Shown one piece after another: positions 1 through 64,000 of a DNA stretch of 64,000 nucleotides. Source of the stretch: Bradyrhizobium sp. AZCC 1610 (GTDB taxonomy: Bacteria > Pseudomonadota > Alphaproteobacteria > Rhizobiales > Xanthobacteraceae); the NCBI RefSeq assembly GCF_036924515.1, contig NZ_JAZHRR010000001.1:4621001-4685000 (forward strand). Direction: 5' to 3'. Made by a program: the position numbers and the translations under genes. Position 1 is the stretch's first letter, and each line of letters opens with the position of its first letter. The notes below the pieces were generated by a model. That model saw only the letters and a program-made list of their open reading frames with translations, did not search any database and had not been told where the DNA came from.

Positions 1-47
1 TGCGGACAGGTGGAGTGGCGGATATCGACCTTGGCGTGCTGGTTCAT
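1..47 (-). CDS. Molybdopterin oxidoreductase, N-terminal 15 codons only (runs off left edge)
   Basis: Only the start of this minus-strand gene is present. Its ATG is at 47 and it reads MNQHAKVDIRHSTCP before the window ends. The DIRHSTCP opening is, from memory, that of bis-MGD molybdopterin oxidoreductases in rhizobia, where it continues into a Cys cluster (C-P-H-D-C) for an iron-sulfur cluster. It lies 84 bp downstream of the SDR gene on the same strand, so it may close that operon. No convincing Shine-Dalgarno is visible. The short length makes the call tentative; another protein with a similar start cannot be excluded. Confidence 0.5.
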   Translation of the reverse strand, partial: MNQHAKVDIRHSTCP

Positions 48-131
48 GCGTTTCTAGGTAACATCAAACGCCGCGGTCGCCGAGAGGGTTTGTCCGGCAG
101 TGCACCTGCAAAAACGGCCTTTAGCCATGCA

Positions 132-884
132 TCAGGCGCCCAAATAGGCGCCGCCATTGGTGTGGATGGCCTGCCCGTTGATGTAGCGCGCGCCGGGCCC
201 GCACAGAAAACGCACGGTTGCAGCGACGTCTTCCGGCAGGCCACGATTGCCGGCGATGGTCTGATGGATCAAATGGTGCGCCGGCTCCGGTTTGTCCTTG
301 GGCCGTGGCGTGCCGATAAGGCCGGGAACCACGCAGTTCACGGTGATGCCGTCATCGGCAAGATCGTGGGCCAGCGCCCGGGTGAAGCCGATGATACCGG
401 CCTTCGCTGTCACCACATGCGCGCGATTCTTCGCACCCGTATGCGCGCTGAGGCCACCGATGTTGACGATGGTCCCGGCACCGGACTTTCGCAAAGCCGG
501 CAAGCAGGCCTTCACGCAGTGGAACGTTCCATCAAGAGTCACATCGAGGATTTCGCGCCACGCCGCGTAGTTCATCTCGGCAAAGGGCTTTTCGCGCCGC
601 AGCGCCGCATTGTTGACGAGGATATCAATGCGGCCGAATTGCTTCACTGCAGCATCTGCCATGGCCTGCACCGCGCCGGCGTCGGCGACGTCGCCGATAT
701 GAACCAGCGCCTTGCCGCCGGCGGCCTCGATCTCGCGGGCGACGGCGTCCGCCTCGGCGCGGTTGCTGCGCGCATTCACCACCACGGGCGCGCCGCCTTC
801 CGCCAGGGTCAGGGCGATCGCGCGGCCGATATTGCGGCCAGCGCCGGTGACGACAGCAACCTTGCCTACGAGTTCCTGGGTCAT
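132..884 (-). CDS. SDR-family oxidoreductase with a non-canonical active site
   Basis: This is a 250-residue short-chain dehydrogenase/reductase that probably oxidises an alcohol or reduces a carbonyl with NAD(P). The Rossmann motif TGAGRNIG is at residues 13-20, NNA at 91-93 and the active-site Ser at about 146. The usual YxxxK is replaced by VVTAK (157-161): the Lys is kept, but the Tyr position is Val, preceded by His156. I recall related rhizobial SDRs with the same change, so it may be a real subfamily. It starts 6 bp after the MmgE/PrpD gene and is probably co-transcribed with it. The substrate is unknown. Confidence 0.9.
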   Translation of the reverse strand: MTQELVGKVAVVTGAGRNIGRAIALTLAEGGAPVVVNARSNRAEADAVAREIEAAGGKALVHIGDVADAGAVQAMADAAVKQFGRIDILVNNAALRREKPFAEMNYAAWREILDVTLDGTFHCVKACLPALRKSGAGTIVNIGGLSAHTGAKNRAHVVTAKAGIIGFTRALAHDLADDGITVNCVVPGLIGTPRPKDKPEPAHHLIHQTIAGNRGLPEDVAATVRFLCGPGARYINGQAIHTNGGAYLGA

Positions 885-890
885 GAGCCG

Positions 891-2273
891 CTACCCGCGC
901 AATGAGGAGAGATCGATGCGGCCACTATACAGCCCCGCCATCACTTTCAACGCCGCATCGCTTTGTGCAGCGCTCCAGCCGCCATGCTTGGCGTTGAGCC
1001 AAAATTTTTCGATCACGTCCTGCCGCGTCAGCGGCTCCTGCGCGCCGCCCCGCAGATATGGCTGCCGCTCTTCCACCACGCTGCCATCCCGGAGCGTGGC
1101 TCGGATATGGCCGGTGTAATTGTTAGGATAGGGGTTGTCCGGATCGATCACGAACGTCACTTTGGCGGCGAGCGCCAGCACGCGCTCATCGCGGATCGCG
1201 CTTTCCGTGAACGCCCCGAGCCCGACGCCGCCATGCACGAATCCAGTCGCCAAAAGATAAGGCACCGCGAACTTGGCGGCATAGCCGTTGCGCGGACGGT
1301 GCTTGTCGGCGAGCGGCTCCCATAGCCGGTGCACCGTTCCCTCCGCCACCTCGCAGAGGATCTCGGCGACGTCCTCGGGTTTGATGCCGCGCGCGGCCAG
1401 CCGGCGTGCGCAATCGATATAGGGCTGCGCCATGGTCCCGCATGGATATGGCTTGAAGGCCAGCGTGTTCGTCACCCAGCGCGTGCCGAATTCGCCGGTC
1501 AGCGCATCGTAATCGCCCTCCGTGGTGTGCGCGAAGCCGTGGAACAACCCGTGCACGCCCTCGAACACCGTGCGTGGCCCGACGAACCCTGCCCGCGCCA
1601 ATAGCGCCGCGCGAATCCCCGATTGCGCCGCCCATCCGGCATGCAGCCGTTTGGTCCAGGCGCCTTCCGCGAGATATTCGATGATGCCGCCGGCCATGCT
1701 GCCGGCGACGCCGAGCGCATCGACGATCTGCCTGGCGTTGAGGCCGAGCGCTGCGCCGACACCGGCGGCCGCGCCCATCGCGCCAAAGACCGCTGTCGGA
1801 TGGAAACCGGTCTTGTGAACGGCCTTCGGCACCACGAGACTCAACCGGCACAGCACTTCGGTGCCGACGGCGATCCCGAACAGCGCCATGCGGCCATCTG
1901 GACTGTGCCGCTCGCAGGCCGCGAGCACCGCCGGCACGATCACGGCGCCTGCATGGACCGGGCCGCCCTCAAAAGTATCATCGAAATCCTCGCCATGCGC
2001 GGCGGTGCCGTTGACGAAGGCGGCGCCTGCCGCATTCAGTGTGCGCTGGTGCCCGATCGCCGTGCACGGGCCGTCATCGTCGCAACCTGCCAAAGCGCTT
2101 GCGATGTAGTCCTCGTTGCGTGCAGTGACGCACAGGCCGACCACATCGATCAACAGGTCTTCGCATTTGCGCGCGGTTGCAGCCGGCAATGCGCCGGGCT
2201 TCAGTGCGATGACCTTTTCGGCCAGCGTTTCGGCGACCGAAATCCTGGGCAGTCCCGAGGCCATATCGGTCAA
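891..2273 (-). CDS. MmgE/PrpD family protein
   Basis: This 460-residue protein belongs to the MmgE/PrpD superfamily (2-methylcitrate dehydratase, cis-aconitate decarboxylase and related lyases or isomerases). Typical motifs are HGEDFDD at about 93-99, GFHPTAVFG near 155 and WTKRLHAGWAAQSG near 205. Its length matches the family. The ATG overlaps the stop of the upstream solute-binding protein by 4 bp (ATGA), so the two are translationally coupled. Other rhizobial MmgE/PrpD genes often sit beside solute-binding proteins and act on imported carboxylic acids, but the substrate cannot be read from sequence. Confidence 0.93.
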   Translation of the reverse strand: MTDMASGLPRISVAETLAEKVIALKPGALPAATARKCEDLLIDVVGLCVTARNEDYIASALAGCDDDGPCTAIGHQRTLNAAGAAFVNGTAAHGEDFDDTFEGGPVHAGAVIVPAVLAACERHSPDGRMALFGIAVGTEVLCRLSLVVPKAVHKTGFHPTAVFGAMGAAAGVGAALGLNARQIVDALGVAGSMAGGIIEYLAEGAWTKRLHAGWAAQSGIRAALLARAGFVGPRTVFEGVHGLFHGFAHTTEGDYDALTGEFGTRWVTNTLAFKPYPCGTMAQPYIDCARRLAARGIKPEDVAEILCEVAEGTVHRLWEPLADKHRPRNGYAAKFAVPYLLATGFVHGGVGLGAFTESAIRDERVLALAAKVTFVIDPDNPYPNNYTGHIRATLRDGSVVEERQPYLRGGAQEPLTRQDVIEKFWLNAKHGGWSAAQSDAALKVMAGLYSGRIDLSSLRG

Positions 2274-3337
2274 ATGCGGAAGATTTTTGTGTAGCGCGCT
2301 TTGATCGACTCGCTCTCCTTCTCGACCGCCGCGGCGTCGTCCTTCATGGTCTTGATGTCCTTGAGCGACTTGCGCCCCGCCTTCTCGACGGTTTGCGAAT
2401 GCACCGAGCGGAGGCCGCCGACATCGATGATCAGTTGCTGGGCCTCGCGGCTGAGACTGAACGACTGGAATAGCCTTGCCGCATTCGGATTAGGTGCATC
2501 CTTGAATACACCGTTCGGTCCGATGATCAGCGGCGATCCTTCCGCGGCATAAACCGGCTCGACCGGACGCCCCGCCTCCTTCATCTGGAAGATGTTGTAT
2601 TCGTTGCCGTCAGCCATCACCGCGCGCTCGCCAAGATCGAGCTTCTTCGGCGGATCGGCCGATGACTGCACCTGCATGATGTTCTGCCTGGCGAGCTGTT
2701 CGAAGAAGCTCCAGCCCAGATCACGCTGCATCTGGTAGGTCGCGGTCATGATGGTGCCGCTGTAGCCCGGATGCGCCTTGACGATCTTGCCCTTCCATTT
2801 GGGGTCGAGCAAATCGGCAAAACTCTTCGGCGCGTCCTCCGCTTTCACCAAATTGGTGTTGTAGGCAATGATGCTGAGCCAGACGCGGAAGCTCGCAAAC
2901 TGGCCATCGGGGTCCTTGTGCTCGGCCGGATAGAATTTTGCGACCTCCTCCGGCACATAAGGCGCCAGAATACCGTCGCGCTTCCAGACGATGAAATGCG
3001 CGGCATCGGACGAGTTCACCACGTCGACGGCATGGATGTTGCTGGAATATTCCTGGCCGATGCGCTGGAAGAGGCGCTCCGCGCCGGTGCGTTCGACACG
3101 CACCGCTATCCCCGGATATTTCGCCTCGAACGCCTTGGCCAGCTTCTCCGCGACCGGCAAATCGGTCGAGGTGTAATAGATGACCTTGCCTTCCTTCTTC
3201 GCCGCCTCGATCAATGCCGGAGTAACGGTTTCCGGTGGCGGCGCAGCCGCCATGACGCGCGTGGGAAATGCTGCGCCTGCGAGAACAGCGCCTGCGCCGG
3301 CCAGCACATGGCGGCGTGAAATCCCTGGGTGTTTCAT
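2270..3337 (-). CDS. ABC transporter substrate-binding protein, iron(III)/AfuA-type (orphan)
   Basis: This 355-residue periplasmic binding protein has an N-terminal twin-arginine signal (SRRHVLAG, residues 7-14) followed by a hydrophobic stretch ending near AMA-like residues at 30. The mature part starts as a class-2 extracellular solute-binding domain, with KVIYYTSTDLPVAEKLAKAF as in the Fe(III)/thiamine/AfuA group. A good Shine-Dalgarno (GGGGAA) precedes the ATG. No permease or ATPase is next to it, so it must work with a remote transporter or act as a sensor. It is the promoter-proximal gene of the SBP-MmgE-SDR group and lies 117 bp after the cytochrome gene on the same strand. Confidence 0.9.
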   Translation of the reverse strand: MKHPGISRRHVLAGAGAVLAGAAFPTRVMAAAPPPETVTPALIEAAKKEGKVIYYTSTDLPVAEKLAKAFEAKYPGIAVRVERTGAERLFQRIGQEYSSNIHAVDVVNSSDAAHFIVWKRDGILAPYVPEEVAKFYPAEHKDPDGQFASFRVWLSIIAYNTNLVKAEDAPKSFADLLDPKWKGKIVKAHPGYSGTIMTATYQMQRDLGWSFFEQLARQNIMQVQSSADPPKKLDLGERAVMADGNEYNIFQMKEAGRPVEPVYAAEGSPLIIGPNGVFKDAPNPNAARLFQSFSLSREAQQLIIDVGGLRSVHSQTVEKAGRKSLKDIKTMKDDAAAVEKESESIKARYTKIFRI

Positions 3338-3454
3338 GTTTTCGTTCCCCGCGCTGTTGGCGAAGTTAGGTACCCCTGAGCCCCCGCATTATTCCTATGG
3401 ATTGCCCGCTGTCCATCGCCGGCAACGCCTGGCCATGGCAGCCAGGCCTAAATG

Positions 3455-4072
3455 TTACTGCGCAGGACAGGCCGCTCCGGTCTTCACCCACGCCTCGACC
3501 AGGGCGCCGGCCTGCTTCTGCGTGCCGGGCACGGGGCTGCGCGTCCCGCCCGGAGCCCAGGCCCAACCGACCAGCGTATCTTCACCGATGTGATGGATGA
3601 GTTCCTCGAGTTTGCGTCCACCGTTGCGTGCGGGATCCTTGAGCTGTGCGCAGATTTCGGCAACCGTCTTGCCCTCCCACGCCATTTCGCGCGGTGCGAG
3701 GTGCCATTCCGGATGGCCCGGCATGCGGCCGGGTTCGAAGTTCGCATGCTTGTGGCAAATCGAGCAGCGCATCGTCGGAAGGCCATTGCCGTCCGCGCCG
3801 CGCGTCACCGGCGGCTGGTGCAGCCGGCCCTCGTCGCCCTGCCGCGGCCTGTCGCTCGCTGGATGGCAATTGGTGCAGCGCGGATGGGTCAGCACCTTGC
3901 CAAGCTCGGTGAACATGGCCGCCGATCGTGCGTCCGTATCCGATATCGACGCAAAGCTTTCCGGGCTTGCAAGCGATTGCGGCGCGGTCTCGGAAACGGC
4001 GTAGCCGGTGAGCACACTCGTCGCGACTGTCACGACGGCGACCACAAGCTGAACCCGCAATTCCGATTTCAT
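3455..4072 (-). CDS. Diheme cytochrome c-like subunit of a molybdenum hydroxylase
   Basis: This 205-residue exported protein has an N-terminal hydrophobic segment (about 8-25) and two CxxCH heme-binding motifs, CTNCH (66-70) and CSICH (103-107). Similar proteins are annotated in rhizobia as isoquinoline 1-oxidoreductase subunits. It is encoded 22 bp after the [2Fe-2S] subunit gene, which supports a role in carrying electrons from the molybdenum enzyme to the respiratory chain in the periplasm. No third heme motif is visible. The axial ligands beyond the two His residues cannot be assigned from sequence. Confidence 0.85.
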
Positions 4073-4094
4073 GTCGATTGGCCCTGGCGTCCGC

Positions 4095-4619
4095 TCACTG
4101 GCTGGCCGCGAGATAGCGTTTGGAATCCGCCAGGATCACATCCCGCACGGCCTCGTGGTATTTGATGTAGCCGGTGCAGCGGCAGATATGGCCATCGAGC
4201 GCATCAGCGATAGTGCTTTCGAGATCAGCGCGCTTCACGGGCGCCTTGGCCAGACGCTCCAGTAGCACCTGACCCTCGTTGAGGAAGCCCGCGGTGCAAT
4301 AGCCGCACTGGAAGGCGAAGTGCCGGATGAAAGCCTTTTGCAGCGCGGTTAGTTCGTCGCCCTTCGCATGTCCTTCGACGGTGCGAATAGTCTTGCCGTC
4401 GAAGCTTGCCGCCGAGACGATACAGGTCGGGCTCGTATGACTTGTGCCACCGGGATCATCGACGATAACCGCGCAACTCAGGCACTGTGCGGCACCGCAG
4501 CCGAACTTGGTGCCGGTCATGCCGAGATACTCGCGCAGGAAATCGTTCATCGAGAGTTCGTCGCGCACCTCAACCGGTCCGTACGCCCGGCCGTTGATCG
4601 TGAGGCTCAATCTGGTCAC
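4095..4619 (-). CDS. [2Fe-2S] subunit of xanthine-dehydrogenase-family enzyme
   Basis: This 174-residue small subunit carries two [2Fe-2S] clusters. The N-terminal plant-type cluster uses Cys41, 46, 49 and 66, and the C-terminal cluster uses Cys105, 108, 146 and 148 (CGYC and CRC motifs). The start chosen is GTG at 4619, whose GTGA overlaps the stop of the large-subunit gene by 4 bp. Upstream in-frame codons would extend far into that gene. The subunit transfers electrons from the molybdopterin centre to the cytochrome encoded just downstream. It lacks its own export signal and probably travels with the Tat-bearing large subunit. Confidence 0.92.
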
Positions 4620-7390
4620 GCCAAAACTCCCTTGAGCAGGCTTGCCGTCACCGGCAGCGACTGAAACCGGCGGCCGGTTGCGTCGAAAATCGCATTCAGG
4701 ATGGCGGGCACCACCGGAACCATGACGACTTCCGCCATGCCCTTTGGTGGCTCGTCCGGCGTCAGCGGCGGCAGCATTTCGATTTCGAGGTCGTGCAGCG
4801 GCAGATCCGATCCGCGCGCGACGAGGTATTGCCCGAGATTCCACTGCCCGTTGCCCGGGCCCCCCTCATAAGGCGGTAGCGTCTCGAGCAAGGCATAGCC
4901 GACACCCATCGCAAAGCCACCCTGCGCCTGGCCCAGCACCACCTCGGGCACCAGCGCCTTGCCGCATTCGAACACGCTGTAGGCCTTGGCGATACGCAGA
5001 GCGCCGGTGGCGCGCTCGATCTCGATGCGGACCAGCGTGCCGCACATCGACGTATAGGTCGTGCCGATCCGGTTGTTGTCGGTCGGCGGAAATTTGACGC
5101 TGACGCGGTTGATGCGCTCGAACTTGCCGTTGCCCCTGCGCAAGGCCAGCGCGTCGATCTCGGCGCGATACTGTTCGCCAAAAAGGGGAAAACGCGCGCG
5201 CGACCATGCCCAGCGGGAAAAACTGTGGGCCACGGCGCCGGTTACGAGATTGCGCGCATGCGCTCTTGCGGCGAGGGCCGGCAGCGGCAGTGGCGCAAGA
5301 CCGGATACGATGAGCTGGCCGTCCTTCCACTGCGCTTTCGCAAAATCCTTTGCGCGCGGATCGTTCGGCGCGATGCGCCATAGTTCCAGCGCCGCCGGCC
5401 ACAGCCCAAAACGGAAGATGACGCGCGCGGCTTCGGCAGCCGAGTGCGTGCCGACATGCGCGCCAATCGAGGCGCTGGTCGCCGAGCTGATGGCGGGCAC
5501 CCAGCGCGGATTTTTCTCCGCGGCGTCCTGCGTCTTCTGGTCCATCGTGTAGGAATCGCCCGACGTGACCAATCCGAGCGCGTCATAGGTATCGACCCGC
5601 GCCACCGAGACTTCGTCGGCGACCGCGCCGAGGTGGAGCGCGACCCGGTTCGCGAGTGCGGTACCGATGCCGTTGCCCATCTCGGTATGATCGCAATAGA
5701 TCGTGATCTTGCCGTCGGCAGATAGTTCGACACGCCCCAGCGAACAATCGGCGCCGGTGCCATAGTCCTTGGTGACGCAGGCAACGCCGGTGCCGACGAG
5801 CACTCCTTGCGGCGCAGCCGATTTCTGCTGCGCACGCTGCTGCCAGATCGGATGCTTCTCGAGCTTGTCGAGAATTTCCGACGTGCGGACCGAAACGCTG
5901 TAGGGATTGCCGGTCATGGTCCGGCCCTTTGGCGCGAGCGCATTGCGCCGCCGGAACTCGATCGGGTCGAGCGGCAAAGCGGTTGCGACTTCATCAACCA
6001 GCACTTCGAGCGCGGTCATCGTCTGCAGCGTGCCGTAACCGCGCATCGATCCCGCGGTCACGCCGCGCGAATGCAGCGCGACCGTAGTCACATCGACCTT
6101 TGGAACGTCATAGATGCCAATTGCTGCGGTCGCACCGACGGTGGCTACGTTAGGTGAAAAATTCGCCAGCCCACCACCGTCAAGGACATGGTCCGCGGCA
6201 AAGGCCTGGATCTTGCCGGTTGAGCGATCGACGCCAATGCGTGAACGCATCTTGAAGGCATGACGCTTGATGCCGCCCTGAAATTGCTGATAGCGATCAT
6301 GCGCCAGCCGGACCGGATGACCGGGAACGAACATCGCCGCCAGCGCCACATACAGCACAAACGGCGTGTGATCGCGTCCGCCGAAGCCGCCGCCCATATG
6401 GGTGAACTGGGTATTGATCCGCGCCGGCTTGAAGGGAGCGCGGGCTTCGCCGAGCAGATGTGCGATCGAGTCTGCCGCCTCGTAGGGCGACTGCACGCCC
6501 AGCACCAGCTCGAGGCTGCCGTCCTTCCTGTCGTACCAGGCGAGACCGGATTCCGGTTCGAGAAACATCGGATCGACCGATTGCGTCTCGAACTCGCGAT
6601 CGAGCACCAAAAGATTCGGATTTTTGGCCGCGAGTTCAGCGCGGATCTGTTCGCCATGGATCGCGGCCTTGGCATAGGAAGCCTCGGTGTCCTTTGCGGC
6701 CGGCGACCATATCGGCAGCGGCGAGTTCTGGGAGCGTCCGGGGCTGACCCAACCGGCCTGGATCGGCGAATAGACGTCGGGCGCGTCCGGCGTCGCACCG
6801 GCGACGCGTGTGAACCGAAACGCGCCATAGGCCGGCATCGTAACGGGGCCGGTCTCCTCGCCGAACCTCACAAATGTTCCATCGCGCAATGCGAGGCGCG
6901 CCTGATCGAAGGCGTCGAACGTCTCGAAGACCAACAGTGCGACTGGCTGCCCCAAATAGAGCGGTGTCTTGCCGAGCGGGCAGAACAGATCGCCGGTGTA
7001 GAATCCCGGAACGCGCGTGCCGATCCTGTCGAGATCGGCTGATGTCACCACCGCCGATGGCTTGAGGGCGCCGCTGAGCCGCGCGAGATCCATCCCAATG
7101 TAGACGTGTGTGGCATCAGGCGCGCGGATCAGCATCGCGCGCGAGGTATTTTTTGGCCAGCCCGGAAGGTCTGCCGCGCGGAAATCGGATACGTAAAGCT
7201 TCGCGCCGGTCACCTTGGCCACGCCATCGACCCGGCCCGCGCCATCGGCCGCCGGGTTCCAGTTCGCCCGCCCCGGAAGGGACGCGCGCGGCGGCAAGCC
7301 GGCGGCTTCCGCCGACCCCAAACGCGACAGGCTGAGCGCGATGCCGCCCGCCGACACCCAATTCAGAAACTCGCGCCGCGAAGGCCGCAT
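4616..7390 (-). CDS. Tat-exported xanthine-dehydrogenase-type molybdopterin-binding subunit
   Basis: This 924-residue catalytic subunit resembles the isoquinoline 1-oxidoreductase beta / aldehyde dehydrogenase large subunits. The start at 7390 gives a twin-arginine signal (SRREFLNW, residues 4-11) after an AGGTGA ribosome-binding site; an upstream ATG at 7480 would bury that signal. The molybdopterin-binding motif GGGFGGRD is at 333-340, GSMRGYG lies near 450, and the C-terminal segment around the putative catalytic Glu (GMAEVVMVP) is close to residue 880. The complex is probably periplasmic and donates electrons to the neighbouring cytochrome. The substrate could be an aldehyde or an N-heterocycle. 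Confidence 0.93.
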   Translation of the reverse strand: MRPSRREFLNWVSAGGIALSLSRLGSAEAAGLPPRASLPGRANWNPAADGAGRVDGVAKVTGAKLYVSDFRAADLPGWPKNTSRAMLIRAPDATHVYIGMDLARLSGALKPSAVVTSADLDRIGTRVPGFYTGDLFCPLGKTPLYLGQPVALLVFETFDAFDQARLALRDGTFVRFGEETGPVTMPAYGAFRFTRVAGATPDAPDVYSPIQAGWVSPGRSQNSPLPIWSPAAKDTEASYAKAAIHGEQIRAELAAKNPNLLVLDREFETQSVDPMFLEPESGLAWYDRKDGSLELVLGVQSPYEAADSIAHLLGEARAPFKPARINTQFTHMGGGFGGRDHTPFVLYVALAAMFVPGHPVRLAHDRYQQFQGGIKRHAFKMRSRIGVDRSTGKIQAFAADHVLDGGGLANFSPNVATVGATAAIGIYDVPKVDVTTVALHSRGVTAGSMRGYGTLQTMTALEVLVDEVATALPLDPIEFRRRNALAPKGRTMTGNPYSVSVRTSEILDKLEKHPIWQQRAQQKSAAPQGVLVGTGVACVTKDYGTGADCSLGRVELSADGKITIYCDHTEMGNGIGTALANRVALHLGAVADEVSVARVDTYDALGLVTSGDSYTMDQKTQDAAEKNPRWVPAISSATSASIGAHVGTHSAAEAARVIFRFGLWPAALELWRIAPNDPRAKDFAKAQWKDGQLIVSGLAPLPLPALAARAHARNLVTGAVAHSFSRWAWSRARFPLFGEQYRAEIDALALRRGNGKFERINRVSVKFPPTDNNRIGTTYTSMCGTLVRIEIERATGALRIAKAYSVFECGKALVPEVVLGQAQGGFAMGVGYALLETLPPYEGGPGNGQWNLGQYLVARGSDLPLHDLEIEMLPPLTPDEPPKGMAEVVMVPVVPAILNAIFDATGRRFQSLPVTASLLKGVLA

Positions 7391-7409
7391 GCTCTCACCT
7401 TTGCCGGAA

Positions 7410-8498
7410 TTACTTAAGATCCGTGATGGTCGCTGGCCCCGGCCCCGACGTGACCAGTGTCGGCCATTGCTTCGAACCAAAGGGAACGACGGGCGGCAGG
7501 AACGGTTTCATGCCGCGCTTGCCGGTCTCGGCGATGATCGCCGCGCGAGCGTCGCCGCCCATCAACTCATAATCCATCAGATGGTAATTGCCGAAGAACA
7601 GTGCACCTACCGAGCGATCCGCGATGATGCGGGTCAGCGATTCCAGCATGTCGGCCGGCGTGGTCGTGAAGGAAATCGTCTCGATCAACAGCAAGCGGTT
7701 GTTGATGGCGTCGGCGCCGAAGAACTGCGCTAGCACGCTGAACAGCACGTTGTTCTGGCGCGCGACGTAGATCGTGTTGCTCGCCGCGTATGTCTTGTCC
7801 CAGTCGGCGCCGAGCTGCGCCTTCCACTCGGCCAGCACCGTCATCCAGTGCGCGACCTGCGTCTGGGCCGCCCAGGCCACGTTCTTTGCCAGATATGGCG
7901 CCTGTTTCTTGCCGAAAGCTTCGAGCGCGGCGAAAGGAATGACGCCTTTGGCAACGCATTCGTCCATGAAGGCGATGTTGTTCTGCAGGATGGTGCGGTT
8001 GTTGTCGCGCCAGCCCGGCTCCATCGGTGTCGCATCGAGGCCGTCGAGCGCCGACTGCATGCGGCTGCGATAGGCCAGCATCGAGCCGCGCCAGGACTTG
8101 TTATCGGGGCTATCGATGTAGGGACCGACGACCTGGGCCAGCGCCATCGTGCTGTGGCCGACCGACTTGAGCAATTGATACACGATCGGCACCTGCGGCG
8201 CGTCGATCGGCGCCATACCCGGCCGATAGAGGATCATCCGGCCGCCGGCGCCTGAAAACAGGCCGAGGATCACCGGGTGCTTGCTCAGGATGTTCTTCTG
8301 GAAAATCTTTGCTGCATCGCCATAGAGCTCGAACATGCCGGTGTTGAGGGCCAGCATATCCTTGGTTGCTATGTCAGAAGATGTTGCGGCGGTCTTGCCG
8401 GCAATCGGCGCCATATAGGCCGGCAGGGTCTGGGCACCGGCGATGCTACCGCCCGAGAGCAGGATCGCAACGACAGCAAGGCAGGGGGAGATCTTCAT
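7410..8498 (-). CDS. Unknown secreted protein, first gene of the molybdenum-hydroxylase operon
   Basis: This 362-residue protein is not recognised. The start at 8498 has a strong AAGGAG site and gives a Sec-type signal peptide (MKISPCLAVVAILLSGGSIA, cleavage near AQT at 22-24). An upstream start at 8636 would bury the signal. The mature part is mostly helical with no cofactor motif that I can see; two Trp-rich segments are near 160 and 245. It is only 19 bp upstream of the large-subunit gene, so it probably supports that periplasmic enzyme, for example in assembly, anchoring or substrate delivery. That role is inference from context. Confidence 0.8.
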   Translation of the reverse strand: MKISPCLAVVAILLSGGSIAGAQTLPAYMAPIAGKTAATSSDIATKDMLALNTGMFELYGDAAKIFQKNILSKHPVILGLFSGAGGRMILYRPGMAPIDAPQVPIVYQLLKSVGHSTMALAQVVGPYIDSPDNKSWRGSMLAYRSRMQSALDGLDATPMEPGWRDNNRTILQNNIAFMDECVAKGVIPFAALEAFGKKQAPYLAKNVAWAAQTQVAHWMTVLAEWKAQLGADWDKTYAASNTIYVARQNNVLFSVLAQFFGADAINNRLLLIETISFTTTPADMLESLTRIIADRSVGALFFGNYHLMDYELMGGDARAAIIAETGKRGMKPFLPPVVPFGSKQWPTLVTSGPGPATITDLK

Positions 8499-8651
8499 GT
8501 CACGCTCCTTGTGGCGCCGTGGCTTTGTATGAGCCCCGGCGCAGACGAATATCTGATTCTTGGGACTAGCGGTCGGTGCGCGGATAGCTAGACTTGGCAC
8601 GAGGCCGGTAAACGGGCCCTTGCAGAAAAAGACCAAGTTGGGGAGGTCGAT

Positions 8652-9629
8652 ATGATGCGCTTGAGAACGGCGCTCGCGCTGGCAGCAATTGTTGCGGCGC
8701 CATCTCTTCTGGCTGCGCCCGGCCTGGCGCAGGACTATCCGTCACGACCGGTGAAGGTGATTGTTCCCTTCGGCGCCGGCGGTCCTGCCGACGTCACCGC
8801 CCGCCAGATTGGCAACATTCTGCAGGAAAGTTTCGGCCAGGCCTTCGTGATCGAAAACCGCACCGGCGCCGGCGGCGTCATCGGCACGCAGGAAGCCGTC
8901 AAGTCGCCGCCGGATGGTTACACGCTGCTGATGATGTCGAACACCCAGACCGCGAATGAATCCCTGGTTCCACAGCGCAAATACGAGTTGATGCGCGATC
9001 TCGCGCCGATCGCGCCGGTCAATTACTCCGACCTCGTCATCGTGGTTCATCCCTCGGTGCAGGCGAAAACGCTGCAGGAATTCATCGCGCTGGCCAAATC
9101 GCAGCCCGGGAAACTGAACTACGCCTCGTCAGGTCAGGGCACGCCGTACCACATGGCGGGCGAGCTGTTCAAAGCCATGGCCGGCATCGATCTCGTGCAC
9201 GTGCCCTATCGCAATAGCGGCGAAGCGCGCAGCGGCGTGATTGGAGGCCAGGTGCAGATGATGATCGACGCGGTTCCGGCAATGGCACCCAACGTCGCCG
9301 AAAATCAGGTGCGCGCACTGGCCACGACAGGCAAGGCGCGGTCGACCGTCCTGCCCAATGCACCGACGGTGATCGAGGCCGGTATTCCCGGCTATGAGGC
9401 CACGATCTGGCTCGGCTTGATGGCGCCCGCGGGCACGCCAAAGCTGATCATCGACAAAATCAATGCGGCCGTGAACGCAGTTGTGAAACGGCCCGACGTG
9501 GTCAAGCTCTGGACCCAGCAAGGCGCCGTTCCGATGTCGATGACGCCGGATGAATTCGACAAATTCCTGCGCGGCGATATTGTGAAATGGGCGGAAGTGG
9601 TCAAGAAATTCGACAAGCCGCCGCAATAA
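8652..9629 (+). CDS. Tripartite tricarboxylate transporter receptor (TctC/Bug family), orphan
   Basis: This 325-residue periplasmic binding protein has a Sec signal peptide (cleavage near LAQ, residue 27) and the Bug-family opening YPSRPVKVIVPFGAGGPADV. The second signature, PYRNSGEARSGVIGGQV, is near 190-207. The start follows a GGGGAGG site. There is no TctA or TctB beside it, as is common for expanded Bug families. It is divergent from the secreted-protein gene and followed 21 bp later by a molybdenum hydroxylase pair. The ligand may therefore be that enzyme's substrate or product, but this is inference. Confidence 0.92.
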   Translation: MMRLRTALALAAIVAAPSLLAAPGLAQDYPSRPVKVIVPFGAGGPADVTARQIGNILQESFGQAFVIENRTGAGGVIGTQEAVKSPPDGYTLLMMSNTQTANESLVPQRKYELMRDLAPIAPVNYSDLVIVVHPSVQAKTLQEFIALAKSQPGKLNYASSGQGTPYHMAGELFKAMAGIDLVHVPYRNSGEARSGVIGGQVQMMIDAVPAMAPNVAENQVRALATTGKARSTVLPNAPTVIEAGIPGYEATIWLGLMAPAGTPKLIIDKINAAVNAVVKRPDVVKLWTQQGAVPMSMTPDEFDKFLRGDIVKWAEVVKKFDKPPQ

Positions 9630-9650
9630 GAAGCCGAAGGTTCACCCTCG

Positions 9651-10121
9651 ATGCCGAACGTTCGATTTCGCCTCAACGGCGCCGAGATGGAAATAGACGC
9701 CGATCCCGACCGGGCATTGCTGGATATCTTGCGCGGGCAAATCGGCATGACCGGACCGCATTTTGGCTGCGGCGCCGGCGAGTGTGGCGCCTGCAATGTC
9801 ATCATTGGCGATCGTGCGGTATCCGCCTGCGATACGCCGCTGTGGTCCGTGGCCGACAAGGATGTAACCACCATAGAAGGGCTGGGAACGATCGAGCAGC
9901 CACATCCGCTGCAGCGCGCCTTCATCGCCGAGCAGGCGCTGCAATGCGGCTATTGCGTCTCCGGCATCCTGATGAGCGCGGCGGCACTGTTGAAGCGAAA
10001 TCCGTCACCGACGAGCCGGGAGGTGAAGGAAGCGCTCGACCGCAATCTCTGCCGCTGCGGTTCGCATAATCGCATGGTGCGGGCGGTGCTGCGCGCGGCG
10101 GAAGAAATGGCGGCAGGATGA
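9651..10121 (+). CDS. [2Fe-2S] subunit of second molybdenum hydroxylase
   Basis: This 156-residue subunit has a plant-type [2Fe-2S] domain (Cys40, 45, 48, 60; motif CGAGECGAC) and a helical [2Fe-2S] domain (Cys99, 102, 134, 136; CGYC and CRC). The family is that of nicotinate dehydrogenase or isoquinoline oxidoreductase alpha subunits. Its stop overlaps the ATG of the large-subunit gene by 4 bp. Together they form a two-subunit enzyme without an FAD subunit, so electrons must go to another acceptor such as a cytochrome. Confidence 0.94.
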   Translation: MPNVRFRLNGAEMEIDADPDRALLDILRGQIGMTGPHFGCGAGECGACNVIIGDRAVSACDTPLWSVADKDVTTIEGLGTIEQPHPLQRAFIAEQALQCGYCVSGILMSAAALLKRNPSPTSREVKEALDRNLCRCGSHNRMVRAVLRAAEEMAAG

Positions 10122-12259
10122 ACCAGCCGGCGCCCGCTCCCTCCCCGCCCGCATTGCCGGTAAGCCTTGCAGCGAACCCGAGGCTGTCGTTGTGGGTGAA
10201 GTTCTCAAGCACCGGACAGGTAGCGATCTCGCCGGGCAAGGTGGAGATCGGGCAAGGCATTGTCACGGCATTGGCACAGATCGCCGCCGACGAGCTCGAT
10301 ATCGATCTGTCGCGCGTGCAGATGGTCCGCGCGTCGACGGCAAGTAGCCCCAACGAAGGCGTCACATCGGGCAGTCTCTCCATCCAGCAGTCGGGCCGAG
10401 CGTTGCGCCATGCCTGTGCCGAGGTCCGCCGGATCTTTCTTCAGCAGGCGGCGGAACGGCTGGGGGTCGATATCGATGCGCTCGACATCGAGGACGGCAC
10501 CATTTCAGGACCGGGCAATGTCAGAACCAGCTATTGGGAACTTGCCGAGGAAGTCTCGCTCGATCGCGATGCCACGCCCGGAGCAACGCCAAAGATCGCA
10601 TCGCGCCGGGCGTTGGCTGGGAATTCAATTCAGCGGATCGACATTCCGGACAAGGTTTTGGGCCGGCCGCGATTCATCCACGATCATGCATTGGCGGGAA
10701 TGCTGCATGGCCGCGTGCTACGGCCGGAGAACACGCGCGCGAAACTTACCGAATTGAAGGAAGATGGCGCTCGCACGGTGGCCGGTCTTGTTGCAGTCGT
10801 GCGCGACGGCAGTTTTGCCGGCGTCGTCAGCGAGACCGAACATGGCGCGGAGGCGGCTCTCGACGCCTTGTGCAAAGGCGCGTCCTGGTCCGACGGCGAG
10901 CCCCTGCCCGACGAAAACGATCTGGCCTCATTCCTGAAAGCTCAGCCATCGGAATCGACGACAATCAGCAAGAAAACGGCTGCGTCGCCCGGCACGGCAG
11001 CGCGGACTGTCAGGCGGCAATATACCCGCCCTTACATTGCGCACGCGTCGATCGCCCCATCCTGCGCAATGGCGCAGTGGAGCAGCGACCGCGTTCGTGT
11101 CTGGACCCACAGCCAGGGCGTCTATCTCCTGCGCGCCGATCTGGCGCTGGTTCTCAAGCTGCCCGTCGAAAACATCACGGTCGAGCATATGGAGGGCGCC
11201 GGTTGCTACGGCCACAATGCCGCCGACGATGTCGCACTCGATGCCGTGCTGCTCGCCAGAAGCGCCGGCGGCCGACCGGTGCGCGTACAGTGGTCGCGCC
11301 ACGGCGAAATGTCGGACGCACCTTTTGGCGCCGCGATGGCGATCGAGATCGAGGCCGATCTTGACGCGCAGGGTGAAATCATCGACTGGCGGCACTCGAT
11401 CTGGGGCAACGGTCACGTGGCGCGGCCGGGACGCGCGGCGCTTCCCGCGCTGTTGGCGGGATTCGAACTGGCGGACCCGTTTCCGCGCATGGTCTCGACC
11501 AATCCGCCGCAGGCAAACGGCGGTGGCAGCGATCGCAACTCGGTCCCGCTCTATGATTTTCCATCCTGGCGTATCGAGAGCTATCGTCTGGCGACCATGC
11601 CGATCCGCACCTCGGCGCTGCGAACGCTCGGCGCGCAGGGCAACGTGTTTGCGATTGAATCCATCCTCGATGAAATCGCCGCCGAGCGCGGCGAGGATCC
11701 GGTCGCGTTCAGGCTGCGTTACTTGCGGGATGAGTGGGCCAAGGATGTCATCCGCGCCGTTGCCGCTCGCGCCAAATGGAAGCCCGAGAAGCAACCGGGC
11801 ATCGGTCACGGCGTGGCCTTTGCCCGCTACAAGAACACCGGCGCCTATTGCGCCGCGATCGCCGAGATCGAGGGCGCCGAGGAGATCTGTGTCAGGAAAT
11901 TGACACTGGCCGTCGATGTCGGCGAAGCGATCAATCCCGACGGCGTCATCAACCAGATCGAGGGCGGCGCCATTCAAGCCACGAGCTGGGTGCTGAAGGA
12001 ACGCGTCCGCTTCGACCGCCAACGCATCACCAGCACGAGCTGGACGGAATATCCGATCCTGCGCTTCAGCGAAGTGCCCGATGTCGAGGTTGAGGTAATC
12101 CAGCGGCCTGATATCGACCCGGTCGGCGCCGGCGAGGCTGCCCATGGACCGGTTACATCAGCCATCGCCAACGCGGTGTTCGACGCGCTCGGCGTGCGGG
12201 TGCGTGATCTGCCGATTACGCGTGACAGAATCATTGCCGCGATGGAATTGACCTCGTGA
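10118..12259 (+). CDS. Molybdopterin-binding large subunit, nicotinate-dehydrogenase-B type
   Basis: This 713-residue catalytic subunit of a molybdenum hydroxylase opens with a molybdopterin-binding segment (SPGKVEIGQGIVTALAQIAA, about 47-66). The hammerhead-like segment (NSIQRIDIPDKVLGRPRFI) follows near 170-190. This order is typical of the nicotinate dehydrogenase B / isoquinoline oxidoreductase B group. A C-terminal segment, PVGAGEAAHGPVTSAIANAV, holds the likely catalytic Glu near 675. No Tat signal is seen, unlike the large subunit at 4616-7390, so this enzyme is probably cytoplasmic. Its stop overlaps the GTG start of a ModA-like gene by 4 bp. Confidence 0.92.
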   Translation: MNQPAPAPSPPALPVSLAANPRLSLWVKFSSTGQVAISPGKVEIGQGIVTALAQIAADELDIDLSRVQMVRASTASSPNEGVTSGSLSIQQSGRALRHACAEVRRIFLQQAAERLGVDIDALDIEDGTISGPGNVRTSYWELAEEVSLDRDATPGATPKIASRRALAGNSIQRIDIPDKVLGRPRFIHDHALAGMLHGRVLRPENTRAKLTELKEDGARTVAGLVAVVRDGSFAGVVSETEHGAEAALDALCKGASWSDGEPLPDENDLASFLKAQPSESTTISKKTAASPGTAARTVRRQYTRPYIAHASIAPSCAMAQWSSDRVRVWTHSQGVYLLRADLALVLKLPVENITVEHMEGAGCYGHNAADDVALDAVLLARSAGGRPVRVQWSRHGEMSDAPFGAAMAIEIEADLDAQGEIIDWRHSIWGNGHVARPGRAALPALLAGFELADPFPRMVSTNPPQANGGGSDRNSVPLYDFPSWRIESYRLATMPIRTSALRTLGAQGNVFAIESILDEIAAERGEDPVAFRLRYLRDEWAKDVIRAVAARAKWKPEKQPGIGHGVAFARYKNTGAYCAAIAEIEGAEEICVRKLTLAVDVGEAINPDGVINQIEGGAIQATSWVLKERVRFDRQRITSTSWTEYPILRFSEVPDVEVEVIQRPDIDPVGAGEAAHGPVTSAIANAVFDALGVRVRDLPITRDRIIAAMELTS

Positions 12260-12975
12260 GCACCCTGAACATCCTGAGTGGCGGTGCGGCACAGGGCCTG
12301 GTCGGAAGCCTGACGTCGGCCTTCAAGGGCCTGACCGGATTCGATATTGCCGGCGAATTTGGCGCGGTCGGCGCCATGGCCGACAAATTGCGCAAGGGCA
12401 CGCCGGCAGACGTCGTCATCCTGACCGCGGCCCTCGTCGCCAAACTGGCTGAGGAGAAGCTGGTGGTTGCCGGTTCGATGGCTGATGTCGGCCTGGTCGA
12501 GACCGCCCTCGCCTTTCGCACCGGCGATCCCCAGACCACCGTCAGGGATGCCGCTGATTTGCGCGAGGCCTTGCTGGCGTCCGACGCGATCTTCGTGCCG
12601 GATACCAGGGCCTCCACAGCCGGAATTCACGTGGCTAATGTCCTTCAGCAGCTCGGCGTCGCCGATGAGGTTTCCGCTCGCCTCAGGATTTTCCCGAATG
12701 GCGCAACCGCGATGCGCGAGCTGGCGGCGTCCGAGGCGCGACGTCCGATCGGGTGCACGCAATCGACCGAGATCATCAGCACCAAGGGCGTAACCTTGTC
12801 CGGTTCGCTGCCATCGGGCTGCGAACTTGCAACGATGTACACGGCGGGCATCACGACCGCCGCCGCCCACCCGCAACGAGCGCAGGACCTGATCGGCTTG
12901 TTGACCGGCGCCGGACAACATGAACAGCGGAAACGCGCCGGCTTCATCGGCGGCCGGGACCAGGTGCCAGCGTAG
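12256..12975 (+). CDS. ModA-like substrate-binding domain protein without a signal peptide
   Basis: This 239-residue protein has the fold signature of molybdate/sulfate-type periplasmic binding proteins: a start of LNILSGGAAQGLVGSL, then ADVVILTAA near 50 and VPDTRASTAGIH near 115. It begins directly with the domain and has no signal peptide. The GTG start overlaps the large-subunit stop (GTGA), so translation is coupled to a molybdenum hydroxylase. It may bind molybdate or the enzyme's substrate in the cytoplasm and act as a chaperone or sensor. That role is inference; the family assignment is from motif recognition. Confidence 0.82.
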   Translation: MSTLNILSGGAAQGLVGSLTSAFKGLTGFDIAGEFGAVGAMADKLRKGTPADVVILTAALVAKLAEEKLVVAGSMADVGLVETALAFRTGDPQTTVRDAADLREALLASDAIFVPDTRASTAGIHVANVLQQLGVADEVSARLRIFPNGATAMRELAASEARRPIGCTQSTEIISTKGVTLSGSLPSGCELATMYTAGITTAAAHPQRAQDLIGLLTGAGQHEQRKRAGFIGGRDQVPA

Positions 12976-13043
12976 AGCTCAATTTATTGGATGAGGCTCT
13001 CCCGGGCGCACAGCACAAAACTACTGCGCGGCTCGATTTCTGA

Positions 13044-13073
13044 TTGTCAAAGCCAATTCATATACTAATATAT
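13044..13073 (+). promoter_or_regulatory. Probable promoter and operator of the GntR-TRAP operon
   Basis: A sigma70-like promoter is visible with -35 TTGTCA (13044-13049), a 16-bp spacer and -10 TAATAT (13066-13071). An AT-rich inverted repeat, ATATA-CTAA-TATAT (13060-13073), overlaps the -10 and is the only AT-rich patch nearby. FadR-type GntR regulators often bind short AT-rich inverted repeats, so this could be an autoregulatory operator. The assignment is by inspection only. Confidence 0.4.
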
Positions 13074-13090
13074 CAATCGAGAAAGCAGCC

Positions 13091-13834
13091 ATGCCCTCCC
13101 GCGCATCGAAAAAGACGGATCCAACGGTTCGCCGAATGGCCGCCGGCACGCGCCGCAGCGGCAGGCCGCGCGCGGCAACGGCGGCGTCGAAGATCTATTC
13201 CGATCTTCGGGCCGAACTGGTGTCGCTGCAGCGCCGGCCCGGCGAGGCCATCTCGGAAGCGCAGATCGCGCTCGCCTACGGGGTGAGCCGCACCCCCGTT
13301 CGCGAGGCGATCCTCAAATTATCGGATGAAGGCCTGCTGGAGATCTATCCGCAGTCCGGCATCTTCGTCTCGCGCATCCCGGTCGCCGCACTCCCCGAGG
13401 CCATCATCATACGCAAAGCGCTGGAGGAAACCACCGCGCGGCTCGCCGCAGAACGCGCGACGTCGAGCCAGATTCTTGCGCTGCAGTCGATCCTGGAACG
13501 GCAGCGCGAGGCCAGCGCCGCCGGAGACAGCGATACGTTTCATCAGGCCGACGAAATGTTTCATGCTACAGTCGCCGATGTCGCCGGCTATCCTGGAATC
13601 TGGAAATATATCCAGCAGGTGAAGGTCCACGTCGATCGCTATCGGCGGCTAACCCTGCCCCAGTACGGGCGGATCGCAAAAGTGATCGTCGAACACCAGG
13701 CCGTCCTCACCGCGATCGAGGCGCATGACGCAGAGGGCGCAAGGCGGGCGATGGAAATCCACCTCGAAAGCCTTCTCGAGAACATCTCAGCTACTCAACA
13801 TATCAATCCGGAGTACTTCGACGAGCGACCTTAG
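13091..13834 (+). CDS. GntR/FadR-family transcriptional regulator (FCD domain)
   Basis: This 247-residue regulator has an N-terminal winged helix (about 35-95; ALAYGVSRTPVREAILKLSD is the recognition region) and an all-helical FCD ligand-binding domain (about 105-230) with the usual His/Asp/Arg pattern (FHQADEMFHATVADVAG). FCD regulators bind small carboxylates through a metal. It is 46 bp upstream of a TRAP solute-binding protein on the same strand and probably controls that transporter and the downstream hydrolase. An inverted repeat in its own promoter may be its operator. Confidence 0.93.
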   Translation: MPSRASKKTDPTVRRMAAGTRRSGRPRAATAASKIYSDLRAELVSLQRRPGEAISEAQIALAYGVSRTPVREAILKLSDEGLLEIYPQSGIFVSRIPVAALPEAIIIRKALEETTARLAAERATSSQILALQSILERQREASAAGDSDTFHQADEMFHATVADVAGYPGIWKYIQQVKVHVDRYRRLTLPQYGRIAKVIVEHQAVLTAIEAHDAEGARRAMEIHLESLLENISATQHINPEYFDERP

Positions 13835-13880
13835 AGTTCGAAAAGCTCATACAACGATAAACAACATCAGGAGGAACACC

Positions 13881-14882
13881 ATGAAACGCCGCGACTTCAT
13901 CAAGCTGAGTGCAGGGCTCGGAGCCACGATGGCGGCCACAACGCCGCTGTCATCCGCATTTGCTCAAACGAAGATAGTGCTGAAGGCATCGGACGTTCAT
14001 CCGCTGGGCTATCCGACGGTCGAAGCCGTCGTCCGGATGGGCAAGAAGCTGGAAGCCGCCACCAACGGCCGGCTGACGATCCAGATGTTCCCCTCGATGC
14101 AGTTGGGCGGCGAAAAGGAAATGATCGAGCAGGCGCAGCTCGGCGCGCTGCAGATCGCCCGCATTTCGGTCGGCGCCGTCGGCCCCGTTGTGGACGACGT
14201 CAATGTCTTCAACATGCCGTTCGTCTTCCGCAACTCCAAGCACATGGAGAAGGTGATCGACGGCGAGATCGGCGACGAATTGCTGGCGAAGATTTCCTCG
14301 GCCGAAAAGACCGGCCTGATCGCGCTGTGCTGGATGAACGCCGGCTCGCGCAACGTCTACAACAACAAGCGGCCGATCCGGACCATTGCCGACCTCAAGG
14401 GCCTCAAGGTCCGCATGATGGGCAATCCGCTCTTCGTCGACACCATGAATGCGCTGGGTGGCAACGGCGTCGCGCTGGGCTTCGATCAGGTTTTCAGCTC
14501 GATGCAGACAGGCGTGGTCGACGGCGCAGAGAACAATCCGCCATCGTTCATAGCGCAGAACCACTATCAAGTAGCCAAATATTTCACGATGACCGAGCAC
14601 CTGATCATTCCGGAGCTTTTGGTCTTCTCACGAATCTCCTGGCAGAAGCTGTCGCCGGAAGATCAAGCGCTGATCAAGAAACTTTCGAAGGAAGCGCAGG
14701 CCGAGCAGCGCGTGCTCTGGTATGAAGCGGAGAACGCGGCCATCGAAAAAATGAAGGCGTCCGGAACCGAAATCATCACCGACATCGACAAGAAGCCATT
14801 CCAGGATGCCGTCAAACCGGTCTGGGACAAGTACGGCGCGAAATACGCTGCGATGGTCAAGCGCATCGAGGCGGTGAACTAG
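13881..14882 (+). CDS. TRAP transporter substrate-binding protein (DctP family)
   Basis: This 333-residue DctP-type receptor begins at 13881 after a strong AGGAGGA site. A Tat-like signal (MKRRDFIKLSAGLGATM) ends near SAFAQ, residue 28. Family motifs include the ligand-carboxylate-binding Arg region (KGLKVRMMGNPLFVDTMNAL, near 175-194) and the VVDGAENNP segment near 212-220. It is the receptor for the two permease genes that follow. TRAP receptors of this kind usually bind organic acids, matching the FCD regulator upstream. Confidence 0.94.
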   Translation: MKRRDFIKLSAGLGATMAATTPLSSAFAQTKIVLKASDVHPLGYPTVEAVVRMGKKLEAATNGRLTIQMFPSMQLGGEKEMIEQAQLGALQIARISVGAVGPVVDDVNVFNMPFVFRNSKHMEKVIDGEIGDELLAKISSAEKTGLIALCWMNAGSRNVYNNKRPIRTIADLKGLKVRMMGNPLFVDTMNALGGNGVALGFDQVFSSMQTGVVDGAENNPPSFIAQNHYQVAKYFTMTEHLIIPELLVFSRISWQKLSPEDQALIKKLSKEAQAEQRVLWYEAENAAIEKMKASGTEIITDIDKKPFQDAVKPVWDKYGAKYAAMVKRIEAVN

Positions 14883-14976
14883 CTCGCGGTTGGCGAGTGG
14901 CCGGCGACGTCCGTTCCGGCCACCGCCTCTCCGAGCCGCCGAAGCGGTTGAAGCGCTGTTATTCTCCGAGGTCAAA

Positions 14977-15498
14977 ATGTCGAATTCTCCGGCCGGAATT
15001 TTCCGGCGTGTAAACGATGCAGTTTACTGGACCGGCGCCGTGATCGCGTGCGTGGCGCTCGTGCTGGTCTCCGCGGTCATCCCGTGGGCCGTGTATACCC
15101 GATACATCCTGAACAGCGCCTCGTCATGGCCTGAGCCGATGGCTGTGCTGCTGACCGTCGGCATTACCTTCATCGGCTCGGCCAACTGCTATCGCCAGCG
15201 CATCCACATGAACATGACTGTCGGCACCGATTTGCTGCCGCCGCCGTTACGCCGCGCTTCTCTCTTCCTCAGCGAAGTTTTGATGGGCGTGATTGCGATC
15301 TTCATGGTCTTTTGGGGGCTGCGGCTTGTTCAGACCACCTGGGATAATTCGGTCGACGAATTTCCGTGGCTGTCGGTCGGCATCACTTATCTCCCGATCG
15401 TGGTCAGCGGCGCGATGATGCTTCTGTTCGTCGTCGAACGCCTCACCATTGGCCCGCCGCCGCGTGACGGCAGCGACGCCCACGTACCGGTCGAGTAA
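14977..15498 (+). CDS. TRAP transporter small permease (DctQ-like)
   Basis: This 173-residue membrane protein has four predicted transmembrane segments (about 18-40, 52-72, 95-118 and 135-155) as expected for the small TRAP subunit. The start at 14977 follows a GAGG site; an earlier in-frame codon at 14890 would add a charged, non-membrane extension. It ends 5 bp before the large permease gene. It bridges the DctP receptor and the DctM channel in the inner membrane. Confidence 0.9.
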   Translation: MSNSPAGIFRRVNDAVYWTGAVIACVALVLVSAVIPWAVYTRYILNSASSWPEPMAVLLTVGITFIGSANCYRQRIHMNMTVGTDLLPPPLRRASLFLSEVLMGVIAIFMVFWGLRLVQTTWDNSVDEFPWLSVGITYLPIVVSGAMMLLFVVERLTIGPPPRDGSDAHVPVE

Positions 15499-15503
15499 TT
15501 TCC

Positions 15504-16793
15504 ATGGATATCGCGGTTCTGCTTCTCAGCATGTGCTTCTTCTTCGCGATCGGCATGCCGATCGCCTATGCGCTGGCCATGTCCTCGCTGGTCGGCGCGC
15601 TCTGGATCGACTTGCCGGTTGGCGCGGTCATGCAGCAATTCGCCAGCGGCGTCGGAAAGGTTTCGATGCTGACCATCCCGTTCTTCGTGCTGGCAGGCGC
15701 CATCATGGCCGAGGGCGGCATGGCCAAGCGACTGGTCGACTTCGCAGCCGTCGTCGTCGGTTTCACGCGGATGCGGGGTGGCCTCTCGCAGGTCAATATT
15801 CTCGCGACCACGATCATGAGCGGCATTTCTGGATCGTCGGTCGCCGATACATCCGCGATCGGCTCGGTGATGATTCCGCAGATGGCCGCCAAAGGCTATC
15901 CGCGCGTGTTCGCAACCAATGTGACCATCAGCGCCTCGCTGCAGGCCATCATCATTCCGCCGAGCCATAATTCCGTGATCTATTCGCTGGCGACAGGCGG
16001 CGTGGTGTCGATTACCAGCCTGTTCCTGGCCGGCGTGCTCCCCGGCCTGTTGCTCGGCTTTTCGCTGATGGTGCTCTGCCTGTTCTACGCCTATCGCGAC
16101 AAGCATCCCAAGGGGGAGCCTGTGCCGATCCGACAGGCGATCAGGATGCTCGGTGACGCCGTATGGGGGATCGTGACGCTGGTCATCGTTCTGGGCGGCA
16201 TCCTCACCGGCGTCTTTACCCCGATCGAAGCGGGTGCAGTCGCATGTGTCTGGGCGTTCTTCGTCACCATGTTCATTTATCGCGACTACAAATGGTCCGA
16301 ACTGCCGCTGCTGGTCTACAAGACGCTGCAAACCGTGGCGATGGTACTGACGCTGGTGGCCACAGCATCATGCTTCGGCTATGTCGCCGCCCTGATGCAG
16401 ATGCCGGCGAAAATGACCGAATTCTTCGTTGCCATATCCGCCAACAAATACGTGCTGCTGATGTGGCTGAACATCATGCTGCTGGTTCTTGGAACGGCGC
16501 TCGATCTCGCGCCCTTGCTGCTGATCTGCACCCCGATCCTGCTGCCGGTCGTGAAGAGCTTCGGCATCGATCCCGTGCATTTCGGCATCGTCATGCTGCT
16601 CAATCTCGGCATCGGCCTGCTGACGCCGCCGGTGGGGACCACCCTGTTCGTCGGCTGCGCCATCGGCAAGGTTTCGGTCGATGAGGTGATGCGCGGCATC
16701 TGGCCATTCTATTACGTGATGTTTACGGTGCTGATGATCGTGACCTACGTGCCCTGGCTGTCGCTGGCGCTGCCAAGGGCGTTCGGGTTCTAG
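15504..16793 (+). CDS. TRAP transporter large permease (DctM-like)
   Basis: This 429-residue, highly hydrophobic protein has the DctM hallmarks: FAIGMPIAYALAMSSLVGAL near 13-32, a SGISGSSVADTSAIGSVMIP segment near 110-129, and NLGIGLLTPPVGTTLFVG near 370-387. About 12 transmembrane helices are expected. It forms the Na+-coupled transport subunit with the small permease encoded 5 bp upstream. Its length is normal for the family. Confidence 0.95.
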   Translation: MDIAVLLLSMCFFFAIGMPIAYALAMSSLVGALWIDLPVGAVMQQFASGVGKVSMLTIPFFVLAGAIMAEGGMAKRLVDFAAVVVGFTRMRGGLSQVNILATTIMSGISGSSVADTSAIGSVMIPQMAAKGYPRVFATNVTISASLQAIIIPPSHNSVIYSLATGGVVSITSLFLAGVLPGLLLGFSLMVLCLFYAYRDKHPKGEPVPIRQAIRMLGDAVWGIVTLVIVLGGILTGVFTPIEAGAVACVWAFFVTMFIYRDYKWSELPLLVYKTLQTVAMVLTLVATASCFGYVAALMQMPAKMTEFFVAISANKYVLLMWLNIMLLVLGTALDLAPLLLICTPILLPVVKSFGIDPVHFGIVMLLNLGIGLLTPPVGTTLFVGCAIGKVSVDEVMRGIWPFYYVMFTVLMIVTYVPWLSLALPRAFGF

Positions 16794-16828
16794 AGTAGGC
16801 GCCGCAGTTCGCGGCGGGGAGACTCCGC

Positions 16829-17515
16829 GTGAAGATCGTCGACCTCAGCCGCGAGCTCTATCACCGCACGCCGAGCTATCCCGGCCATCCGCCGGTCATG
16901 CACGGCGTCTGGAAGACCCACGAGGAATCCTTTGCCGAGTCCGGCAATGTGCACGGGCTGGCGTCGATGTTCATCTCCATGGTGGACCACGCCGGAACCC
17001 ATATCGACGCACCCAGACATTTCGGCAAGAGCGGCATATCCATCGATGAGTATCCGCTGGAAAAATGCATCGTGCCGGGCATCTGCATCGACCTGCGCCA
17101 CATTGCGCCGCGCGCCGAGATTACGCCCGCCGATCTCGAGGCGGCGGTGACGAAGGCCGGCGTGCCGGTGCCAAAGGGGGGCACCGTGCTGCTCTGCACC
17201 GGTCACCACGCGCGAACATTCCCCCGCAAGGAATATTCCAGCGACAATTCCGGCGTAAACGTCGCTGCCACCGAATGGCTGGCGCAGCAGGGCGTCGTGC
17301 ATTTCGGCATCGATTCGATGCGGCCGGGACCCGAGGGCAAGGTGAATGCCCTTGTCCACAAGGCCTGTCTCGACCTCGACATCACCCATATCGAGAGCCT
17401 GTGTAATCTCGAAGCGCTGCTTGGCCGCGGCCAATTCACCTTCATCGGCCTGCCGATGAAGTGGCGCGGCGGGACGGCTTCGCCGATCCGCGCGGTTGCG
17501 GTGTTTGACATGTGA
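16829..17515 (+). CDS. Cyclase-family hydrolase (kynurenine formamidase-like)
   Basis: This 228-residue metal-dependent hydrolase carries the family signature HAGTHIDAPRHF with metal ligands His54, His58, Asp60 and His64. Relatives include kynurenine formamidase and isatin hydrolase, which cleave N-formyl or lactam bonds. It lies 35 bp after the TRAP large permease on the same strand, so it probably acts on the compound brought in by that transporter. The presence of N-heterocycle-type oxidases nearby makes an amide or lactam substrate attractive, but this is inference. Confidence 0.92.
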   Translation: MKIVDLSRELYHRTPSYPGHPPVMHGVWKTHEESFAESGNVHGLASMFISMVDHAGTHIDAPRHFGKSGISIDEYPLEKCIVPGICIDLRHIAPRAEITPADLEAAVTKAGVPVPKGGTVLLCTGHHARTFPRKEYSSDNSGVNVAATEWLAQQGVVHFGIDSMRPGPEGKVNALVHKACLDLDITHIESLCNLEALLGRGQFTFIGLPMKWRGGTASPIRAVAVFDM

Positions 17516-17541
17516 AGGTCGCGAGGGGCGGTGTCAGCCGG

Positions 17542-18288
17542 TTAGGCCCAATCTCCCTTCTCGACGTGCCCGGACCCCGCTTCTGCCGTCTCACGAAGCA
17601 TCTCGGCATTCAGCACAACGATGGCACCGTGCTCGAGACGCACCCAATCGCGGCCGGCCCAGGCGCGCAACTGCTTGTTGATGCTCTCCCGGGTCATGCC
17701 GACCATCTCGCTGATCTCCTGCTGCGTGATCGCGATGGTTCGGCCTTGCGGGGCAGAGGTGTGCTTTTCGGACAGGCGAAGCAGCGCACTGGCCAGCCGT
17801 CCTGGCAGATTCTGCAGGATAATCTGCTCGACCTGATCGCTGGTCGATCGCAACCGCTCGCAGAGCAATTCGATGAATTTCATTGCCAACGCCGGTTGAG
17901 CCTTCACAAAGGGGATGAATTCGCGCCGGTCGATGACGAAGAGTTCGCAATTGCTGTTTGCGATGGCGTCGGTCGAGCGGGCTTGTCCGTCGAGCAGCGC
18001 GATCTCGCCGAAAATTTCCCCAGGCCCAACGATGTTCAGGATCGCGTTGCGGCCGTCCGGCGAGGAAATGCTCATCTTCACCGTACCCGAAATGACCGCG
18101 TACAGGCTGTGACCGGGGTCCCCTTTGGAAAACAGCGTGGTCCCCCGCTTCAGCGTGGAGTGTTTGGCGTAACGGCAGAGCTGCTCGAAAGCCTCTGGCT
18201 CGAGGTCGGCAAAAATCGGGTGCTTGCGCAAGACCGACAGTTTGCTGCTCGAGAATCCGTGAGCTTCACCCGTCCTTTGTTGAGGCAC
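17542..18288 (-). CDS. Crp/Fnr-family transcriptional regulator
   Basis: This 248-residue regulator has a cyclic-nucleotide-binding domain (about 18-130, with GEIFGEIALLDGQARSTDA as the phosphate-binding cassette) and a C-terminal Crp-type helix-turn-helix (QQEISEMVGMTRESINKQL near 185-203). The start chosen is GTG at 18288, with AGGAG 10 nt upstream; the open frame continues to 18492 without a better start and would reach the MATE relic. The cassette contains the Arg expected of cAMP-type binders. No Cys cluster for oxygen sensing is visible. It is convergent with the cyclase gene. Confidence 0.9.
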   Translation of the reverse strand: MPQQRTGEAHGFSSSKLSVLRKHPIFADLEPEAFEQLCRYAKHSTLKRGTTLFSKGDPGHSLYAVISGTVKMSISSPDGRNAILNIVGPGEIFGEIALLDGQARSTDAIANSNCELFVIDRREFIPFVKAQPALAMKFIELLCERLRSTSDQVEQIILQNLPGRLASALLRLSEKHTSAPQGRTIAITQQEISEMVGMTRESINKQLRAWAGRDWVRLEHGAIVVLNAEMLRETAEAGSGHVEKGDWA

Positions 18289-18350
18289 GCCAGTCAAACT
18301 CCTGGGAACACGGGATTGCAGCCCTTCCGTAATCAACGCGGGCCGGCTTT

Positions 18351-18672
18351 TCAACCGGAAAGCATCAAAACGCGTCGATTTGGCGGCCGGTATGCGAAAA
18401 CGATGCCCAGTGTTAACGCTCCAATAACCGTGGAACCTGCGACAAGGTAGTACAGCCAATCGAGCCGAGGCGCTTGCTGCAGCAGCATCCATCCGCCGGC
18501 CAGTACGATAGCTACCCTCAACAGGCTGACAAGAAGCGGAGCCGTCGCCTGTCCCATCCCTGATAGGCGGAAAACAGTATCACAAATGCGGCCATAAACC
18601 CGTAAACCAGGCCCGTCGCGTAGAAATAGCCGGATGCCGCAGAGACAACTCCTTCGGCATGGGTAAAGAGAC
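18351..18672 (-). pseudogene. MATE efflux pump, C-terminal relic with a frameshift
   Basis: The minus strand encodes the last quarter of a MATE-family multidrug transporter. From about 18670 one frame reads LFTHAEGVVSAASGYFYATG and on to SAYQGWD; from about 18550 the reading continues in another frame as ATAPLLVSLLRVAIVLAGGW. The change of frame lies within GGATGGGACAGG around 18545-18560, so a base has probably been lost. The N-terminal three quarters are absent. It lies just upstream of the Crp/Fnr gene start and is almost certainly non-functional. Confidence 0.75.
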
Positions 18673-18765
18673 CTGCGATCGGCCGCGGCGGCCGCCGTTA
18701 CTCCTGCTATTGATTTGCGAGACGGACTGCCGGCCGCTGGCGCCTGTGTCGCCATCCGTCGGCGG

Positions 18766-19734
18766 CTACTCCTTGGCGATTCCCATTTCCTTGATCACGC
18801 GCGCGTACTTGGCGAGCTGATCGCGCGTCATGACACGCAATTCCGTCGCCGAACTGCCGCGCACCGCAAAACCCAGCTCTTCAAGTTTGCGGCGCACGTC
18901 GGGATCACCGACGGCCTTCAGCACCTCGGCATTCAAACGGGCAATGATGTCCTTCGGGGTATTGGCAGGGGCGAGAATCGTGAACCACGAGTTGAAGAAG
19001 AAGCCGGGCAGGCCGGATTCCGAGACGGTCGGCACATCAGGGAATTGCGACAATCTTTTCTCGGTGGTCACCCCGATCAGCCTGAGTTGACCGCCGCGCA
19101 CAAGCGTTGCGACCGTGCCCAAGCCCTGAAAACCAACGGGAATCTGGCCGGCGGCAATGTCGGTTGCGGCTTGGGTGGCGCCCTTGTAGGGCACATGCGT
19201 CAGCGATATGCCGGCAGCCGACGCGAACATCGCCATCGCCAGATGCTGCGGGCTTCCTGGCCCGCCCGAGCCATAGTCGATCTTGCCGGGCGCCGCCTTC
19301 GCTGCCACGATCAGATCCGCTGCGCTCTTGAAGCTGGCCTGATTGTTGGCAATCAGCCCCCACTCCACCGTCGCAACCAGCGACACCGGCTCGAAGTCCT
19401 TCAGGATGTCCCAGCGCATCCTGGACTGCAGGTTCGGCACCATCGTCATGATGCTGTCATTGAATCCGCCAATGGTGTAACCGTCCGGTTCGGCGCGGGC
19501 GACGGCCTCCGCCCCGATCAGCCCCGACGCGCCCGGTTGATTCAAGATCACGATTTGCTGGCCCATATTGTCGGCCATCTTCTGGGTGACGATCCGCGCA
19601 GCAACATCGACCGCACTTGCCGCGGCAAGCGGCACGATCATCTTGATCGGCCGGTCGGGATAACTCCCCTGGGCAATCGCTTGCTGGCTTGAGAGCAGCG
19701 CGAGCGCCGGAATCAGCAAATGGACCAGACGCAT
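18766..19734 (-). CDS. TctC/Bug-family periplasmic binding protein, orphan
   Basis: This 322-residue receptor has a Sec signal peptide (MRLVHLLIPALALLSSQQAI, cleavage near AQG) and the Bug opening YPDRPIKMIVPLAAASAVDV. The second family segment, VPYKGATQAATDIAAGQI, is near 180-197. ATG at 19734 has an AGGGGA site; the upstream extension to 19920 has no signal. No TctA or TctB is present. The neighbouring genes do not indicate a ligand. Confidence 0.91.
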   Translation of the reverse strand: MRLVHLLIPALALLSSQQAIAQGSYPDRPIKMIVPLAAASAVDVAARIVTQKMADNMGQQIVILNQPGASGLIGAEAVARAEPDGYTIGGFNDSIMTMVPNLQSRMRWDILKDFEPVSLVATVEWGLIANNQASFKSAADLIVAAKAAPGKIDYGSGGPGSPQHLAMAMFASAAGISLTHVPYKGATQAATDIAAGQIPVGFQGLGTVATLVRGGQLRLIGVTTEKRLSQFPDVPTVSESGLPGFFFNSWFTILAPANTPKDIIARLNAEVLKAVGDPDVRRKLEELGFAVRGSSATELRVMTRDQLAKYARVIKEMGIAKE

Positions 19735-19876
19735 ACATTTCCCCTGATCGGGCAGGCTTGCGCAATCGCAGCCGCCTCTCTTGAGGAAAGATTGCGCTCG
19801 AACTCTCCGCTTTGCAATCGGTCCGGAAAGTGGACTGCCCCGGGGCAGCGAATGCCGACCAAGGGGCGCGCGGTGA

Positions 19877-20716
19877 CTAAAGGAGCTTGCCGTCCGGTCC
19901 AAAAAACGGATGCGGCCCATCGAAGGTACCTATGGGGACTTGATGCGTCACGACCGTGCCGAACCCCTCGCCTGGAAACCAGCTATGGAGGTGGAAGGCG
20001 GGCGGCTCGACTTTGAAGGAGGGTTCGCGCAGCTCGGCCAGATCGAGATCGACGGCATGGTTCGGGGCTGGACAGATCGTGGTCGGCACGCCCGCAAACA
20101 TGGTCAGTGTCGCGCGATGGACATGCCCCGTTGCGATCAGTTGCACGCGGGGATGACGGCGCACGATGGGCGCGAGATCGCCCGCGTTGAGGAGGTTCTG
20201 GCGGTCCATGTGCCAAATGCCCGCCTTGAACGGCGGATGGTGCAGAAACAAGAGCGCCGGCCTGTCGGGCGACGAAGCCAGCATCCCATCAAGCCATTGC
20301 AACGTGGGCCCGTCGAGTTCGCCATGCGGCTTTCGGTATACGCTTGAATCCAGCAACAGCAGATCGAGCCCGGCGACCTCGATCTTCTGATTAAGTGGCC
20401 CGGACACGAAGGCATACGAAGCGGAAGGAAACGCGGCACGCATCAACTCGCGCGAATCGTGATTGCCGGGAATGCCGGCAAACGGAAGCTTGAGCGGCGA
20501 CAGCAGCCGCTTGAGATATTGATATTCCTCGGCCGTCGGCGTGTCCGCCAGATCGCCGGAGATCACCACGAAATCGGGTACCGGCTCGAATTCGTTCAGT
20601 GCGGCGACGCACCGCTCGAGCGCCTTGGCGGTGTCGACCCTGCCATAGGCAAGCGATCCGGGCGGCTTGATATGCAGGTCGGAGATCTGGGCAATATGAA
20701 CCGGCTTTGGCGACAT
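19877..20716 (-). CDS. Metallophosphoesterase (CpdA/GpdQ-like phosphodiesterase)
   Basis: This 279-residue calcineurin-like phosphoesterase has all metal-binding motifs: DLH (Asp13, His15), GDLAD (Asp55), GNHD (Asn85, His86), LHHPP (His159) and GHVH (His198, His200). The arrangement is that of class III cyclic-nucleotide phosphodiesterases such as CpdA and the glycerophosphodiesterase GpdQ. It is 8 bp downstream of the ABC ATPase gene in the same operon, which suggests that it hydrolyses an imported phosphodiester rather than cAMP. That is inference from context. Confidence 0.92.
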   Translation of the reverse strand: MSPKPVHIAQISDLHIKPPGSLAYGRVDTAKALERCVAALNEFEPVPDFVVISGDLADTPTAEEYQYLKRLLSPLKLPFAGIPGNHDSRELMRAAFPSASYAFVSGPLNQKIEVAGLDLLLLDSSVYRKPHGELDGPTLQWLDGMLASSPDRPALLFLHHPPFKAGIWHMDRQNLLNAGDLAPIVRRHPRVQLIATGHVHRATLTMFAGVPTTICPAPNHAVDLDLAELREPSFKVEPPAFHLHSWFPGEGFGTVVTHQVPIGTFDGPHPFFGPDGKLL

Positions 20717-20724
20717 CGACCTTC

Positions 20725-21786
20725 TCAGTTACCGAGCGGCAACAGGCGGACGGCGTCCGGCGAAATCGACAATCCGATCCGTTCGCCGGGCCTGACTTGA
20801 ACCGTATTCGGCGCGTCGACGGTGAGCAACCTGTTGGACGCGCCACTAACGACCAGCCGCTGCCTGTCGCCGATGAAGCTGACGCTGTCGATCGTGCCCA
20901 ACAGCGGCGCGCTTCCGGCTTCCACCACGCTTATGGTCTCGGGGCGGATCATCGCAACAGCCGCCGGCATATTTGCATCGTCGTCAATCGGCTGCCGTCC
21001 GCCCGGCAATACCAAGTGACCATTCTCGATAGCCGCTTCGACGATATTCGCGGCGCCAATGAATTCGGCGACAAAGCGGCTTTGCGGCGTGAAGTAGATC
21101 TCGCGTGGCGTGCCGATCTGGGCAATCGCTCCCTTCTGCATAACGACGATGCGATCGCCGAGCTCCATGGCCTCGGACTGATCGTGGGTCACGTAAATCG
21201 TGGTGATACCCAGCGCTCGCAGCAGGCGATTCAGTTCGCCGCGCAGCCGGTCGCGCAGCGCGGCGTCGAGCGCCGTCAGCGGCTCGTCGAGCAACAGGAT
21301 GCCCGGCCGGATCGCAACCGCGCGCGCCAGCGCGACGCGCTGACGCTGCCCGCCGGAAAGCTGGTCGATGCGGCGGTTTTCAAGCCCGGAGATATTGGTC
21401 AACGCCACCAGTTCGGCGACGCGTGCCACCCGCTCCTTGGCCGGTATCCCGCGGATCTTCAGACCATAGCCGATATTGTCCGATACGGTCATGTTGGGGA
21501 AAAGCGCGTAGGACTGGAACACCATGCCGACGTTACGCCGCTCGATCGGCACCGCCGTCATGTCCTTGCCGTCGAATAGCACCCTGCCGCCAGTATCGGG
21601 CACTTCGAGCCCCGCGATGATGCGCAGCATGGTAGTCTTGCCGCAACCAGAGGGGCCGAGCAGCACCAGCGTCTCACCACGGGAGATGTCCAGCGTTGCA
21701 GGTTCGAGCGCACGCGTTCCGTCGGCAAACGTCTTGCCGCAGGCCTCGATACGCACCGAGGCGCCGTGTCCGGCCTGCGCACTCAT
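20725..21786 (-). CDS. ABC transporter ATP-binding protein (PotA/Fbp-type)
   Basis: This 353-residue ATPase has Walker A GPSGCGKTT (44-52), the signature LSGGQRQRVALA, Walker B ILLLDEPLTALD and a switch His (VTHDQSEA). A TOBE-type C-terminal region (about 280-350) follows, as in spermidine, iron and sulfate importers. Its start overlaps the stop of the permease gene at 21783-21786 by 4 bp. It energises the two permeases encoded upstream. Confidence 0.95.
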   Translation of the reverse strand: MSAQAGHGASVRIEACGKTFADGTRALEPATLDISRGETLVLLGPSGCGKTTMLRIIAGLEVPDTGGRVLFDGKDMTAVPIERRNVGMVFQSYALFPNMTVSDNIGYGLKIRGIPAKERVARVAELVALTNISGLENRRIDQLSGGQRQRVALARAVAIRPGILLLDEPLTALDAALRDRLRGELNRLLRALGITTIYVTHDQSEAMELGDRIVVMQKGAIAQIGTPREIYFTPQSRFVAEFIGAANIVEAAIENGHLVLPGGRQPIDDDANMPAAVAMIRPETISVVEAGSAPLLGTIDSVSFIGDRQRLVVSGASNRLLTVDAPNTVQVRPGERIGLSISPDAVRLLPLGN

Positions 21787-22568
21787 CTCTTCGATTCCTT
21801 CTCGGCAAACAATTGCATGGCAACCAGCAGTGGAATGATCATCACGAAGAAGATCAGCGTATAGGCAGACGCCACCTCCAGCCGCATCGAGGCGTAACTG
21901 TCGGCCAGTCCGATCGGCAGCGTCTTGGTCAACGGCGTGTGGAGCATCCAGGTCAGGTTGAATTCACCGAGCGACAACGTCACCACCATCAGGCTGCCCG
22001 CCAATATCCCCGGCACGGCATTAGGTACGATCACATCGCGGAAGCGCCGCCACGGCGATGCACCGAGCGACGCCGCGCCCTCGTCCAGCGTCTTGATGTC
22101 GACTGTCGCGAACACGGCCATGACCGATCGCACCATGAAGGGCATGGTGAAGATGACATGGCCCACGAGAATGAACAGCCAGGAGCGGCGAAAATCGCCG
22201 AAACCTCCGTAGGTCAACAGCAGTGCCAGCGCGATGGCCAGGCCAGGGATCGCCAACGGCAGGGTGATGATCTCCTCGACGATCCGCGACAGGCGCCCTC
22301 CCCGCACGTGCAAGGCATAGGCGGCTGGAACGCCCGCGGCGAGCGTTACCGCAAGCGTCGCAAATGCGACCACGAATGACAGCAGGATAGTGCCGGCATA
22401 GAGCTCCCATACCTGCACGACCCATTGCAGGGTCACGCCGGACTGGATGCCGCGAAAGTAGTTCACCGTGACGCCGGCGGAGATCGACAGGATCGCGGGC
22501 ACCACCAGGAATGCCGCGACGAGCAGCGTAAAGATGAATTGGCCGGTGAAGATCAGACGATCGCGCAT
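21783..22568 (-). CDS. ABC transporter permease (second subunit)
   Basis: This 261-residue inner-membrane permease has about six transmembrane helices and the EAA-type loop EGAASLGASPWRRFRDVIVP near 165-184. ATG at 22568 lies 4 bp after the stop of the first permease and follows GGATGAG; an alternative start at 22646 would overlap the upstream gene by 74 bp. It belongs to the spermidine/putrescine-type permease family (PotC-like position). Confidence 0.92.
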   Translation of the reverse strand: MRDRLIFTGQFIFTLLVAAFLVVPAILSISAGVTVNYFRGIQSGVTLQWVVQVWELYAGTILLSFVVAFATLAVTLAAGVPAAYALHVRGGRLSRIVEEIITLPLAIPGLAIALALLLTYGGFGDFRRSWLFILVGHVIFTMPFMVRSVMAVFATVDIKTLDEGAASLGASPWRRFRDVIVPNAVPGILAGSLMVVTLSLGEFNLTWMLHTPLTKTLPIGLADSYASMRLEVASAYTLIFFVMIIPLLVAMQLFAEKESKR

Positions 22569-22572
22569 GGTC

Positions 22573-23388
22573 TCATCCGGTCGCAGCGACGGCGCTTCCG
22601 CTGAAGGAGCGAGCAAGCGCAAGAATGAACCAGGTAATGATGCCAAGCCCGACCGACAACGCGGCCGAGGTGGAGAAACTCGCGGCCAGCGTGAATTCGG
22701 TATAGATCAGCATCGGGAGTACATCGATGTTCGTCGCCAGCGTAAACGCCGTACCGAACGCACCCATCGCGGTCGCAAAGGCAATGGCGCCGGAGGCAAC
22801 GAAAGCCGGCGCCAGGGCCGGCAGGACGACATCGCGCTGCACTGCCCACGGGCCCGCGCCGAGCGAACGCGCGGCTTCTTCCAGGCCGACATCGAGCTTC
22901 TGCACCGCGGCCATGATGGTGAGAATGACGCGCGGAATGGAGAAATACAGATAGCCGAGAAACAGGCCGTAGATCGAATAGGCAAAAACCAGCTTCTCAC
23001 CAAACAGGCGGTTGGAGAAATCGCCGATCAGGCCCTGTCGCCCGGCGAGGAGAATGATCATGAAGCCGACCACCACGCCGGGAAACGCCAGCGGAAAGGT
23101 CAGCATCGCAATCAGAACGGCGCGACCCGGGAAACGATGCCGTTGCAGAAACATCCCGGCAATCGTCGCCACGATCAGGGTCACGATAGTGGTCGCGGCG
23201 GCAAGCAGGACGGTGTTGACAAGCGTCGCACGGTAACGCGGCTCGGTCACGATCGCGAGATATCCCGCGAGCCCCTGCGATCCGCCTGCCCCGGTTACGA
23301 CGAGCCGCGCCATAGGCAACAGGAAAAATGCCGCCGTCACCACCGCAAGCGGCAGCAGGCAAAACCAGACAAAAGACCTATGTGACAT
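22573..23388 (-). CDS. ABC transporter permease (first subunit)
   Basis: This 271-residue permease has about six transmembrane helices and the EAA loop EEAARSLGAGPWAVQRDVVL near 177-196. The start at 23388 (MSHRSFVWF) gives a short cytoplasmic N-terminus; the open frame runs to 23517 but would then overlap the end of the binding-protein gene. The site upstream of 23388 is weak, so translation may depend on the preceding gene 37 bp upstream. It pairs with the permease encoded just downstream. Confidence 0.9.
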   Translation of the reverse strand: MSHRSFVWFCLLPLAVVTAAFFLLPMARLVVTGAGGSQGLAGYLAIVTEPRYRATLVNTVLLAAATTIVTLIVATIAGMFLQRHRFPGRAVLIAMLTFPLAFPGVVVGFMIILLAGRQGLIGDFSNRLFGEKLVFAYSIYGLFLGYLYFSIPRVILTIMAAVQKLDVGLEEAARSLGAGPWAVQRDVVLPALAPAFVASGAIAFATAMGAFGTAFTLATNIDVLPMLIYTEFTLAASFSTSAALSVGLGIITWFILALARSFSGSAVAATG

Positions 23389-23425
23389 CAGAAGATAGCG
23401 CCCCGGCGAGAGGCGCCATATTGCC

Positions 23426-24433
23426 TCAGCGGACCTCGGCGAGATAGCGGTCGACAAAGCCTTTTTGCATGCTTTCCATCCGTCCCCAGTCAACGTTCTT
23501 CGCGCGCGCATAGTCACTGTCAGGCAGGAATTTCTTCTTCACCGCCTCGGGCAGGTCAATCGGCCGCGCCGGGCGGAGGTAGGCGTTGGTCCAGATCGCC
23601 TGCCCCTTGTCGGACAAAAGATAATCCAGCACCTTCTTGGCCTTGTCCTTGTCGGGCGCGTTCTTGACGAGGCCGACGACGTAGGGAAACACCACCGATC
23701 CCTCGCAGGGGATCACGAATTCAAAATTCCCTTTTTCCGAATATTTCGCGCGATAGGCATTGAAATCATAGTCGAACAGGATCGGCATCTCGCCGGAGAC
23801 GACGCGGGCATAGGAAGTCTGCTTGGGAACGATCGGATCGTTCTTCCGCAAGTCCTTGAAGAAGTTAATCGCTGGATCGAAGTTTGCTTCGGAGCCGCCA
23901 AGCGCCAGATTGAGTGCGACCGCGCCGACATATCCCACGGCCGCCGACGACGGATCGAGATAGCCGACCATGCCCTTATAGTCAGGCTTCAGAAGATCCT
24001 TCCAGCAGGCCGGCACCGGCTTGCCGCCAAGCGCGTCCTTGTTCACGAACAGGCCAAGCGTGCCGGAATGAATCGTGGTCCAGTGGCCATCGGCATCCTT
24101 CAGGCCGGCAGGAACCTGATCCCATTTCGCAGGTTTGTAGGGCTCGAGCGCATCCTGCGCCTTGGCCTTCATGCCGAAGGTGACACCGAAATAGCCGATA
24201 TCGCCGACCGGATTGTTTTTCTCGGCGAGGATCTGAGCCAGCGCCTGGCCGGAATTCTTGTTGTCGTGCGGAATATCGTAGTTGAGGTCAGCCTTGATCG
24301 CCTTCAGCATGGAAGCCCAGTCCGCCCATTCCGGCGGACAATTGTAGCAGATGACGTCGGCCGCTTTGGCTGAGTGCCAGGGCGCGATCAGCGACAGCGC
24401 GAGCAAGGCAAGTACAAAACGAGCGGTCTTCAT
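23426..24433 (-). CDS. ABC transporter substrate-binding protein
   Basis: This 335-residue periplasmic receptor is the first gene of the operon. A Sec signal peptide (MKTARFVLALLALSLIAPWH) is cleaved near AKA at 24. The mature protein opens DVICYNCPPEWADW, with two Cys that could form a disulfide. The class-2 binding-protein fold is suggested by GYFGVTFGMKAKAQ near 80 and YARVVSGEMPILFDYDFNAY near 205. The ligand is unknown; a downstream phosphodiesterase suggests an organophosphate or phosphodiester. Confidence 0.91.
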   Translation of the reverse strand: MKTARFVLALLALSLIAPWHSAKAADVICYNCPPEWADWASMLKAIKADLNYDIPHDNKNSGQALAQILAEKNNPVGDIGYFGVTFGMKAKAQDALEPYKPAKWDQVPAGLKDADGHWTTIHSGTLGLFVNKDALGGKPVPACWKDLLKPDYKGMVGYLDPSSAAVGYVGAVALNLALGGSEANFDPAINFFKDLRKNDPIVPKQTSYARVVSGEMPILFDYDFNAYRAKYSEKGNFEFVIPCEGSVVFPYVVGLVKNAPDKDKAKKVLDYLLSDKGQAIWTNAYLRPARPIDLPEAVKKKFLPDSDYARAKNVDWGRMESMQKGFVDRYLAEVR

Positions 24434-24523
24434 GGGTCACTCCGGTTTAGGGCGGCAATTGACGATCTCATTACCAACCGGTGTGCAAGTATAGGCCGCG
24501 TATGAAGGTTTTGCGACATGCGT

Positions 24524-24539
24524 TTTGCTATGCAGCAAA
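24524..24539. promoter_or_regulatory. Palindrome in divergent promoter region, possible operator
   Basis: The inverted repeat TTTGCT-ATGC-AGCAAA lies in the 188-bp gap between the divergent binding-protein gene (minus strand) and the alcohol dehydrogenase gene (plus strand). It is one of the few symmetrical AT-containing elements in this GC-rich spacer, so it may be a LacI- or GntR-like operator. No regulator gene is adjacent. Confidence 0.3.
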
Positions 24540-24621
24540 TGCCCCCGGCAAACGCCGCCCGTATTCGGCAATTTTGTCGGCCGGCGATTTCCGGTAGCAT
24601 CCGAAGCGAAAGGATACGCCC

Positions 24622-25776
24622 ATGTACCAACCCTCAGGCGTGAAGACATCGCCCGCACTGCCCATTCCCGAGCGGATGAAGGCCTGGGTGCTGGGCGACC
24701 CGGACCAGCTGTTGCTGCTTGAAAAGCCGGTGCCCGTCCCTTCACGCGCCGAAGTTCTGATCCGGATCGACGCCGTTGCGATCTGCGCCACCGATCTCGA
24801 AGTCATTCATTCAGGTTCGCCGGCCAGCATCGAAGGCGGCCTGCCCTTCAACAAGAATTTTACGCCCGGCCACGAATATATGGGGACGGTCGCCGCACTC
24901 GGGCCCGACGTCGACGAATTCAAGATCGGAGAGCGGATCAGCGTGGAGATCCACGCCGGCTGCGGCCAGTGCAAGCGTTGCCGCCAGGGCATGTATACGT
25001 CGTGTCTGAATTACGGGAAGCCGGAGAAGGGCCATCGCGCAAACGGCTTCACGACGGACGGCGGCTTTGCCGAATACGCCATCAATCACATCAATACGCT
25101 CGCGCGGGTGCCCGACACCATGAGCGACGCCGAGGCGACCTTGGTCGTCACCGCGGGTACCTCGATGTATGGATTGACGGAGTTGGGAGGGTTGGTAGCC
25201 GGCGAGAGCGTCGTGGTGATTGGTCCGGGGCCGATCGGACTACTCGCGGTGGCCGTCGCCAAGGCGCTCGGCGCCAGCCCGGTCATCCTTACCGGGACGC
25301 GCAACAGAAGGCTGGCGATCGGCCGGGAGCTCGGCGCCGACCGTGTCGTCAATATCAACGACGAGGATGCGGTTGAGGTGGTCAGGCAACTCACCGGCGG
25401 CATCGGCGCGGACTATGTGGTCGAGTGTGCCGGAAGCGAATCGACGATCAACCAGGCCATTCACATGACCAACCGCGGCGGGAAAATCTGCCTCGCTGCG
25501 TTTCCGCACGATCCAGTCACGATGGATCTCGCGCATCTCGTGAAGAACAATATCTATGCCTACGGAATTCGCGGCGAAGGCCGCAGCGCCACCCGCCGCG
25601 CCATGGCGCTGATGGCGGAAAAGCGCTTTGATGCGACGAAGATCCACACCCACACATTTCCGCTGGCCGACCTGCCGACTGCGCTGCGCTATGCCCGCGA
25701 GCGCGTCGAAGATGCGATCAAGGTCGTTGTCACCAACCGGCAGGCGGGCGCGATCGCGAGCGCGGCGGCTGAATAG
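24622..25776 (+). CDS. Zinc-dependent medium-chain alcohol dehydrogenase
   Basis: This 384-residue MDR-family enzyme has the catalytic zinc region (AICATDLE near 51-58, GHEYMG near 80), the structural-zinc Cys cluster CGQCKRCRQGMYTSC (near 113-127) and the nucleotide-binding motif GPGPIG near 200. It is likely an NAD(P)-dependent alcohol, sorbitol or threonine dehydrogenase-like enzyme. It converges with the fused molybdenum hydroxylase gene. The substrate is unknown. Confidence 0.93.
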   Translation: MYQPSGVKTSPALPIPERMKAWVLGDPDQLLLLEKPVPVPSRAEVLIRIDAVAICATDLEVIHSGSPASIEGGLPFNKNFTPGHEYMGTVAALGPDVDEFKIGERISVEIHAGCGQCKRCRQGMYTSCLNYGKPEKGHRANGFTTDGGFAEYAINHINTLARVPDTMSDAEATLVVTAGTSMYGLTELGGLVAGESVVVIGPGPIGLLAVAVAKALGASPVILTGTRNRRLAIGRELGADRVVNINDEDAVEVVRQLTGGIGADYVVECAGSESTINQAIHMTNRGGKICLAAFPHDPVTMDLAHLVKNNIYAYGIRGEGRSATRRAMALMAEKRFDATKIHTHTFPLADLPTALRYARERVEDAIKVVVTNRQAGAIASAAAE

Positions 25777-25813
25777 CGTAAGTGGCGGCGGTCACCGCCC
25801 TTCGAACTTCGTA

Positions 25814-28687
25814 CTAGATTCGCCCCAAGGCGGTCAGGATAACCTGAGGCGTCAGTGGAATCTCCGTGATGATTGTCCCAAACGGCCGGAGGGCGTCGTT
25901 GACCGCGTTGGTTACGGCCGCTGCCGCACCTGCCGTCCCGGCCTCGCCCGCGCCCTTCGCACCGAGCTCCGATTCCAAGGTCGGTGAGACCACATGCCCG
26001 ACATCGATATCCGGCATCTCACCGGACATCGGAACCAGATAATCGGCCATATTGGCGTTGGTGAGCTGGCCGCGTTCGTCATACACACATTTCTCAAACA
26101 GCGCGGCACCAAGGCCCTGCACCACGCCACCCCTGATCTGCTCATCGACCAGTTGGGGGTTGATGATGGTGCCGCAGTCCTCGACCACCCAATGCTTCAG
26201 CAGCTTCACAAAGCCGGTATCGGTATCGACCTCCAACCAAGAGGCCTGAACGCCATTGGTGAAGGCGAAGGGGTATGCGCGCGGGACAAAATGCCTGACA
26301 GCCATCAGTTCAGGCTGAATGCCTGGCGGCAGCGTATCGGGACGGAAATAAACAATACGCGCGAGCTCGCTCAAATCGATCCGCAGCGTACCATCGACGG
26401 TATTCACGACGCCATTGTTGACAATGTCGAGTTCTCCGGGCGTCGATTGCAGGATGGCGGCCGCAACGTCGAGGATGTTCCTGCGCAGTACCTTGGTAGC
26501 CTGCAGCGCGGCCTCGCCACCAATGCCGGCGCCGCGGGAGGCCCAGGTGCCCCCGCCATACGGTGTATTGTCGGTATCGCCCAGGATCACGCGGACGCGA
26601 TCCATCGAGACGCCAAGCACGCTTCCGACGATCTGTGCGGTAAGCGATTCCGATCCCTGCCCCTGTTCGGTGATACTTGTTTGGCAGATCACTGACCCCT
26701 GCGCGTCGAGCCGCACCGCGACGCCATCCTGCGCAGATATCTTAGCACCGCCGACGCCATAAAACGCCGCACTGGGATTGGTAACTTCGATGAAGCTGGC
26801 GATGCCGATGCCGCGATGGATGTTCTTCGCTCGCAGGGCAGCCTGCTCGGTGCGCAACGCCTCGTAGTCCATCATCTTGACGAGCTTGGCGAGCGCTGCA
26901 TGGTGCGACAATTGCTCGAAGCGCAAACCTGACGGCGAAGCGCAGGGATAAGCGTCATCGGCAATCAGATTGCGACGACGGATCTCGATCGGATCCATGC
27001 CGATCTTCATGGCCGCCAGATCGACCAGGCCTTCCGTCACCGAGCAGGCGATCGGGTGACCGACGGCGCGATACTGGCACATCACGTTCTTGTTCTGGAA
27101 CACGACGCGGGCCCGGGCACGATAATTCCTCGTCACATAGGGACCGCCGACGAGATTGACGACCTGATTGGCCTCGATCGCGCTGGTGCGCGGGTACATC
27201 GAATAGGGCCCGATCCCCGTGAGATCGTCGATCTCGAATGCCGTGATGGTGCCATCGCGCTTGACGCCGATCTTTCCCTTGCAGCGATGGTCGCGGGCAT
27301 GAATATCGGTATTGAAGCTCTCGACTCGGTCGGCGACGAATTTGACCGGACGCCGCAGGAGCTTTGACAGCGCGTAAGTCGCCATCTCGTCGGCATAAAT
27401 GTGAACCTTGATGCCGAAGGAGCCGCCGACGTCCTTGCAGATCACGCGGACCTGCGATTCCCTTAAACCGAGATGGAGCGCCGCGATATTTTGCACCATA
27501 TGCGGCGCCTGCGTGCCTTGATAGATGGTCAGTCTCGCTTCCGCGGCGTTCCAGTCTGCTACCACCGCGCGCGGTTCGAGTGTCACGCCGGTGTGCCGTC
27601 CGAAAACGAACTCTGCCTCCACCACCTCGTCGGATTCGACAAAGGCCCGATCGACGGTGCCCGCATCGTGATTGCGCTCAAAAGCCAGATTGTCGCCGAG
27701 CGAGGCATGGATCACGACGGTTGCCGGATCAAGCGCGGTGCGCATGTCCGTTACGGCATCGAGTTCTTCATAATCGACCAAGACAAGCTCCGCGGCGTCC
27801 TCGGCCTGAGCGCGACTGCTCGCCACCACGGCCGCGACCGCTTCGCCCTGCCAGCACACGCGGTCAACCGCGATAGCGCTTTGCGGAGCGGATTTGAGAC
27901 CCTTCAAATGCGAGAGTACGCCGACCCACGGCGTGATGACGGTCGAGAGTTCACTGCCCGAGACGACGGCGATCACTCCCGGCATCTGCTTGGCCGCCGA
28001 AGCATCGATGCCATTGATCTTCGCGTGCGCATGCGGCGAGCGCAGGAACACGACATGCGCCATACGCGGCAGCTCGATGTCGCTGACATAGAGCCCGCGC
28101 CCCTGCATCAGCCGGTCGAGGTTCGGCCGCGGCACCGTCTTGCCGATATAGGAGTTCGGACGGTCCAGCACAGAAAGCGTTTCCGAATTTTCCTGTGCTG
28201 ACGTCATGGCAAGCGCCCGGCGCGCCCGCGCTGTAGTCGCGATGGCGTCGACGATCGCTTGATAGCCTGTACAGCGGCAATAGTTGCCGGAAAGATGTTC
28301 GCGAATCTGTTCTCGATCCGGACACGGCGATTGCTTCAGCAGATCCTGCGCCGCCATCAGCATTCCCGGCGTACAGAAGCCGCATTGCAGTGCGTTACGC
28401 TCCCGGAATGCAGACTGCAAATCCGCAATCTCGCCGCTGTCGGAGACCCCCTCGATCGTCTCAACCGTCGCATTGTGCGCCTGCACCGCAAGCAGCAGAC
28501 AGGAACGGATGATATCGCCATCGACGCGGACCGTGCATGCACCGCACACTCCATGTTCGCAACCGACATGCGTGCCGGTCAGCTTAAGATGCTCACGAAG
28601 AAAATCCGCCAAATTCAGGCGCGGCAGTACATTCGCTTCAACACGTTCACCATTGACAACAAGCGAAATCGCAGCCGCAGTCGTCAC
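25814..28687 (-). CDS. Fused [2Fe-2S]-molybdopterin protein of the CO-dehydrogenase-like family
   Basis: This 957-residue protein joins two subunits that are usually separate. Residues 1-160 form the [2Fe-2S] unit (Cys43, 48, 51, 63 and Cys102, 105, 137, 139). From about 180 on it is the molybdopterin large subunit, with the hammerhead domain (YIGKTVPRPNLDRLMQGRGL) and CKDVGGSFGIKVH. The loop YRAVGHP replaces the AYxCSFR of true CO dehydrogenase, so it is not expected to oxidise CO. GAKGAGEAGTAGAAAAVTNA near the C-terminus holds the likely catalytic Glu. Its start overlaps the FAD-subunit stop by 4 bp. Confidence 0.94.
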   Translation of the reverse strand: MTTAAAISLVVNGERVEANVLPRLNLADFLREHLKLTGTHVGCEHGVCGACTVRVDGDIIRSCLLLAVQAHNATVETIEGVSDSGEIADLQSAFRERNALQCGFCTPGMLMAAQDLLKQSPCPDREQIREHLSGNYCRCTGYQAIVDAIATTARARRALAMTSAQENSETLSVLDRPNSYIGKTVPRPNLDRLMQGRGLYVSDIELPRMAHVVFLRSPHAHAKINGIDASAAKQMPGVIAVVSGSELSTVITPWVGVLSHLKGLKSAPQSAIAVDRVCWQGEAVAAVVASSRAQAEDAAELVLVDYEELDAVTDMRTALDPATVVIHASLGDNLAFERNHDAGTVDRAFVESDEVVEAEFVFGRHTGVTLEPRAVVADWNAAEARLTIYQGTQAPHMVQNIAALHLGLRESQVRVICKDVGGSFGIKVHIYADEMATYALSKLLRRPVKFVADRVESFNTDIHARDHRCKGKIGVKRDGTITAFEIDDLTGIGPYSMYPRTSAIEANQVVNLVGGPYVTRNYRARARVVFQNKNVMCQYRAVGHPIACSVTEGLVDLAAMKIGMDPIEIRRRNLIADDAYPCASPSGLRFEQLSHHAALAKLVKMMDYEALRTEQAALRAKNIHRGIGIASFIEVTNPSAAFYGVGGAKISAQDGVAVRLDAQGSVICQTSITEQGQGSESLTAQIVGSVLGVSMDRVRVILGDTDNTPYGGGTWASRGAGIGGEAALQATKVLRRNILDVAAAILQSTPGELDIVNNGVVNTVDGTLRIDLSELARIVYFRPDTLPPGIQPELMAVRHFVPRAYPFAFTNGVQASWLEVDTDTGFVKLLKHWVVEDCGTIINPQLVDEQIRGGVVQGLGAALFEKCVYDERGQLTNANMADYLVPMSGEMPDIDVGHVVSPTLESELGAKGAGEAGTAGAAAAVTNAVNDALRPFGTIITEIPLTPQVILTALGRI

Positions 28688-29565
28688 GCTGATGCTCCCG
28701 CGTGGAGATCAGGGCAATCGAGCAGCGAGGATACGCAACGCGCCAACAGGACCTTCGCCAGGTGCCGGCGCATGGCGGGTGTCGCCTGATGATCCTCCAG
28801 AGGGTCGAGCTCTTCATCCAACGCGGAAAACGCCTCGGACAACACCGTAGACGTAATGGCGACATCGACCAGTCTGCCGGCAGACTTGGCTAGCAACGGG
28901 CGATCGCCGACCGCAAAGAAACCAAGGCGAACATCAGTAAACCGTCCATCCTTGACGAAGGCCTGCGCTGCGAGACCGACGATCGCGTAGTCGCCATGTC
29001 GACGGGCAAACTCATGAAAGAAATAGGTCGGGTTTTTAGGAAGCACCGGCAGCTCAACGCCGACCAGCAATTCCTGCGGCGTAAGCGCAGTTTCGTAGAT
29101 CCCGGCGAAAAACTCGCTTGCCGCAATCCGCCGCTCGCCGCGCGGCCCGCGAGCAATGATGGTGGCGCCAAGCGTGAGCATGCAGGCCGGCAGTTCGGAA
29201 GCTGGATCTGCATGCGCAAGGCTTCCCCCGAGGGTGCCGCGGTTGCGGATTGCAGGATGGGCGACATGGGCGACCGCATCCGTCAGCAAGGGAGCATGGG
29301 CTGCTATTTCCGGAGATTTCAAGAGATCGGCATGGCGTGTCAGCGCACCGATGGTGAGGATGCCTCCCTTCACCACAACTCCTCGTAATTCGGCCAACTC
29401 GCCGATATCGATAATGAGTTCGGGCGCGACCAGGCGCAGATTCATCGCCGGCAGCAGGCTCTGGCCGCCCGACAACACCTTGGCCCGTTCGCCATGTGCG
29501 GTCAGCAATTCCAGCGCATTTGCGACGCTGGTTGCGCGGGCGTAAGCGAAAGCCGAGGCCTTCAT
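28684..29565 (-). CDS. FAD-binding medium subunit of molybdenum hydroxylase (CoxM-like)
   Basis: This 293-residue subunit binds FAD through SGGQSLLPAMNLRL (32-45) and TLGGSLAHADPASE (near 108-121), with a CO-dehydrogenase-flavoprotein C-terminal domain. The start at 29565 has GGGGAGG 11 nt upstream; the ATG at 29589 lies before that site. It passes electrons from the fused FeS-Mo protein to NAD or quinone. The two genes overlap by 4 bp and form a two-polypeptide version of the usual three-subunit enzyme. Confidence 0.93.
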   Translation of the reverse strand: MKASAFAYARATSVANALELLTAHGERAKVLSGGQSLLPAMNLRLVAPELIIDIGELAELRGVVVKGGILTIGALTRHADLLKSPEIAAHAPLLTDAVAHVAHPAIRNRGTLGGSLAHADPASELPACMLTLGATIIARGPRGERRIAASEFFAGIYETALTPQELLVGVELPVLPKNPTYFFHEFARRHGDYAIVGLAAQAFVKDGRFTDVRLGFFAVGDRPLLAKSAGRLVDVAITSTVLSEAFSALDEELDPLEDHQATPAMRRHLAKVLLARCVSSLLDCPDLHAGASA

Positions 29566-29740
29566 TTTTTGCGTGACCTCCCCGACCAACTATCGGCATT
29601 TTTGCGGGATTAGACGGCTGAGACCGCCAAAGGTCAAGTTTGTTGTCGGGTGATTATTTCGACTTTGAGCTTGTTTTCGTGCGGCGAACGACGCACGTTC
29701 GGTGCCAAACAAAAAGCCCTGCCTTGGGGAAGAGCAGACC

Positions 29741-30847
29741 ATGAAGCTTGGGTTCTTTACGATGCCGGTTCATCCTGTCGACAAGGATTGGCGGCTTTCG
29801 CTCAAGGAGGATCGCGAGGCTTTCCTGCTGGCCGATGAACTCGGCTTTACCGAAGCCTATGTCGGCGAGCACGTCACCGACAAGGCCGAGAATATCACTT
29901 CCTGCATAGCTTTCATCGCGTGGCTCGCAGCCGCAACCAGGCAGATCAAGCTTGGCACCGGCACCGTCAACATGCCGAACACTCATCCGGCGGCAGTTGC
30001 AGCCTCGATCGCGATGCTCGATCATATGCTCGACGGACGCCTGATCTTCGGCATCAGCCCCGGCGGCCTGCTATCGGACGCGGAAGTGTTCGGTAATCTC
30101 GAGGCCGACAGGAATGCCATGTTCCTGGAGGCGATCAATCAAGTGCTTCAGATCTGGGCGAGCGAGCCGCCCTACAATCTGCAAGGCCAATTCTGGAACA
30201 TATCGGTTCAGAAGACCCAGATAGAGGACATCGGCCAGGGCTTCATCCCGCGCCCACTGCAACGGCCGCACCCGCCGATCGTGGTCACCGCAGTGGCGCC
30301 GTTCTCAAAGGGCGTGACGGAAGCCGCCGCACGCGGCTGGGAACCGATCTCAGCAAACTTCCTGATGCCAGCCTGGGTGAAAAGCCACTGGCCGAAATAT
30401 GTCGAAGGCTGCGAACGCGCCGGCCGCCCTGCGGATCCGGCGAATTGGCGCGTTGCCAAGAGCGTGTTCGTCGCCAAGGACGCAGCAACGGCGAAGGCCT
30501 ACGCCACCGATCCGAATGGGCCCTATGTTTATTACTATCACTCGCTGTTCACCAAGCTGAAGCGCGGTGGCCGTATCGAATTGTTCAAAACGCGCCGCGA
30601 TCAGCCCGATGACGAGGTGACGCTGGAGTCGATCTGCGACAAGCTGATCATTCATGGCACGCCGGAGAGCGTAGCAGATCAACTGCTGGCTTTTCAGGAG
30701 GAGACCGGGCCTTTCGGCACACTGCTCTATGCCGGCAAGGATTGGAAGGATCGCGAACTCGGACGCCAGTCGATGATCCTGATGGCCGAAAAGGTCATGC
30801 CACGAGTCAATGCCAGCGCATCCGGCTCCTCCAAGGCCGCCGAATAG
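29741..30847 (+). CDS. LLM-class flavin-dependent monooxygenase
   Basis: This 368-residue luciferase-like monooxygenase uses reduced FMN and O2. The TIM-barrel start LGFFTMPVHPVDKDWRLSLK, the AYVGEHVTDKAENI loop and the LGTGTVNMPNTHPAAVA strand are typical. ATG at 29741 follows GGGGA. It is 25 bp upstream of a PuuE-like deacetylase gene, so an oxidised ring product could pass to an amide hydrolase. No reductase is adjacent on this strand, but a flavin reductase is 1 kb downstream on the other strand. Confidence 0.92.
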   Translation: MKLGFFTMPVHPVDKDWRLSLKEDREAFLLADELGFTEAYVGEHVTDKAENITSCIAFIAWLAAATRQIKLGTGTVNMPNTHPAAVAASIAMLDHMLDGRLIFGISPGGLLSDAEVFGNLEADRNAMFLEAINQVLQIWASEPPYNLQGQFWNISVQKTQIEDIGQGFIPRPLQRPHPPIVVTAVAPFSKGVTEAAARGWEPISANFLMPAWVKSHWPKYVEGCERAGRPADPANWRVAKSVFVAKDAATAKAYATDPNGPYVYYYHSLFTKLKRGGRIELFKTRRDQPDDEVTLESICDKLIIHGTPESVADQLLAFQEETGPFGTLLYAGKDWKDRELGRQSMILMAEKVMPRVNASASGSSKAAE

Positions 30848-30872
30848 ACCATCTACACCAGGAAAGCTTGCC

Positions 30873-31748
30873 GTGGCACTGAGCGATCGCATCCCCTATC
30901 AAGCACAAGTCGACCGACCGAAGCTGACGCTTCCCGGCGGCAAGAAACTTGCGGTATGGGTTATCCTCAATGTCGAAGAATGGCGGATCGAGAACGCCAT
31001 GCCTCGCACGGTGCTGAGCCCGCCAATGGGTCAGCCGCTCTTGCCCGACGTGCCGAACTGGTCATGGCATGAATACGGCATGCGCGCCGGATTCTGGCGA
31101 CAGTTCAAGGCGCTGACCGATCGCAAAATGCCGGTGACATTGGCGCTCAATGCCAATGTCTGCAACGCCTACCCGCGCGTCGCATCCGCTGCGCTCGACG
31201 CCGGATTCGAATTCATGGGTCACGGTTTCGTGCAGGGGCCGATGCACAAGGTCGAGAACCAGGCGGACGCCATCAAGCGCTCGGTCGAGACAATTTCGAA
31301 ATTTGCAGGGAAACCGCCACGGTCATGGGAAAGCCCCGGCCTCACCGAGACCGAGGAGACCCTCGATCTGCTGCGCCTGAACGGCATCGAGTATGTCGCG
31401 GACTGGGTGATCGACGATCTGCCGCAGGACATTGCGACGCCTCACGGCACCATCACCACGATCCCCTATTCGGTCGAAACCAACGATATCGTCATCCACG
31501 CGCTGCAGCATCTGCCTTCCGAGCAATTCCTGAAACGCTGCACCGATCAGTTCGACCGGCTATATCTCGAAGGCACATCGAACGCGCGGATCATGGCGAT
31601 CTCAATTCACCCCTACATTACGGGCATACCGCATCGCATCAAATATCTGGAGGCGCTGCTCGACTACGTCCTCGGCCACGACGGCGTGGCACTGATGACA
31701 GCCAGCGAGATTGGCGACTGGTATCGCGCAGAGATGGCAAGGACTTAG
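30873..31748 (+). CDS. Polysaccharide-deacetylase-family hydrolase (PuuE allantoinase-like)
   Basis: This 291-residue protein belongs to the NodB/CE4 deacetylase superfamily, in the PuuE-like branch that includes cofactor-independent allantoinases. Motifs include VWVILNVEEWRIE near 24-36, FEFMGHGFVQGP near 113-124 and ISIHPYITGIPHR near 245-257. GTG at 30873 has AGGAAAG upstream; in-frame ATG at 30810 lies inside the preceding gene. It probably cleaves a cyclic or linear amide formed by the neighbouring monooxygenase, which is inference from context. Confidence 0.88.
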   Translation: MALSDRIPYQAQVDRPKLTLPGGKKLAVWVILNVEEWRIENAMPRTVLSPPMGQPLLPDVPNWSWHEYGMRAGFWRQFKALTDRKMPVTLALNANVCNAYPRVASAALDAGFEFMGHGFVQGPMHKVENQADAIKRSVETISKFAGKPPRSWESPGLTETEETLDLLRLNGIEYVADWVIDDLPQDIATPHGTITTIPYSVETNDIVIHALQHLPSEQFLKRCTDQFDRLYLEGTSNARIMAISIHPYITGIPHRIKYLEALLDYVLGHDGVALMTASEIGDWYRAEMART

Positions 31749-31801
31749 ATTGCGGGTCTGTGACAGGGCCGCAGAAGGTCCAACGAGATTCGGCGGTCCG
31801 C

Positions 31802-32356
31802 TCACGAGGACTTGTTGCCATCCCCGGCAATAAACCGGCCGAAGCCGCCGCGCGCAAACAGCAGCGGTTCCTGCCGATTATAGGCGTAGGCTTCGACGGC
31901 GCCGAGGAAGATGATGTGGTCGCCGCCGTAATATCGATTTGCCGCGCGGCACTGGAAATTGGCGACGCTGTCGGTCAACACCGGCGCGTTGCCAAGACCC
32001 GGCGTCCAGTTCACGCCAGCGAACTTGTCGTCCGATGATTTTGCAAACCGAGACGCCAGTGCTTCTTGGGAAGCTCCGAGAACATTGACCGCGAAATGGC
32101 TGGCATTCTGGAAGATCGTGAGTCCTTGAGAAAACATCCCCAGACTCCACAATACCAGCGGCGGATTGAGCGACACTGAGGCAAAGGAGTTGCAGGTCAC
32201 GCCATACGGCCTTCCATCCGCCGCCATCGCCGTGACGATGGTGACGCCCGTGGCGAAAGTGCCAAGTGCATTGCGAAAGTCCCGGGGATCGATCGCCGAA
32301 TTGTCGCTGGCAAATTCGTTGGCCGGATCGGCCGGATGTTTGGGTGCGTCGGACAT
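31802..32356 (-). CDS. Flavin reductase (HpaC/DIM6-like)
   Basis: This 184-residue NAD(P)H:flavin oxidoreductase supplies reduced flavin to a partner monooxygenase. The family motif FRNALGTFATGVTIVTA is near 27-43, GVTCNSFASVSLNPPLVLW near 52-70 and the GDHIIFLGAV segment near 145-154. It starts 10 bp after the acyl-CoA-dehydrogenase-like oxygenase gene on the same strand and is very probably its reductase component. Confidence 0.93.
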   Translation of the reverse strand: MSDAPKHPADPANEFASDNSAIDPRDFRNALGTFATGVTIVTAMAADGRPYGVTCNSFASVSLNPPLVLWSLGMFSQGLTIFQNASHFAVNVLGASQEALASRFAKSSDDKFAGVNWTPGLGNAPVLTDSVANFQCRAANRYYGGDHIIFLGAVEAYAYNRQEPLLFARGGFGRFIAGDGNKSS

Positions 32357-32366
32357 CCGCCAGGCC

Positions 32367-33593
32367 TCAGAGCGTCAGATTTTCGGACGGCAGGCCAAGC
32401 GCCACGCGTCCATAATTGGTTCCTGCCGCATCGAAATTGAATGCGAGGTGCGAATTCACCGCGTGGGCGTCGCGGAATTGCCGCTGCAGTGCGCCTGACG
32501 TGAACAGGCTGCGCGCACCGCTTGCCGCGAACAACAACGAGACCGCTTCGGTGCAGAGGTTCACCGCGAACGCACCATCCCGCCGCAATCTCGTCTTGGC
32601 CGCAAGGTCGGGAACGTGGCCCCGCCTTGCGTCAGCCATCGCGTCGGCGCAGTTCGTGCGCATGACGAGGCGGGCCGCGTCGATCTTGGCGGAGGCTTCT
32701 GCGATCTTGATTTGGGTCGTCTGCAGGTCGCTTAGTTTGGCGCGATTGTAGGTCGAGGCGCGATGCCGCGCGAATTCGACGTAGTCATTCAGACAAGCCT
32801 GCGCATTACCCAAGCCAACGCCCGACAACACGTAAGGGAAGAGAGTGAATACCGGCAGCGCATACAGCGCGTTTGGGTTGACTATGCTTCCCGGCGTCGG
32901 TCCGCCGGTCAGCTCGCTCACCGCAACAGTCATTTTCTCCGCGACAAAGGCATCCTCAACCCATACGTCATTTGACCCGGTGCCGCACAGCCCCGTCGCA
33001 TTCCAGGTGTCGTTGATCTTGTAGTCGCTCCTGTTAAGCAGGAATATTCGATACTCGATGCCGTCAGCCTCATCTTCGGAAGATACCACGCCGGCAAGCA
33101 TGTTCCAGTCGCAAGACTCGACGCCCGAGGAGAACGGCCAGTGACCACGAAGGAAATATCCCCCATCCGCCTTTCTCGCGCGGCCGGCTGGAAATATGAA
33201 GGACGACGCGATCAACGCATCGGCATTCCTGTCCCAGACGGCGTCCTGCGCCTGCCGGTCAAACATGCCCAGCATCCAGTGATGACTGGCAAGATTGGCG
33301 AAGTTCCACGCCACGGACGCGTCCGCCTGCCCCAGCGCCTCGGCGCAATCGACCAGAGCGACATAGTCAAGCTCGGCACCTCCAACGCGTTTGGGTTGCA
33401 CGATTCGGAACAAACCTGCGTCATGCAAATCGCGCTCGGTCTCCGGAGGCAGGCGCCGAAGCTCCTCCGTCTTTGACGCACGATCGCGCAATTCTGGAAT
33501 CAGGGCCTTGGCACGCGCGACCATGGCGACATAGCTGTCCGCGTCCGGCCCCGCGGGCGAACCTGCATCCGGCTTTCCGCCGTCTCCAGCCAT
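32367..33593 (-). CDS. Acyl-CoA-dehydrogenase-fold flavin monooxygenase (oxygenase component)
   Basis: This 408-residue protein has the acyl-CoA dehydrogenase fold used by two-component hydroxylases such as HpaB-type 4-hydroxyphenylacetate monooxygenase and desulfurisation enzymes. Visible features are the N-terminal helical region, the beta domain with HWPFSSGVESCDWNML near 150-165, and TGSNDVWVEDAFV near 206-218. The catalytic acyl-CoA dehydrogenase Glu is not evident. Start 33593 follows GAGGAAAAT. With the reductase next to it, the pair should hydroxylate an aromatic or open a heterocycle; the substrate is unknown. Confidence 0.91.
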   Translation of the reverse strand: MAGDGGKPDAGSPAGPDADSYVAMVARAKALIPELRDRASKTEELRRLPPETERDLHDAGLFRIVQPKRVGGAELDYVALVDCAEALGQADASVAWNFANLASHHWMLGMFDRQAQDAVWDRNADALIASSFIFPAGRARKADGGYFLRGHWPFSSGVESCDWNMLAGVVSSEDEADGIEYRIFLLNRSDYKINDTWNATGLCGTGSNDVWVEDAFVAEKMTVAVSELTGGPTPGSIVNPNALYALPVFTLFPYVLSGVGLGNAQACLNDYVEFARHRASTYNRAKLSDLQTTQIKIAEASAKIDAARLVMRTNCADAMADARRGHVPDLAAKTRLRRDGAFAVNLCTEAVSLLFAASGARSLFTSGALQRQFRDAHAVNSHLAFNFDAAGTNYGRVALGLPSENLTL

Positions 33594-33753
33594 ATTTTCC
33601 TCGCCTGCTCCGTGCTTTGCGCCGCTCGAGCTTTGTCAGTCTACCGGCTGACCGGCAATGATCAAGGCGTCGATCGTGACCCGAAGCTGACTTCGCTCTC
33701 ATCTTCGATGTCGTGAACTGGATGTCGGGCTAGTATCTACAGATGAACCTGCG

Positions 33754-33787
33754 ACAGCCGCGCATATTATACAGCCGCGCATATTAT
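33754..33787. repeat. Tandem 17-bp direct repeat, two copies
   Basis: The unit ACAGCCGCGCATATTAT occurs at 33754-33770 and again, without a gap, at 33771-33787. It sits in the gene-poor stretch between the monooxygenase gene and the FGE relic. A recent slippage duplication is the simplest explanation. Confidence 0.85.
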
Positions 33788-33827
33788 TGAGACGTTTTGG
33801 TCTCCCCTTGCTATTGGGCGCAGCCGG

Positions 33828-33980
33828 GGGCCGGAAAGCACCGTCGTCGGCCGGCTCGATCACCCCGTGGCGCATGTCTCTTGGGACGACGCCGTCGCTT
33901 ATTGCCACTGGTCGGGAACGCGGCTATCGACCGAAGGCGAATGGGAAATGGCGGCGCGCGGTGGGCTCGAGCAGGCGTGG
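33828..33980 (+). pseudogene. Formylglycine-generating-enzyme (FGE-sulfatase) domain fragment
   Basis: An in-frame stretch reads [20 protein letters not shown] and continues [20 protein letters not shown] and MAARGGLEQ. This is the conserved HVSWxDAxAYCxWxGxRLPTExEWExAARGG core of FGE/SUMF1-type proteins. Only about 50 codons remain. The frame then runs into sequence that reads on the other strand as a sugar-phosphate isomerase start, so the fragment is truncated at a rearrangement junction near 33975. Confidence 0.75.
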
Positions 33981-34133
33981 ATCGGAGGTCGGGACCTGAA
34001 CGCCCTTGTAACCGAGTCCAGCCGCCCAGCCGCAGATGGCATCGAAGCTGTCAAACGGCTGCGCATCGCCAATGAAATGCGCCAGAAAAATTGCGGGCTC
34101 CTTCATGGTGGCCGGTGGGATGGTCGCTGACAT
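33975..34133 (-). pseudogene. Sugar phosphate isomerase/epimerase, N-terminal fragment
   Basis: The minus strand from ATG 34133 reads [20 protein letters not shown] and on through [20 protein letters not shown] to [10 protein letters not shown]. This matches the start of TIM-barrel sugar phosphate isomerases (AIFLAQF...W A..LGYKGVQ). After about 50 codons the similarity stops where the FGE fragment of the opposite strand begins. Upstream on the minus strand (about 34255-34150) another open stretch ends IERPASLSDKEAASYWRS before a stop; I do not recognise it. Confidence 0.7.
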
Positions 34134-34295
34134 TACATTTTCTCCGGTTCAGGCCGCTGCGCTACGCCAGTAGGACGCCGCCTCCTTGTCCGACAAGGAT
34201 GCCGGCCGTTCAATACGCGAGACGATCTTGATCGTCCCCCATCGGTGCCGGCCTGCTGACCCAGCCCAAATTTCAACCTGGGCGGACTCGACTTT

Positions 34296-34310
34296 GTTCT
34301 CGTTATGTTC
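34296..34310 (+). promoter_or_regulatory. LexA box (alphaproteobacterial SOS box)
   Basis: GTTC (34296-34299), seven bases, GTTC (34307-34310) is an exact match to the GTTC-N7-GTTC direct repeat recognised by alphaproteobacterial LexA. It ends 11 bp before the ATG of the first gene of a series that leads to a UvrD-type helicase. Its position would let LexA block transcription of the whole group until DNA damage. Confidence 0.72.
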
Positions 34311-34321
34311 TAGTCAAGAAA

Positions 34322-34717
34322 ATGGCCGACCGACCCGCGAGCTGGCGCATGCCGACCCCGAAACAGATGGAAAAGCTGGCCGCGGAAGCGGTCCGGAAAT
34401 TAACGAATCCCGCTCCGGCTCCGGACGCGGCGCTCCCCGCCGAATACTGGGAATCGGTGCTCAAGGATCCTCGCGCCGGCACGAATGGGCTTCGACTATC
34501 GCAACGAAGGCTTTCGGATATCCACCGCCGCCTTCTGCGCGTCTCCTGCCGCCGCTGCGAGCGTACCGTGGAAATCCAGACCGCAGATGCGGTCCGCCTC
34601 TATGGCCGTAACGCGATCTGGAAAGACGTCGGGCAGTGGCTCCTGGACGATACCTGCCGGCAAAGGACCGGTAGCCATAAGGACGATGGGTGCTGGCCGG
34701 GGTTCGATATGACCTAG
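34322..34717 (+). CDS. Small CxxC protein, first gene of the SOS-type operon
   Basis: This 131-residue protein is not assigned to a family. It has a basic helical N-terminus (about 1-75), then VSCRRC (Cys77 and Cys80 approximately) and EIQTADAVRLYGRNAIWKDV, with two further Cys near 112 and 124. This could form a zinc-binding knuckle. It is 11 bp downstream of a LexA box, so it should be damage-inducible. The Shine-Dalgarno is weak (CAAGAA); an internal ATG at 34349 is an alternative start. The next gene starts 38 bp later. Confidence 0.65.
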   Translation: MADRPASWRMPTPKQMEKLAAEAVRKLTNPAPAPDAALPAEYWESVLKDPRAGTNGLRLSQRRLSDIHRRLLRVSCRRCERTVEIQTADAVRLYGRNAIWKDVGQWLLDDTCRQRTGSHKDDGCWPGFDMT

Positions 34718-34755
34718 CCTGCACACCGATTTGGTCTGCGTTTGGATTTGTCCGG

Positions 34756-35205
34756 ATGGCGCCGAAACACCACCCCACGCCCCTTTCGAGCGGCGATCGA
34801 AAGGGGCTGATGAAGGAGCTCGGCAAGGCACGCGCGATGACCGGCATTTTGGCTACGCAGTCAGCGGAGATGCGTGCCAAGGGCGCTGCGCTGATCCAGC
34901 AGGCCGATAAGCTTCTCTGCGAAAGCTGGAACGAGCGGATGTGGAGCGATGACGAGCCGGGCGACCCGTCGCCCACCATTGACCAGGCCGTCAACGGCGG
35001 CTTCCCAAGGTTGGAGATCCAGTGCGCCAGATGCATGACTCCGAATGACGTCGATCTCGCGGCGCTTAAGCATCCGCCGACGACATTCGTGCACGATCTT
35101 GCGAGCCGGCTGCGGTGCCGGAAGTGCGCCGAGACCGGGCGGCGTCCGCCGGCGACGTTGCTCCAGCTTGCTTGGCAGTCGCGCCACCCCCGAGCGGAGG
35201 TCTAG
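34756..35205 (+). CDS. Small zinc-ribbon-like protein in the UvrD operon
   Basis: This 149-residue protein has a helical N-terminal half (about 12-55) and a clear CxxC-x28-CxxC pattern (CARC near 91-94, CRKC near 123-126), as in zinc ribbons. I do not know a named family. The start at 34756 (MAPKHHPTPL) avoids overlap with the preceding gene; the frame is open upstream to 34690. It ends just before the helicase start, so the three genes are probably one transcript under the LexA box. Confidence 0.65.
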   Translation: MAPKHHPTPLSSGDRKGLMKELGKARAMTGILATQSAEMRAKGAALIQQADKLLCESWNERMWSDDEPGDPSPTIDQAVNGGFPRLEIQCARCMTPNDVDLAALKHPPTTFVHDLASRLRCRKCAETGRRPPATLLQLAWQSRHPRAEV

Positions 35206-35209
35206 AAGG

Positions 35210-37333
35210 TTGCGGTCACAGCAGGAATCATCGACCGTCGCTTATTCCGACCATGAACGGACGCCCAAGGTGCAGACGGCAACCGCCTACCTCGAAACTC
35301 TCAATCCGGAGCAGCGGCGTGCCGTCGAGTACGGCGCTGCGGGAGGATTGGCGGCGCCGCCGCTGCTGGTCATCGCAGGAGCAGGGTCCGGAAAGACCAA
35401 CACCCTCGCCCATCGGGTCGCCCATCTGATCGTCCAGGGTGCCGACCCCCGCCGGATCCTGTTGATGACGTTTTCACGTCGCGCCGCGTCCGAGATGACC
35501 AAGCGGGTCGAACGCATCGCGCGCAACTTGATGGGCAACAACGCCGGGGTCATGACGGACGCGCTGACTTGGGCCGGCACCTACCACGGCATCGGCGCCC
35601 GGCTGCTGCGCGAATACGCCGAACAGATCGGCCTGGACCCCGCCTTCACGATCCACGACCGCGAAGACTCCGCGGACCTCATGAACTTGGTCAGGCATGA
35701 GAAGGGCTTCTCGAAGACCGAAAGCCGCTTCCCGACCAAAGGGACGTGTCTCTCGATCTACTCGCGCTGCGTCAATGCCGAGATGCCGATCGAGCAGGTA
35801 ATCGGCACGTCGTATCCATGGTGCTCCGGGTGGGCGACGGAGCTCAAGGAACTGTTCGCGGCCTATGTCGAGGCCAAGCAGAAGCAGAACGTACTCGACT
35901 ACGACGACCTCCTGCTCTATTGGGCGCAGATGGTCGGCGACGCCGGCCTGGCCGACGACATCGGCGGCCGCTTCGATCACGTTCTCGTCGACGAGTATCA
36001 GGACACGAACCGCCTGCAGTCCTCGATCCTGCTGGCGCTCAAGCCCGGAGGCCGTGGTCTGACGGTCGTCGGCGATGACGCTCAATCGATCTACTCGTTC
36101 CGCGCCGCGACCGTACGTAACATCCTCGACTTTCCCGACCAATTCTCGCCGCCCGCGAACATTATCACGCTCGATCGCAATTATCGCTCGACGCAAACGA
36201 TCCTCGCCGCGGCCAACGGCGTAATCGGTCTCGCCAAGGAACGCTTCACCAAGAACCTCTGGACCGAACGCACCTCCGCCGCGAAGCCCCAACTCGTCTC
36301 GGTCCGCGACGAGGCCGACCAGGCCCGCTTCATCGTCGAACGCATCCTGGAGAACCGCGAGTCCGGCACGCTCCTCAAAGAGCAGGCCGTCCTGTTCCGG
36401 ACGTCCAGCCACAGCGGTCCGCTTGAAATCGAACTGACGCGTCGGAACATCCCGTTCGTGAAGTTTGGCGGACTGAAGTTTCTCGATGCCGCGCATATCA
36501 AGGACCTGCTGGCATTGCTGCGGTTCGTCGAAAACCCGCGCGATCGTGTCGCGGGGTTCCGTCTGCTGCATCTGCTGCCTGGCATCGGCTCCGCAACCGC
36601 GCAGCGCGTGCTCGATCACATGGCGGAGGCTGCCGACCCCATCACAGCGCTCGCGGGCTTACCGACGCCACCGCGCGCTGGCGACGACTGGAAGGGCTTC
36701 GTCGAGACCTTGGGCAATCTCCGATATTCGGAATGGCCCGTCGACCTGGAGCGTGCCCGCCTCTGGTACGAACCACATCTCGAGCGCATCCACGAAGATG
36801 CTGACACGCGGCGGGCTGACTTGATCCAGCTCGAGCAGATCGCCTCCGGATATCCTTCGCGCGAGCGTTTCCTGACCGAGCTCACCCTGGATCCGCCCGA
36901 CGCGACCAGCGACCAGGCCGGCGTGCCGCTGCTCGACGAGGACTACCTCATCCTGTCCACGATCCACTCCGCCAAGGGCCAGGAGTGGAAGTCGGTCTAT
37001 CTGCTCAACGTCGTCGACGGCTGCATGCCCTCCGACCTTGGAGCCGGCACCTCGGCCGAGATCGAGGAGGAACGCCGCCTGCTCTATGTGGCTATGACCC
37101 GCGCAAAGGATGACCTCCATCTGGTCGTGCCGCAGCGCTTCTTCGTCCACGGCCAGCACGCACAGGGAGATCGTCACCTCTATGCCTCCAGGACGCGCTT
37201 CATTCCCGAAAAACTGCTGGGTCTGTTCGAGCGGACGGCTTGGCCAGTCGTGCCGGCCGGCGCCACGGCACGCACCGCCGGCCAGGGACCAAGGCTCGAT
37301 ATTGGATCCCGCATGCGCGGCATGTGGCGATAG
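35210..37333 (+). CDS. UvrD/Rep-type superfamily I DNA helicase
   Basis: This 707-residue helicase has Walker A GAGSGKTNT (57-65), motif II VDEYQDTN near 260, motif III VGDDAQSIYSFR near 288, motif IV region LDRNYRSTQ near 325, motif V TIHSAKGQEW near 585 and motif VI YVAMTRAKDDL near 630. TTG at 35210 is chosen because GGAGG lies 9 nt upstream; GTG at 35270 is an alternative, and starts before 35205 would overlap the preceding gene. Such 3'-5' helicases unwind DNA in repair. It is likely SOS-controlled through the LexA box at 34296. Confidence 0.92.
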   Translation: MRSQQESSTVAYSDHERTPKVQTATAYLETLNPEQRRAVEYGAAGGLAAPPLLVIAGAGSGKTNTLAHRVAHLIVQGADPRRILLMTFSRRAASEMTKRVERIARNLMGNNAGVMTDALTWAGTYHGIGARLLREYAEQIGLDPAFTIHDREDSADLMNLVRHEKGFSKTESRFPTKGTCLSIYSRCVNAEMPIEQVIGTSYPWCSGWATELKELFAAYVEAKQKQNVLDYDDLLLYWAQMVGDAGLADDIGGRFDHVLVDEYQDTNRLQSSILLALKPGGRGLTVVGDDAQSIYSFRAATVRNILDFPDQFSPPANIITLDRNYRSTQTILAAANGVIGLAKERFTKNLWTERTSAAKPQLVSVRDEADQARFIVERILENRESGTLLKEQAVLFRTSSHSGPLEIELTRRNIPFVKFGGLKFLDAAHIKDLLALLRFVENPRDRVAGFRLLHLLPGIGSATAQRVLDHMAEAADPITALAGLPTPPRAGDDWKGFVETLGNLRYSEWPVDLERARLWYEPHLERIHEDADTRRADLIQLEQIASGYPSRERFLTELTLDPPDATSDQAGVPLLDEDYLILSTIHSAKGQEWKSVYLLNVVDGCMPSDLGAGTSAEIEEERRLLYVAMTRAKDDLHLVVPQRFFVHGQHAQGDRHLYASRTRFIPEKLLGLFERTAWPVVPAGATARTAGQGPRLDIGSRMRGMWR

Positions 37334-37356
37334 ACGGGGGATGCTAAGGAACCACC

Positions 37357-37419
37357 GTGTGCAATCTCTATTCGATCACCACCAACCAGGCCGCCATCAT
37401 CGCGCTGTTTCGCGTCGTG
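37357..37419 (+). pseudogene. SRAP/HMCES-type gene, N-terminal fragment on the plus strand
   Basis: Starting with GTG at 37357, the sequence reads (M)CNLYSITTNQAAIIALFRVV, the start of SOS-response-associated peptidases (SRAP, YedK/HMCES), including the catalytic Cys2 that crosslinks to abasic sites. After about 21 codons similarity ends. It begins 23 bp after the helicase stop, so the intact gene was probably part of the same SOS operon. The rest of the gene is found nearby on the opposite strand. Confidence 0.75.
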
Positions 37420-37424
37420 AGGGG

Positions 37425-37797
37425 ACTGGTCTCCACTTCGGCCGGCGTTGTCAGGATTACTGGCATTGCGTTCGGATGGATGGCGCCGACCTCCGAGTTC
37501 GGCTCAGTCGTGAGGAACGCGAATAGGTCGTTGATAGTCTCACCTTTCGCACGGACGTCCAGTTTGTCCAGATGCCGGCGAAGCAGGGTAGGCTCTCGTC
37601 AAGGGCGAATCAGATATCGCCTCCCTCGGCTTTGTTGAATTCGCTGAATGACGTGAACGGCACCACGCAGCGGCTATTGGTTCCGAGCCATCTCGTCCAA
37701 TGCTTGCTCTTTACAGTGCGGATACTGTCGTTCCGCCGTCAGGCTCCATTCGGAGCAGTTCCTTGAAGTCGACCGGCTTGCCCTTGGCTTGAAGCTT
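37425..37797 (-). pseudogene. SRAP/HMCES-type gene, inverted middle and C-terminal part with frameshifts
   Basis: Reading the minus strand from about 37797 gives KLQAKGKPVDFKELLRMEPD, then, after a lost base, SIRTVKSKHWTRWLG. It continues SRCVVPFTSFSEFNKAEGGD and I, an in-frame TGA where Trp is expected, and FALDESLPCFAGIWTNWTSV. A further frame change leads to GETINDLFAFLTTEPN and AIHPNAMPVILTTPAEVET. This is the SRAP domain of the same subtype as the plus-strand fragment. One stop and at least two frameshifts make it dead. Confidence 0.78.
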
Positions 37798-38155
37798 CGC
37801 TGAGCTCGAGAAGCCCCCATGGTTCGCAACGGCTCCGTTTAGAGCAAACCTGTCCCCTCATGATCCTTGAATGACTCAGCATCAACAGGAGGCCGTCATC
37901 GCCAGGCCACCAGGAACGATGGCCTGCGCCACTGGCAGGGAGTAACAATGCCGCAGCGGCGGGAGCACCCTTGGACCTCAACGGCCGAGATTGTCGACGG
38001 TTCGGCTTACCATCTCCGCCCATCAGGAATAAGATGAGCCGACGTCCACGGGCGTTCGTGCCCTTAGGCGGGCCCGGCTAGATATCGTGGCAACTCTCCG
38101 TCACGCCCGTTGGCCACACACTGAGGTCTGCGCAGCGATCCACACGACGAATTCC
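37798..38155. other. Stretch without a recognisable gene
   Basis: Between the SRAP relic and the AmrS gene I find only short open frames. Two consecutive plus-strand frames (24 codons from about 37871 and 29 codons from about 37948) match nothing that I know. An in-frame GTG at 38087 could extend the AmrS gene into this stretch. The composition is similar to the neighbours. Confidence 0.5.
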
Positions 38156-39256
38156 ATGACTGAACCCGAGCATTTGGAAGGCGTTCCTGGCCGCTACTGG
38201 CACCGGCTCGAAGACGGGCGTGTCCAGTGCGATGTCTGCCCGCGCTATTGCAGGCTTAACGAAGGCCAGCGCGGCCTGTGCTTTGTGCGTGGCCGGCAAG
38301 ATGATCGGATCGTGCTCACGACCTACGGCCGCTCCTCGGGGTTCTGTGTCGATCCAATAGAGAAGAAGCCACTGAACCACTATCTGCCCGGAACTCCCGT
38401 GTTGTCGTTCGGCACCGCCGGGTGCAACCTGACCTGCAAATTCTGCCAGAACTGGGACATCTCCAAAGCGCGCGAACTCGACCGGCTCCAGGACGCAGCC
38501 TCGCCGGAAGATATTGTCGAGGCCGCGATTGCCACGGGCTCGCGCTCCATCGCCTACACCTACAATGACCCCGTCATCTTCCTGGAATATGCCGTGGATG
38601 TTGCAAAGGTGGCGCGCCGGCGCGGGATCAAGAACGTGGCGGTCACAGCGGGCTACGTTGACGCGGCGGCGCGGGAGGAGTTTTACACCTTCATGGACGC
38701 CGCCAATGTCGACCTCAAGGCGTTCACCGAGGCGTTCTATAAGCGGATGTGCACGGGGCGTCTTGGCGCCGTGCTCGAGACGCTCGAGTATCTGAAGAAC
38801 AAGACGAAGGTCTGGTTCGAAATCACAACGCTGCTGATCCCGGGTCACAATGACAGCTCAGAGGAGGTAAAAAAGCTTAGCGAGTGGGTGATGACAAGAC
38901 TAGGACCTGACGTGCCCTTGCATTTCACCGCCTTCCACCCTGACTACAAGATGCTGGATCTGCCCCGTACGCCGGCCTTCACGCTGACGACGGCTCGCGA
39001 TATCGCGCGCAAGGTCGGGCTGCATTTCGTCTACACCGGCAATGTCCATGACGAGAGGGGCCAAAGCACGTACTGCCCGGGCTGCAGTGAGCGGATCATC
39101 GGCCGAGATTGGTATGACATCACCACTTGGCGGCTCACAGGGGACGGCCGCTGCGGTATTTGCTCCACGGCAATCCCCGGCTTGTTCGAGGCGCACCCGG
39201 GCAACTGGGGGCAGCGGCGCGTCCCGATCCGGATCGGCAGACTGGAACGGTCGTGA
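38156..39256 (+). CDS. amrS: AmmeMemoRadiSam-type radical SAM enzyme AmrS
   Basis: This 366-residue radical SAM protein has the CxxxCxxC cluster CNLTCKFC (Cys90, 94, 97) and a preceding Cys pair region (CDVCPRYC near 25-32). The YNDPVIFLEY and GNVHDERGQSTYCPGC segments, the latter with a C-terminal Cys motif, are typical of AmrS. AmrS is usually encoded with AMMECR1 and Memo proteins, which are not visible here. ATG at 38156 is chosen over GTG at 38087. The next gene, 62 bp downstream, is an Mth938-domain protein. Confidence 0.9.
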   Translation: MTEPEHLEGVPGRYWHRLEDGRVQCDVCPRYCRLNEGQRGLCFVRGRQDDRIVLTTYGRSSGFCVDPIEKKPLNHYLPGTPVLSFGTAGCNLTCKFCQNWDISKARELDRLQDAASPEDIVEAAIATGSRSIAYTYNDPVIFLEYAVDVAKVARRRGIKNVAVTAGYVDAAAREEFYTFMDAANVDLKAFTEAFYKRMCTGRLGAVLETLEYLKNKTKVWFEITTLLIPGHNDSSEEVKKLSEWVMTRLGPDVPLHFTAFHPDYKMLDLPRTPAFTLTTARDIARKVGLHFVYTGNVHDERGQSTYCPGCSERIIGRDWYDITTWRLTGDGRCGICSTAIPGLFEAHPGNWGQRRVPIRIGRLERS

Positions 39257-39318
39257 ATGAGAATGATTGCCGACGCCGAGGCGCCTCCCTGCTGCGGGAG
39301 CGTGATTAGGAGGTCACG

Positions 39319-39675
39319 ATGAAGATTGACAGCACCATATTTGGCGCGATTACGATTGACGGAAAGACGTATCAGCACGACGTGGTCGTTCGTCTTTCCG
39401 GCGAAGTTGTGAAGCGGAAAAAGAAGCTATCAGAGAAGCTGTATGGTACCTCGCACGTGCTTTCAAAAGACGAGGCAAAGTTTCTCTTCGAGAAGGGGTG
39501 CGATCAGGTCGTCATTGGCTCGGGTCAGATGGGCAACGTGCACCTATCACCGGAAGCTGAAGCCTATTTTGAAAGAAAGGGCTGCGAGGTCGTGTTGAAG
39601 CCGACACCCGATGCAATCCGGATGTTCAACCGGTCGCGCGCAAAGAGAAGCGGACTCTTTCACGTGACCTGTTGA
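39319..39675 (+). CDS. Mth938-domain (AAMDC/NDUFAF3-fold) protein
   Basis: This 118-residue protein starts after a perfect AGGAGG and has the small Mth938-like fold: an N-terminal beta region (FGAITIDGKTYQHDVVV), then a conserved DQVVIGSGQMGNVHLSPEAE segment (near 58-77) and a final alpha/beta unit. Relatives include mitochondrial NDUFAF3 and bacterial DUF498 proteins of unknown biochemical role. Its stop abuts the C13 peptidase start, so the two are probably coupled, with AmrS as the first gene. Confidence 0.85.
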   Translation: MKIDSTIFGAITIDGKTYQHDVVVRLSGEVVKRKKKLSEKLYGTSHVLSKDEAKFLFEKGCDQVVIGSGQMGNVHLSPEAEAYFERKGCEVVLKPTPDAIRMFNRSRAKRSGLFHVTC

Positions 39676-39680
39676 AAGAA

Positions 39681-40439
39681 ATGCCTGGTGACGCTGTGTA
39701 TGCACGTTGGATCAGCCGGATTGGCGCGCCGCTCATTGCTTTTGTTTTGACCGTTGCGCCGTCGGTTTCGACGGTGCACGCCGTTGAGGATGCTCGCAAG
39801 GTGAGCGTGGTGTCCTTCGGCCTTTTCGGCGATCAAGGCGTGTTTAGAAGCGAGGCGACCGGCGCAGCCCGGATCGTAGCGGGCCGTTTCGGGGGCGCCC
39901 CGATCAACGTGCAATACAATTCGAAGAAAGGCGGAGGTGCAACGATCGAAGGCCTGGCCATGTCCTTGCAAGCGGCGGCCAACGGGATGGACGCCAACAA
40001 CGACATTCTGTTTTTGATTCTCACCTCGCACGGCTCCCGCGCCGGCCTTGCAGTCAAAGCGGGGCGGCTTACGCAAACGCTCACGCCGTCTAATCTCGCC
40101 TACATGCTGGCGCGCACCGGCATGCGATACAAGGTGGTGGTTATCTCGGCCTGCTATTCCGGGATCTTTATCCCTCGTCTCGCAAACCCCGATACGCTGG
40201 TAATCACCGCGGCCGATGCCGACCATCCATCGTTCGGCTGCCGGGACAAAGCCAAATGGACCTATTTCGGCAACGCCTTTTTCAATATAGCACTTCGGCA
40301 AGCCAAGAGCCTGAAGGACGCCTTTGTTGTTGCGCGCTCGCTCGTCAAAAAGCGAGAAGCGCGCGAGCGCTTCGAGCCGTCGAATCCCCTAATGGCAGGC
40401 GGCGAAAACGTGCAGCCGTTGCTCATTTCGCGTCCTTGA
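39681..40439 (+). CDS. C13-family (legumain-like) cysteine peptidase, exported
   Basis: This 252-residue protein has an N-terminal hydrophobic signal (about 10-34) and the clan CD catalytic dyad: His117 in LTSHGS and Cys158 in ISACYSG. A downstream SFGC segment follows. Family C13 includes legumain and GPI-transamidase subunits; bacterial members are poorly characterised and mostly periplasmic. ATG at 39681 is used; a TTG at 39672 would overlap the previous stop (TTGA). It is the third gene of the AmrS-Mth938-C13 operon. Confidence 0.87.
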   Translation: MPGDAVYARWISRIGAPLIAFVLTVAPSVSTVHAVEDARKVSVVSFGLFGDQGVFRSEATGAARIVAGRFGGAPINVQYNSKKGGGATIEGLAMSLQAAANGMDANNDILFLILTSHGSRAGLAVKAGRLTQTLTPSNLAYMLARTGMRYKVVVISACYSGIFIPRLANPDTLVITAADADHPSFGCRDKAKWTYFGNAFFNIALRQAKSLKDAFVVARSLVKKREARERFEPSNPLMAGGENVQPLLISRP

Positions 40440-40444
40440 GCGAC

Positions 40445-40462
40445 CGGCCGCCTTCGCGGCCG
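40445..40462 (+). terminator. Hairpin after the C13 peptidase gene, possible terminator
   Basis: The arms CGGCCGC and GCGGCCG (7 bp, loop CTTC) follow the peptidase stop by 5 bp. There is no T-run, so termination would be weak or factor-dependent. Confidence 0.35.
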
Positions 40463-40699
40463 ACGACTGTCTGCCAAAAACCGCGTCCGTATTGATCTAA
40501 TAACCGAAGCGCGCCGCATGTCTGCCAATGGCACTCGACCGAATTCGCTATCGCGCCCGATGTCCGCTTTGCGCGCTAATAGCCGCCATTCCCGGCAAGT
40601 CCGTTTCTGACCCGGACCTTGTGTCGCGTCGACGAAGCCCAGTTGCATGATTGTTCCAGATCGGTCGTCAGGGTAATATGGGCGGAGATTGGGGGACCC

Positions 40700-41796
40700 A
40701 TGACCGACTTGGGTATGCCCGAGACGCGCTACGCACAAAGCGGCGACATCAATATCGCCTATCAGACGATAAGGCATGGTTCGCTCGACATCGTCATCGT
40801 GCCGGGTTCGATTTCCCAAGTCGAATTCCACCACGAACTGCTCGGATTTACGGCGTTCTTGCACCGGCTATCCGGGTTCGCGCGCGTTGTAACCTTCGAC
40901 AAGAGAGGACAAGGCCTGTCGGATCGCGTGTCCGGTGTGCCGTCGTTGGAAGAACGAATGGACGATGTTCGCGCCGTCATGGATGCGGTCGGCTCGAAGC
41001 GGGCTGTCTTGCTTGGGTTCTCCGAGGGCAGCCCCATGAGCGTATTGTTCGCCGCGACCTATCTCGAACGGGTATCGCATCTAATTCTTTTCGGCGGTTA
41101 CGCTAACTCCTTGAGGACCGACGAAGCGTTCGAAGCCTTCTTCACGGCCACCGTTGCAGCATGGGGCACCGGCCTGTCGATGAAGCGCGTGACCGGTACC
41201 CACGACGGAAACGAGCGCGAAATGGCGCTATTGGGCAAGTAGCTTGCGAGGGGCTGATCGGCGACATTGAGGAATTCGTCACCGGACATCGCGATGGCGC
41301 TGTTTCGGAAACGGATCGGGTCCTGGCGACCGTTCTCTTCACCGACATCGTCGGCTCCACGCGTATGGCGGTGGAAGTCGGAGACCACCGCTGGCACGAA
41401 CTGCTCGATCGTCACGATCGTCTGGCGAAACAGACGGTCGAGAAGCATCGCGGAAATTTCGTGAAAAGCACAGGCGACGGCATTCTCGCAACTTTCGACG
41501 GACCGGGGCGCGCGGTGCGCTGCGCGCTCGCCTTCGGCGCAGCCGCGCAGCAAATGGGTCTCCCTCTACGCGCTGGCCTTCACACCGGCGAAATCGAGGT
41601 ACGGGGCCAGGATGTCGGCGGGATCGCGGTGCACGCCGCCGCGCGCGTCATGGCGCAATGCGGCGCGAACGAGGTTCTTGTGTCGCGCGTTGTAACCGAT
41701 CTTGTCGCCGGCGCCGGACTCCAATTTACGGAACGCGGCGCGTTCGATCTCAAAGGCATTCCCGGCCAATGGGATTTATTCGCTGCCGCTCAATAA
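40700..41796 (+). pseudogene. Alpha/beta-hydrolase-adenylate cyclase fusion, broken by deletion and frameshift
   Basis: The first frame (ATG 40700, after GGGGGA) encodes the front of an alpha/beta hydrolase with the nucleophile motif GFSEGS, then reaches a TAG at 41240-41242. The second frame (about 41245-41796) encodes a complete class III cyclase domain: VLFTDIVGSTRMAVEVGDHR, KSTGDGILATFDGP and LHTGEIEVRGQDVGGIAVHA. Full-length relatives are single proteins of about 430-450 residues with a hydrolase C-terminal half between these parts. Here about 70-80 residues are missing, so this is probably a decayed gene, although the cyclase part keeps its metal-binding Asp residues. Confidence 0.75.
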
Positions 41797-41807
41797 GTCC
41801 GTGCACG

Positions 41808-41824
41808 GCACTTCTCGGAAGTGC
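41808..41824 (+). terminator. Hairpin after the cyclase relic
   Basis: GCACTTC-TCG-GAAGTGC forms a 7-bp stem 11 bp after the cyclase stop. No T-run follows. It may be the original terminator of the fusion gene. Confidence 0.3.
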
Positions 41825-41975
41825 GGACGGCTGCTTACCGCGCAACAGCAGACGCGGGATGCGTCGATGTTCGCCGCTAGGGTTGCTTTACCGGCACACC
41901 AATTCAACGCACGAGCAAGCAGACCCGGTACCTGCAAATGGCATCCCCAATTGCGTCGGCATGAGCCTCTCGTCC

Positions 41976-42182
41976 TTAGGGGTTCGGGGCATTCTCGTCT
42001 TCAACCTTGTTAACGGAATATCCGGCTTTGCGAAGAGCAACCAGCACAGCCTTGGCGAGATGAATGCTTTCTTCGTCACTTTTCGTGACTTGGTCCCACG
42101 TCGTGCCGTGCCCAGAACTGGGATGATCAATGAGAGCGGTTTTGATGGCGCTTGTTATGACGATAAGGGCGTCTTCTGACAT
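41976..42182 (-). CDS. Small hypothetical protein
   Basis: This 68-residue acidic, helical protein (MSEDALIVITSAIKTALIDH at its start) follows a GGGAAA site 5 nt upstream of the ATG. No domain is recognised. It stands alone on the minus strand in a gene-poor stretch. Codon use looks plausible, but the short length keeps confidence moderate. Confidence 0.5.
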   Translation of the reverse strand: MSEDALIVITSAIKTALIDHPSSGHGTTWDQVTKSDEESIHLAKAVLVALRKAGYSVNKVEDENAPNP

Positions 42183-42915
42183 CTAGATTTCCCGCTGCTT
42201 TCCGCTAAGCATATCACGCTTTTGGCAGGTGCGATGGCTCAACGGCACCATGTGCAAGCACCGTAGTCGTCAGCGCCAAAACTGACCGTTACAGGTTTTG
42301 TTACATCCCCCTCCGACGGTCGCGGCTTTGCGGCGCAATCAAAAGAGATGGCGACTACGGCAGCAGCGCTGTCTTGAAGTCGCCTCGCGCCCAGCTATGT
42401 TAGCGTAGTTGATGAGACGCGTAGGACTTGTCGACATCACGGTAAGCAACGCGGCGCGCTTTGGCGCATCGCAACGTTCCGCCACGCGACGCTGCGCGTC
42501 GCACCACATCGCTACGCAACGCGCGAGCCGCTGGGGACATCCCGGCGGCTCTCGCGCGTTTAGCGCGGACGGTCCGCTTCAAGCGCCTATGGCCCCGAGA
42601 CGGTCATGTGAAAGCAAAATACATGCGAGCGGATGAGTTCGCCGCTTCGCGACGTGCCGTGATCGAACGCCGATATCGACTTCCCCGGGAAGGGCGTTTT
42701 TACACGGCCAAGACCCGTTGCGGACATTCGATAGCAAGGATCGAACATTGGCAATGGTGGAATGGCGTCGTTCGTCGAGTACGAGCAGAAAGCGCCTAGA
42801 AGCGGACATTTGATTCAGTCAGGTCGCGGGTGCTATATCGACCGTCAACAGTTTGTCGGGGTGATATCAGCGGCGGTTGCAGGTCTCCCTATCTTAAGCT
42901 TTGGGTCAAATCCGA
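42183..42915. other. Gene-poor stretch with strong palindromes
   Basis: No protein here is convincing; an open frame at 42461-42799 is Arg-rich and matches nothing known. The stretch contains a perfect hairpin (42486-42502) and a larger imperfect one (42521-42557), and is unusually rich in GCGC and CGCG words between 42440 and 42560. Confidence 0.5.
42486..42557. repeat. Two adjacent extragenic hairpins
   Basis: GCGACGC-TGC-GCGTCGC (42486-42502) is a perfect 7-bp stem. A second structure uses GCGCGAG (42521-42527) with CTCGCGC (42551-42557), continued inward by CCGC/GCGG and GGG/CCC pairs. Paired palindromes of this kind resemble REP/BIME-like extragenic elements, though other copies cannot be searched for here. 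Confidence 0.45.
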
Positions 42916-43722
42916 ATGGGATCATACGACGACGACCTTAAATGTTTCGAGGCGCATGGCGCTGCGCCCCTGCCCACCGCGATCAATCAAGGCTTTGTGG
43001 AACACGACGGTGCTCGAATCCGGTACGCGACGTACGGGTCGGGAGCTCCCGTGATCTTGCTGCATGGCGGCCTTGGGCATAGCGGCAACTGGGGCTATCA
43101 GGTTCCGGCGCTGGTCGCGTCGGGTTATCGCGCCGTGCTGATCGATAGCCGCGGCCATGGCCGCAGCACGCGCGATTCGCGGCCTTTCACGTATGAGTTG
43201 ATGGCGTCCGACGTTCTGGCCGTGATGAATGCGCTGCAAGTGGACAAGGCAGCCGTCGTCGGATGGAGCGATGGCGCCTGCACCGCCTTGATCCTCGCCA
43301 TGAAGGCCCCCGAACACGTTGCAGGCGTGTTTTTCTTCGGCTGCAACATGGACCCCAGCGGCACAAAAGAAATCGAGCCCAGCCCGGTTCTCGACCGGTG
43401 TTTCGGACGGCACGCCAAGGACTATGCCCAGCTATCAGCCACGCCGGACCAGTTCGACGCATTGGTTGAAGCTGTCGGCCAGATGATGAAGACCGAACCG
43501 AATTATTCTGCAGGCGAGCTCGCCCACATCCGTGTGCCTGTTGCGATCGTGCAGAGCGAGCACGACGAGTTCATCAAGCCCGAACATGCCGAATATCTTG
43601 CACGGAGTATCGCGACAGCGGAATTGAAGATCCTGCCTGGTGTGAGCCATTTCGCGCCGCTGCAAAGGCCGAGGCAATTCAACAGCGTCATGCTTGCTTT
43701 CCTCCGCAAGGTTCTTTCTTGA
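42916..43722 (+). CDS. Alpha/beta-fold hydrolase
   Basis: This 268-residue hydrolase has the oxyanion-hole segment LLHGGLGHSGNW near 48-59, the nucleophile elbow GWSDGA (Ser near 115), an acid in SEHDEFIKPEH and the catalytic His in GVSHFAPLQRP near 245. ATG at 42916 is used; the frame opens at a TTG at 42901. The substrate cannot be predicted; 3-oxoadipate enol-lactonase-like and bromoperoxidase-like enzymes share this layout. It is intact, unlike the hydrolase relic 2 kb upstream. Confidence 0.88.
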   Translation: MGSYDDDLKCFEAHGAAPLPTAINQGFVEHDGARIRYATYGSGAPVILLHGGLGHSGNWGYQVPALVASGYRAVLIDSRGHGRSTRDSRPFTYELMASDVLAVMNALQVDKAAVVGWSDGACTALILAMKAPEHVAGVFFFGCNMDPSGTKEIEPSPVLDRCFGRHAKDYAQLSATPDQFDALVEAVGQMMKTEPNYSAGELAHIRVPVAIVQSEHDEFIKPEHAEYLARSIATAELKILPGVSHFAPLQRPRQFNSVMLAFLRKVLS

Positions 43723-44024
43723 AGGAAACAATACGCCTCGGTGCCTCGCCAGTCCGCTTTTTGGTCACCGCCGCCGTAGGACTGCTCCGCAGGAAGGACA
43801 CAGAAGGGTCGGATCGCGACCTTCGTGGCTTCCGGCTGAATGTCGCCTACTGGCCCTAAGCCGAACACCGCACAAGCCTTTGTCATGTCGGCTGGCAGGG
43901 GCAGACCGGACGCAGGTCCATGCTCGCCTCTACCGCCGCTTGTGATCCAAGCCAGTCATCATGAACGACGCGAGACGTTCAGCCATCGACCTCAGCGTAG
44001 GTTCGGACTCACATCCTGCAGCTG
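43723..44024. other. Intergenic stretch with no recognised gene
   Basis: About 300 bp separate the hydrolase and the YCII gene, which converge here. Open frames in this gap are short and look like shadows; no hairpin with a T-run is visible. Confidence 0.5.
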
Positions 44025-44369
44025 TCACACATGGAGTGGCCGGACCTCTTGCGGCCAGCCACAAGCGATTGCGAGCTTGCCGGCCCAAAACTTCGCCGAC
44101 TCTTGCTCGGAGACATCAACGACCGTGAAGCCACCGAGATACTCCGGGGCGTTGGAATACCGACCTTCAATAAACTGCAGTTCGCCGCTGATGTTATTAG
44201 CACTAAAAGCCTTGCTCAGATCTTCATCTACTCCCGCGGCGAAGATGAGCACGCCCGCTTCCTTCATCTCGGCCACGACTGCCCTAGCCAACGGTCCGCG
44301 AGACTGAAACCACTCTTCGGAGTGATCACCGACCCATTGCTGGTTGAAGTAGATAATGTAGTGCGTCAT
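44025..44369 (-). CDS. YCII-related domain protein
   Basis: This 114-residue ferredoxin-like-fold protein has the YCII pattern: THYIIYFNQQWVGDHSEEWF at the start, a RGPLARAVVAEMKEAGVLIF helix-strand near 24-43 and FTVVDVSEQESAKFWAGKLA near 81-100. An AGGAAGGT site precedes the ATG. YCII proteins are often dimeric and of unknown enzymatic role; some are encoded with sigma factors. Nothing adjacent shows its role here. Confidence 0.82.
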   Translation of the reverse strand: MTHYIIYFNQQWVGDHSEEWFQSRGPLARAVVAEMKEAGVLIFAAGVDEDLSKAFSANNISGELQFIEGRYSNAPEYLGGFTVVDVSEQESAKFWAGKLAIACGWPQEVRPLHV

Positions 44370-44525
44370 GTGACCTTCCTATTATCTGCGGCCAAGGAGA
44401 ACATACTAACCCATATCATTGGTGTTTGGCGTATTCCGCTTATGGCACTTTTGCGAAGTGGTAGCCGACACCGAATACGTCCGCTTATCGGAGTAAACCG
44501 GAAGTGAACGGCCGACCGCCAGCAT

Positions 44526-44550
44526 GGCGCCTTTGACCCTACTCGGACAT
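44526..44550. repeat. Left copy of a 25-bp direct repeat flanking a small gene
   Basis: GGCGC-N3-TGACCC(T)ACTCGGACAT occurs here and again at 45064-45088, on either side of the 114-codon gene at 44629. The 17-bp core differs at one position. The copies could be recombination scars or remnants of an older repeated unit. Confidence 0.6.
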
Positions 44551-44628
44551 CGTCGATAACTCCCAGATCGACATAATTGCATTCTCTTGTAAAATTCCCG
44601 TTGGCAAGGAAAACACTCGGGACACCAG

Positions 44629-44973
44629 ATGCAGGAAATTTCGCTAGTTAGTTTCAGTGGCGTATTTGCTTTGCGGGACGGCGTGAGTGAAAAAGAGTTT
44701 TTGCCGAGATTGCACGCCTTCTTCCAGCATTTCATAGATATGGGGTTTGCCACGGGCTATCGCGTTATGCGCCGCGAGGCGCTGGACGGCTTTGGCAAAA
44801 CGCTACCGGCCTTCACGTATCGAGGTGAACTCGTCTATACCGACCTGGAGCGGGAGCATGCCGCGTACGAATATGTCAAACAGCATGGCGAGCAAGTAAA
44901 CTCGCTGCATGTAGCTATGAACTCATTGGTCAAACCCGACGCAGACTTCTTTTTAGAGACGCGCATCGCATAG
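44629..44973 (+). CDS. Small protein, DUF6614-like
   Basis: This 114-residue protein starts FSGVFALRDGVSEKEFLPRL, has a GYRVMRREALDGFG segment near 43-56 and ends HVAMNSLVKPDADFFLETRI. The pattern of a dimeric alpha/beta-barrel-like small protein with a VNSLV-type helix agrees with what I recall of DUF6614. The gene is flanked by 25-bp direct repeats. No function is known. Confidence 0.65.
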   Translation: MQEISLVSFSGVFALRDGVSEKEFLPRLHAFFQHFIDMGFATGYRVMRREALDGFGKTLPAFTYRGELVYTDLEREHAAYEYVKQHGEQVNSLHVAMNSLVKPDADFFLETRIA

Positions 44974-45063
44974 AGCACCAATGTCCTCTTGGGACATGCC
45001 CGCCCATACTGAGAATGTCTGCTCACCAGGGTAGAACGGAAGTCGCAGGTGCTCAGTCAAACC

Positions 45064-45088
45064 GGCGCGAATGACCCAACTCGGACAT
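45064..45088. repeat. Right copy of the 25-bp direct repeat
   Basis: GGCGC-N3-TGACCC(A)ACTCGGACAT, same orientation as the copy at 44526-44550, located 90 bp after the DUF6614-like gene. Confidence 0.6.
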
Positions 45089-45138
45089 GAACCTCGGCAC
45101 AAACGAAAGCGGTTGTGGTCTTGCAAATGCAAAGACTG

Positions 45139-45399
45139 TCATCGGCTGTCGCGCCACGCTATTAGGTACAAGGGAGACCTGCGCACTTCTTCAGCAGTCC
45201 TCGATACGCCAATGTCGGCGAGCAGATGGTCATCAAGTTTTTCGAGAAGTTGCCTGCGCTGGTACCGTCGTTCCCAACCCAGTGCTATTCCGGCCAGCCA
45301 CGCAAGCGGAATTTTCCAAGACCTTCTCAGGCTCGGAAACAAGGGTGAAGCTGCTTTGAGATTGTTGGTTGAATTTAAGGTAGTGCTGCCGCAAGACAT
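45139..45399 (-). CDS. DUF1127 (YjiS-like) small protein
   Basis: This 86-residue basic protein ends in the DUF1127 core RRQLLEKLDDHLLADIGVSR (near 48-67), preceded by a short hydrophobic stretch (IPLAWLAGIALGWERRY). GGAGGTG is 5 nt before the ATG, and a TTGACA-like element lies about 60 bp upstream. DUF1127 proteins in alphaproteobacteria influence RNA turnover and phosphate or stress responses. The N-terminal extension is longer than in the minimal 45-50-residue members. Confidence 0.78.
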   Translation of the reverse strand: MSCGSTTLNSTNNLKAASPLFPSLRRSWKIPLAWLAGIALGWERRYQRRQLLEKLDDHLLADIGVSRTAEEVRRSPLYLIAWRDSR

Positions 45400-45631
45400 G
45401 TTTCACCTCCGTAATGGAGCGAAACAACGCTTGGCTGCGGGAGCTCATCGGGCGGTTGTCAATGGCCCGAGTGCTTTCTGTATCATGCCCATACGCTTTG
45501 GCAAGGGTCAGCCTTCACGGAAACTCGCAAGCCGACCCGATGTCGGTTCACCATAGCTGACGTTCGCAACGCAACTTGCAGGCTTGCGACCAACTCGTGT
45601 CCTAAGGGGCTTGCCCGAGCCGGTGTACCGT

Positions 45632-47035
45632 TCACGCCATACCCACAAACCGCAGCGCCACGCCGGCCGCGCACGACCCCGCCAGCACCCAGAGCATGCC
45701 GATGTTGAGGCGGAAGATGGCGGTGGCCGCGGCCGCCGCCAGCACGAAGGCCGCTAGATCGAGGCTTCCCCACACCGGCATGTCGAACGACAGGCCGAAC
45801 GAGCGAACCGGCGTGGTCTGCCGGAACAGCGTATGCAGTGCGAACCAGATCGACAGATTGAGGATCACGCCGACCACCGCGGCGGTAATCGCGGTCAGCG
45901 CGCCGGCCAACCCCTTGTTGCCACGTAGTGTCTCGATGTAGGGCGCGCCGAGGAAGATCCAGAGGAAGCAGGGGATGAAGGTGACCCAGGTCGCCAGCAA
46001 TCCTCCGAGCGTGGCGGCAAGCATCGGCGACAGCGTGCCGGGATCGCGATAGGCGGCCATGAAGCCGACGAACTGCAGCACCATGATCAGCGGCCCCGGC
46101 GTGGTCTCGGCCATGCCGAGGCCGTCCAGCATCTCGCGCGGCTGCAGCCAGTGGTAATGCTCGACCGCCTGCTGGGCGACATAGGCCAGCACCGCATAGG
46201 CGCCGCCGAACGTCACCATCGCCATCTTGCTGAAGAACAGGGCGATTTGGCTGAACACGTTGGCCTGGCCGAGCCCGATCAGCAGCGCCGCCACCGGTAC
46301 TACCCACAGCAACATCCACACCGAACTCACGGTGAGCGCGCGCCCAACAGAGGGACGGACATGGTCGGGTAGTTCCTCGCCGAGCAAGCTGTCGATCGCC
46401 GCCGCTTTCTTGTTTCCGCCACCGTGCTCGATCGCGGCGAATTCCGGCCGTCCGCTGCGCGCGCCGAAATAGCCGATCACGCCTGCCGCGATGATAATGA
46501 TCGGGAAGGGTACGTCAAAAAAGAAGATCGCGACAAAGGCGATGGCCGCCAGCGCGATCATCACCCGGTTGCGCAGCGCGCGCTTGCCGACGCGGACGAC
46601 GGCCTGCACCACGATCGTGAGCACCGCGGCCTTCAATCCGAAGAACACCGCCTCGACGAAGCCGACATTGCCGTAGGCCGCGTAGATATAGCTCAGGCCC
46701 ATGATGGCGATAATACCGGGCAGGATGAACAGGCCGCCGGCCATGATGCCGCCGGCGGTCCGGTGCAACAGCCAGCCGATATAGGTGGCAAGCTGCTGCG
46801 CCTCCGGCCCCGGCAGCAGCATGCAGTAGTTCAGCGCATGCAAAAACCGGCCCTCCGAGATCCAGTTCTTTTCCTTGACCAGGATGCGGTGCATGACCGC
46901 GATCTGCCCGGCCGGGCCGCCGAAGCTCAGCACGGCAACCCGCAGCCAGACCCGGAAGGCTTCACCAAAACTGATGCCGTGACCGATCTCCCGGCTTGCG
47001 CCGGGATCAGTCCTCTTGCCCATGGTGGCATCCAT
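45632..47035 (-). CDS. chrA: Chromate efflux transporter ChrA
   Basis: This 467-residue, roughly 12-helix inner-membrane protein is a two-domain CHR-family transporter. Each half begins with a SFGGPAGQIA/TFGGAYAVLA-type motif (near 38 and 275), followed by LLPGPEAQQLATYIGWLLH in the first half and AETTPGPLIMVLQFVGFMAA in the second. It exports chromate. The ATG shares one base with the stop of chrB (TAATG), so translation is coupled. Confidence 0.93.
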   Translation of the reverse strand: MDATMGKRTDPGASREIGHGISFGEAFRVWLRVAVLSFGGPAGQIAVMHRILVKEKNWISEGRFLHALNYCMLLPGPEAQQLATYIGWLLHRTAGGIMAGGLFILPGIIAIMGLSYIYAAYGNVGFVEAVFFGLKAAVLTIVVQAVVRVGKRALRNRVMIALAAIAFVAIFFFDVPFPIIIIAAGVIGYFGARSGRPEFAAIEHGGGNKKAAAIDSLLGEELPDHVRPSVGRALTVSSVWMLLWVVPVAALLIGLGQANVFSQIALFFSKMAMVTFGGAYAVLAYVAQQAVEHYHWLQPREMLDGLGMAETTPGPLIMVLQFVGFMAAYRDPGTLSPMLAATLGGLLATWVTFIPCFLWIFLGAPYIETLRGNKGLAGALTAITAAVVGVILNLSIWFALHTLFRQTTPVRSFGLSFDMPVWGSLDLAAFVLAAAAATAIFRLNIGMLWVLAGSCAAGVALRFVGMA

Positions 47036-47853
47036 TACGGTTTCGCCTTGTTGGTCGGCCAGTTGTGGGTCTCGCCAGTCGCGTCGCGGCACCAGCGGTA
47101 GAACGCGTCGTACAGCGTCATGCCCGCTTCCAGCTGCTCGAGATCGTCGTCGAACATGCGCGACAGGCCGAGCGAGGCGGCGAGCAGCCCGGGCGCTTCC
47201 GGCGACAGATCGAGCCGCCCGGTGTCGGCGCCACGTACCATCGTCGCCAGCCGCAGCAAAGGTGGTGTCGCCAGACCGAATTCCTCGATCATCACGTCGA
47301 ACGTGCAGAGTTCGCCGCGGTGGCTCCAGAACACGTTCTCGATGTCGAAGGGCGCGGCGTTGAAGCGCTCGCCAACCGCGATCACTTCCGGCGGCGCGAC
47401 GAAAAGAAATACCGCGTTCGGATCGACGAACCGGCGGATCAGCCAGGGGCAGGCGATGCGATCGATCTTCGGCCGCGCGCGCGTGACCCAGACGGTGCGG
47501 CCCTGCGCATCGCGTGCGGGGAGTTTTGCGGCCGGCACCAGCGGCAGCTTGGCGGCCTTCCAGCCTTCGAAGCCGCCTTCCAGCGCCTCGGCCGATACGT
47601 GCAGATGCCGCAGCCAGGCGGCGGTGCCCTGCGCGAGTTTCTGGCCGCGCAGGCAGACGACAATGGCCGAGCGGCCGGAAAATTCTTCGCCCCAGCCGGC
47701 GGCGTCCTTATGGTTGCGCCTGACCGCGCCGGGAATCAGCCGCTGGTCGGCGGCGAAATCCTCGTCGGTACGAACGTCGATCAGGGCAGGCATGTGCGCC
47801 GTGCCGATCAATCGTGAAAGCTTGTCTGGAGATATGCTGGTGTAGGATGACAT
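47035..47853 (-). CDS. Chromate resistance protein ChrB-like with N-terminal rhodanese domain
   Basis: This 272-residue protein joins a rhodanese-like domain (about 1-110; active-site loop VVCLRGQK with Cys67) to a ChrB C-terminal domain (WVTRARPKIDRIACPWLIRR near 121-140, then a His/Glu-rich FDVMIEEFGL segment). ChrB proteins sense or reduce chromate and regulate chrA. ATG at 47853 has a GAGGG site. It is the first gene of the chrB-chrA pair. Confidence 0.88.
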   Translation of the reverse strand: MSSYTSISPDKLSRLIGTAHMPALIDVRTDEDFAADQRLIPGAVRRNHKDAAGWGEEFSGRSAIVVCLRGQKLAQGTAAWLRHLHVSAEALEGGFEGWKAAKLPLVPAAKLPARDAQGRTVWVTRARPKIDRIACPWLIRRFVDPNAVFLFVAPPEVIAVGERFNAAPFDIENVFWSHRGELCTFDVMIEEFGLATPPLLRLATMVRGADTGRLDLSPEAPGLLAASLGLSRMFDDDLEQLEAGMTLYDAFYRWCRDATGETHNWPTNKAKP

Positions 47854-47959
47854 GGCTGCGCCCTCGTAAAAGAAACGGGACGCGATACTTGAGCATGTCG
47901 CCTCGTGGGGAGATCGCAAAATCCCCATGGGCCGAATTAACTGCCTGACGCTTCGGCTG

Positions 47960-48706
47960 TCAACGGGGATCAGCTAGCACCAGCACGATTCCCGAGGCGA
48001 GCAGCAGCACCAGCACGACTTTCCGGAACGAAGCCTCGTCAAGCCGCCCGAACAGCTTTAGGCCGAGCCAGGTGCCGGCGAACAGCGCCGGCAAGCCGAT
48101 CAGGAACAGCTTGATCGTGTCCGGCGTGATCGCGCCCTTCGCGCCGATCCAGAATGCGCTCATGGCAAAGATCGCCACCGCGACCGGCTGAAACACCGTG
48201 CGTTGGACGTCCTTCGGCCAGCCGCGAAGGCCGCACCAAATCGTCACCAGGATGCCGGCAAGCCCGGTAATGCCGCCGAGCACGCCATTGAGGAAGCCGA
48301 TGCCGGCATCGGCCGTGGCGCCACCCGCATCGACCCGCGGAATCGCAGGCCGCAACAGCGCATAGAAGCTGTAGAGCACTAGGAAGGCCCCGACGGCCAT
48401 ACGCACATGGACAGGATTTGCCCAAGTGAGAATGCTGACGCCGACGGGAACGCCGAGCGCGGCACCGAGAACGAAGGGCCAGAGTTTTTTCAAGTCCAGC
48501 GCGCCGCGCAGCTTCCAGACCGAGTAGCCCTGCACGATCAGCCCGAACGCAATGATCAACGTGGCCGTTTGAAGGGGCGTGAGGATGTAGAGCCAGATCG
48601 CGGAGGCGACGAGCCCGAAGGCAAAGCCGGAGAGACCGGCGACCAGCGCGCCCCCAAAGGTCGCGAGAAGAAAGAGCGCGATTTCGACTGCGGATGATCC
48701 ATCCAT
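47960..48706 (-). CDS. TauE/SafE-family sulfite or anion exporter
   Basis: This 248-residue membrane protein has about eight helices and the internally repeated TauE pattern (LSGFAFGLVASAIWLYILTP near 24-43; GFLNGVLGGITGLAGILVTI near 138-157). TauE/SafE proteins export sulfite, sulfoacetate or related anions. It lies about 100 bp upstream of chrB on the same strand, so it may be co-expressed with the oxyanion-resistance genes. Confidence 0.9.
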   Translation of the reverse strand: MDGSSAVEIALFLLATFGGALVAGLSGFAFGLVASAIWLYILTPLQTATLIIAFGLIVQGYSVWKLRGALDLKKLWPFVLGAALGVPVGVSILTWANPVHVRMAVGAFLVLYSFYALLRPAIPRVDAGGATADAGIGFLNGVLGGITGLAGILVTIWCGLRGWPKDVQRTVFQPVAVAIFAMSAFWIGAKGAITPDTIKLFLIGLPALFAGTWLGLKLFGRLDEASFRKVVLVLLLASGIVLVLADPR

Positions 48707-48902
48707 GTGCTCGCCCCAACAAAAAGCGAGCAGCGCTTGAATGGGATCGCCATTTCACGGGGAGGCCGCGATTTCCCCAACAATAATCTATACGGCGGTC
48801 TGCGTGCTTGGCAACGGTTCGATGTCTGATCTTGGCCCATCGCGTCAGTCCGCTGCGATGCGGAATTTGGTCGTTATCGGCGCATAGCAGACATGGATCA
48901 TG

Positions 48903-49088
48903 CCGAACAAATCGCTGCGCAAGCGGTTGACGCCGCTGATCCGCAGGACTCAGCCCTTCACCAAAAGGATCGCGCACAAGGGCATCTGGGTCGAGCCGGA
49001 ATTGCTTGCCGAAATCGAGTACCGAGCCAAATCGGGTGAGGGCAAGGTGCGCCATCCCTTCTTCAGAGGCCCACGGGAGGACCTTTGA
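48903..49088 (+). pseudogene. DNA ligase D, C-terminal fragment
   Basis: A 62-codon frame contains LRKRLTPLIRRTQPFTKRIA and continues KGIWVEPELLAEIEYRAKSG and EGKVRHPFFRGPREDL to a stop. This is the extreme C-terminus of the ATP-dependent ligase domain of LigD (VWVEPxLLAEIEYRAKSxEGxxRHPxFKGLREDL). Nothing of the remaining 500-800 residues is present. It is a relic of a non-homologous-end-joining gene. Confidence 0.75.
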
Positions 49089-49240
49089 TGGATGATTTCG
49101 ATCGGTTCTAGGAATGGGCAAACAAGCCGCTCGACAGTCTGACGATCCTGGCCGACATTCATCGTCATGTCGCTACCGCCGGAAGCGCGGCGCGACCGCG
49201 CCAAGGTCAATGAGGCCCTGGTACAAGAGACCGGCCGTAA
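49088..49240 (+). pseudogene. Small-protein relic with a nonsense codon and frameshift
   Basis: From ATG 49088 (overlapping the LigD stop) the sequence reads MDDFDRF, TAG, EWANKPLDSLTILADIHRHV, and then, one base out of frame, MSLPPEARRDRAKVNEALVQ. I recall a rhizobial small protein with this pattern (FDRFWEWANKPLDS...IP..IH...M.L.PE.RRDRAKVNEAV). A Trp-to-stop change and an insertion or deletion near 49167 make it a pseudogene. Confidence 0.55.
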
Positions 49241-49310
49241 CTCAGACAGACGAGTACGCCTGAGCCCGACGTCGGGCCACTGGGGACGAGTGGTGAAACG
49301 ATCGCAAAAA

Positions 49311-49413
49311 ATCACCTTCAGCGAAATGCACGAATCGGGTTCGTCGCGTCTTGGTCTATTGTTCCGATTACAAATGCGGCCGCTCAATAGAGGTGGACGC
49401 TGCTATGTGGCCG
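49311..49413 (+). pseudogene. Cys-containing small-protein relic, frameshifted
   Basis: ITFSEMHESG is read in one frame and VLVYCSDYKCGRSIEVDAAM, then WP, in another. Joined, they resemble a short rhizobial protein (TFAEMRE.GVR..LVYCSDY.CSHSI....WPDD) with two Cys. The downstream half is missing. The frame changes within GGTTCGTCGCG near 49340. Confidence 0.5.
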
Positions 49414-49498
49414 GTGGTCGCAACATTGGCGCGGAACATCAGCGAGCGCGGCCATTGTCCTGTTCGCTTAGCCGGGGCGCTACCGGAGGAACGAATTC

Positions 49499-49879
49499 AT
49501 GGCATACCAACCCAATCCAAACGATCTCCATCGTGCGGGCCGTAGTAAAGAGGAAATGCGGCGTCGCGATAATGAGCTGCAAGCCGATCCCCAGCTCGCC
49601 GAAGGTCCCGCCAGCGGCACCAAGGTCGCAATGTACGCCATCGCCATCGCAGTTGTGCTGGGTGTCGTGTTCTACGGCCTGAGCAACAACAGCGTGGACC
49701 AGGCGGGCACCACGCCGCCCAGCGAGACCGCGCAGCAGACCCAGCCGGCCAACCCTGCGGGGCCTTCGGGCAAGACCAACACCGAGCCCGGCACGACCAC
49801 GGGCGCGGCGACGACCAACCGTCCGACGCTGCCGTCTCCGAACCCCACAGGTACGCAAGTCGATCGCAGCAAACAGTAA
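49499..49879 (+). CDS. Single-pass membrane protein with a Thr/Pro-rich tail
   Basis: This 126-residue protein follows GGAGGAA. It has a charged N-terminus (DLHRAGRSKEEMRRRDNELQ), one transmembrane helix (VAMYAIAIAVVLGVVFYGL near 43-61) and an exported or periplasmic tail rich in Thr, Pro and Asn (about 65-126). No family is recognised. A strong Rho-independent terminator follows 23 bp after the stop, so it is a single-gene unit. Confidence 0.78.
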   Translation: MAYQPNPNDLHRAGRSKEEMRRRDNELQADPQLAEGPASGTKVAMYAIAIAVVLGVVFYGLSNNSVDQAGTTPPSETAQQTQPANPAGPSGKTNTEPGTTTGAATTNRPTLPSPNPTGTQVDRSKQ

Positions 49880-49902
49880 AGGTCGACCGTCCGAATTGAC
49901 GT

Positions 49903-49930
49903 GCAGCGGGCCTATCGGCCCGCTGCTTTT
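49903..49930 (+). terminator. Rho-independent terminator
   Basis: GCAGCGGGCC-TATC-GGCCCGCTGC is a perfect 10-bp stem followed by TTTT. It ends the transcript of the membrane-protein gene. Confidence 0.85.
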
Positions 49931-50516
49931 GTGGCTAGCTGTAAGGCCCAGCAAGGTAGCGCTGACTTATTCGCCTAGGCTTGGTAGGTCGATCACGAAA
50001 TTGCTAGGGTCCAGTTTGGCGCTAGCCAACGACTCGGCCTGGCGGGCTTTTTTTTGCAACTCCCTGGTCGCGCCCCGGCGTGATTAGAAGCGCGGAGGAG
50101 CCGGCCCGCTCGGTAGCAAGCGCTCCAGAGATGCTGTCGTGCTCGTACGTACGATTTAACCCTGGGTTGAGTCAGCGAAGAAGACGAAGATCCGATGAGA
50201 AAGCACCCTAGCCAAAATCACGGCGTCCGTAGCCGCTGCTAAAGGACGGCGTCCGTAGCCGCTGCTAAAGGGATGGCTCAAAAGGCGCTGGCGAGCACCC
50301 CAACCGCCCCCCAAGACAATAGCCACGCGGGCGTTACACCGCATGGCCTGATGCCGGGACTGTCCCGCTCCTCGCAAGATTCCGTCGCCGCTAACACAAT
50401 CGCGGACCGGCAGAGACGTTCCGGCCGACGCTGGCAAAAAGTAACCCGCCGGGATGAGCCCGGGGGGATTACTTAGAAGCCGGCGAGCCACTGACCGAGC
50501 ATGGCGAGCCACGTAC
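49931..50516. other. Non-coding stretch with a T8 run and a tandem repeat
   Basis: No convincing gene is seen. A run of eight T follows GC-rich sequence at 50048-50055 but lacks a matching left arm, so it may be a terminator remnant. A 26-bp tandem duplication is at 50221-50272. A minus-strand frame across 50156-50668 looks spurious. Confidence 0.5.
50221..50272. repeat. Tandem 26-bp repeat, two copies
   Basis: The unit begins CGGCGTCCGTAGCCGCTGCT and continues AAAGGA; it occupies 50221-50246 and is repeated at 50247-50272, with the last bases diverging. It lies between the T8 run and the transglutaminase gene. Confidence 0.85.
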
Positions 50517-51425
50517 TCACACGGAAAGAAACAGGCCCGCGCCAGGGGCGGTCGCCCGCGCACGGCCGCACTTAAAATCCATCCCCTTCGGGGGTCCCGA
50601 TAATATGCCGACGTGGGAATACGGCAGCAATGGCTCAGCCAGTAACCGATGGGGTTTCGAAACCTCAATCGTCTGTCTCAAGACCTGGCACTGCTTGTCC
50701 GAGGTCAGAAATGCGATATCCGACGCATCCCGGCCACTGCCGATGCGGATAATCCCTTCAATCGGCGCAAGCTGCGTCGCGTCAATCAGCCACCAACTAT
50801 TTTCGAGATAAACTTCGAAGACTGCGTGGAAGTCAGGCGGGTCCAGTTGAAGCGCATACGCGCTGACGGCGCGGGCCGGAATGCCGAGTGCGCGAGCCAG
50901 CGTGATGCCCAAATGCGCGAAATCGCCGCAGACGCCCGCGCGGTCTATAAACGTCCGCTCCGCGGTCGTCTCAGCGTTGCTGACGCCCGACACATAGTCA
51001 ACGTTGCGATGAATCCAATCCAAGATCGACATAACTCGCGCCACGCCGTCGCCGGCTCCGCCGAACTCGCGTTGCGCAAATCGCATGAACTTGTCCGACG
51101 GGCAAAAGCGGCTGGGCAGGAGAAACGGGAGCACGTCGGTGGGAAGGTCCGACCATAGATGCTGGTGACCGGCCGGCGGCAGGAGCTGCCGAAGATTGTT
51201 TTCCACCACGACCTGATAACGGATCGCCACTTCGCCAGAGAACGAGGCGCGTATGCTCCGGTCACCGTATGGTGTCTTGTCGAAGAGCAATAGCGCCGGT
51301 GGCTGAATGTCGAGCGATTCCGAGAGGATTTTTTGATCGCTCGTATGTGAAGCCTCAATGATAGCGATAACCTGCGTTGCTTGCGCGAAAGCATAGACGA
51401 GTTCGGCCTTGATCAAGAGTTTCAT
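50517..51425 (-). CDS. Transglutaminase-like cysteine protease-fold protein
   Basis: This 302-residue protein has the transglutaminase-like triad: Cys166 in GVCGDFAH, His200 in DFHAVFEV and Asp215 in LIDAT. An N-terminal beta-rich region (about 1-110) is typical of this bacterial family. ATG at 51425 follows GAGGG. After IIRIGSGRDASDIAF (about 228-242) it continues about 60 residues with a weakly related tail, which looks like a read-through extension. A GGAAC-N16-CGCC element about 55 bp upstream is a poor match to an EcfG promoter. Its function is probably peptidase or transpeptidase-like. Confidence 0.85.
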   Translation of the reverse strand: MKLLIKAELVYAFAQATQVIAIIEASHTSDQKILSESLDIQPPALLLFDKTPYGDRSIRASFSGEVAIRYQVVVENNLRQLLPPAGHQHLWSDLPTDVLPFLLPSRFCPSDKFMRFAQREFGGAGDGVARVMSILDWIHRNVDYVSGVSNAETTAERTFIDRAGVCGDFAHLGITLARALGIPARAVSAYALQLDPPDFHAVFEVYLENSWWLIDATQLAPIEGIIRIGSGRDASDIAFLTSDKQCQVLRQTIEVSKPHRLLAEPLLPYSHVGILSGPPKGMDFKCGRARATAPGAGLFLSV

Positions 51426-51882
51426 GCGGCCCTCAAGCCAAACCAACCAGGGCACCCTGGCGTGAATTATGATCAGGTGTTCCAAGTGCGAACGCGGTGA
51501 CGAGCAGTAAAACACTCGCGAGGCTCGTTCCGCTTTCGCTACGCAGAACGCGCTTGGCCTGATCCGACGTATAGCCATTGACCCGAGTTGGCGCTAGATT
51601 TTAGTGCTGCTGTACGCCTACTGAGGAGAACCGAAGTTCAAGACCGGTGCTGCGCACCCGTTTACCCTCTTCGGCCGTTCGTAAATCGGCTATCGCGGCC
51701 GCCTACGCGACGAAGCATGCCCCCGAACATCGTTCAAAAGCTGCTGAAAATCGGGCCTCGGGGCACGGCACATGGCCCATTTCGCTGACTGTTGCCACGC
51801 GCGGCGCAGATGCCGGAGATAGGCAACTTGTTGACGGGCCACGACGTCGAGCTATGGCAATTGGATGGACAGATCCGGACGT
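51426..51882. other. Intergenic stretch without a recognised gene
   Basis: Only short frames without motifs are present between the transglutaminase promoter region and the DUF2934 relic. I see no terminators or repeats. Confidence 0.5.
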
Positions 51883-52110
51883 TCAAGGCACACATCTTGG
51901 GGTTAGCGCGATAGCTTCACACTTGCCGTTCGGCCGTATTTCAGACTCGGCTTGAAGCCAGAACTCCAGGTCGCGGTCTGCTGGCCGTCCGTTCTGTCCC
52001 AAAGTTCGTGGGCGCGCTCTAATCTCTTCCCTGGTCCGCTGGGCGGCCAGACGTTGTCCAAGCCTCTGTCTAAGTTCCTCGACCCACGCCCTAAGCCGCT
52101 CATAGGTCAT
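51883..52110 (-). pseudogene. DUF2934-like gene with two compensating frameshifts
   Basis: The 75-codon minus-strand frame contains RTREEIRARPRTLGQNGRPA and then DRDLEFWLQAESEIR. DUF2934 proteins read EEIRxRAHELWExxGRPxGRDLEFWLQAE. In the neighbouring frame the middle reads ERAHELWDRTD, so one indel after EEIR and a second before GRP have scrambled about nine residues and then restored the frame. No Shine-Dalgarno is visible. It may be dead or an altered but translated protein. Confidence 0.5.
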
Positions 52111-52193
52111 CTGGTCAGTGATGCGCGAAGAAATGCGACTCGCTTGTGCAACCTTGCGGTGGCCGGCGTCCGCCTGAACCCTGGAGTTGGCGC

Positions 52194-54596
52194 TTACTGA
52201 GGCACCTCCTGCCCGACCGCTGCCGATGAGGTAGCAGGTGCAGATTTCTCTGGCGCTTCTTCATCCGCATCACTCGTGGTAATGGTGGCTACAACATCAG
52301 CAGCCATCGTTTCAAGCAATGCGACTTCGTCTCCTTCCAGGGTGCGGGGTTCGGAGTCGAGAATGCATAGCGCTCCGATTATCAGACCGTCAGCTGCGCG
52401 TAGCGGCGCCCCAGCGTAGAAGCGCACGTTCCATTGCTCGATCGTCTCGTTATCGGCAAAGCGCGGGTCGCGCTCGATATCCGAGACCACTAGCGTCTCG
52501 TCGTTGGCTACTACGTAGTTGCAGATCGCATGTTCGCGGTCCATCGGCAGCAGCGTACCTGTATCGTCGGTGATGGCATCCGGCAATTTTCCACTTTGTC
52601 CGACGAAGTATTCGCGGTCCTTATCGATAGTGGTGATCACGGCAACGCTGGTGTTGAATACGTCGGCCGCACGCTTGGCGAGAGCATCCAGCGCTTCACG
52701 TTTGTCACCCTCTAAGACCCCGGTCGCTTTCAGCGCGTTGACACGCTCTGCGTCGTTGTCAGGCACGGGGGCTTGTTGGACCACCTTGGCTTCTTCAGGG
52801 TCGACGATGCGGTGAATACGACGGACCGCCTCCTCGACCGAAGTCACGACAGCATCGGCTTTGAGCGCTGCGAGGGATTCGTCGGTCAACAGTTCCGGGG
52901 GCGCCCTCCATAGCGCTAGAACGATGCGCAGATCCGGCCATCGTCTTCGCAGACGCCGGCAGGCGTGGCGGGCGGGGATGGCTGGGTTCGGCGTAAAGTA
53001 GCTGAGGCAGACAATGTCCGCGCCCTTCAGGTCGAGTTTAGCCAGATAGTCGGCATTGACGCTTGCAGCGGGTTGGGAAGCTGCGGCGATCCCTTCGAAA
53101 CCAAGCGCGTGGGCTAGCATCTCGCCGGCGAGGGCATCGATCTCCCATTTTCCTCCGATGCACAGGACCGTTGGCTTTGCCTCCGGACTCAGGGAGGCTG
53201 GGTATTGATCTCTGAGATCGTCGAGCAGTGTATCCATTCCGCTTGCCAGACGCAGGCGGTGCTCAGCGCTTGCGTTCTGGAGATACTCCTCGCTTGCCAG
53301 ACGAAGGACCTCAATGCCGATTGCATCGTAGAATGATATAACCGAAGACTCTTCGATTTCGGCGCTTGCGATCTCGACAGCTTCGTCGGCATCATCTGCA
53401 ATCAGTCGCTGATAGATGCGGGCGGGTACATCCAGTGCAGGCGTCGAACCGAGCATAGTGTCGAGGAAGCGCAGCTGCGGCAGATTACGCCCGAGGACTA
53501 GTAGACAAACCGTGAGAGGGGTGGAGAGGATCAGCCCCACGGGACCCCAAAGCGCTGTCCACAATATCGCCGCGGCGATCAGCGATATGGCCGACAGGCC
53601 GGTGCTCGAACCATATAGCAGGGGCTCGACAATGTTGTTGCTTATCAACTCGAGGATGACGATCACCGCAACGGTCCATAGCAACATGCTCCAGCCACTG
53701 TCGACGGCAAAAGCGATCGAGACTGGAAAGATCGCAGCAATCAGTGGGCCGACATAGGGGATGAAGCGCATGACCGCGCCCACGGCGCCCCACAGAAGCG
53801 CGCCTGGTACGCCGATGATCCAGAGGCCGGCAGCGAGCGGCACGCCGTAACTGACGTTTACGAGTAGCTGCATCAGAAGATACCTGCTGATACGCGCACC
53901 AGCCTCCTGGATCGCATCGGTCGAACGATGGAAGTTGCCACCCAATAGTCGTAGAAACCGGTCGCGAAGGTCGCCGATATCAAGCAGCGCCAGAAAGACG
54001 AAGATCAAGACGATGCCGGCCGTAGCCAGCGGCTCCGCTGACCGCACAAGCCAGGCAAATGCCTGCTCGAACGGCGTTTGCGGCATGGGAACGATTTCGA
54101 CACGCTGTGGCACCGGGCCTTCCGCGGGTTTGTCGTCCTTTGACTCGACCTCCTTCTGTACGCGTTCGACTGTCTTCAGCACGCCGTCGAACAATCCGGG
54201 TGCCTTAAGATTCTGGCGTAGATCCGCCAACTTCGTCAGTATCGTCGATTGATAGGCCGGCAATTCGACAGCGATCGAACGGACCTGTGCGCCGAGAATG
54301 ACGCCTAGTCCAACCAGGGCGCATCCGACGGTTACCATGACGAGGCTCGTCGCGAGCAGTCTGGGCAGGCCGAGCCGGGCAAGCCATGTGACGGGCGGGT
54401 TCAGCGCGAATGTGATCAGGAACGCGATCGCGAGTGGTATGAGTATTTCACGGCCGAAATACAGGCCAGCAAGGATGACCGCGCCCGACACCAGGGCGGC
54501 CGCAACTCTTACAATATCCAGTTCGCGAGACGTGACCGCATCCGCGCGGACCTGGCTTGATGATGGAAGCCCTGAGGCTGTAGGCAAATTATGCAT
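52194..54596 (-). CDS. AI-2E-family transporter fused to B12-binding-like and GAF domains
   Basis: This 800-residue protein begins with an AI-2E-type permease (about 30-370, eight helices; SNNIVEPLLYGSSTGLSAIS near 320-339). Then comes a helical linker and a cobalamin-binding-like alpha/beta domain (about 390-630; YQRLIADDADEAVEIASAEI and PTVLCIGGKWEIDALAGEML). A C-terminal GAF domain follows (about 650-785; CNYVVANDETLVVSDIERDP). The start at 54596 has GAGG upstream, and an excellent EcfG-type promoter lies 21-45 bp before it. The fusion suggests a ligand- or light-sensing membrane protein in the general stress response. Confidence 0.9.
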   Translation of the reverse strand: MHNLPTASGLPSSSQVRADAVTSRELDIVRVAAALVSGAVILAGLYFGREILIPLAIAFLITFALNPPVTWLARLGLPRLLATSLVMVTVGCALVGLGVILGAQVRSIAVELPAYQSTILTKLADLRQNLKAPGLFDGVLKTVERVQKEVESKDDKPAEGPVPQRVEIVPMPQTPFEQAFAWLVRSAEPLATAGIVLIFVFLALLDIGDLRDRFLRLLGGNFHRSTDAIQEAGARISRYLLMQLLVNVSYGVPLAAGLWIIGVPGALLWGAVGAVMRFIPYVGPLIAAIFPVSIAFAVDSGWSMLLWTVAVIVILELISNNIVEPLLYGSSTGLSAISLIAAAILWTALWGPVGLILSTPLTVCLLVLGRNLPQLRFLDTMLGSTPALDVPARIYQRLIADDADEAVEIASAEIEESSVISFYDAIGIEVLRLASEEYLQNASAEHRLRLASGMDTLLDDLRDQYPASLSPEAKPTVLCIGGKWEIDALAGEMLAHALGFEGIAAASQPAASVNADYLAKLDLKGADIVCLSYFTPNPAIPARHACRRLRRRWPDLRIVLALWRAPPELLTDESLAALKADAVVTSVEEAVRRIHRIVDPEEAKVVQQAPVPDNDAERVNALKATGVLEGDKREALDALAKRAADVFNTSVAVITTIDKDREYFVGQSGKLPDAITDDTGTLLPMDREHAICNYVVANDETLVVSDIERDPRFADNETIEQWNVRFYAGAPLRAADGLIIGALCILDSEPRTLEGDEVALLETMAADVVATITTSDADEEAPEKSAPATSSAAVGQEVPQ

Positions 54597-54616
54597 TGTG
54601 CTGCGCCTCACACGAA

Positions 54617-54641
54617 AACGCGAACGGACCCAGCAAGTTCC
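54617..54641 (-). promoter_or_regulatory. EcfG-type general-stress promoter (AI-2E fusion gene)
   Basis: On the minus strand GGAAC (54641-54637), 16 bases and CGTT (54620-54617) match the alphaproteobacterial EcfG consensus exactly. It is 20 bp upstream of the ATG at 54596. Confidence 0.75.
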
Positions 54642-55151
54642 CTTCATGCAATTCGTGTCGCGAGCTTGCACGGGCAATAAATCGTCGGCTTCACAGACGA
54701 CGGACATGCACACGTTCCGCGAGGAAGCGATCGAGATGATCCGCGCCTAGGTAACGGCAGGCTGATCAGCGGTCACTCAGGCGGTGTCAATTTCGAGGTC
54801 CCAGCGGTCTTGATCCACCATCGGTGCCCTCGGCAGCGTCATGGCACCTTTGAGACATGCCGACACGGTAACGGTGTCTGTTTATAGGGTGTTCATTCCG
54901 AAACGGCCAGCCTCCAGTCGCGCTTGCTTGGCAAACCCACCTGTAAGAAGCTCGCCGGCTGCAGGTGCCTGCTCCGCTCGCAGCCTTGACGTTCATAAGG
55001 AGCATCCCCGATTATGCTGAGATCCCCAGCTTTCCAAGCGCTAGCCCGACTAATCGTGGATCCGGCTAGCCATGTTCGAGGTCGTCCCCGCATGCCATGG
55101 CATCATTGACGTTCAGTAGCGAGCGGAGCGCAAGTTTGCCCGCCGCCTCCC
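54642..55151. other. Intergenic stretch without a recognised gene
   Basis: Roughly 500 bp with only short frames. No terminator, tRNA or relic with a family motif was recognised. Confidence 0.5.
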
Positions 55152-55340
55152 TTAGTGTCTCGACACTTCCCGCAAACCGGTGAATGCCCTAACGCTTCCC
55201 AGATATTTGGTTTCGTACATTTCTCTTTGGGCTTCCAGTACCTCCTGCCGCTCCCGCGCGTGCAGATCTGGGGCTACGAGCTGAAGGGTTTCGCCGTCCA
55301 GAGCGGGAATAGACCGGTTGGGCTGTCTCGGATCGCTCAT
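55152..55340 (-). CDS. Small helical hypothetical protein
   Basis: This 62-residue charged protein (MSDPRQPNRSIPALDGETLQ at the start, then a long helix through QEVLEAQREMYETKYLGS) has a GGGAG sequence just before the ATG. No family is recognised. A CGAAC-N16-CGTG element 15-40 bp upstream resembles a degenerate EcfG promoter. It is divergent from the DUF892 gene, itself stress-type. Confidence 0.42.
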   Translation of the reverse strand: MSDPRQPNRSIPALDGETLQLVAPDLHARERQEVLEAQREMYETKYLGSVRAFTGLREVSRH

Positions 55341-55449
55341 GCTCCCGGCCCTGATCACGATCGCTCTACTTTTCATGTTCGGAAATGCTGCGCTTCTGAA
55401 CCCAGGCGACTTAGTGTCTGATCTGCGCAAGGGAAAGCGGTTTCGGCTA

Positions 55450-55474
55450 GGAACAACTCAACGGCAATCTTGTT
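55450..55474 (+). promoter_or_regulatory. EcfG-type promoter (DUF892 gene)
   Basis: GGAAC (55450-55454), 16 bases, TGTT (55471-55474), one mismatch to GGAAC-N16-CGTT. It is 30 bp before the DUF892 start and would give a short leader that contains the GGAGGG site. Confidence 0.65.
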
Positions 55475-55503
55475 TGGTACCAGCAATTAACCTGGAGGGT
55501 TCT

Positions 55504-56010
55504 ATGGCTAGAGAGAAAGAACTGAAAGATCTGTTTCTTGATACACTGAAGGATATCTACTTCGCCGAGAAGAAGATCCTGTCCGCCCTGCCGAAAATGG
55601 CCAAAGCCGCGCAGTCGCCGAAGCTTAAGGCTGCGTTTGAAAAGCACATGGCCGAAACCGACGGCCAGGTCGAGCGGTTGGAGCAGGTATTCGCGTCGAT
55701 CGACGAAACGCCGAAGGGCAAGACCTGCGATGCCATCGTGGGAATCATCGAAGAAGGCAAGGAAGTTATGGACGAGTACAAGGGTATGCCGGCCCTTGAC
55801 GCTGGTCTGCTCGCTGCCGCACAGGCCGTCGAGCATTACGAGATTTCGCGTTATGGCACCCTCAAGACCTGGGCAAACGAATTGGGTTACGCCGATGCAG
55901 TGAAGTTGCTCGATGCAACCCTTAAGGAAGAGAAGGCAACGGACAGTGCCCTGAGTCAGCTCGCGGAATCCGAGGTCAACCAGCACGCCGAGACCGCGAA
56001 AGCCGCATAA
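55504..56010 (+). CDS. Ferritin-like DUF892 (YciE/YciF-type) stress protein
   Basis: This 168-residue all-helical protein belongs to DUF892. The opening KELKDLFLDTLKDIYFAEKK (near 4-23) and the HYEISRYGTLKTWANELG segment (near 112-129) provide the Glu/His residues of a ferritin-like di-iron site. ATG at 55504 follows GGAGGG. The start lies 30 bp downstream of an EcfG-type promoter and a perfect 11-bp hairpin follows the stop, so it is a monocistronic stress gene. Members are induced by osmotic or desiccation stress. Confidence 0.92.
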   Translation: MAREKELKDLFLDTLKDIYFAEKKILSALPKMAKAAQSPKLKAAFEKHMAETDGQVERLEQVFASIDETPKGKTCDAIVGIIEEGKEVMDEYKGMPALDAGLLAAAQAVEHYEISRYGTLKTWANELGYADAVKLLDATLKEEKATDSALSQLAESEVNQHAETAKAA

Positions 56011-56037
56011 CCAAGCGACCCGATACCACCTACAAAC

Positions 56038-56066
56038 GGCCCCAGCGCTACTGCGCTGGGGCCATT
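56038..56066 (+). terminator. Terminator hairpin after the DUF892 gene
   Basis: GGCCCCAGCGC-TACT-GCGCTGGGGCC is a perfect 11-bp stem 28 bp after the stop, followed only by ATT. It could act in both directions, also ending the minus-strand envelope operon. Confidence 0.7.
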
Positions 56067-56124
56067 CTACCGAATACCGGACCGGGCTGAACATCCTCCG
56101 AAAGGCGGCGACAACAGAGTGTTC

Positions 56125-56862
56125 TTACGATCCTACTTTCTCTCGGGCCGCCTCCATCGCATCCTGGCCCGCCTGTTTGACGCGATCGACGTATTCGGCG
56201 CCGGCATCTTCGAATTCGGCTTTGAGCGTATCGGCCCCCTCTCGGACGCTTTGCGACACGGCCCCGGCACGCACCTTCAGATCTGCCTTGAGGCTGTCAC
56301 TCAAGTCCCCGACCCACTCTTTTTCGAGACCCGACTTGGCCAGGGCGCCCGCCACCGTGGCGCCGATCGCAAGGCCTACGGCACCAAGCACCAGCGGTTG
56401 CCTTTCCAGGAGATCGGACAGCGAGGACTGCGCCTGCCTCAGAGTTTCCTTCCTCGGCAAGGCCCGGCCCACCCGGTCAAACATTTCCCGGGCGCCGGCC
56501 ACGCCTTCGTCGAATCGCTCGCTCATCGTTTCCGCCGCGCCGGACATCGCATCGGAAGTGGCCATTCTGGCGTTGCGGACCGTTTCATTGATATCGCGCG
56601 AGGCTTCGTCCTGCATTCGGGAGGCGCGATTCCGCATGGAACCGTAAGTATCGTCCCAGCTGGAGGCGGCCGACCTTTGGGCACGCGCGCCGAGATCGGC
56701 GAGCGGCGCGGCCGCTGACGTGACCGAACCGGCGGCGTTCTTCAGCTTGTCGCTGCCGATAAGCAGCCACAGCGCGCCACCTCCGATCAGGGCTGCGGCG
56801 AGCGGGTTTTCCCGGGCAGCCGCGGCCAGACCATCTATGAAACTCCCTTGTGAACCGATCAT
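56125..56862 (-). CDS. Envelope-associated helical protein, last gene of the stress operon
   Basis: This 245-residue protein has two hydrophobic segments (NPLAAALIGGGALWLLIGS near 19-37 and PLVLGAVGLAIGATVAGALA near 155-174) separated by a long amphipathic helical region and followed by another (about 180-245). No named domain is certain; apolipoprotein-like or DUF3618-associated proteins look similar. It overlaps the holin-like gene by 4 bp. It is probably an inner-membrane protein made during general stress. Confidence 0.8.
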   Translation of the reverse strand: MIGSQGSFIDGLAAAARENPLAAALIGGGALWLLIGSDKLKNAAGSVTSAAAPLADLGARAQRSAASSWDDTYGSMRNRASRMQDEASRDINETVRNARMATSDAMSGAAETMSERFDEGVAGAREMFDRVGRALPRKETLRQAQSSLSDLLERQPLVLGAVGLAIGATVAGALAKSGLEKEWVGDLSDSLKADLKVRAGAVSQSVREGADTLKAEFEDAGAEYVDRVKQAGQDAMEAAREKVGS

Positions 56863-57254
56863 CGCACCATTCCCTTCACGGTGTCCTTGTCCTTTTCGAG
56901 CTGACGCAACGTTTCTCGCGGCGCCAGATGACGTGTGTCGAGCCGATTCATACCGACCGCAAACAAGATGCCTGCGAGCACCGCGGCAACAATCGCGGAG
57001 ATCAGATAAGAGACCGGCTGCGACCAGCCGCCCGCGATCAAGGCCGCGGAAAGCGCAAACAGCGCCATGACGATCGCGGGAATAACCAGGACGGCACCGG
57101 CCGCAATGAGGCCGACGGCGCCACCGATTTGCTGAACCTTCTCGCCGAGTTCGGCCTTGGCGAGATCAACCTCGTTCTGGAACAGTTTTGCGAATTGCGA
57201 AAGCGCGTCGCCGAAAAGGTGCGAGATCGTCCGAAGATCGGTTTTCGTGCTCAT
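56859..57254 (-). CDS. Holin-like DUF1469 (phage holin superfamily III) membrane protein
   Basis: This 131-residue protein has an amphipathic N-terminal helix (SHLFGDALSQFAKLFQNEVD near 11-30) and two transmembrane helices (about 45-72 and 80-102), as in PF07332. Despite the family name it is not a phage gene here: it sits in a chromosomal stress operon with DUF3618. It overlaps both neighbours by 4 bp. Such proteins are thought to work in envelope homeostasis. Confidence 0.9.
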   Translation of the reverse strand: MSTKTDLRTISHLFGDALSQFAKLFQNEVDLAKAELGEKVQQIGGAVGLIAAGAVLVIPAIVMALFALSAALIAGGWSQPVSYLISAIVAAVLAGILFAVGMNRLDTRHLAPRETLRQLEKDKDTVKGMVR

Positions 57255-57850
57255 GACGCCTCACCTTTGTAGGATCCCGAGCTGTAGGATGATGACGGCT
57301 CGTAGGACGATGACGATGAGGAAGAGCCCTGGCGTGAAGAGCTCTCGCTTCCCGATGCCCTCAGGAAGCGGACAGCGGCGAAACCGGTCAGCACCGACAG
57401 ACCCAAGAAGGCCGCAGGCTGCCGCTTGGCAAAATCCGTCGCGCCATCGACCAGATCGCGGAAGCTTCCGTTGCGGATTTTGTCGGCGGTTTCGTCGACA
57501 TATTCGGCCGCCGAATTGATGCCGCGGGCTGCGAACGGCACGTCGTTTTCGAATGCGCGCGCCGCATCCCTGATGTTGCCGGCGAAGCGGCCGACAAAAT
57601 CGGCACCCGAGCGCTGTTGTTCACGCGCCTGATCCTGGAAACGATCCGCAGTTCCGGCTGCAGCCTCCTTGGCGGCATCGGCCGCCTCCTTGTCGCGTGC
57701 GGTGTCCGTCGACGCCCTCAGCACATCACCGGCGCGCTGTTTGATCTCAGCGCCGGCATCCGCCACCTGGTCCTTCAGGTTCTGGGACGAGCCCGTATTC
57801 TGGTTCTGGGAAGAATTCTTATCGCGGGTGTTAAGATCCATATCGCTCAT
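57251..57850 (-). CDS. Low-complexity stress-operon protein with a Ser-rich tail
   Basis: This 199-residue protein has an Asn/Ser-rich start, a central amphipathic helical region (about 25-140, with ADAGAEIKQRAGDVLRAS-type repeats), a single hydrophobic segment (AAFLGLSVLTGFAAVRFLRA near 145-164) and a Ser/Tyr-rich tail. It resembles nutrient-deprivation or LEA-like helical proteins. It starts 8 bp after the DUF3618 gene. Desiccation or membrane protection is a possible role, by inference. Confidence 0.8.
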   Translation of the reverse strand: MSDMDLNTRDKNSSQNQNTGSSQNLKDQVADAGAEIKQRAGDVLRASTDTARDKEAADAAKEAAAGTADRFQDQAREQQRSGADFVGRFAGNIRDAARAFENDVPFAARGINSAAEYVDETADKIRNGSFRDLVDGATDFAKRQPAAFLGLSVLTGFAAVRFLRASGSESSSRQGSSSSSSSYEPSSSYSSGSYKGEAS

Positions 57851-57858
57851 GGCGGCCT

Positions 57859-58890
57859 CTATTTGGCTGGCGGGTTTCGGGAAGGATCGAAGGCCGTTGT
57901 CACGACGTCGTCGGCCACCTCTTTGAGTCTCTCGGTCACGCCTTCGGTGATGCGGCTGGCGTGTCCGCCGAGGTCGGCTTCGGACAGGCTTCTTGCCGCG
58001 GCATCCGCCGCCGACAGCACCGTGTCCTTGGCCGCCTCAAATCCGGATTGAGCCGCCGTGCCGGCGGCGCGCTTGACGCGGTCGCTCGCTTCACCGGCCA
58101 CGCTCGCCTCGACCCTGGTGCTCGGAAGGGAAGCAGCAAGGATCGCGCCGATCGCCACGCCGAGGCCGCCAATCAATGCGACGTTGTCCCGGATCACCTT
58201 GCTTGCAGTCTCGGGAGCAGCCGTCGCCGCGTTCGTCGCAGTCGAGCGAACGCGCTCCATCTTCTCCTTGGCTATCTCCGAAGCGGCATCCATGCCGGAC
58301 CTGACCTTGTCGGCGACGGCATCGGCGGCCTGCGCCGCGCGATCCCTCAGGTCACCAGCCATTCCGCTCGCCGCATCTGCCATTCCGCCTGCGGTTTCAC
58401 GAGCTTCACCGGCCATGCCGGCTGCCTGACGCTCAGTGTGGGACATCGCTTTCCGCATACCGTCACCCAGATACTGGGCGCGTTCCGCGGTCTCGTCGAT
58501 AACCTCCCTCGCCTTGTCAATTCCCGGCGCTGCCGCTTCCGCGGCGCGATCGCGAACGGTCTTCGAACTTAGGGCAAGGCCGGCACCGATCATCAAGAGC
58601 GGTAGTGGGAAGCCGCGGGCCAGGCGCATCGCGGGCACGGCGATCGCGGTGCCCGCGGCGATTGCCTGCATCGGATTATCCATGGCTTGTTGCTTCAGCG
58701 CATCCATCCAGCCGTGGGTCTTGTGACTGATGAAGCCGCTCACCTCAGCCTTGAGGTTTTCCGGCGAGACCTTGTAGCGGATGTCTTCTGCGGTGTCGGC
58801 GATCTGCTCCCTCAGCCGGTCGACGGTTGCCGCAAGCTGCGCGCGGCTTTGCTCGGAGTCCCGTCGTAGCTCCTCCACGGATCGTGTCAT
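57859..58890 (-). CDS. DUF3618 protein, first gene of the envelope-stress operon
   Basis: This 343-residue protein opens with the DUF3618 signature SVEELRRDSEQSRAQLAATV (4-23) and LREQIADTAEDIRYKVSPEN. Two hydrophobic segments follow (near 75-110 and 240-258), and the rest is long Ala-rich amphipathic helix. It is promoter-proximal to three more genes. An EcfG-like promoter (GGAAC-N16-AGTT) lies about 40-60 bp upstream. Its role is unknown; DUF3618 genes commonly accompany holin-like proteins in alphaproteobacteria. Confidence 0.9.
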   Translation of the reverse strand: MTRSVEELRRDSEQSRAQLAATVDRLREQIADTAEDIRYKVSPENLKAEVSGFISHKTHGWMDALKQQAMDNPMQAIAAGTAIAVPAMRLARGFPLPLLMIGAGLALSSKTVRDRAAEAAAPGIDKAREVIDETAERAQYLGDGMRKAMSHTERQAAGMAGEARETAGGMADAASGMAGDLRDRAAQAADAVADKVRSGMDAASEIAKEKMERVRSTATNAATAAPETASKVIRDNVALIGGLGVAIGAILAASLPSTRVEASVAGEASDRVKRAAGTAAQSGFEAAKDTVLSAADAAARSLSEADLGGHASRITEGVTERLKEVADDVVTTAFDPSRNPPAK

Positions 58891-58928
58891 GTCGTCACCG
58901 CCTGTGCGTTCGTGTTGTTTTGAGAACG

Positions 58929-58953
58929 AACTCAGGCACTATTGAATCGTTCC
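58929..58953 (-). promoter_or_regulatory. EcfG-like promoter (DUF3618 operon)
   Basis: On the minus strand GGAAC (58953-58949), 16 bases, AGTT (58932-58929). One base differs from the EcfG -10. A CGTT four bases further down has a 20-bp spacer and is less likely. Confidence 0.55.
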
Positions 58954-59786
58954 TAACGCTCGTTGCGCGCCGCTGGATCGCGCGCGTCATCGATCGCCTT
59001 CGTTAATTCCGCGCCGAACAGGAGTATCTGCGCGGAGTAGTAGACCCAGAACATCAGGACGATCAGCGCGCCCGCGGCGCCATAGGTCGAGTTCGGGGCT
59101 GCCTGACCGAGGTACCATCCGATCAGCGATTTCCCGACGGTGAACAGCAGGGCTGTGACAAAAGCGCCCAGCAGAAGATGGCGCCAGTAGATCGTCGTGT
59201 CCGGCAGTACCCTGTAGATCGCTGTGAACAATAGCGTGAAGATGCCAAGTGACACGACCGCGTTGAGCGCGCTGAGCACGGCCTTGCCGGTCGACCAGTG
59301 CTCCAGGGCGGATAGCCCGGCACTCGCGGCCAGCGAGACGATCAGCATGAAGCCCAGTGCGGCGACAAGGCCAAGGCTGGCTGCCCGGCTCCGGATCAAG
59401 GAGAAAATTGGCTCGTCCGTCGGCTTGGACTTGAACGTTGCGTTCAGTGCCGTGCGCATCTCGCCGAACACACCGGATGCCGTTACCAGCACCGTGACGA
59501 CGCCCACGACGGTTGCGGTCGCGCCTGACGTCGGATCGCTTGATCGGGCCAGGATGGATTTGATGAAGTCGCCGCCGGTTGGTCCCAACAACCGGCCGAG
59601 CTCATCACTGATCGCGGCGCGAGCGGCATCCTGCCCGAACGCCAAGCCGGCGATAGCCACGACGATAAGGAGTACGGGCGCCAGGGACGTGGCGGCATAG
59701 AAGGCGATGGAAGCTCCGCGGCTTAGGGCATCATTAGCGATAAAGCCGGATGCCGCCGCCTTCAGGACCCGCCACAAAAGTCCCAT
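58953..59786 (-). CDS. YihY/virulence factor BrkB-family membrane protein
   Basis: This 277-residue protein has six transmembrane helices and the family features: DALSRGASIAFYAATSLAPV (near 19-38), GMxTALNATF-like (EMRTALNATFKS, near 128-139) and APNSTYGAAGALIVLMFWVY (near 228-247). YihY-type proteins are inner-membrane proteins of uncertain function. A CGAAC-N16-CGTT promoter lies 35 bp upstream. The gene is 62 bp upstream of the DUF3618 gene, so it may be part of the same stress locus. Confidence 0.92.
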   Translation of the reverse strand: MGLLWRVLKAAASGFIANDALSRGASIAFYAATSLAPVLLIVVAIAGLAFGQDAARAAISDELGRLLGPTGGDFIKSILARSSDPTSGATATVVGVVTVLVTASGVFGEMRTALNATFKSKPTDEPIFSLIRSRAASLGLVAALGFMLIVSLAASAGLSALEHWSTGKAVLSALNAVVSLGIFTLLFTAIYRVLPDTTIYWRHLLLGAFVTALLFTVGKSLIGWYLGQAAPNSTYGAAGALIVLMFWVYYSAQILLFGAELTKAIDDARDPAARNER

Positions 59787-59820
59787 TGGTTTTCCCTCGC
59801 CTCCCTCGAACGCGCCACCA

Positions 59821-59845
59821 AACGATTAGCAGGGCGCTGAGTTCG
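59821..59845 (-). promoter_or_regulatory. EcfG-type promoter (YihY gene)
   Basis: On the minus strand CGAAC (59845-59841), 16 bases, CGTT (59824-59821), one mismatch in the -35. It overlaps the end of the upstream relic gene. Confidence 0.55.
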
Positions 59846-60079
59846 TAGTGAACATCTCCGGGTTGCTGGCAACAAACTCTTCCCAAAGTTCTCCCATAAT
59901 TCTCAGAACGTCTTCCGCGCGGTATCCCCGCCCGTTGGCCCGCTGGTTGACTAGCTGACCTAGCCGCATCGTTCCTGAAAGTGGGTCGCCAGGACTGGGG
60001 ATGAAAGCAGCCTCCGCCGGCTTATGCACCACCCTTGCGGCGTGACATTGAATTGGTTGCGCGTGACTAGAGTCGCCAT
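59826..60079 (-). pseudogene. Small stress-type gene with a single-base frameshift
   Basis: From ATG 60079 one frame reads MATLVTRNQFNVTPQG, and after GGGTGG the neighbouring frame continues VVHKPAEAAFIPSPGDPLSG and on to RLGQLVNQRANGRGYRAEDV. Its end is ELWEEFVASNPEMF and a short tail. Together they match a rhizobial small protein that I recall (TRNQFNVTxQGxVHKPTxAAF). One missing base near 60031 breaks it. The EcfG-type promoter upstream is intact, so the damage may be recent or a sequencing error. Confidence 0.6.
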
Positions 60080-60116
60080 GGCGGTTGCACACTCGTGTGA
60101 TCGGACGGACACTCTC

Positions 60117-60142
60117 AACGTTGGAATACTAGGCAATGTTCC
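60117..60142 (-). promoter_or_regulatory. EcfG-type promoter (88-codon gene)
   Basis: On the minus strand GGAAC (60142-60138), 17 bases, CGTT (60120-60117): an exact match to the consensus with the 17-bp spacer. It is 38 bp before the ATG at 60079. Confidence 0.7.
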
Positions 60143-60487
60143 TAATGCGCTCGGGATCGCGCGGCCTTGCGACCGCTCCGAAATCGAATGACAACGCCGC
60201 GTTGCGGTCTCGCCGTTTATCGCTCCTCCGGATTCACCCCATTTGTGGGGCGTGATCTCGCGCGGTCAGCTTGATCACGGGCACCGGCCAGGACAACCGG
60301 CATTTCAGCGACGCCTCCAGCTCCCAGAGCGTGTCGCGCGGTCACGGAGGGCGTCAGGCGGCAGGCTCGCCCGCCTTGCAGCGGTTGCATTCGACCAGCG
60401 AGCCCAACCGGCGTGACGCCGCATCGTTGAATTCCGGTCCCTGCGTCTGGAGTAACGCAGTCAGTAAGGATGTCTCATGGTCTGTTA

Positions 60488-60512
60488 GGAACTATGCCAG
60501 CAGCGACACGTT
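60488..60512 (+). promoter_or_regulatory. EcfG-type promoter (CsbD gene)
   Basis: GGAAC (60488-60492), 16 bases, CGTT (60509-60512), an exact consensus match, 28 bp before the CsbD start. Confidence 0.75.
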
Positions 60513-60540
60513 TCGTCACGGGCACTAAATGGAGGACCGC

Positions 60541-60744
60541 ATGGATTGGAGCCGCGTTGAAGGTAATTGGAAGGAGATGAAGGGCAAGGTCAAAGAACAG
60601 TGGGGGAAGCTTACCGATGATGACCTCAATGTCATAGACGGCAAGCAAGACCAACTCGAGGGCCGTCTGCAGCAGCGGTATGGCTATGCCAAAGACCAGG
60701 CCAAGAAAGAGATCGACGCCTGGTACGGAAGCCAGGGGTGGTAA
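60541..60744 (+). CDS. CsbD-family stress protein
   Basis: This 67-residue protein starts MDWSRVEGNWKEMKGKVKEQ and continues WGKLTDDDLNVIDGKQDQLE, the CsbD core, with a C-terminal helix ending in DAWYGSQGW. ATG at 60541 has GGAGG five bases upstream; an ATG at 60529 would place that site inside the gene. An exact EcfG-type promoter precedes it and a terminator follows, so it is a monocistronic general-stress gene. CsbD proteins are abundant under stress; their biochemical role is unclear. Confidence 0.93.
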   Translation: MDWSRVEGNWKEMKGKVKEQWGKLTDDDLNVIDGKQDQLEGRLQQRYGYAKDQAKKEIDAWYGSQGW

Positions 60745-60748
60745 CAAA

Positions 60749-60777
60749 AGGCCCCGCTTTAGCGGGGCTTATTAATT
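60749..60777 (+). terminator. Rho-independent terminator after the CsbD gene
   Basis: GCCCCGC-TTTA-GCGGGGC, extended by A-U and G-U pairs, followed by TTATTAATTT. It starts 5 bp after the CsbD stop. Confidence 0.85.
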
Positions 60778-60843
60778 TGGGCGAGGACAATTCTCTGCCG
60801 CGCTTATGCCGTTGCAGCGCGGGCGATCTACGCAACTCTTGCC

Positions 60844-61408
60844 CTACGGCACCATCGCCTCATGCCGTCGGCCGATCGCATCTGATCGAGCCATCCATTC
60901 CGGCACGAGAGCACCGTCGCGATGCCGTCCGCCGGCGCACGCGACCGCCCATGCAGCCACGGCGCCAAGCAAGACGGCGGTCGCGACCGAGAAGGCAAGG
61001 ATGACTGTGCTGCGTAACAGCGGTCTTGGCGTTTACAATGACGCTGTCCACCCTTCGCTCTGCATCGGCCGCAGAGAGTCCCGTAAGCGCGCCAACCTGC
61101 TGAATGAGATAGGCGCGATCGTCCGTGCTCAGGCCGCTATGACTTGAGGTGGTGAGAAGGATGCGCCCGGTCTCAGCGCGCTCGGCGCAGAGATCAACAT
61201 TGGGCGCACGACGGCTGGCACGAAACAGCCGGTCAAGCTCATAGCTCAGGAACGGCTTGGCCGCGCTGGCCTGCGCAGGGCTTCGCATCGAAGGCGTTCG
61301 ATTGAGACTGGCCGCGCCGATCAACGAGGCGAGCGCCGCTCCCATAATGACGGCCAGCGCCCAGACGCCCAAGCCGTGGACGCCGTCAGGGTCCTCAGTT
61401 TTTGGCAA
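60844..61408 (-). pseudogene. Small membrane protein, frameshifted
   Basis: The minus-strand frame from TTG 61408 encodes an N-terminal helix (LGVWALAVIMGAALASLIGA) and a periplasmic segment with AERAETGRILLTTSSHSGLS and DRAYLIQQVGALTGLSAADA. The family then has a second helix: here it appears one frame over as RSTVILAFSVATAVLLGAVA, ending at TAG 60844. The frame change lies near 61010-61025, after AERRVDSVIVNAKTA. Intact relatives in rhizobia are about 170-180 residues with two helices. Confidence 0.6.
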
Positions 61409-61513
61409 ACGGCACGTTTCTCCGGCGCGCTGCCGGTAGGCAGTCCGTTTTTTTGGCGTCGCGTATGTCCCATATCGGACAAACCGAGCATTCCCGATGG
61501 TCTGTGGGCTTCC

Positions 61514-61719
61514 CTATTCCGCGACGGCAGCCTGCTCTCTTGCGTGTCGGTTGGATCGCAAGGAAAGCCCCAGTTGATAGGCTTTGAATACGACGCCCCC
61601 GACGGTCCGATTGGTCAGTTCGGCAATCTGCGGTGCGGAATAATACTGGCCATGCGCTTTAGATCGTCGATATCTTGATCCGTCCAGCGTCTGCCGATCG
61701 CTCCCGGGGAGCTGCGCAT
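61514..61719 (-). pseudogene. Small SANT/Myb-like DNA-binding protein, frameshifted
   Basis: ATG 61719 opens MRSSPGAIGRRWTDQDIDDL and KRMASII; one base later the neighbouring frame continues APQIAELTNRTVGGVVFKAY and QLGLSLRSNRHAREQAAVAE to TAG 61514. The W-T-D-x-D-I-x-x-L pattern and the A-x-x-L-x-R-T-x-x-x-V-x-x-K-A helix resemble short rhizobial helix-turn-helix proteins. An AAGGAAG is upstream. The 206-bp length confirms a one-base frameshift, near 61660. Confidence 0.55.
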
Positions 61720-61780
61720 GGAAAAGCGCTGCTATTTCGGCTACACGACTTCCTTAGAAAAAGGATTCGTTGCGTCCCCC

Positions 61781-62512
61781 TCATAGGGACGGACTTTGGT
61801 GAAGATAGCGGTCGTCGAATTGCGCCAGTTCCGCAAGCCTAGTTTCGTTGAGCACCCTCACCCGGCCCCTGTTGATATCGAGGATGTTCTCATCGCGCAG
61901 TTGTTTGATGATTCGGTTGGCGTGCACTGGCGTTATGCCCAGCGTCTCGCCAATCTGCTCCTGCGTGAGAGGCATCTCGAACGCGCCTGATTCCGTGTAG
62001 CCCGTGATGGCGAGACGTCTGCGCAACTCAACGACGATGTGAGCAAGCCGGCTCGCGGCCGGCCGTTGCCCAACATTGACAATCCATTCCCGGAACATCG
62101 CGGCATCGATCAGTGTGTCGCGCCAGAGCACCTCGGTGATGTTCGGATTCCCGCGCGTCATAGCCCGCAGCGCGGCGTGACTGATAAAGCCCAACCTGGA
62201 CGGGACCAAGCTGATGAGATCGTGGTCCATGCGGTGCAGATATAGGCTCTGAAGGTCTGGGATGTCCCCGGAGATATGAATGGAAAGAATTTGCCGCTGG
62301 CCGTTCATTATCGTTTTGGAGCGCACGCAGAATCCCTCGATCACCAGACAGCATTCCGTCGGGCGGTCGCCGTCGGAAACGATGGCTCGTCCGGCCTCCC
62401 ACGGACGAACGACAATCGGAAGCGCGCGGATGGCGGCGATGTCCGCCTCATCGAGCCCCGTGACCGCATCAAGCCGCCGTAATAGGGTCGCGACGATCGA
62501 TTCTTTATCCAA
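61781..62512 (-). CDS. Crp/Fnr-family regulator under an EcfG-type promoter
   Basis: This 243-residue regulator has a cNMP-binding-like domain (about 20-135; RPTECCLVIEGFCVRSKTIM near 49-68) and a Crp-type winged helix (PLTQEQIGETLGITPVHANR near 181-200). The start chosen is TTG 62512, with GGAG 7 nt upstream; the frame stays open to 62653 but would cross the promoter. An exact EcfG-type promoter lies 37-61 bp upstream. The binding pocket lacks the typical cAMP RS motif, so the effector may differ. Confidence 0.88.
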   Translation of the reverse strand: MDKESIVATLLRRLDAVTGLDEADIAAIRALPIVVRPWEAGRAIVSDGDRPTECCLVIEGFCVRSKTIMNGQRQILSIHISGDIPDLQSLYLHRMDHDLISLVPSRLGFISHAALRAMTRGNPNITEVLWRDTLIDAAMFREWIVNVGQRPAASRLAHIVVELRRRLAITGYTESGAFEMPLTQEQIGETLGITPVHANRIIKQLRDENILDINRGRVRVLNETRLAELAQFDDRYLHQSPSL

Positions 62513-62548
62513 ACCAGATTCTCCTTCGCGGTCCACTTTCTCTGGAAA

Positions 62549-62573
62549 AACGGGCGCGGAAGGGCGCGGTTCC
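62549..62573 (-). promoter_or_regulatory. EcfG-type promoter (Crp/Fnr gene)
   Basis: On the minus strand GGAAC (62573-62569), 16 bases, CGTT (62552-62549): an exact match to the general-stress consensus, in the 124-bp gap between the divergent regulator and the small plus-strand gene. Confidence 0.75.
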
Positions 62574-62636
62574 CAACAAAGGTTAAGGATGAGGCCGCTG
62601 CGATGTGGAAAGTTCAGATCTCGCAGGAGATCTAAC

Positions 62637-62840
62637 ATGAAGAAAAAGCGCAACCGCAGCCGCCCGGTCCTTTCGCTTCAGGAACGCTTGAAACAAGTCG
62701 CGTCTCTCGCGCGCGCAAAAGCCGACGGCTTACCGCCGGGCCAGGAACGCGACCGTCTGATACAGACAGCGGTCTCCAGTGATGCTGCAGCCGCGATAGA
62801 CCGGTGGCTGGCATCCCCGGAATTGCGCAGCCCGAAATAG
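62637..62840 (+). CDS. Small basic hypothetical protein
   Basis: This 67-residue protein starts MKKKRNRSRPVLSLQERLKQ after an AGGAGA site and has one long helix (VASLARAKADGLPPGQERDR) and a second (SSDAAAAIDRWLASPELRSP). I recall similar small proteins in rhizobia without a function. It is divergent from the stress-type Crp/Fnr gene. Confidence 0.7.
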   Translation: MKKKRNRSRPVLSLQERLKQVASLARAKADGLPPGQERDRLIQTAVSSDAAAAIDRWLASPELRSPK

Positions 62841-62874
62841 CCGGCCGTTCAGCCTTCAGCATTCGCCCAAGCCA

Positions 62875-63106
62875 TCACTTTGGTTTTTCGGCGTAGAGGT
62901 GGATGACGTACAGCCGGTTCGCGAATTCGTCGGTCACTTCCAGTCGCTAATCCTTGCCGGGACGCAACCTCCCATCGAGGTCCTGAATGATCTGCCCCAC
63001 CGTCACCGTTGCCTCGCGCCACGCGGCTTGCGCATCCGGCCAGTTCTTCTCCCTCCTCGTCCGGCTCAGGTCGGTCGTGGTACACACGGAAAAAGTATCT
63101 TGGCAT
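62875..63106 (-). pseudogene. DUF6894 protein, frameshift and nonsense
   Basis: ATG 63106 gives MPRYFFRVYHDRPEPDEEGE and E; the next frame continues WPDAQAAWREATVTVGQIIQ and DLDGRLRPGKD, then a TAG where Trp is usual, and RLEVTDEFANRLYVIHLYAE to TGA 62875. This is the DUF6894 pattern (MPRYFFxVxHDxxxPDEEG...EWRxEVTDEFxxxLYxIxxxAE). One frameshift and one stop make it dead. Confidence 0.72.
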
Positions 63107-63288
63107 GCTGGCATTTCTAGCGCCTACCTTCTTCTCGGCCCGCACGCCCTTGGACTTTCTTGGGCGCCATCTTTGCGGCCGGCTTTTCACCGCCATAAAT
63201 TCGCTGGAGGCCCGGTCTCTCTTCGTCCATGCGCTCGCGCAAGCCTTGTAGCGACCAGAGCCCACGCCCGCCGCCATCAGCGGCCGCA

Positions 63289-63395
63289 CCTGCTATATCG
63301 ATGAGTGACCTGCGAGGATGCGTCCGACAGCAGCCAGACGATTGCCTGCGCAACCTCCTCCCGCGTTTGGCGGCCAAGCAGATGTGCCCTATCGC
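63289..63395 (-). pseudogene. SDR C-terminal fragment
   Basis: The minus strand reads RQTREEVAQAIVWLLSDASS and QVTH, then in another frame IDIAG. This is the C-terminal helix and strand of short-chain dehydrogenases (PEEVAxAIVWLLSDxASxVTGxxIDVxGG). Nothing of the nucleotide-binding half is nearby. The fragment lies between two other relics. Confidence 0.55.
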
Positions 63396-63475
63396 GAATT
63401 CCTGGCATGAATTTCGGTCTCGGAGCCGGACCCGCGTTTATACCGGAGCCTTGGGACCGGCCTCCCTCGCAAGTC

Positions 63476-64000
63476 CTATGATCGGCATCTAGTGCTTTCA
63501 ACAGGCTTTCCGGCCGCCATCTCCTGGGCCATTTCGAGATGATGCCACAGGGTCGGCAGCGTCTTTTCTGCCCATTCCTTGAGGTTCGGGTCGTCGCCGC
63601 CTTTCGCGTACCGTTCAAACAGCGAAACGGCATCTTTGTGGCCGCTGACCTGGTCAAGATTGTATCGGGAGCTGAACTCGGCGCCATGAAGAGATTTTAG
63701 CTTGTCGATCTTGCTTTGGTGGAGGCTGTCCAGCTTGGTCGGCAGTGCCGTTTTCCACTCGCCGGCATGATCCATCAGATATCAGCCGAAGTCACTTGAT
63801 GATCCTTGATCATGGTCCCGGCAAACGCCTTCTGGTCGGCGTTGCCCCGTTCCTGCGCGATCCTGCTGGACTGAATTTCGAACATGTCACTGATGACAAC
63901 TTGCCTCACGAAATCTTCCGTCTTCGGAGCGATGCCGAGGGTGGAGTTGATGCCGGTCTTTTGCATGCACGCCGAGGAGCATGAGCGCAAGGCACGGTGC
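63476..64000 (-). pseudogene. DUF4142 (ferritin-like) protein, frameshifted, runs off the right edge
   Basis: The first part, from about 63945, reads TEDFVRQVVISDMFEIQSSR and on to QKAFAGTMIKDHQVTSADI, ending at TGA 63775. The second part, in another frame, reads GEWKTALPTKLDSLHQSKID and continues to SGHKDAVSLFERYAKGGDDP and TLPTLWHHLEMAQEM. These are the two halves of a DUF4142 domain. The signal peptide, if present, is at or beyond the right edge, where LALMLLGVHA appears in yet another frame. Confidence 0.7.

Follow-up and report, generated by a model that had tools for sequence, protein, structure and literature searches.

SRAP (DUF159) genes that share a neighbourhood with Ku are accompanied there by genes for two uncharacterised, zinc-chelating and predicted Zn-ribbon-like proteins, as described in the accessible text of Aravind, Anand and Iyer (2013, PMC3765255). 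According to the accessible portions of the respective papers, YedK acts at abasic sites (PMC9436759), bacterial Ku possesses AP-lyase activity (PMC4245934), and in Caulobacter the LexA box GTTCttgttatGTTC has been reported for two SOS genes (PMC12700426). The main text of PMC3765255, as far as it is accessible, has no occurrence of Bradyrhizobium, Rhodopseudomonas or words in rhizobi-, and Bradyrhizobium, SOS and LexA are absent from the text of PMC7719229, which deals with bacterial end joining. In the open-licence literature on alphaproteobacterial or Bradyrhizobium SOS-LexA, Ku and end joining, no title or abstract was found that deals with LexA control of such an operon. Here we analysed a stretch of 64,000 nucleotides from Bradyrhizobium sp. 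AZCC 1610 (the window), which probably carries a LexA-repressed DNA-repair operon in worn form, with a helicase added. The features concerned are as follows.

34287..34292, + strand: -35-like element CTCGAC, with a putative promoter role, from its sequence and its recurrence in relatives
34296..34310, + strand: LexA-type box GTTC-N7-GTTC, GTTCTCGTTATGTTC, following the -35-like element and overlapping the -10-like one, from its sequence and cross-locus conservation
34309..34314, + strand: putative -10-like element TCTAGT (TCTAAT in most relatives)
34322..34717, + strand: ORF1, 131 aa, putative zinc-binding protein of the pattern CxxC...C...C, from ORF call and alignment
34756..35205, + strand: ORF2, 149 aa, a long helix and a zinc-ribbon-like part CxxC...CxxC, from ORF call, alignment and structure model
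35210..37333, + strand: UvrD/PcrA/Rep-like SF1 helicase, 707 aa, TTG start (GTG 35270 possible), from Pfam, NCBIfam and nearest solved chains
37357..37443, + strand: SRAP/HMCES-type remnant, residues 1-29, from tblastn with an intact relative (72% identity)
37428..37803, - strand: SRAP remnant, residues 74-204, in three pieces with a stop, from tblastn (74-88% identity) and a sub-threshold PF02586 match with a stop
48912..49085, + strand: C-terminal remnant of an ATP-dependent ligase, 58 aa, 84% identical by tblastn to residues 283-340 of the ligase (Pfam ligase domains) near related cassettes

The ATG of ORF1 (34322) lies exactly 11 bp downstream of the box, as an earlier reading of this DNA (the sequence-only reading) had claimed. 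ORF1 was compared in its best 93 Bradyrhizobium copies (E <= 2.3e-55) of the 150 matches listed, 57 weaker or broken ones being set aside. An exact GTTC-N7-GTTC stands 6-13 bp 5' of ORF1 in 92 of these 93 copies (89 of 90 once near-copies are removed), the single boxless one being L172, and an exact box is likewise so placed at all 20 ORF1 loci outside the genus but within the family, one of which duplicates a genus locus; the repeat is thus not missing upstream of orthologues, a possibility which the sequence-only reading had raised. Among the weaker or broken matches, 20 with a definable start were inspected, and the exact box was present in 15 of them, the five boxless ones all being partial matches. 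It is this position upstream of orthologues, against 7 exact boxes among 14,226 control windows of 50 bp taken elsewhere in these loci, and not the number of motifs in the window, which makes the box credible. The bare motif count was rejected as evidence for LexA, with 3 matches in the 64-kb window against 1.69 expected (at least 3 in 21 of 100 shuffles) and 228 genome-wide against 184 for the reversed-pattern control. Comparison strongly supports the LexA-type control that had been proposed, for the unit of box, ORF1 and ORF2, the GTTC-N7-GTTC near the gene start being conserved in orthologues as is expected for a LexA regulon; LexA binding and induction by DNA damage are predicted from it.

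The promoter elements recur together with the box. CTCGAC followed by TCTA at 16-19 bp was found in 75 of the 92 boxed promoters (59 of them at 17 bp, the window having 16 bp), the box is immediately trailed by TAAT in 66 of the 92, and its most frequent form, GTTCTTGTTATGTTC, occurs at 32 of the 92 boxed genus loci, while exactly one box is present in each of the 65 intergenic regions between a full Ku and ORF1. Since the -10-like element lies only 7 bp upstream of the ATG, the ORF1 transcript may be leaderless. In this genome GTTCTCATTATGTTC stands 54 bp 5' of a DinB-type polymerase gene, and another box about 125 bp 5' of a lexA domain match. Three window-like boxes were inspected in this genome; a known SOS-type gene lies downstream of one only, and no reading frame of more than 90 aa begins close downstream of the other two.

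Both small CxxC or zinc-ribbon-like genes that had been read on one strand are present. Four cysteines are invariant in each product (C76, C79, C112 and C124 of ORF1 in a 30-row alignment; C90, C93, C121 and C124 of ORF2 in 26 rows), and the homologue alignment sets the start of ORF2 at ATG 34756, the longest-ORF version of 171 aa being over-long. ORF1 gave no match in Pfam, NCBIfam, PADLOC or PHROGs. Pairwise dN/dS was 0.14-0.25 for ORF1, 0.08-0.11 for ORF2 and 0.05-0.09 for the helicase, values which average over the whole divergence and are compatible with recent decay of the window copy after the loss of Ku and SRAP; judged by their conservation, ORF1 and ORF2 are real, constrained genes. 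Both are most likely zinc binders, a prediction drawn from their invariant cysteines and from one structure model each, of middling quality (mean pLDDT 72.5 and 68.5); no significant fold match was found for these models. When the profiles of ORF1 and ORF2 were compared for paralogy the probability was 1.3%, the profiles being shallow (Neff 1.6 and 1.5). The name Phage Mu Com, with which some relatives of ORF2 are labelled in a source, was rejected, ORF2 having no PHROGs or Pfam match. The two proteins are very likely the Zn-ribbon-like pair of PMC3765255, an identity which we infer because no species or accession is given for the pair in the accessible text of that paper. The claim of the sequence-only reading that no system of such composition has been described was wrong, since that text already reports Ku-SRAP neighbourhoods with two such proteins.

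ORF2 follows ORF1 in 86 of the best 93 genus copies. SRAP stands immediately behind ORF2 in 53 and farther downstream in 16, and was not found forward in the other 24 loci, some of them cut by contig ends; both the gene order that had been read and the membership of SRAP are borne out, SRAP being ancestral. Ku is divergent from ORF1 in full form in 65 of the 93 loci and in partial form in 9. It is not divergent in 19 of them, nor in 19 of the 20 loci from other genera, and the Ku link is therefore mainly a Bradyrhizobium feature. By coordinates, all 63 adjacent Ku and ORF1 pairs among the matches listed are divergent, with 150-249 bp between them. DinB and ATP-dependent ligase genes neighbour related cassettes, and ligase, phosphoesterase and NUDIX genes are found nearby in several loci. 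The constant unit is the box with ORF1 and ORF2, usually with SRAP and, in Bradyrhizobium, with a divergent Ku. The sequence-only reading had missed the divergent Ku, the DinB and the ATP-dependent ligase neighbours.

In the window the pair is intact and SRAP is broken. The SRAP start (GTG 37357) lies 23 bp past the helicase stop, as had been stated, and no convincing tblastn match was obtained for residues 30-73 and 205-241. The damage that had been reported is real, and by tblastn it is no mere truncation: the gene is split and partly inverted, whereas intact relatives match PF02586. On the right side of the inverted piece, from 37811 on, the sequence recurs at one further site of the genome with 96% identity, ahead of a second copy of the radical SAM gene. 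The junction therefore resembles the edge of a segment that was duplicated, and an IS-driven break was rejected. An imperfect inverted repeat of 23 nt (37415-37437 and 37841-37863, 78%) lies on either side of the inverted SRAP piece. No Ku was found in the window by tblastn. Both Ku and SRAP are lost from the window copy, and the ligase remnant is possibly a trace of a former end-joining neighbourhood.

The UvrD/Rep helicase that had been read on the same strand is indeed there, and its UvrD-helicase (PF00580, 205 bits) and UvrD_C (PF13361, 162 bits) matches place it in SF1A. Homologues align from 35210 and GGAGGT lies 8 nt 5' of TTG 35210, the longest-ORF call of 762 aa being over-long. A close homologue is present in 107 of 114 genomes (117 homologues in all), with one copy in this genome, the cassette copy being the only close homologue found in it. 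Nine of the 117 have a listed ORF1 within 3 kb, a count for which 118 of the 150 listed ORF1 matches were used. It had been suggested to look for the small-protein genes beside UvrD and SRAP; they are found mostly with SRAP and seldom with UvrD, which stands in 10 of the 93 cassettes, namely the window and nine others. Helicase copies are 93-96% identical in the cassettes of a few relatives and mostly 76-85% elsewhere in the genus. In the helicase tree the cassette copies group together in a single clade (100/99), and cassette helicases occur in two separate clades, those that follow ORF2 and those that follow SRAP. GajB models of Gabija match the helicase through a common domain (best 214 bits, against 373 bits for the PcrA model), and a Pfam scan of eight window ORFs gave no second ATPase. 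Defence and phage readings were rejected; among ORF1, ORF2 and the helicase, on which PADLOC was run, the helicase alone was matched in PADLOC or PHROGs.

The zinc pair might serve end joining, induced by the SOS response to work with the divergently encoded Ku and with the ATP-dependent ligase in the vicinity, as the frequency and orientation of Ku, the ligase, phosphoesterase and NUDIX genes near several loci and the AP-lyase activity of Ku (PMC4245934, accessible text), which would connect Ku with SRAP, would suggest. We consider this unlikely, as Ku was found in every one of the 117 genus genomes and ORF1 in 80 of them (among the matches listed), 87 of the 150 Ku matches listed do not adjoin any of the 93 ORF1 copies, and Ku is hardly ever divergent outside the genus. 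A mobile accessory set, carried as plasmid or island cargo with the box as an element-borne stress control, would leave the window as a decaying, functionless remnant. Such mobility fits with the 0-7 ORF1 matches per genome, many of them fragments (among the matches listed), with its occurrence on 19 plasmid records (7 typed as conjugative), with insertions of IS110 or integrase genes at some loci, with the loss of SRAP and Ku in the window, and with a stretch of 8,390 bp that two genomes of different genera share without a difference (L192 and L134; L087, which like L134 is one of the 93, agrees with both over it). It accords poorly with the low dN/dS (0.05-0.25) of the three intact window genes, with a box that is strictly conserved and looser in broken copies, and with the absence of any ORF1 match in 50,697 phage records; mobility and repair function are, moreover, not mutually exclusive, and we hold a functionless mobile set to be a doubtful explanation. 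The model of the sequence-only reading, a helicase module of its own with the zinc proteins as loaders or adaptors of UvrD, is very improbable. It is favoured by the gene order and the constraint seen in the window and nine further cassettes, and the two separate clades of cassette helicases hint at a functional fit. Yet ORF1 has no adjacent UvrD in 83 of the 93 best genus loci and in 20 of 20 other-genus loci, the kind of outcome that the sequence-only reading had itself named as a refutation, and 108 of the 117 close homologues of the helicase have no listed ORF1 within 3 kb.

In the LexA-repressed repair operon that we favour, LexA seated on the box between the -35 and -10 elements would, in the intact form, block transcription of ORF1-ORF2-SRAP(-dinB), and DNA damage would turn the operon on through LexA self-cleavage. 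The SRAP protein would then cap abasic sites in single-stranded DNA, DinB would copy past lesions, the divergently encoded Ku would hold broken ends, and the two small proteins would serve as DNA- or partner-binding adaptors at damage sites. The UvrD/PcrA-like helicase, which in most of the genus is outside the cassette, would have been captured behind ORF2 in the window lineage and would therefore have become SOS-inducible; later Ku would have been lost from the window copy and SRAP wrecked by inversion, the predicted remainder being an SOS-induced unit of ORF1, ORF2 and helicase. A bolder extension, which we regard as quite unlikely, would make ORF1 and ORF2 SOS-induced zinc adaptors that take over abasic or broken DNA from SRAP and pass it on, either to end joining by Ku and ligase or to a helicase. 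The pair is so far known from a single alphaproteobacterial family (class-wide absence refers to the first 10 candidates scored per genome), and in this reading the genus-wide UvrD-like helicase, under LexA, would replace Ku and SRAP as its partner in the window lineage. Comparative evidence places a little-noticed, repair-associated zinc-type pair in the SOS regulon of Bradyrhizobium and its relatives, where one divergent promoter would link SOS control to the protection of abasic sites by SRAP and to end joining by Ku, and the promoter anatomy of ORF1 is clear enough for testing. The window also offers a natural experiment, in which a helicase normally outside the cassette now lies in an SOS-type operon.

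Compared with described systems, the cassette shares with the 2013 neighbourhood (PMC3765255, accessible text) SRAP, Ku, the two Zn-ribbon-like genes and the links to DinB and an ATP-dependent ligase. That text, in contrast, notes no LexA box before the pair, its accessible main text does not contain 'UvrD', and a RecD-related SF1 helicase occurs in other SRAP operons; the window copy, with neither Ku nor an intact SRAP, is a derivative, incomplete member. With the alphaproteobacterial LexA regulon of Caulobacter (PMC12700426) the locus shares GTTC-N7-GTTC, the box reported there being identical to the most frequent one found here; the main text of that paper, so far as accessible, lacks 'SRAP' and 'uvrD', and LexA binding at the Bradyrhizobium boxes described here is a prediction. 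Unlike YedK/HMCES and the intact relatives, the rearranged window gene cannot yield an SRAP protein. The helicase shares the UvrD N- and C-terminal domains with the SF1A helicases UvrD, PcrA and Rep, and its nearest solved chains are PcrA and UvrD, but it scores far under the NCBIfam equivalog cut-offs for PcrA (373 of 911 bits), UvrD (326 of 1144) and Rep (299 of 951). What is new relative to these systems is that almost all copies carry a LexA box and that a helicase located elsewhere in the rest of the genus has been captured.

The sequence-only reading of the window had claimed a LexA-type box followed by genes for two small CxxC proteins, a UvrD-type helicase and the start of an SRAP protein, and sequence and ORF reading found all of these to be present, in a genome which is a single contig of 7.75 Mb and of which the window covers bases 4,621,001-4,685,000:

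34296-34310, LexA-type box GTTCTCGTTATGTTC
34322-34717, ORF1
34756-35205, ORF2
35210-37333, UvrD-type helicase
from 37357, first codons of the SRAP gene

Pfam recognised UvrD N- and C-terminal domains in the helicase, which scored far under the NCBIfam cut-offs for PcrA, UvrD and Rep, and neither ORF1 nor ORF2 had a match among the Pfam, NCBIfam, PADLOC or PHROGs families. Named close relatives of the window proteins were mostly from Bradyrhizobium. An adjacent pair on the reverse strand (31802-33593), a flavin reductase and an acyl-CoA-dehydrogenase-like oxygenase, resembles two-component monooxygenases such as HsaA/HsaB, though with scores under their cut-offs.

The bare GTTC-N7-GTTC motif is not enriched in the window (3 observed against 1.69 expected), and the evidential weight of the box comes from its conservation across loci, not from motif frequency. 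We compared the surroundings of the best 93 of 150 ORF1 matches listed, from 117 Bradyrhizobium genomes, and directly observed an exact box ending 6-13 bp upstream of ORF1 at 92 of the 93 loci (89/90 without near-identical copies). As a control, other 50-bp windows of these loci, with the three nearest the ORF1 start excluded, carried it in 7 of 14,226 cases. Weaker or broken ORF1 copies, previously set aside, had the box in 15 of 20 cases, the five lacking it all being partial matches. It was also found at 20/20 loci from other genera of the Xanthobacteraceae, 19 of them new and one, L192, matching loci of the genus set without a difference over 8,390 bp. Within the best 93 of 150, the inner bases of the box are kept as well, with T at position 9 in 92/92 and A at position 10 in 86/92, and its commonest form, GTTCTTGTTATGTTC (32/92), is the same as the box printed for two Caulobacter SOS genes in the available passages of PMC12700426. 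In this same set CTCGAC is followed after 16-19 bp by TCTA (usually TCTAAT) at 75/92 loci, the spacing being 17 bp in 59/92, and the box occupies the gap between these -35-like and -10-like hexamers, overlapping the latter. LexA seated on the box would obstruct the polymerase directly, and the transcript is predicted to start near the ORF1 ATG. Judged from sequence, the operon is almost certainly under LexA control.

Boxes were also noticed at other places. In the window's own genome GTTCTCATTATGTTC lies 54 bp upstream of a DinB-type polymerase gene, and a GTTC-N7-GTTC motif about 125 bp upstream of the lexA domain match; two other look-alike boxes there had no reading frame of more than 90 aa starting close downstream, one of them (L082 7108, C1:3,119,108) having exactly the sequence of the window's box. 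At loci L119, L120, L122, L124, L125 and L128, box GTTCTATTTTTGTTC lies 9 bp upstream of a small divergent ORF (84-111 aa, start MDN-x-x-NEIRR) upstream of the non-cassette helicase; this small ORF is possibly a further SOS gene. Loci L108, L110 and L112 show a GTTC-N7-GTTC box followed by an SRAP gene sharing about 50% identity with that of the cassette and, directly behind, a helicase (83-84% identical), with ORF1 and ORF2 absent within the 5 kb examined and with an ATP-dependent ligase nearby at L108 and dinB at L110; this arrangement is probably a sister SOS module.

Gene order was compared in the same best 93 of 150 matches. ORF2 stood behind ORF1 at 86 loci, and SRAP directly behind ORF2 at 53 and further down at 16; no forward SRAP was found at 24, window included, some stretches ending at contig borders. 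DinB followed at 20 loci, and a UvrD helicase lay in the cassette at 10 (nine right behind ORF2, one behind SRAP). Divergent Ku was full at 65, partial at 9 and missing at 19, and each of the 65 intergenic regions between full Ku and ORF1 contained exactly one box. Coordinates from one search for Ku and another for ORF1 agreed with this: among the matches listed, all 63 adjacent pairs were divergent, with 150-249 bp between matches. The gene labels were checked by running representatives against Pfam (Ku, SRAP, ATP-dependent ligase, metallophosphatase, NUDIX, HAD, DinB, IS110). The 20 other-genus loci mostly showed ORF1-ORF2 and then SRAP, sometimes DinB, with a helicase in none and divergent Ku only at L192. 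ORF1 was present in 43 of 248 family genomes (8/47 genera); a limited first look at 384 further genomes from across the Alphaproteobacteria found it in none. It also occurred on 19 plasmid records; among three inspected, Ku was divergent beside ORF1 on two, and on the third, B. diazoefficiens pNK6c, three integrase genes lie between them. The 8,390-bp stretch spans the entire cassette plus Ku, and L192 (genome G757, of another genus) shares it at 100% identity with the Bradyrhizobium loci L134 (G086) and L087 (G016), which points either to transfer in the very recent past or to a sequence mix-up in one of the assemblies. Genome G019 (C1:2,736,000-2,755,000; L063, L064) carries two tandem cassettes within 18 kb, with a SRAP-helicase pair between them.

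As regards the window copy, tblastn over the window gave no Ku match, placed SRAP residues 1-29 in forward and 74-204 in inverted orientation, and picked up a 58-aa ATP-dependent ligase remnant (48912-49085). An FGE-sulfatase/EgtB-type protein fragment (33867-34130, forward strand) sits at the place of Ku in relatives and further points to rearrangement on the cassette's left side. On the right, the border sequence from 37811 onwards duplicates a different part of the chromosome, which has a radical SAM gene:

38087-39256, AmmeMemoRadiSam-system radical SAM enzyme (TIGR04337, 627 bits)
L213 1661-2983, near base 5,078,500 of the same genome, second, very similar copy

Given this second copy, the window sequence beyond 37811 appears to be duplicated. 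Despite the Ku and SRAP losses, ORF1, ORF2 and the helicase are under constraint, with pairwise dN/dS against relatives of 0.14-0.25 (9 comparisons), 0.08-0.11 (8) and 0.05-0.09 (6) respectively, averaged values which are also compatible with recent decay. The same genome has a second ORF1-ORF2 pair at 6,617,698 (L061), which has a box and a full Ku gene in divergent orientation; an intact SRAP domain lies elsewhere, at 5,131,450.

A close helicase homologue (E <= 1e-200) was found in 107 of 114 Bradyrhizobium genomes, with one copy in 98, two in 8 and three in 1, and 9 of the 117 copies had a listed ORF1 no more than 3 kb away. Copies behind ORF2 were 93-96% identical to the window's and those outside cassettes mostly 76-85%; near three copies at 92-96% no ORF1 was seen within 1.5 kb. 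A tree was built from 33 rows; the 8 cassette copies behind ORF2 that it included formed one clade with these three (support 100/99), and the helicase behind SRAP belonged to a separate second clade of 5 rows, 4 of them different. The tree would fit at least two separate helicase captures; alternatively, there may have been one capture with losses afterwards. The two clades hint at a useful combination, not at a fixed partnership. In the window's genome and in G126, both single-contig, the cassette helicase was the only match at E <= 1e-200, and if it is truly the sole copy, the helicase there would be under SOS-type control.

By analogy with known families, LexA would repress the operon and DNA damage induce it, SRAP would cap abasic sites and Ku would bind DNA ends. 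Our guess is that ORF1 and ORF2 bind zinc, and that the helicase would clear or expose single strands for them. An SRAP/abasic-site or end-joining setting for the operon is likely, and an adaptor role for ORF1 and ORF2 is a tentative guess, somewhat on the doubtful side. In the available passages of Aravind et al. 2013 (PMC3765255), conserved DUF159 (SRAP)-Ku neighbourhoods also encode two uncharacterised Zn-chelating, predicted Zn-ribbon-like domains; these passages carry no species names, and the pair is very probably ORF1 and ORF2. They mention neither LexA control of the pair nor a UvrD helicase beside it, and a search of the open-licence literature retrieved no report of either. Taken together, this is a real, well-conserved SOS-type operon whose outline has been known since 2013, and the window holds a degenerate, helicase-bearing variant of it.
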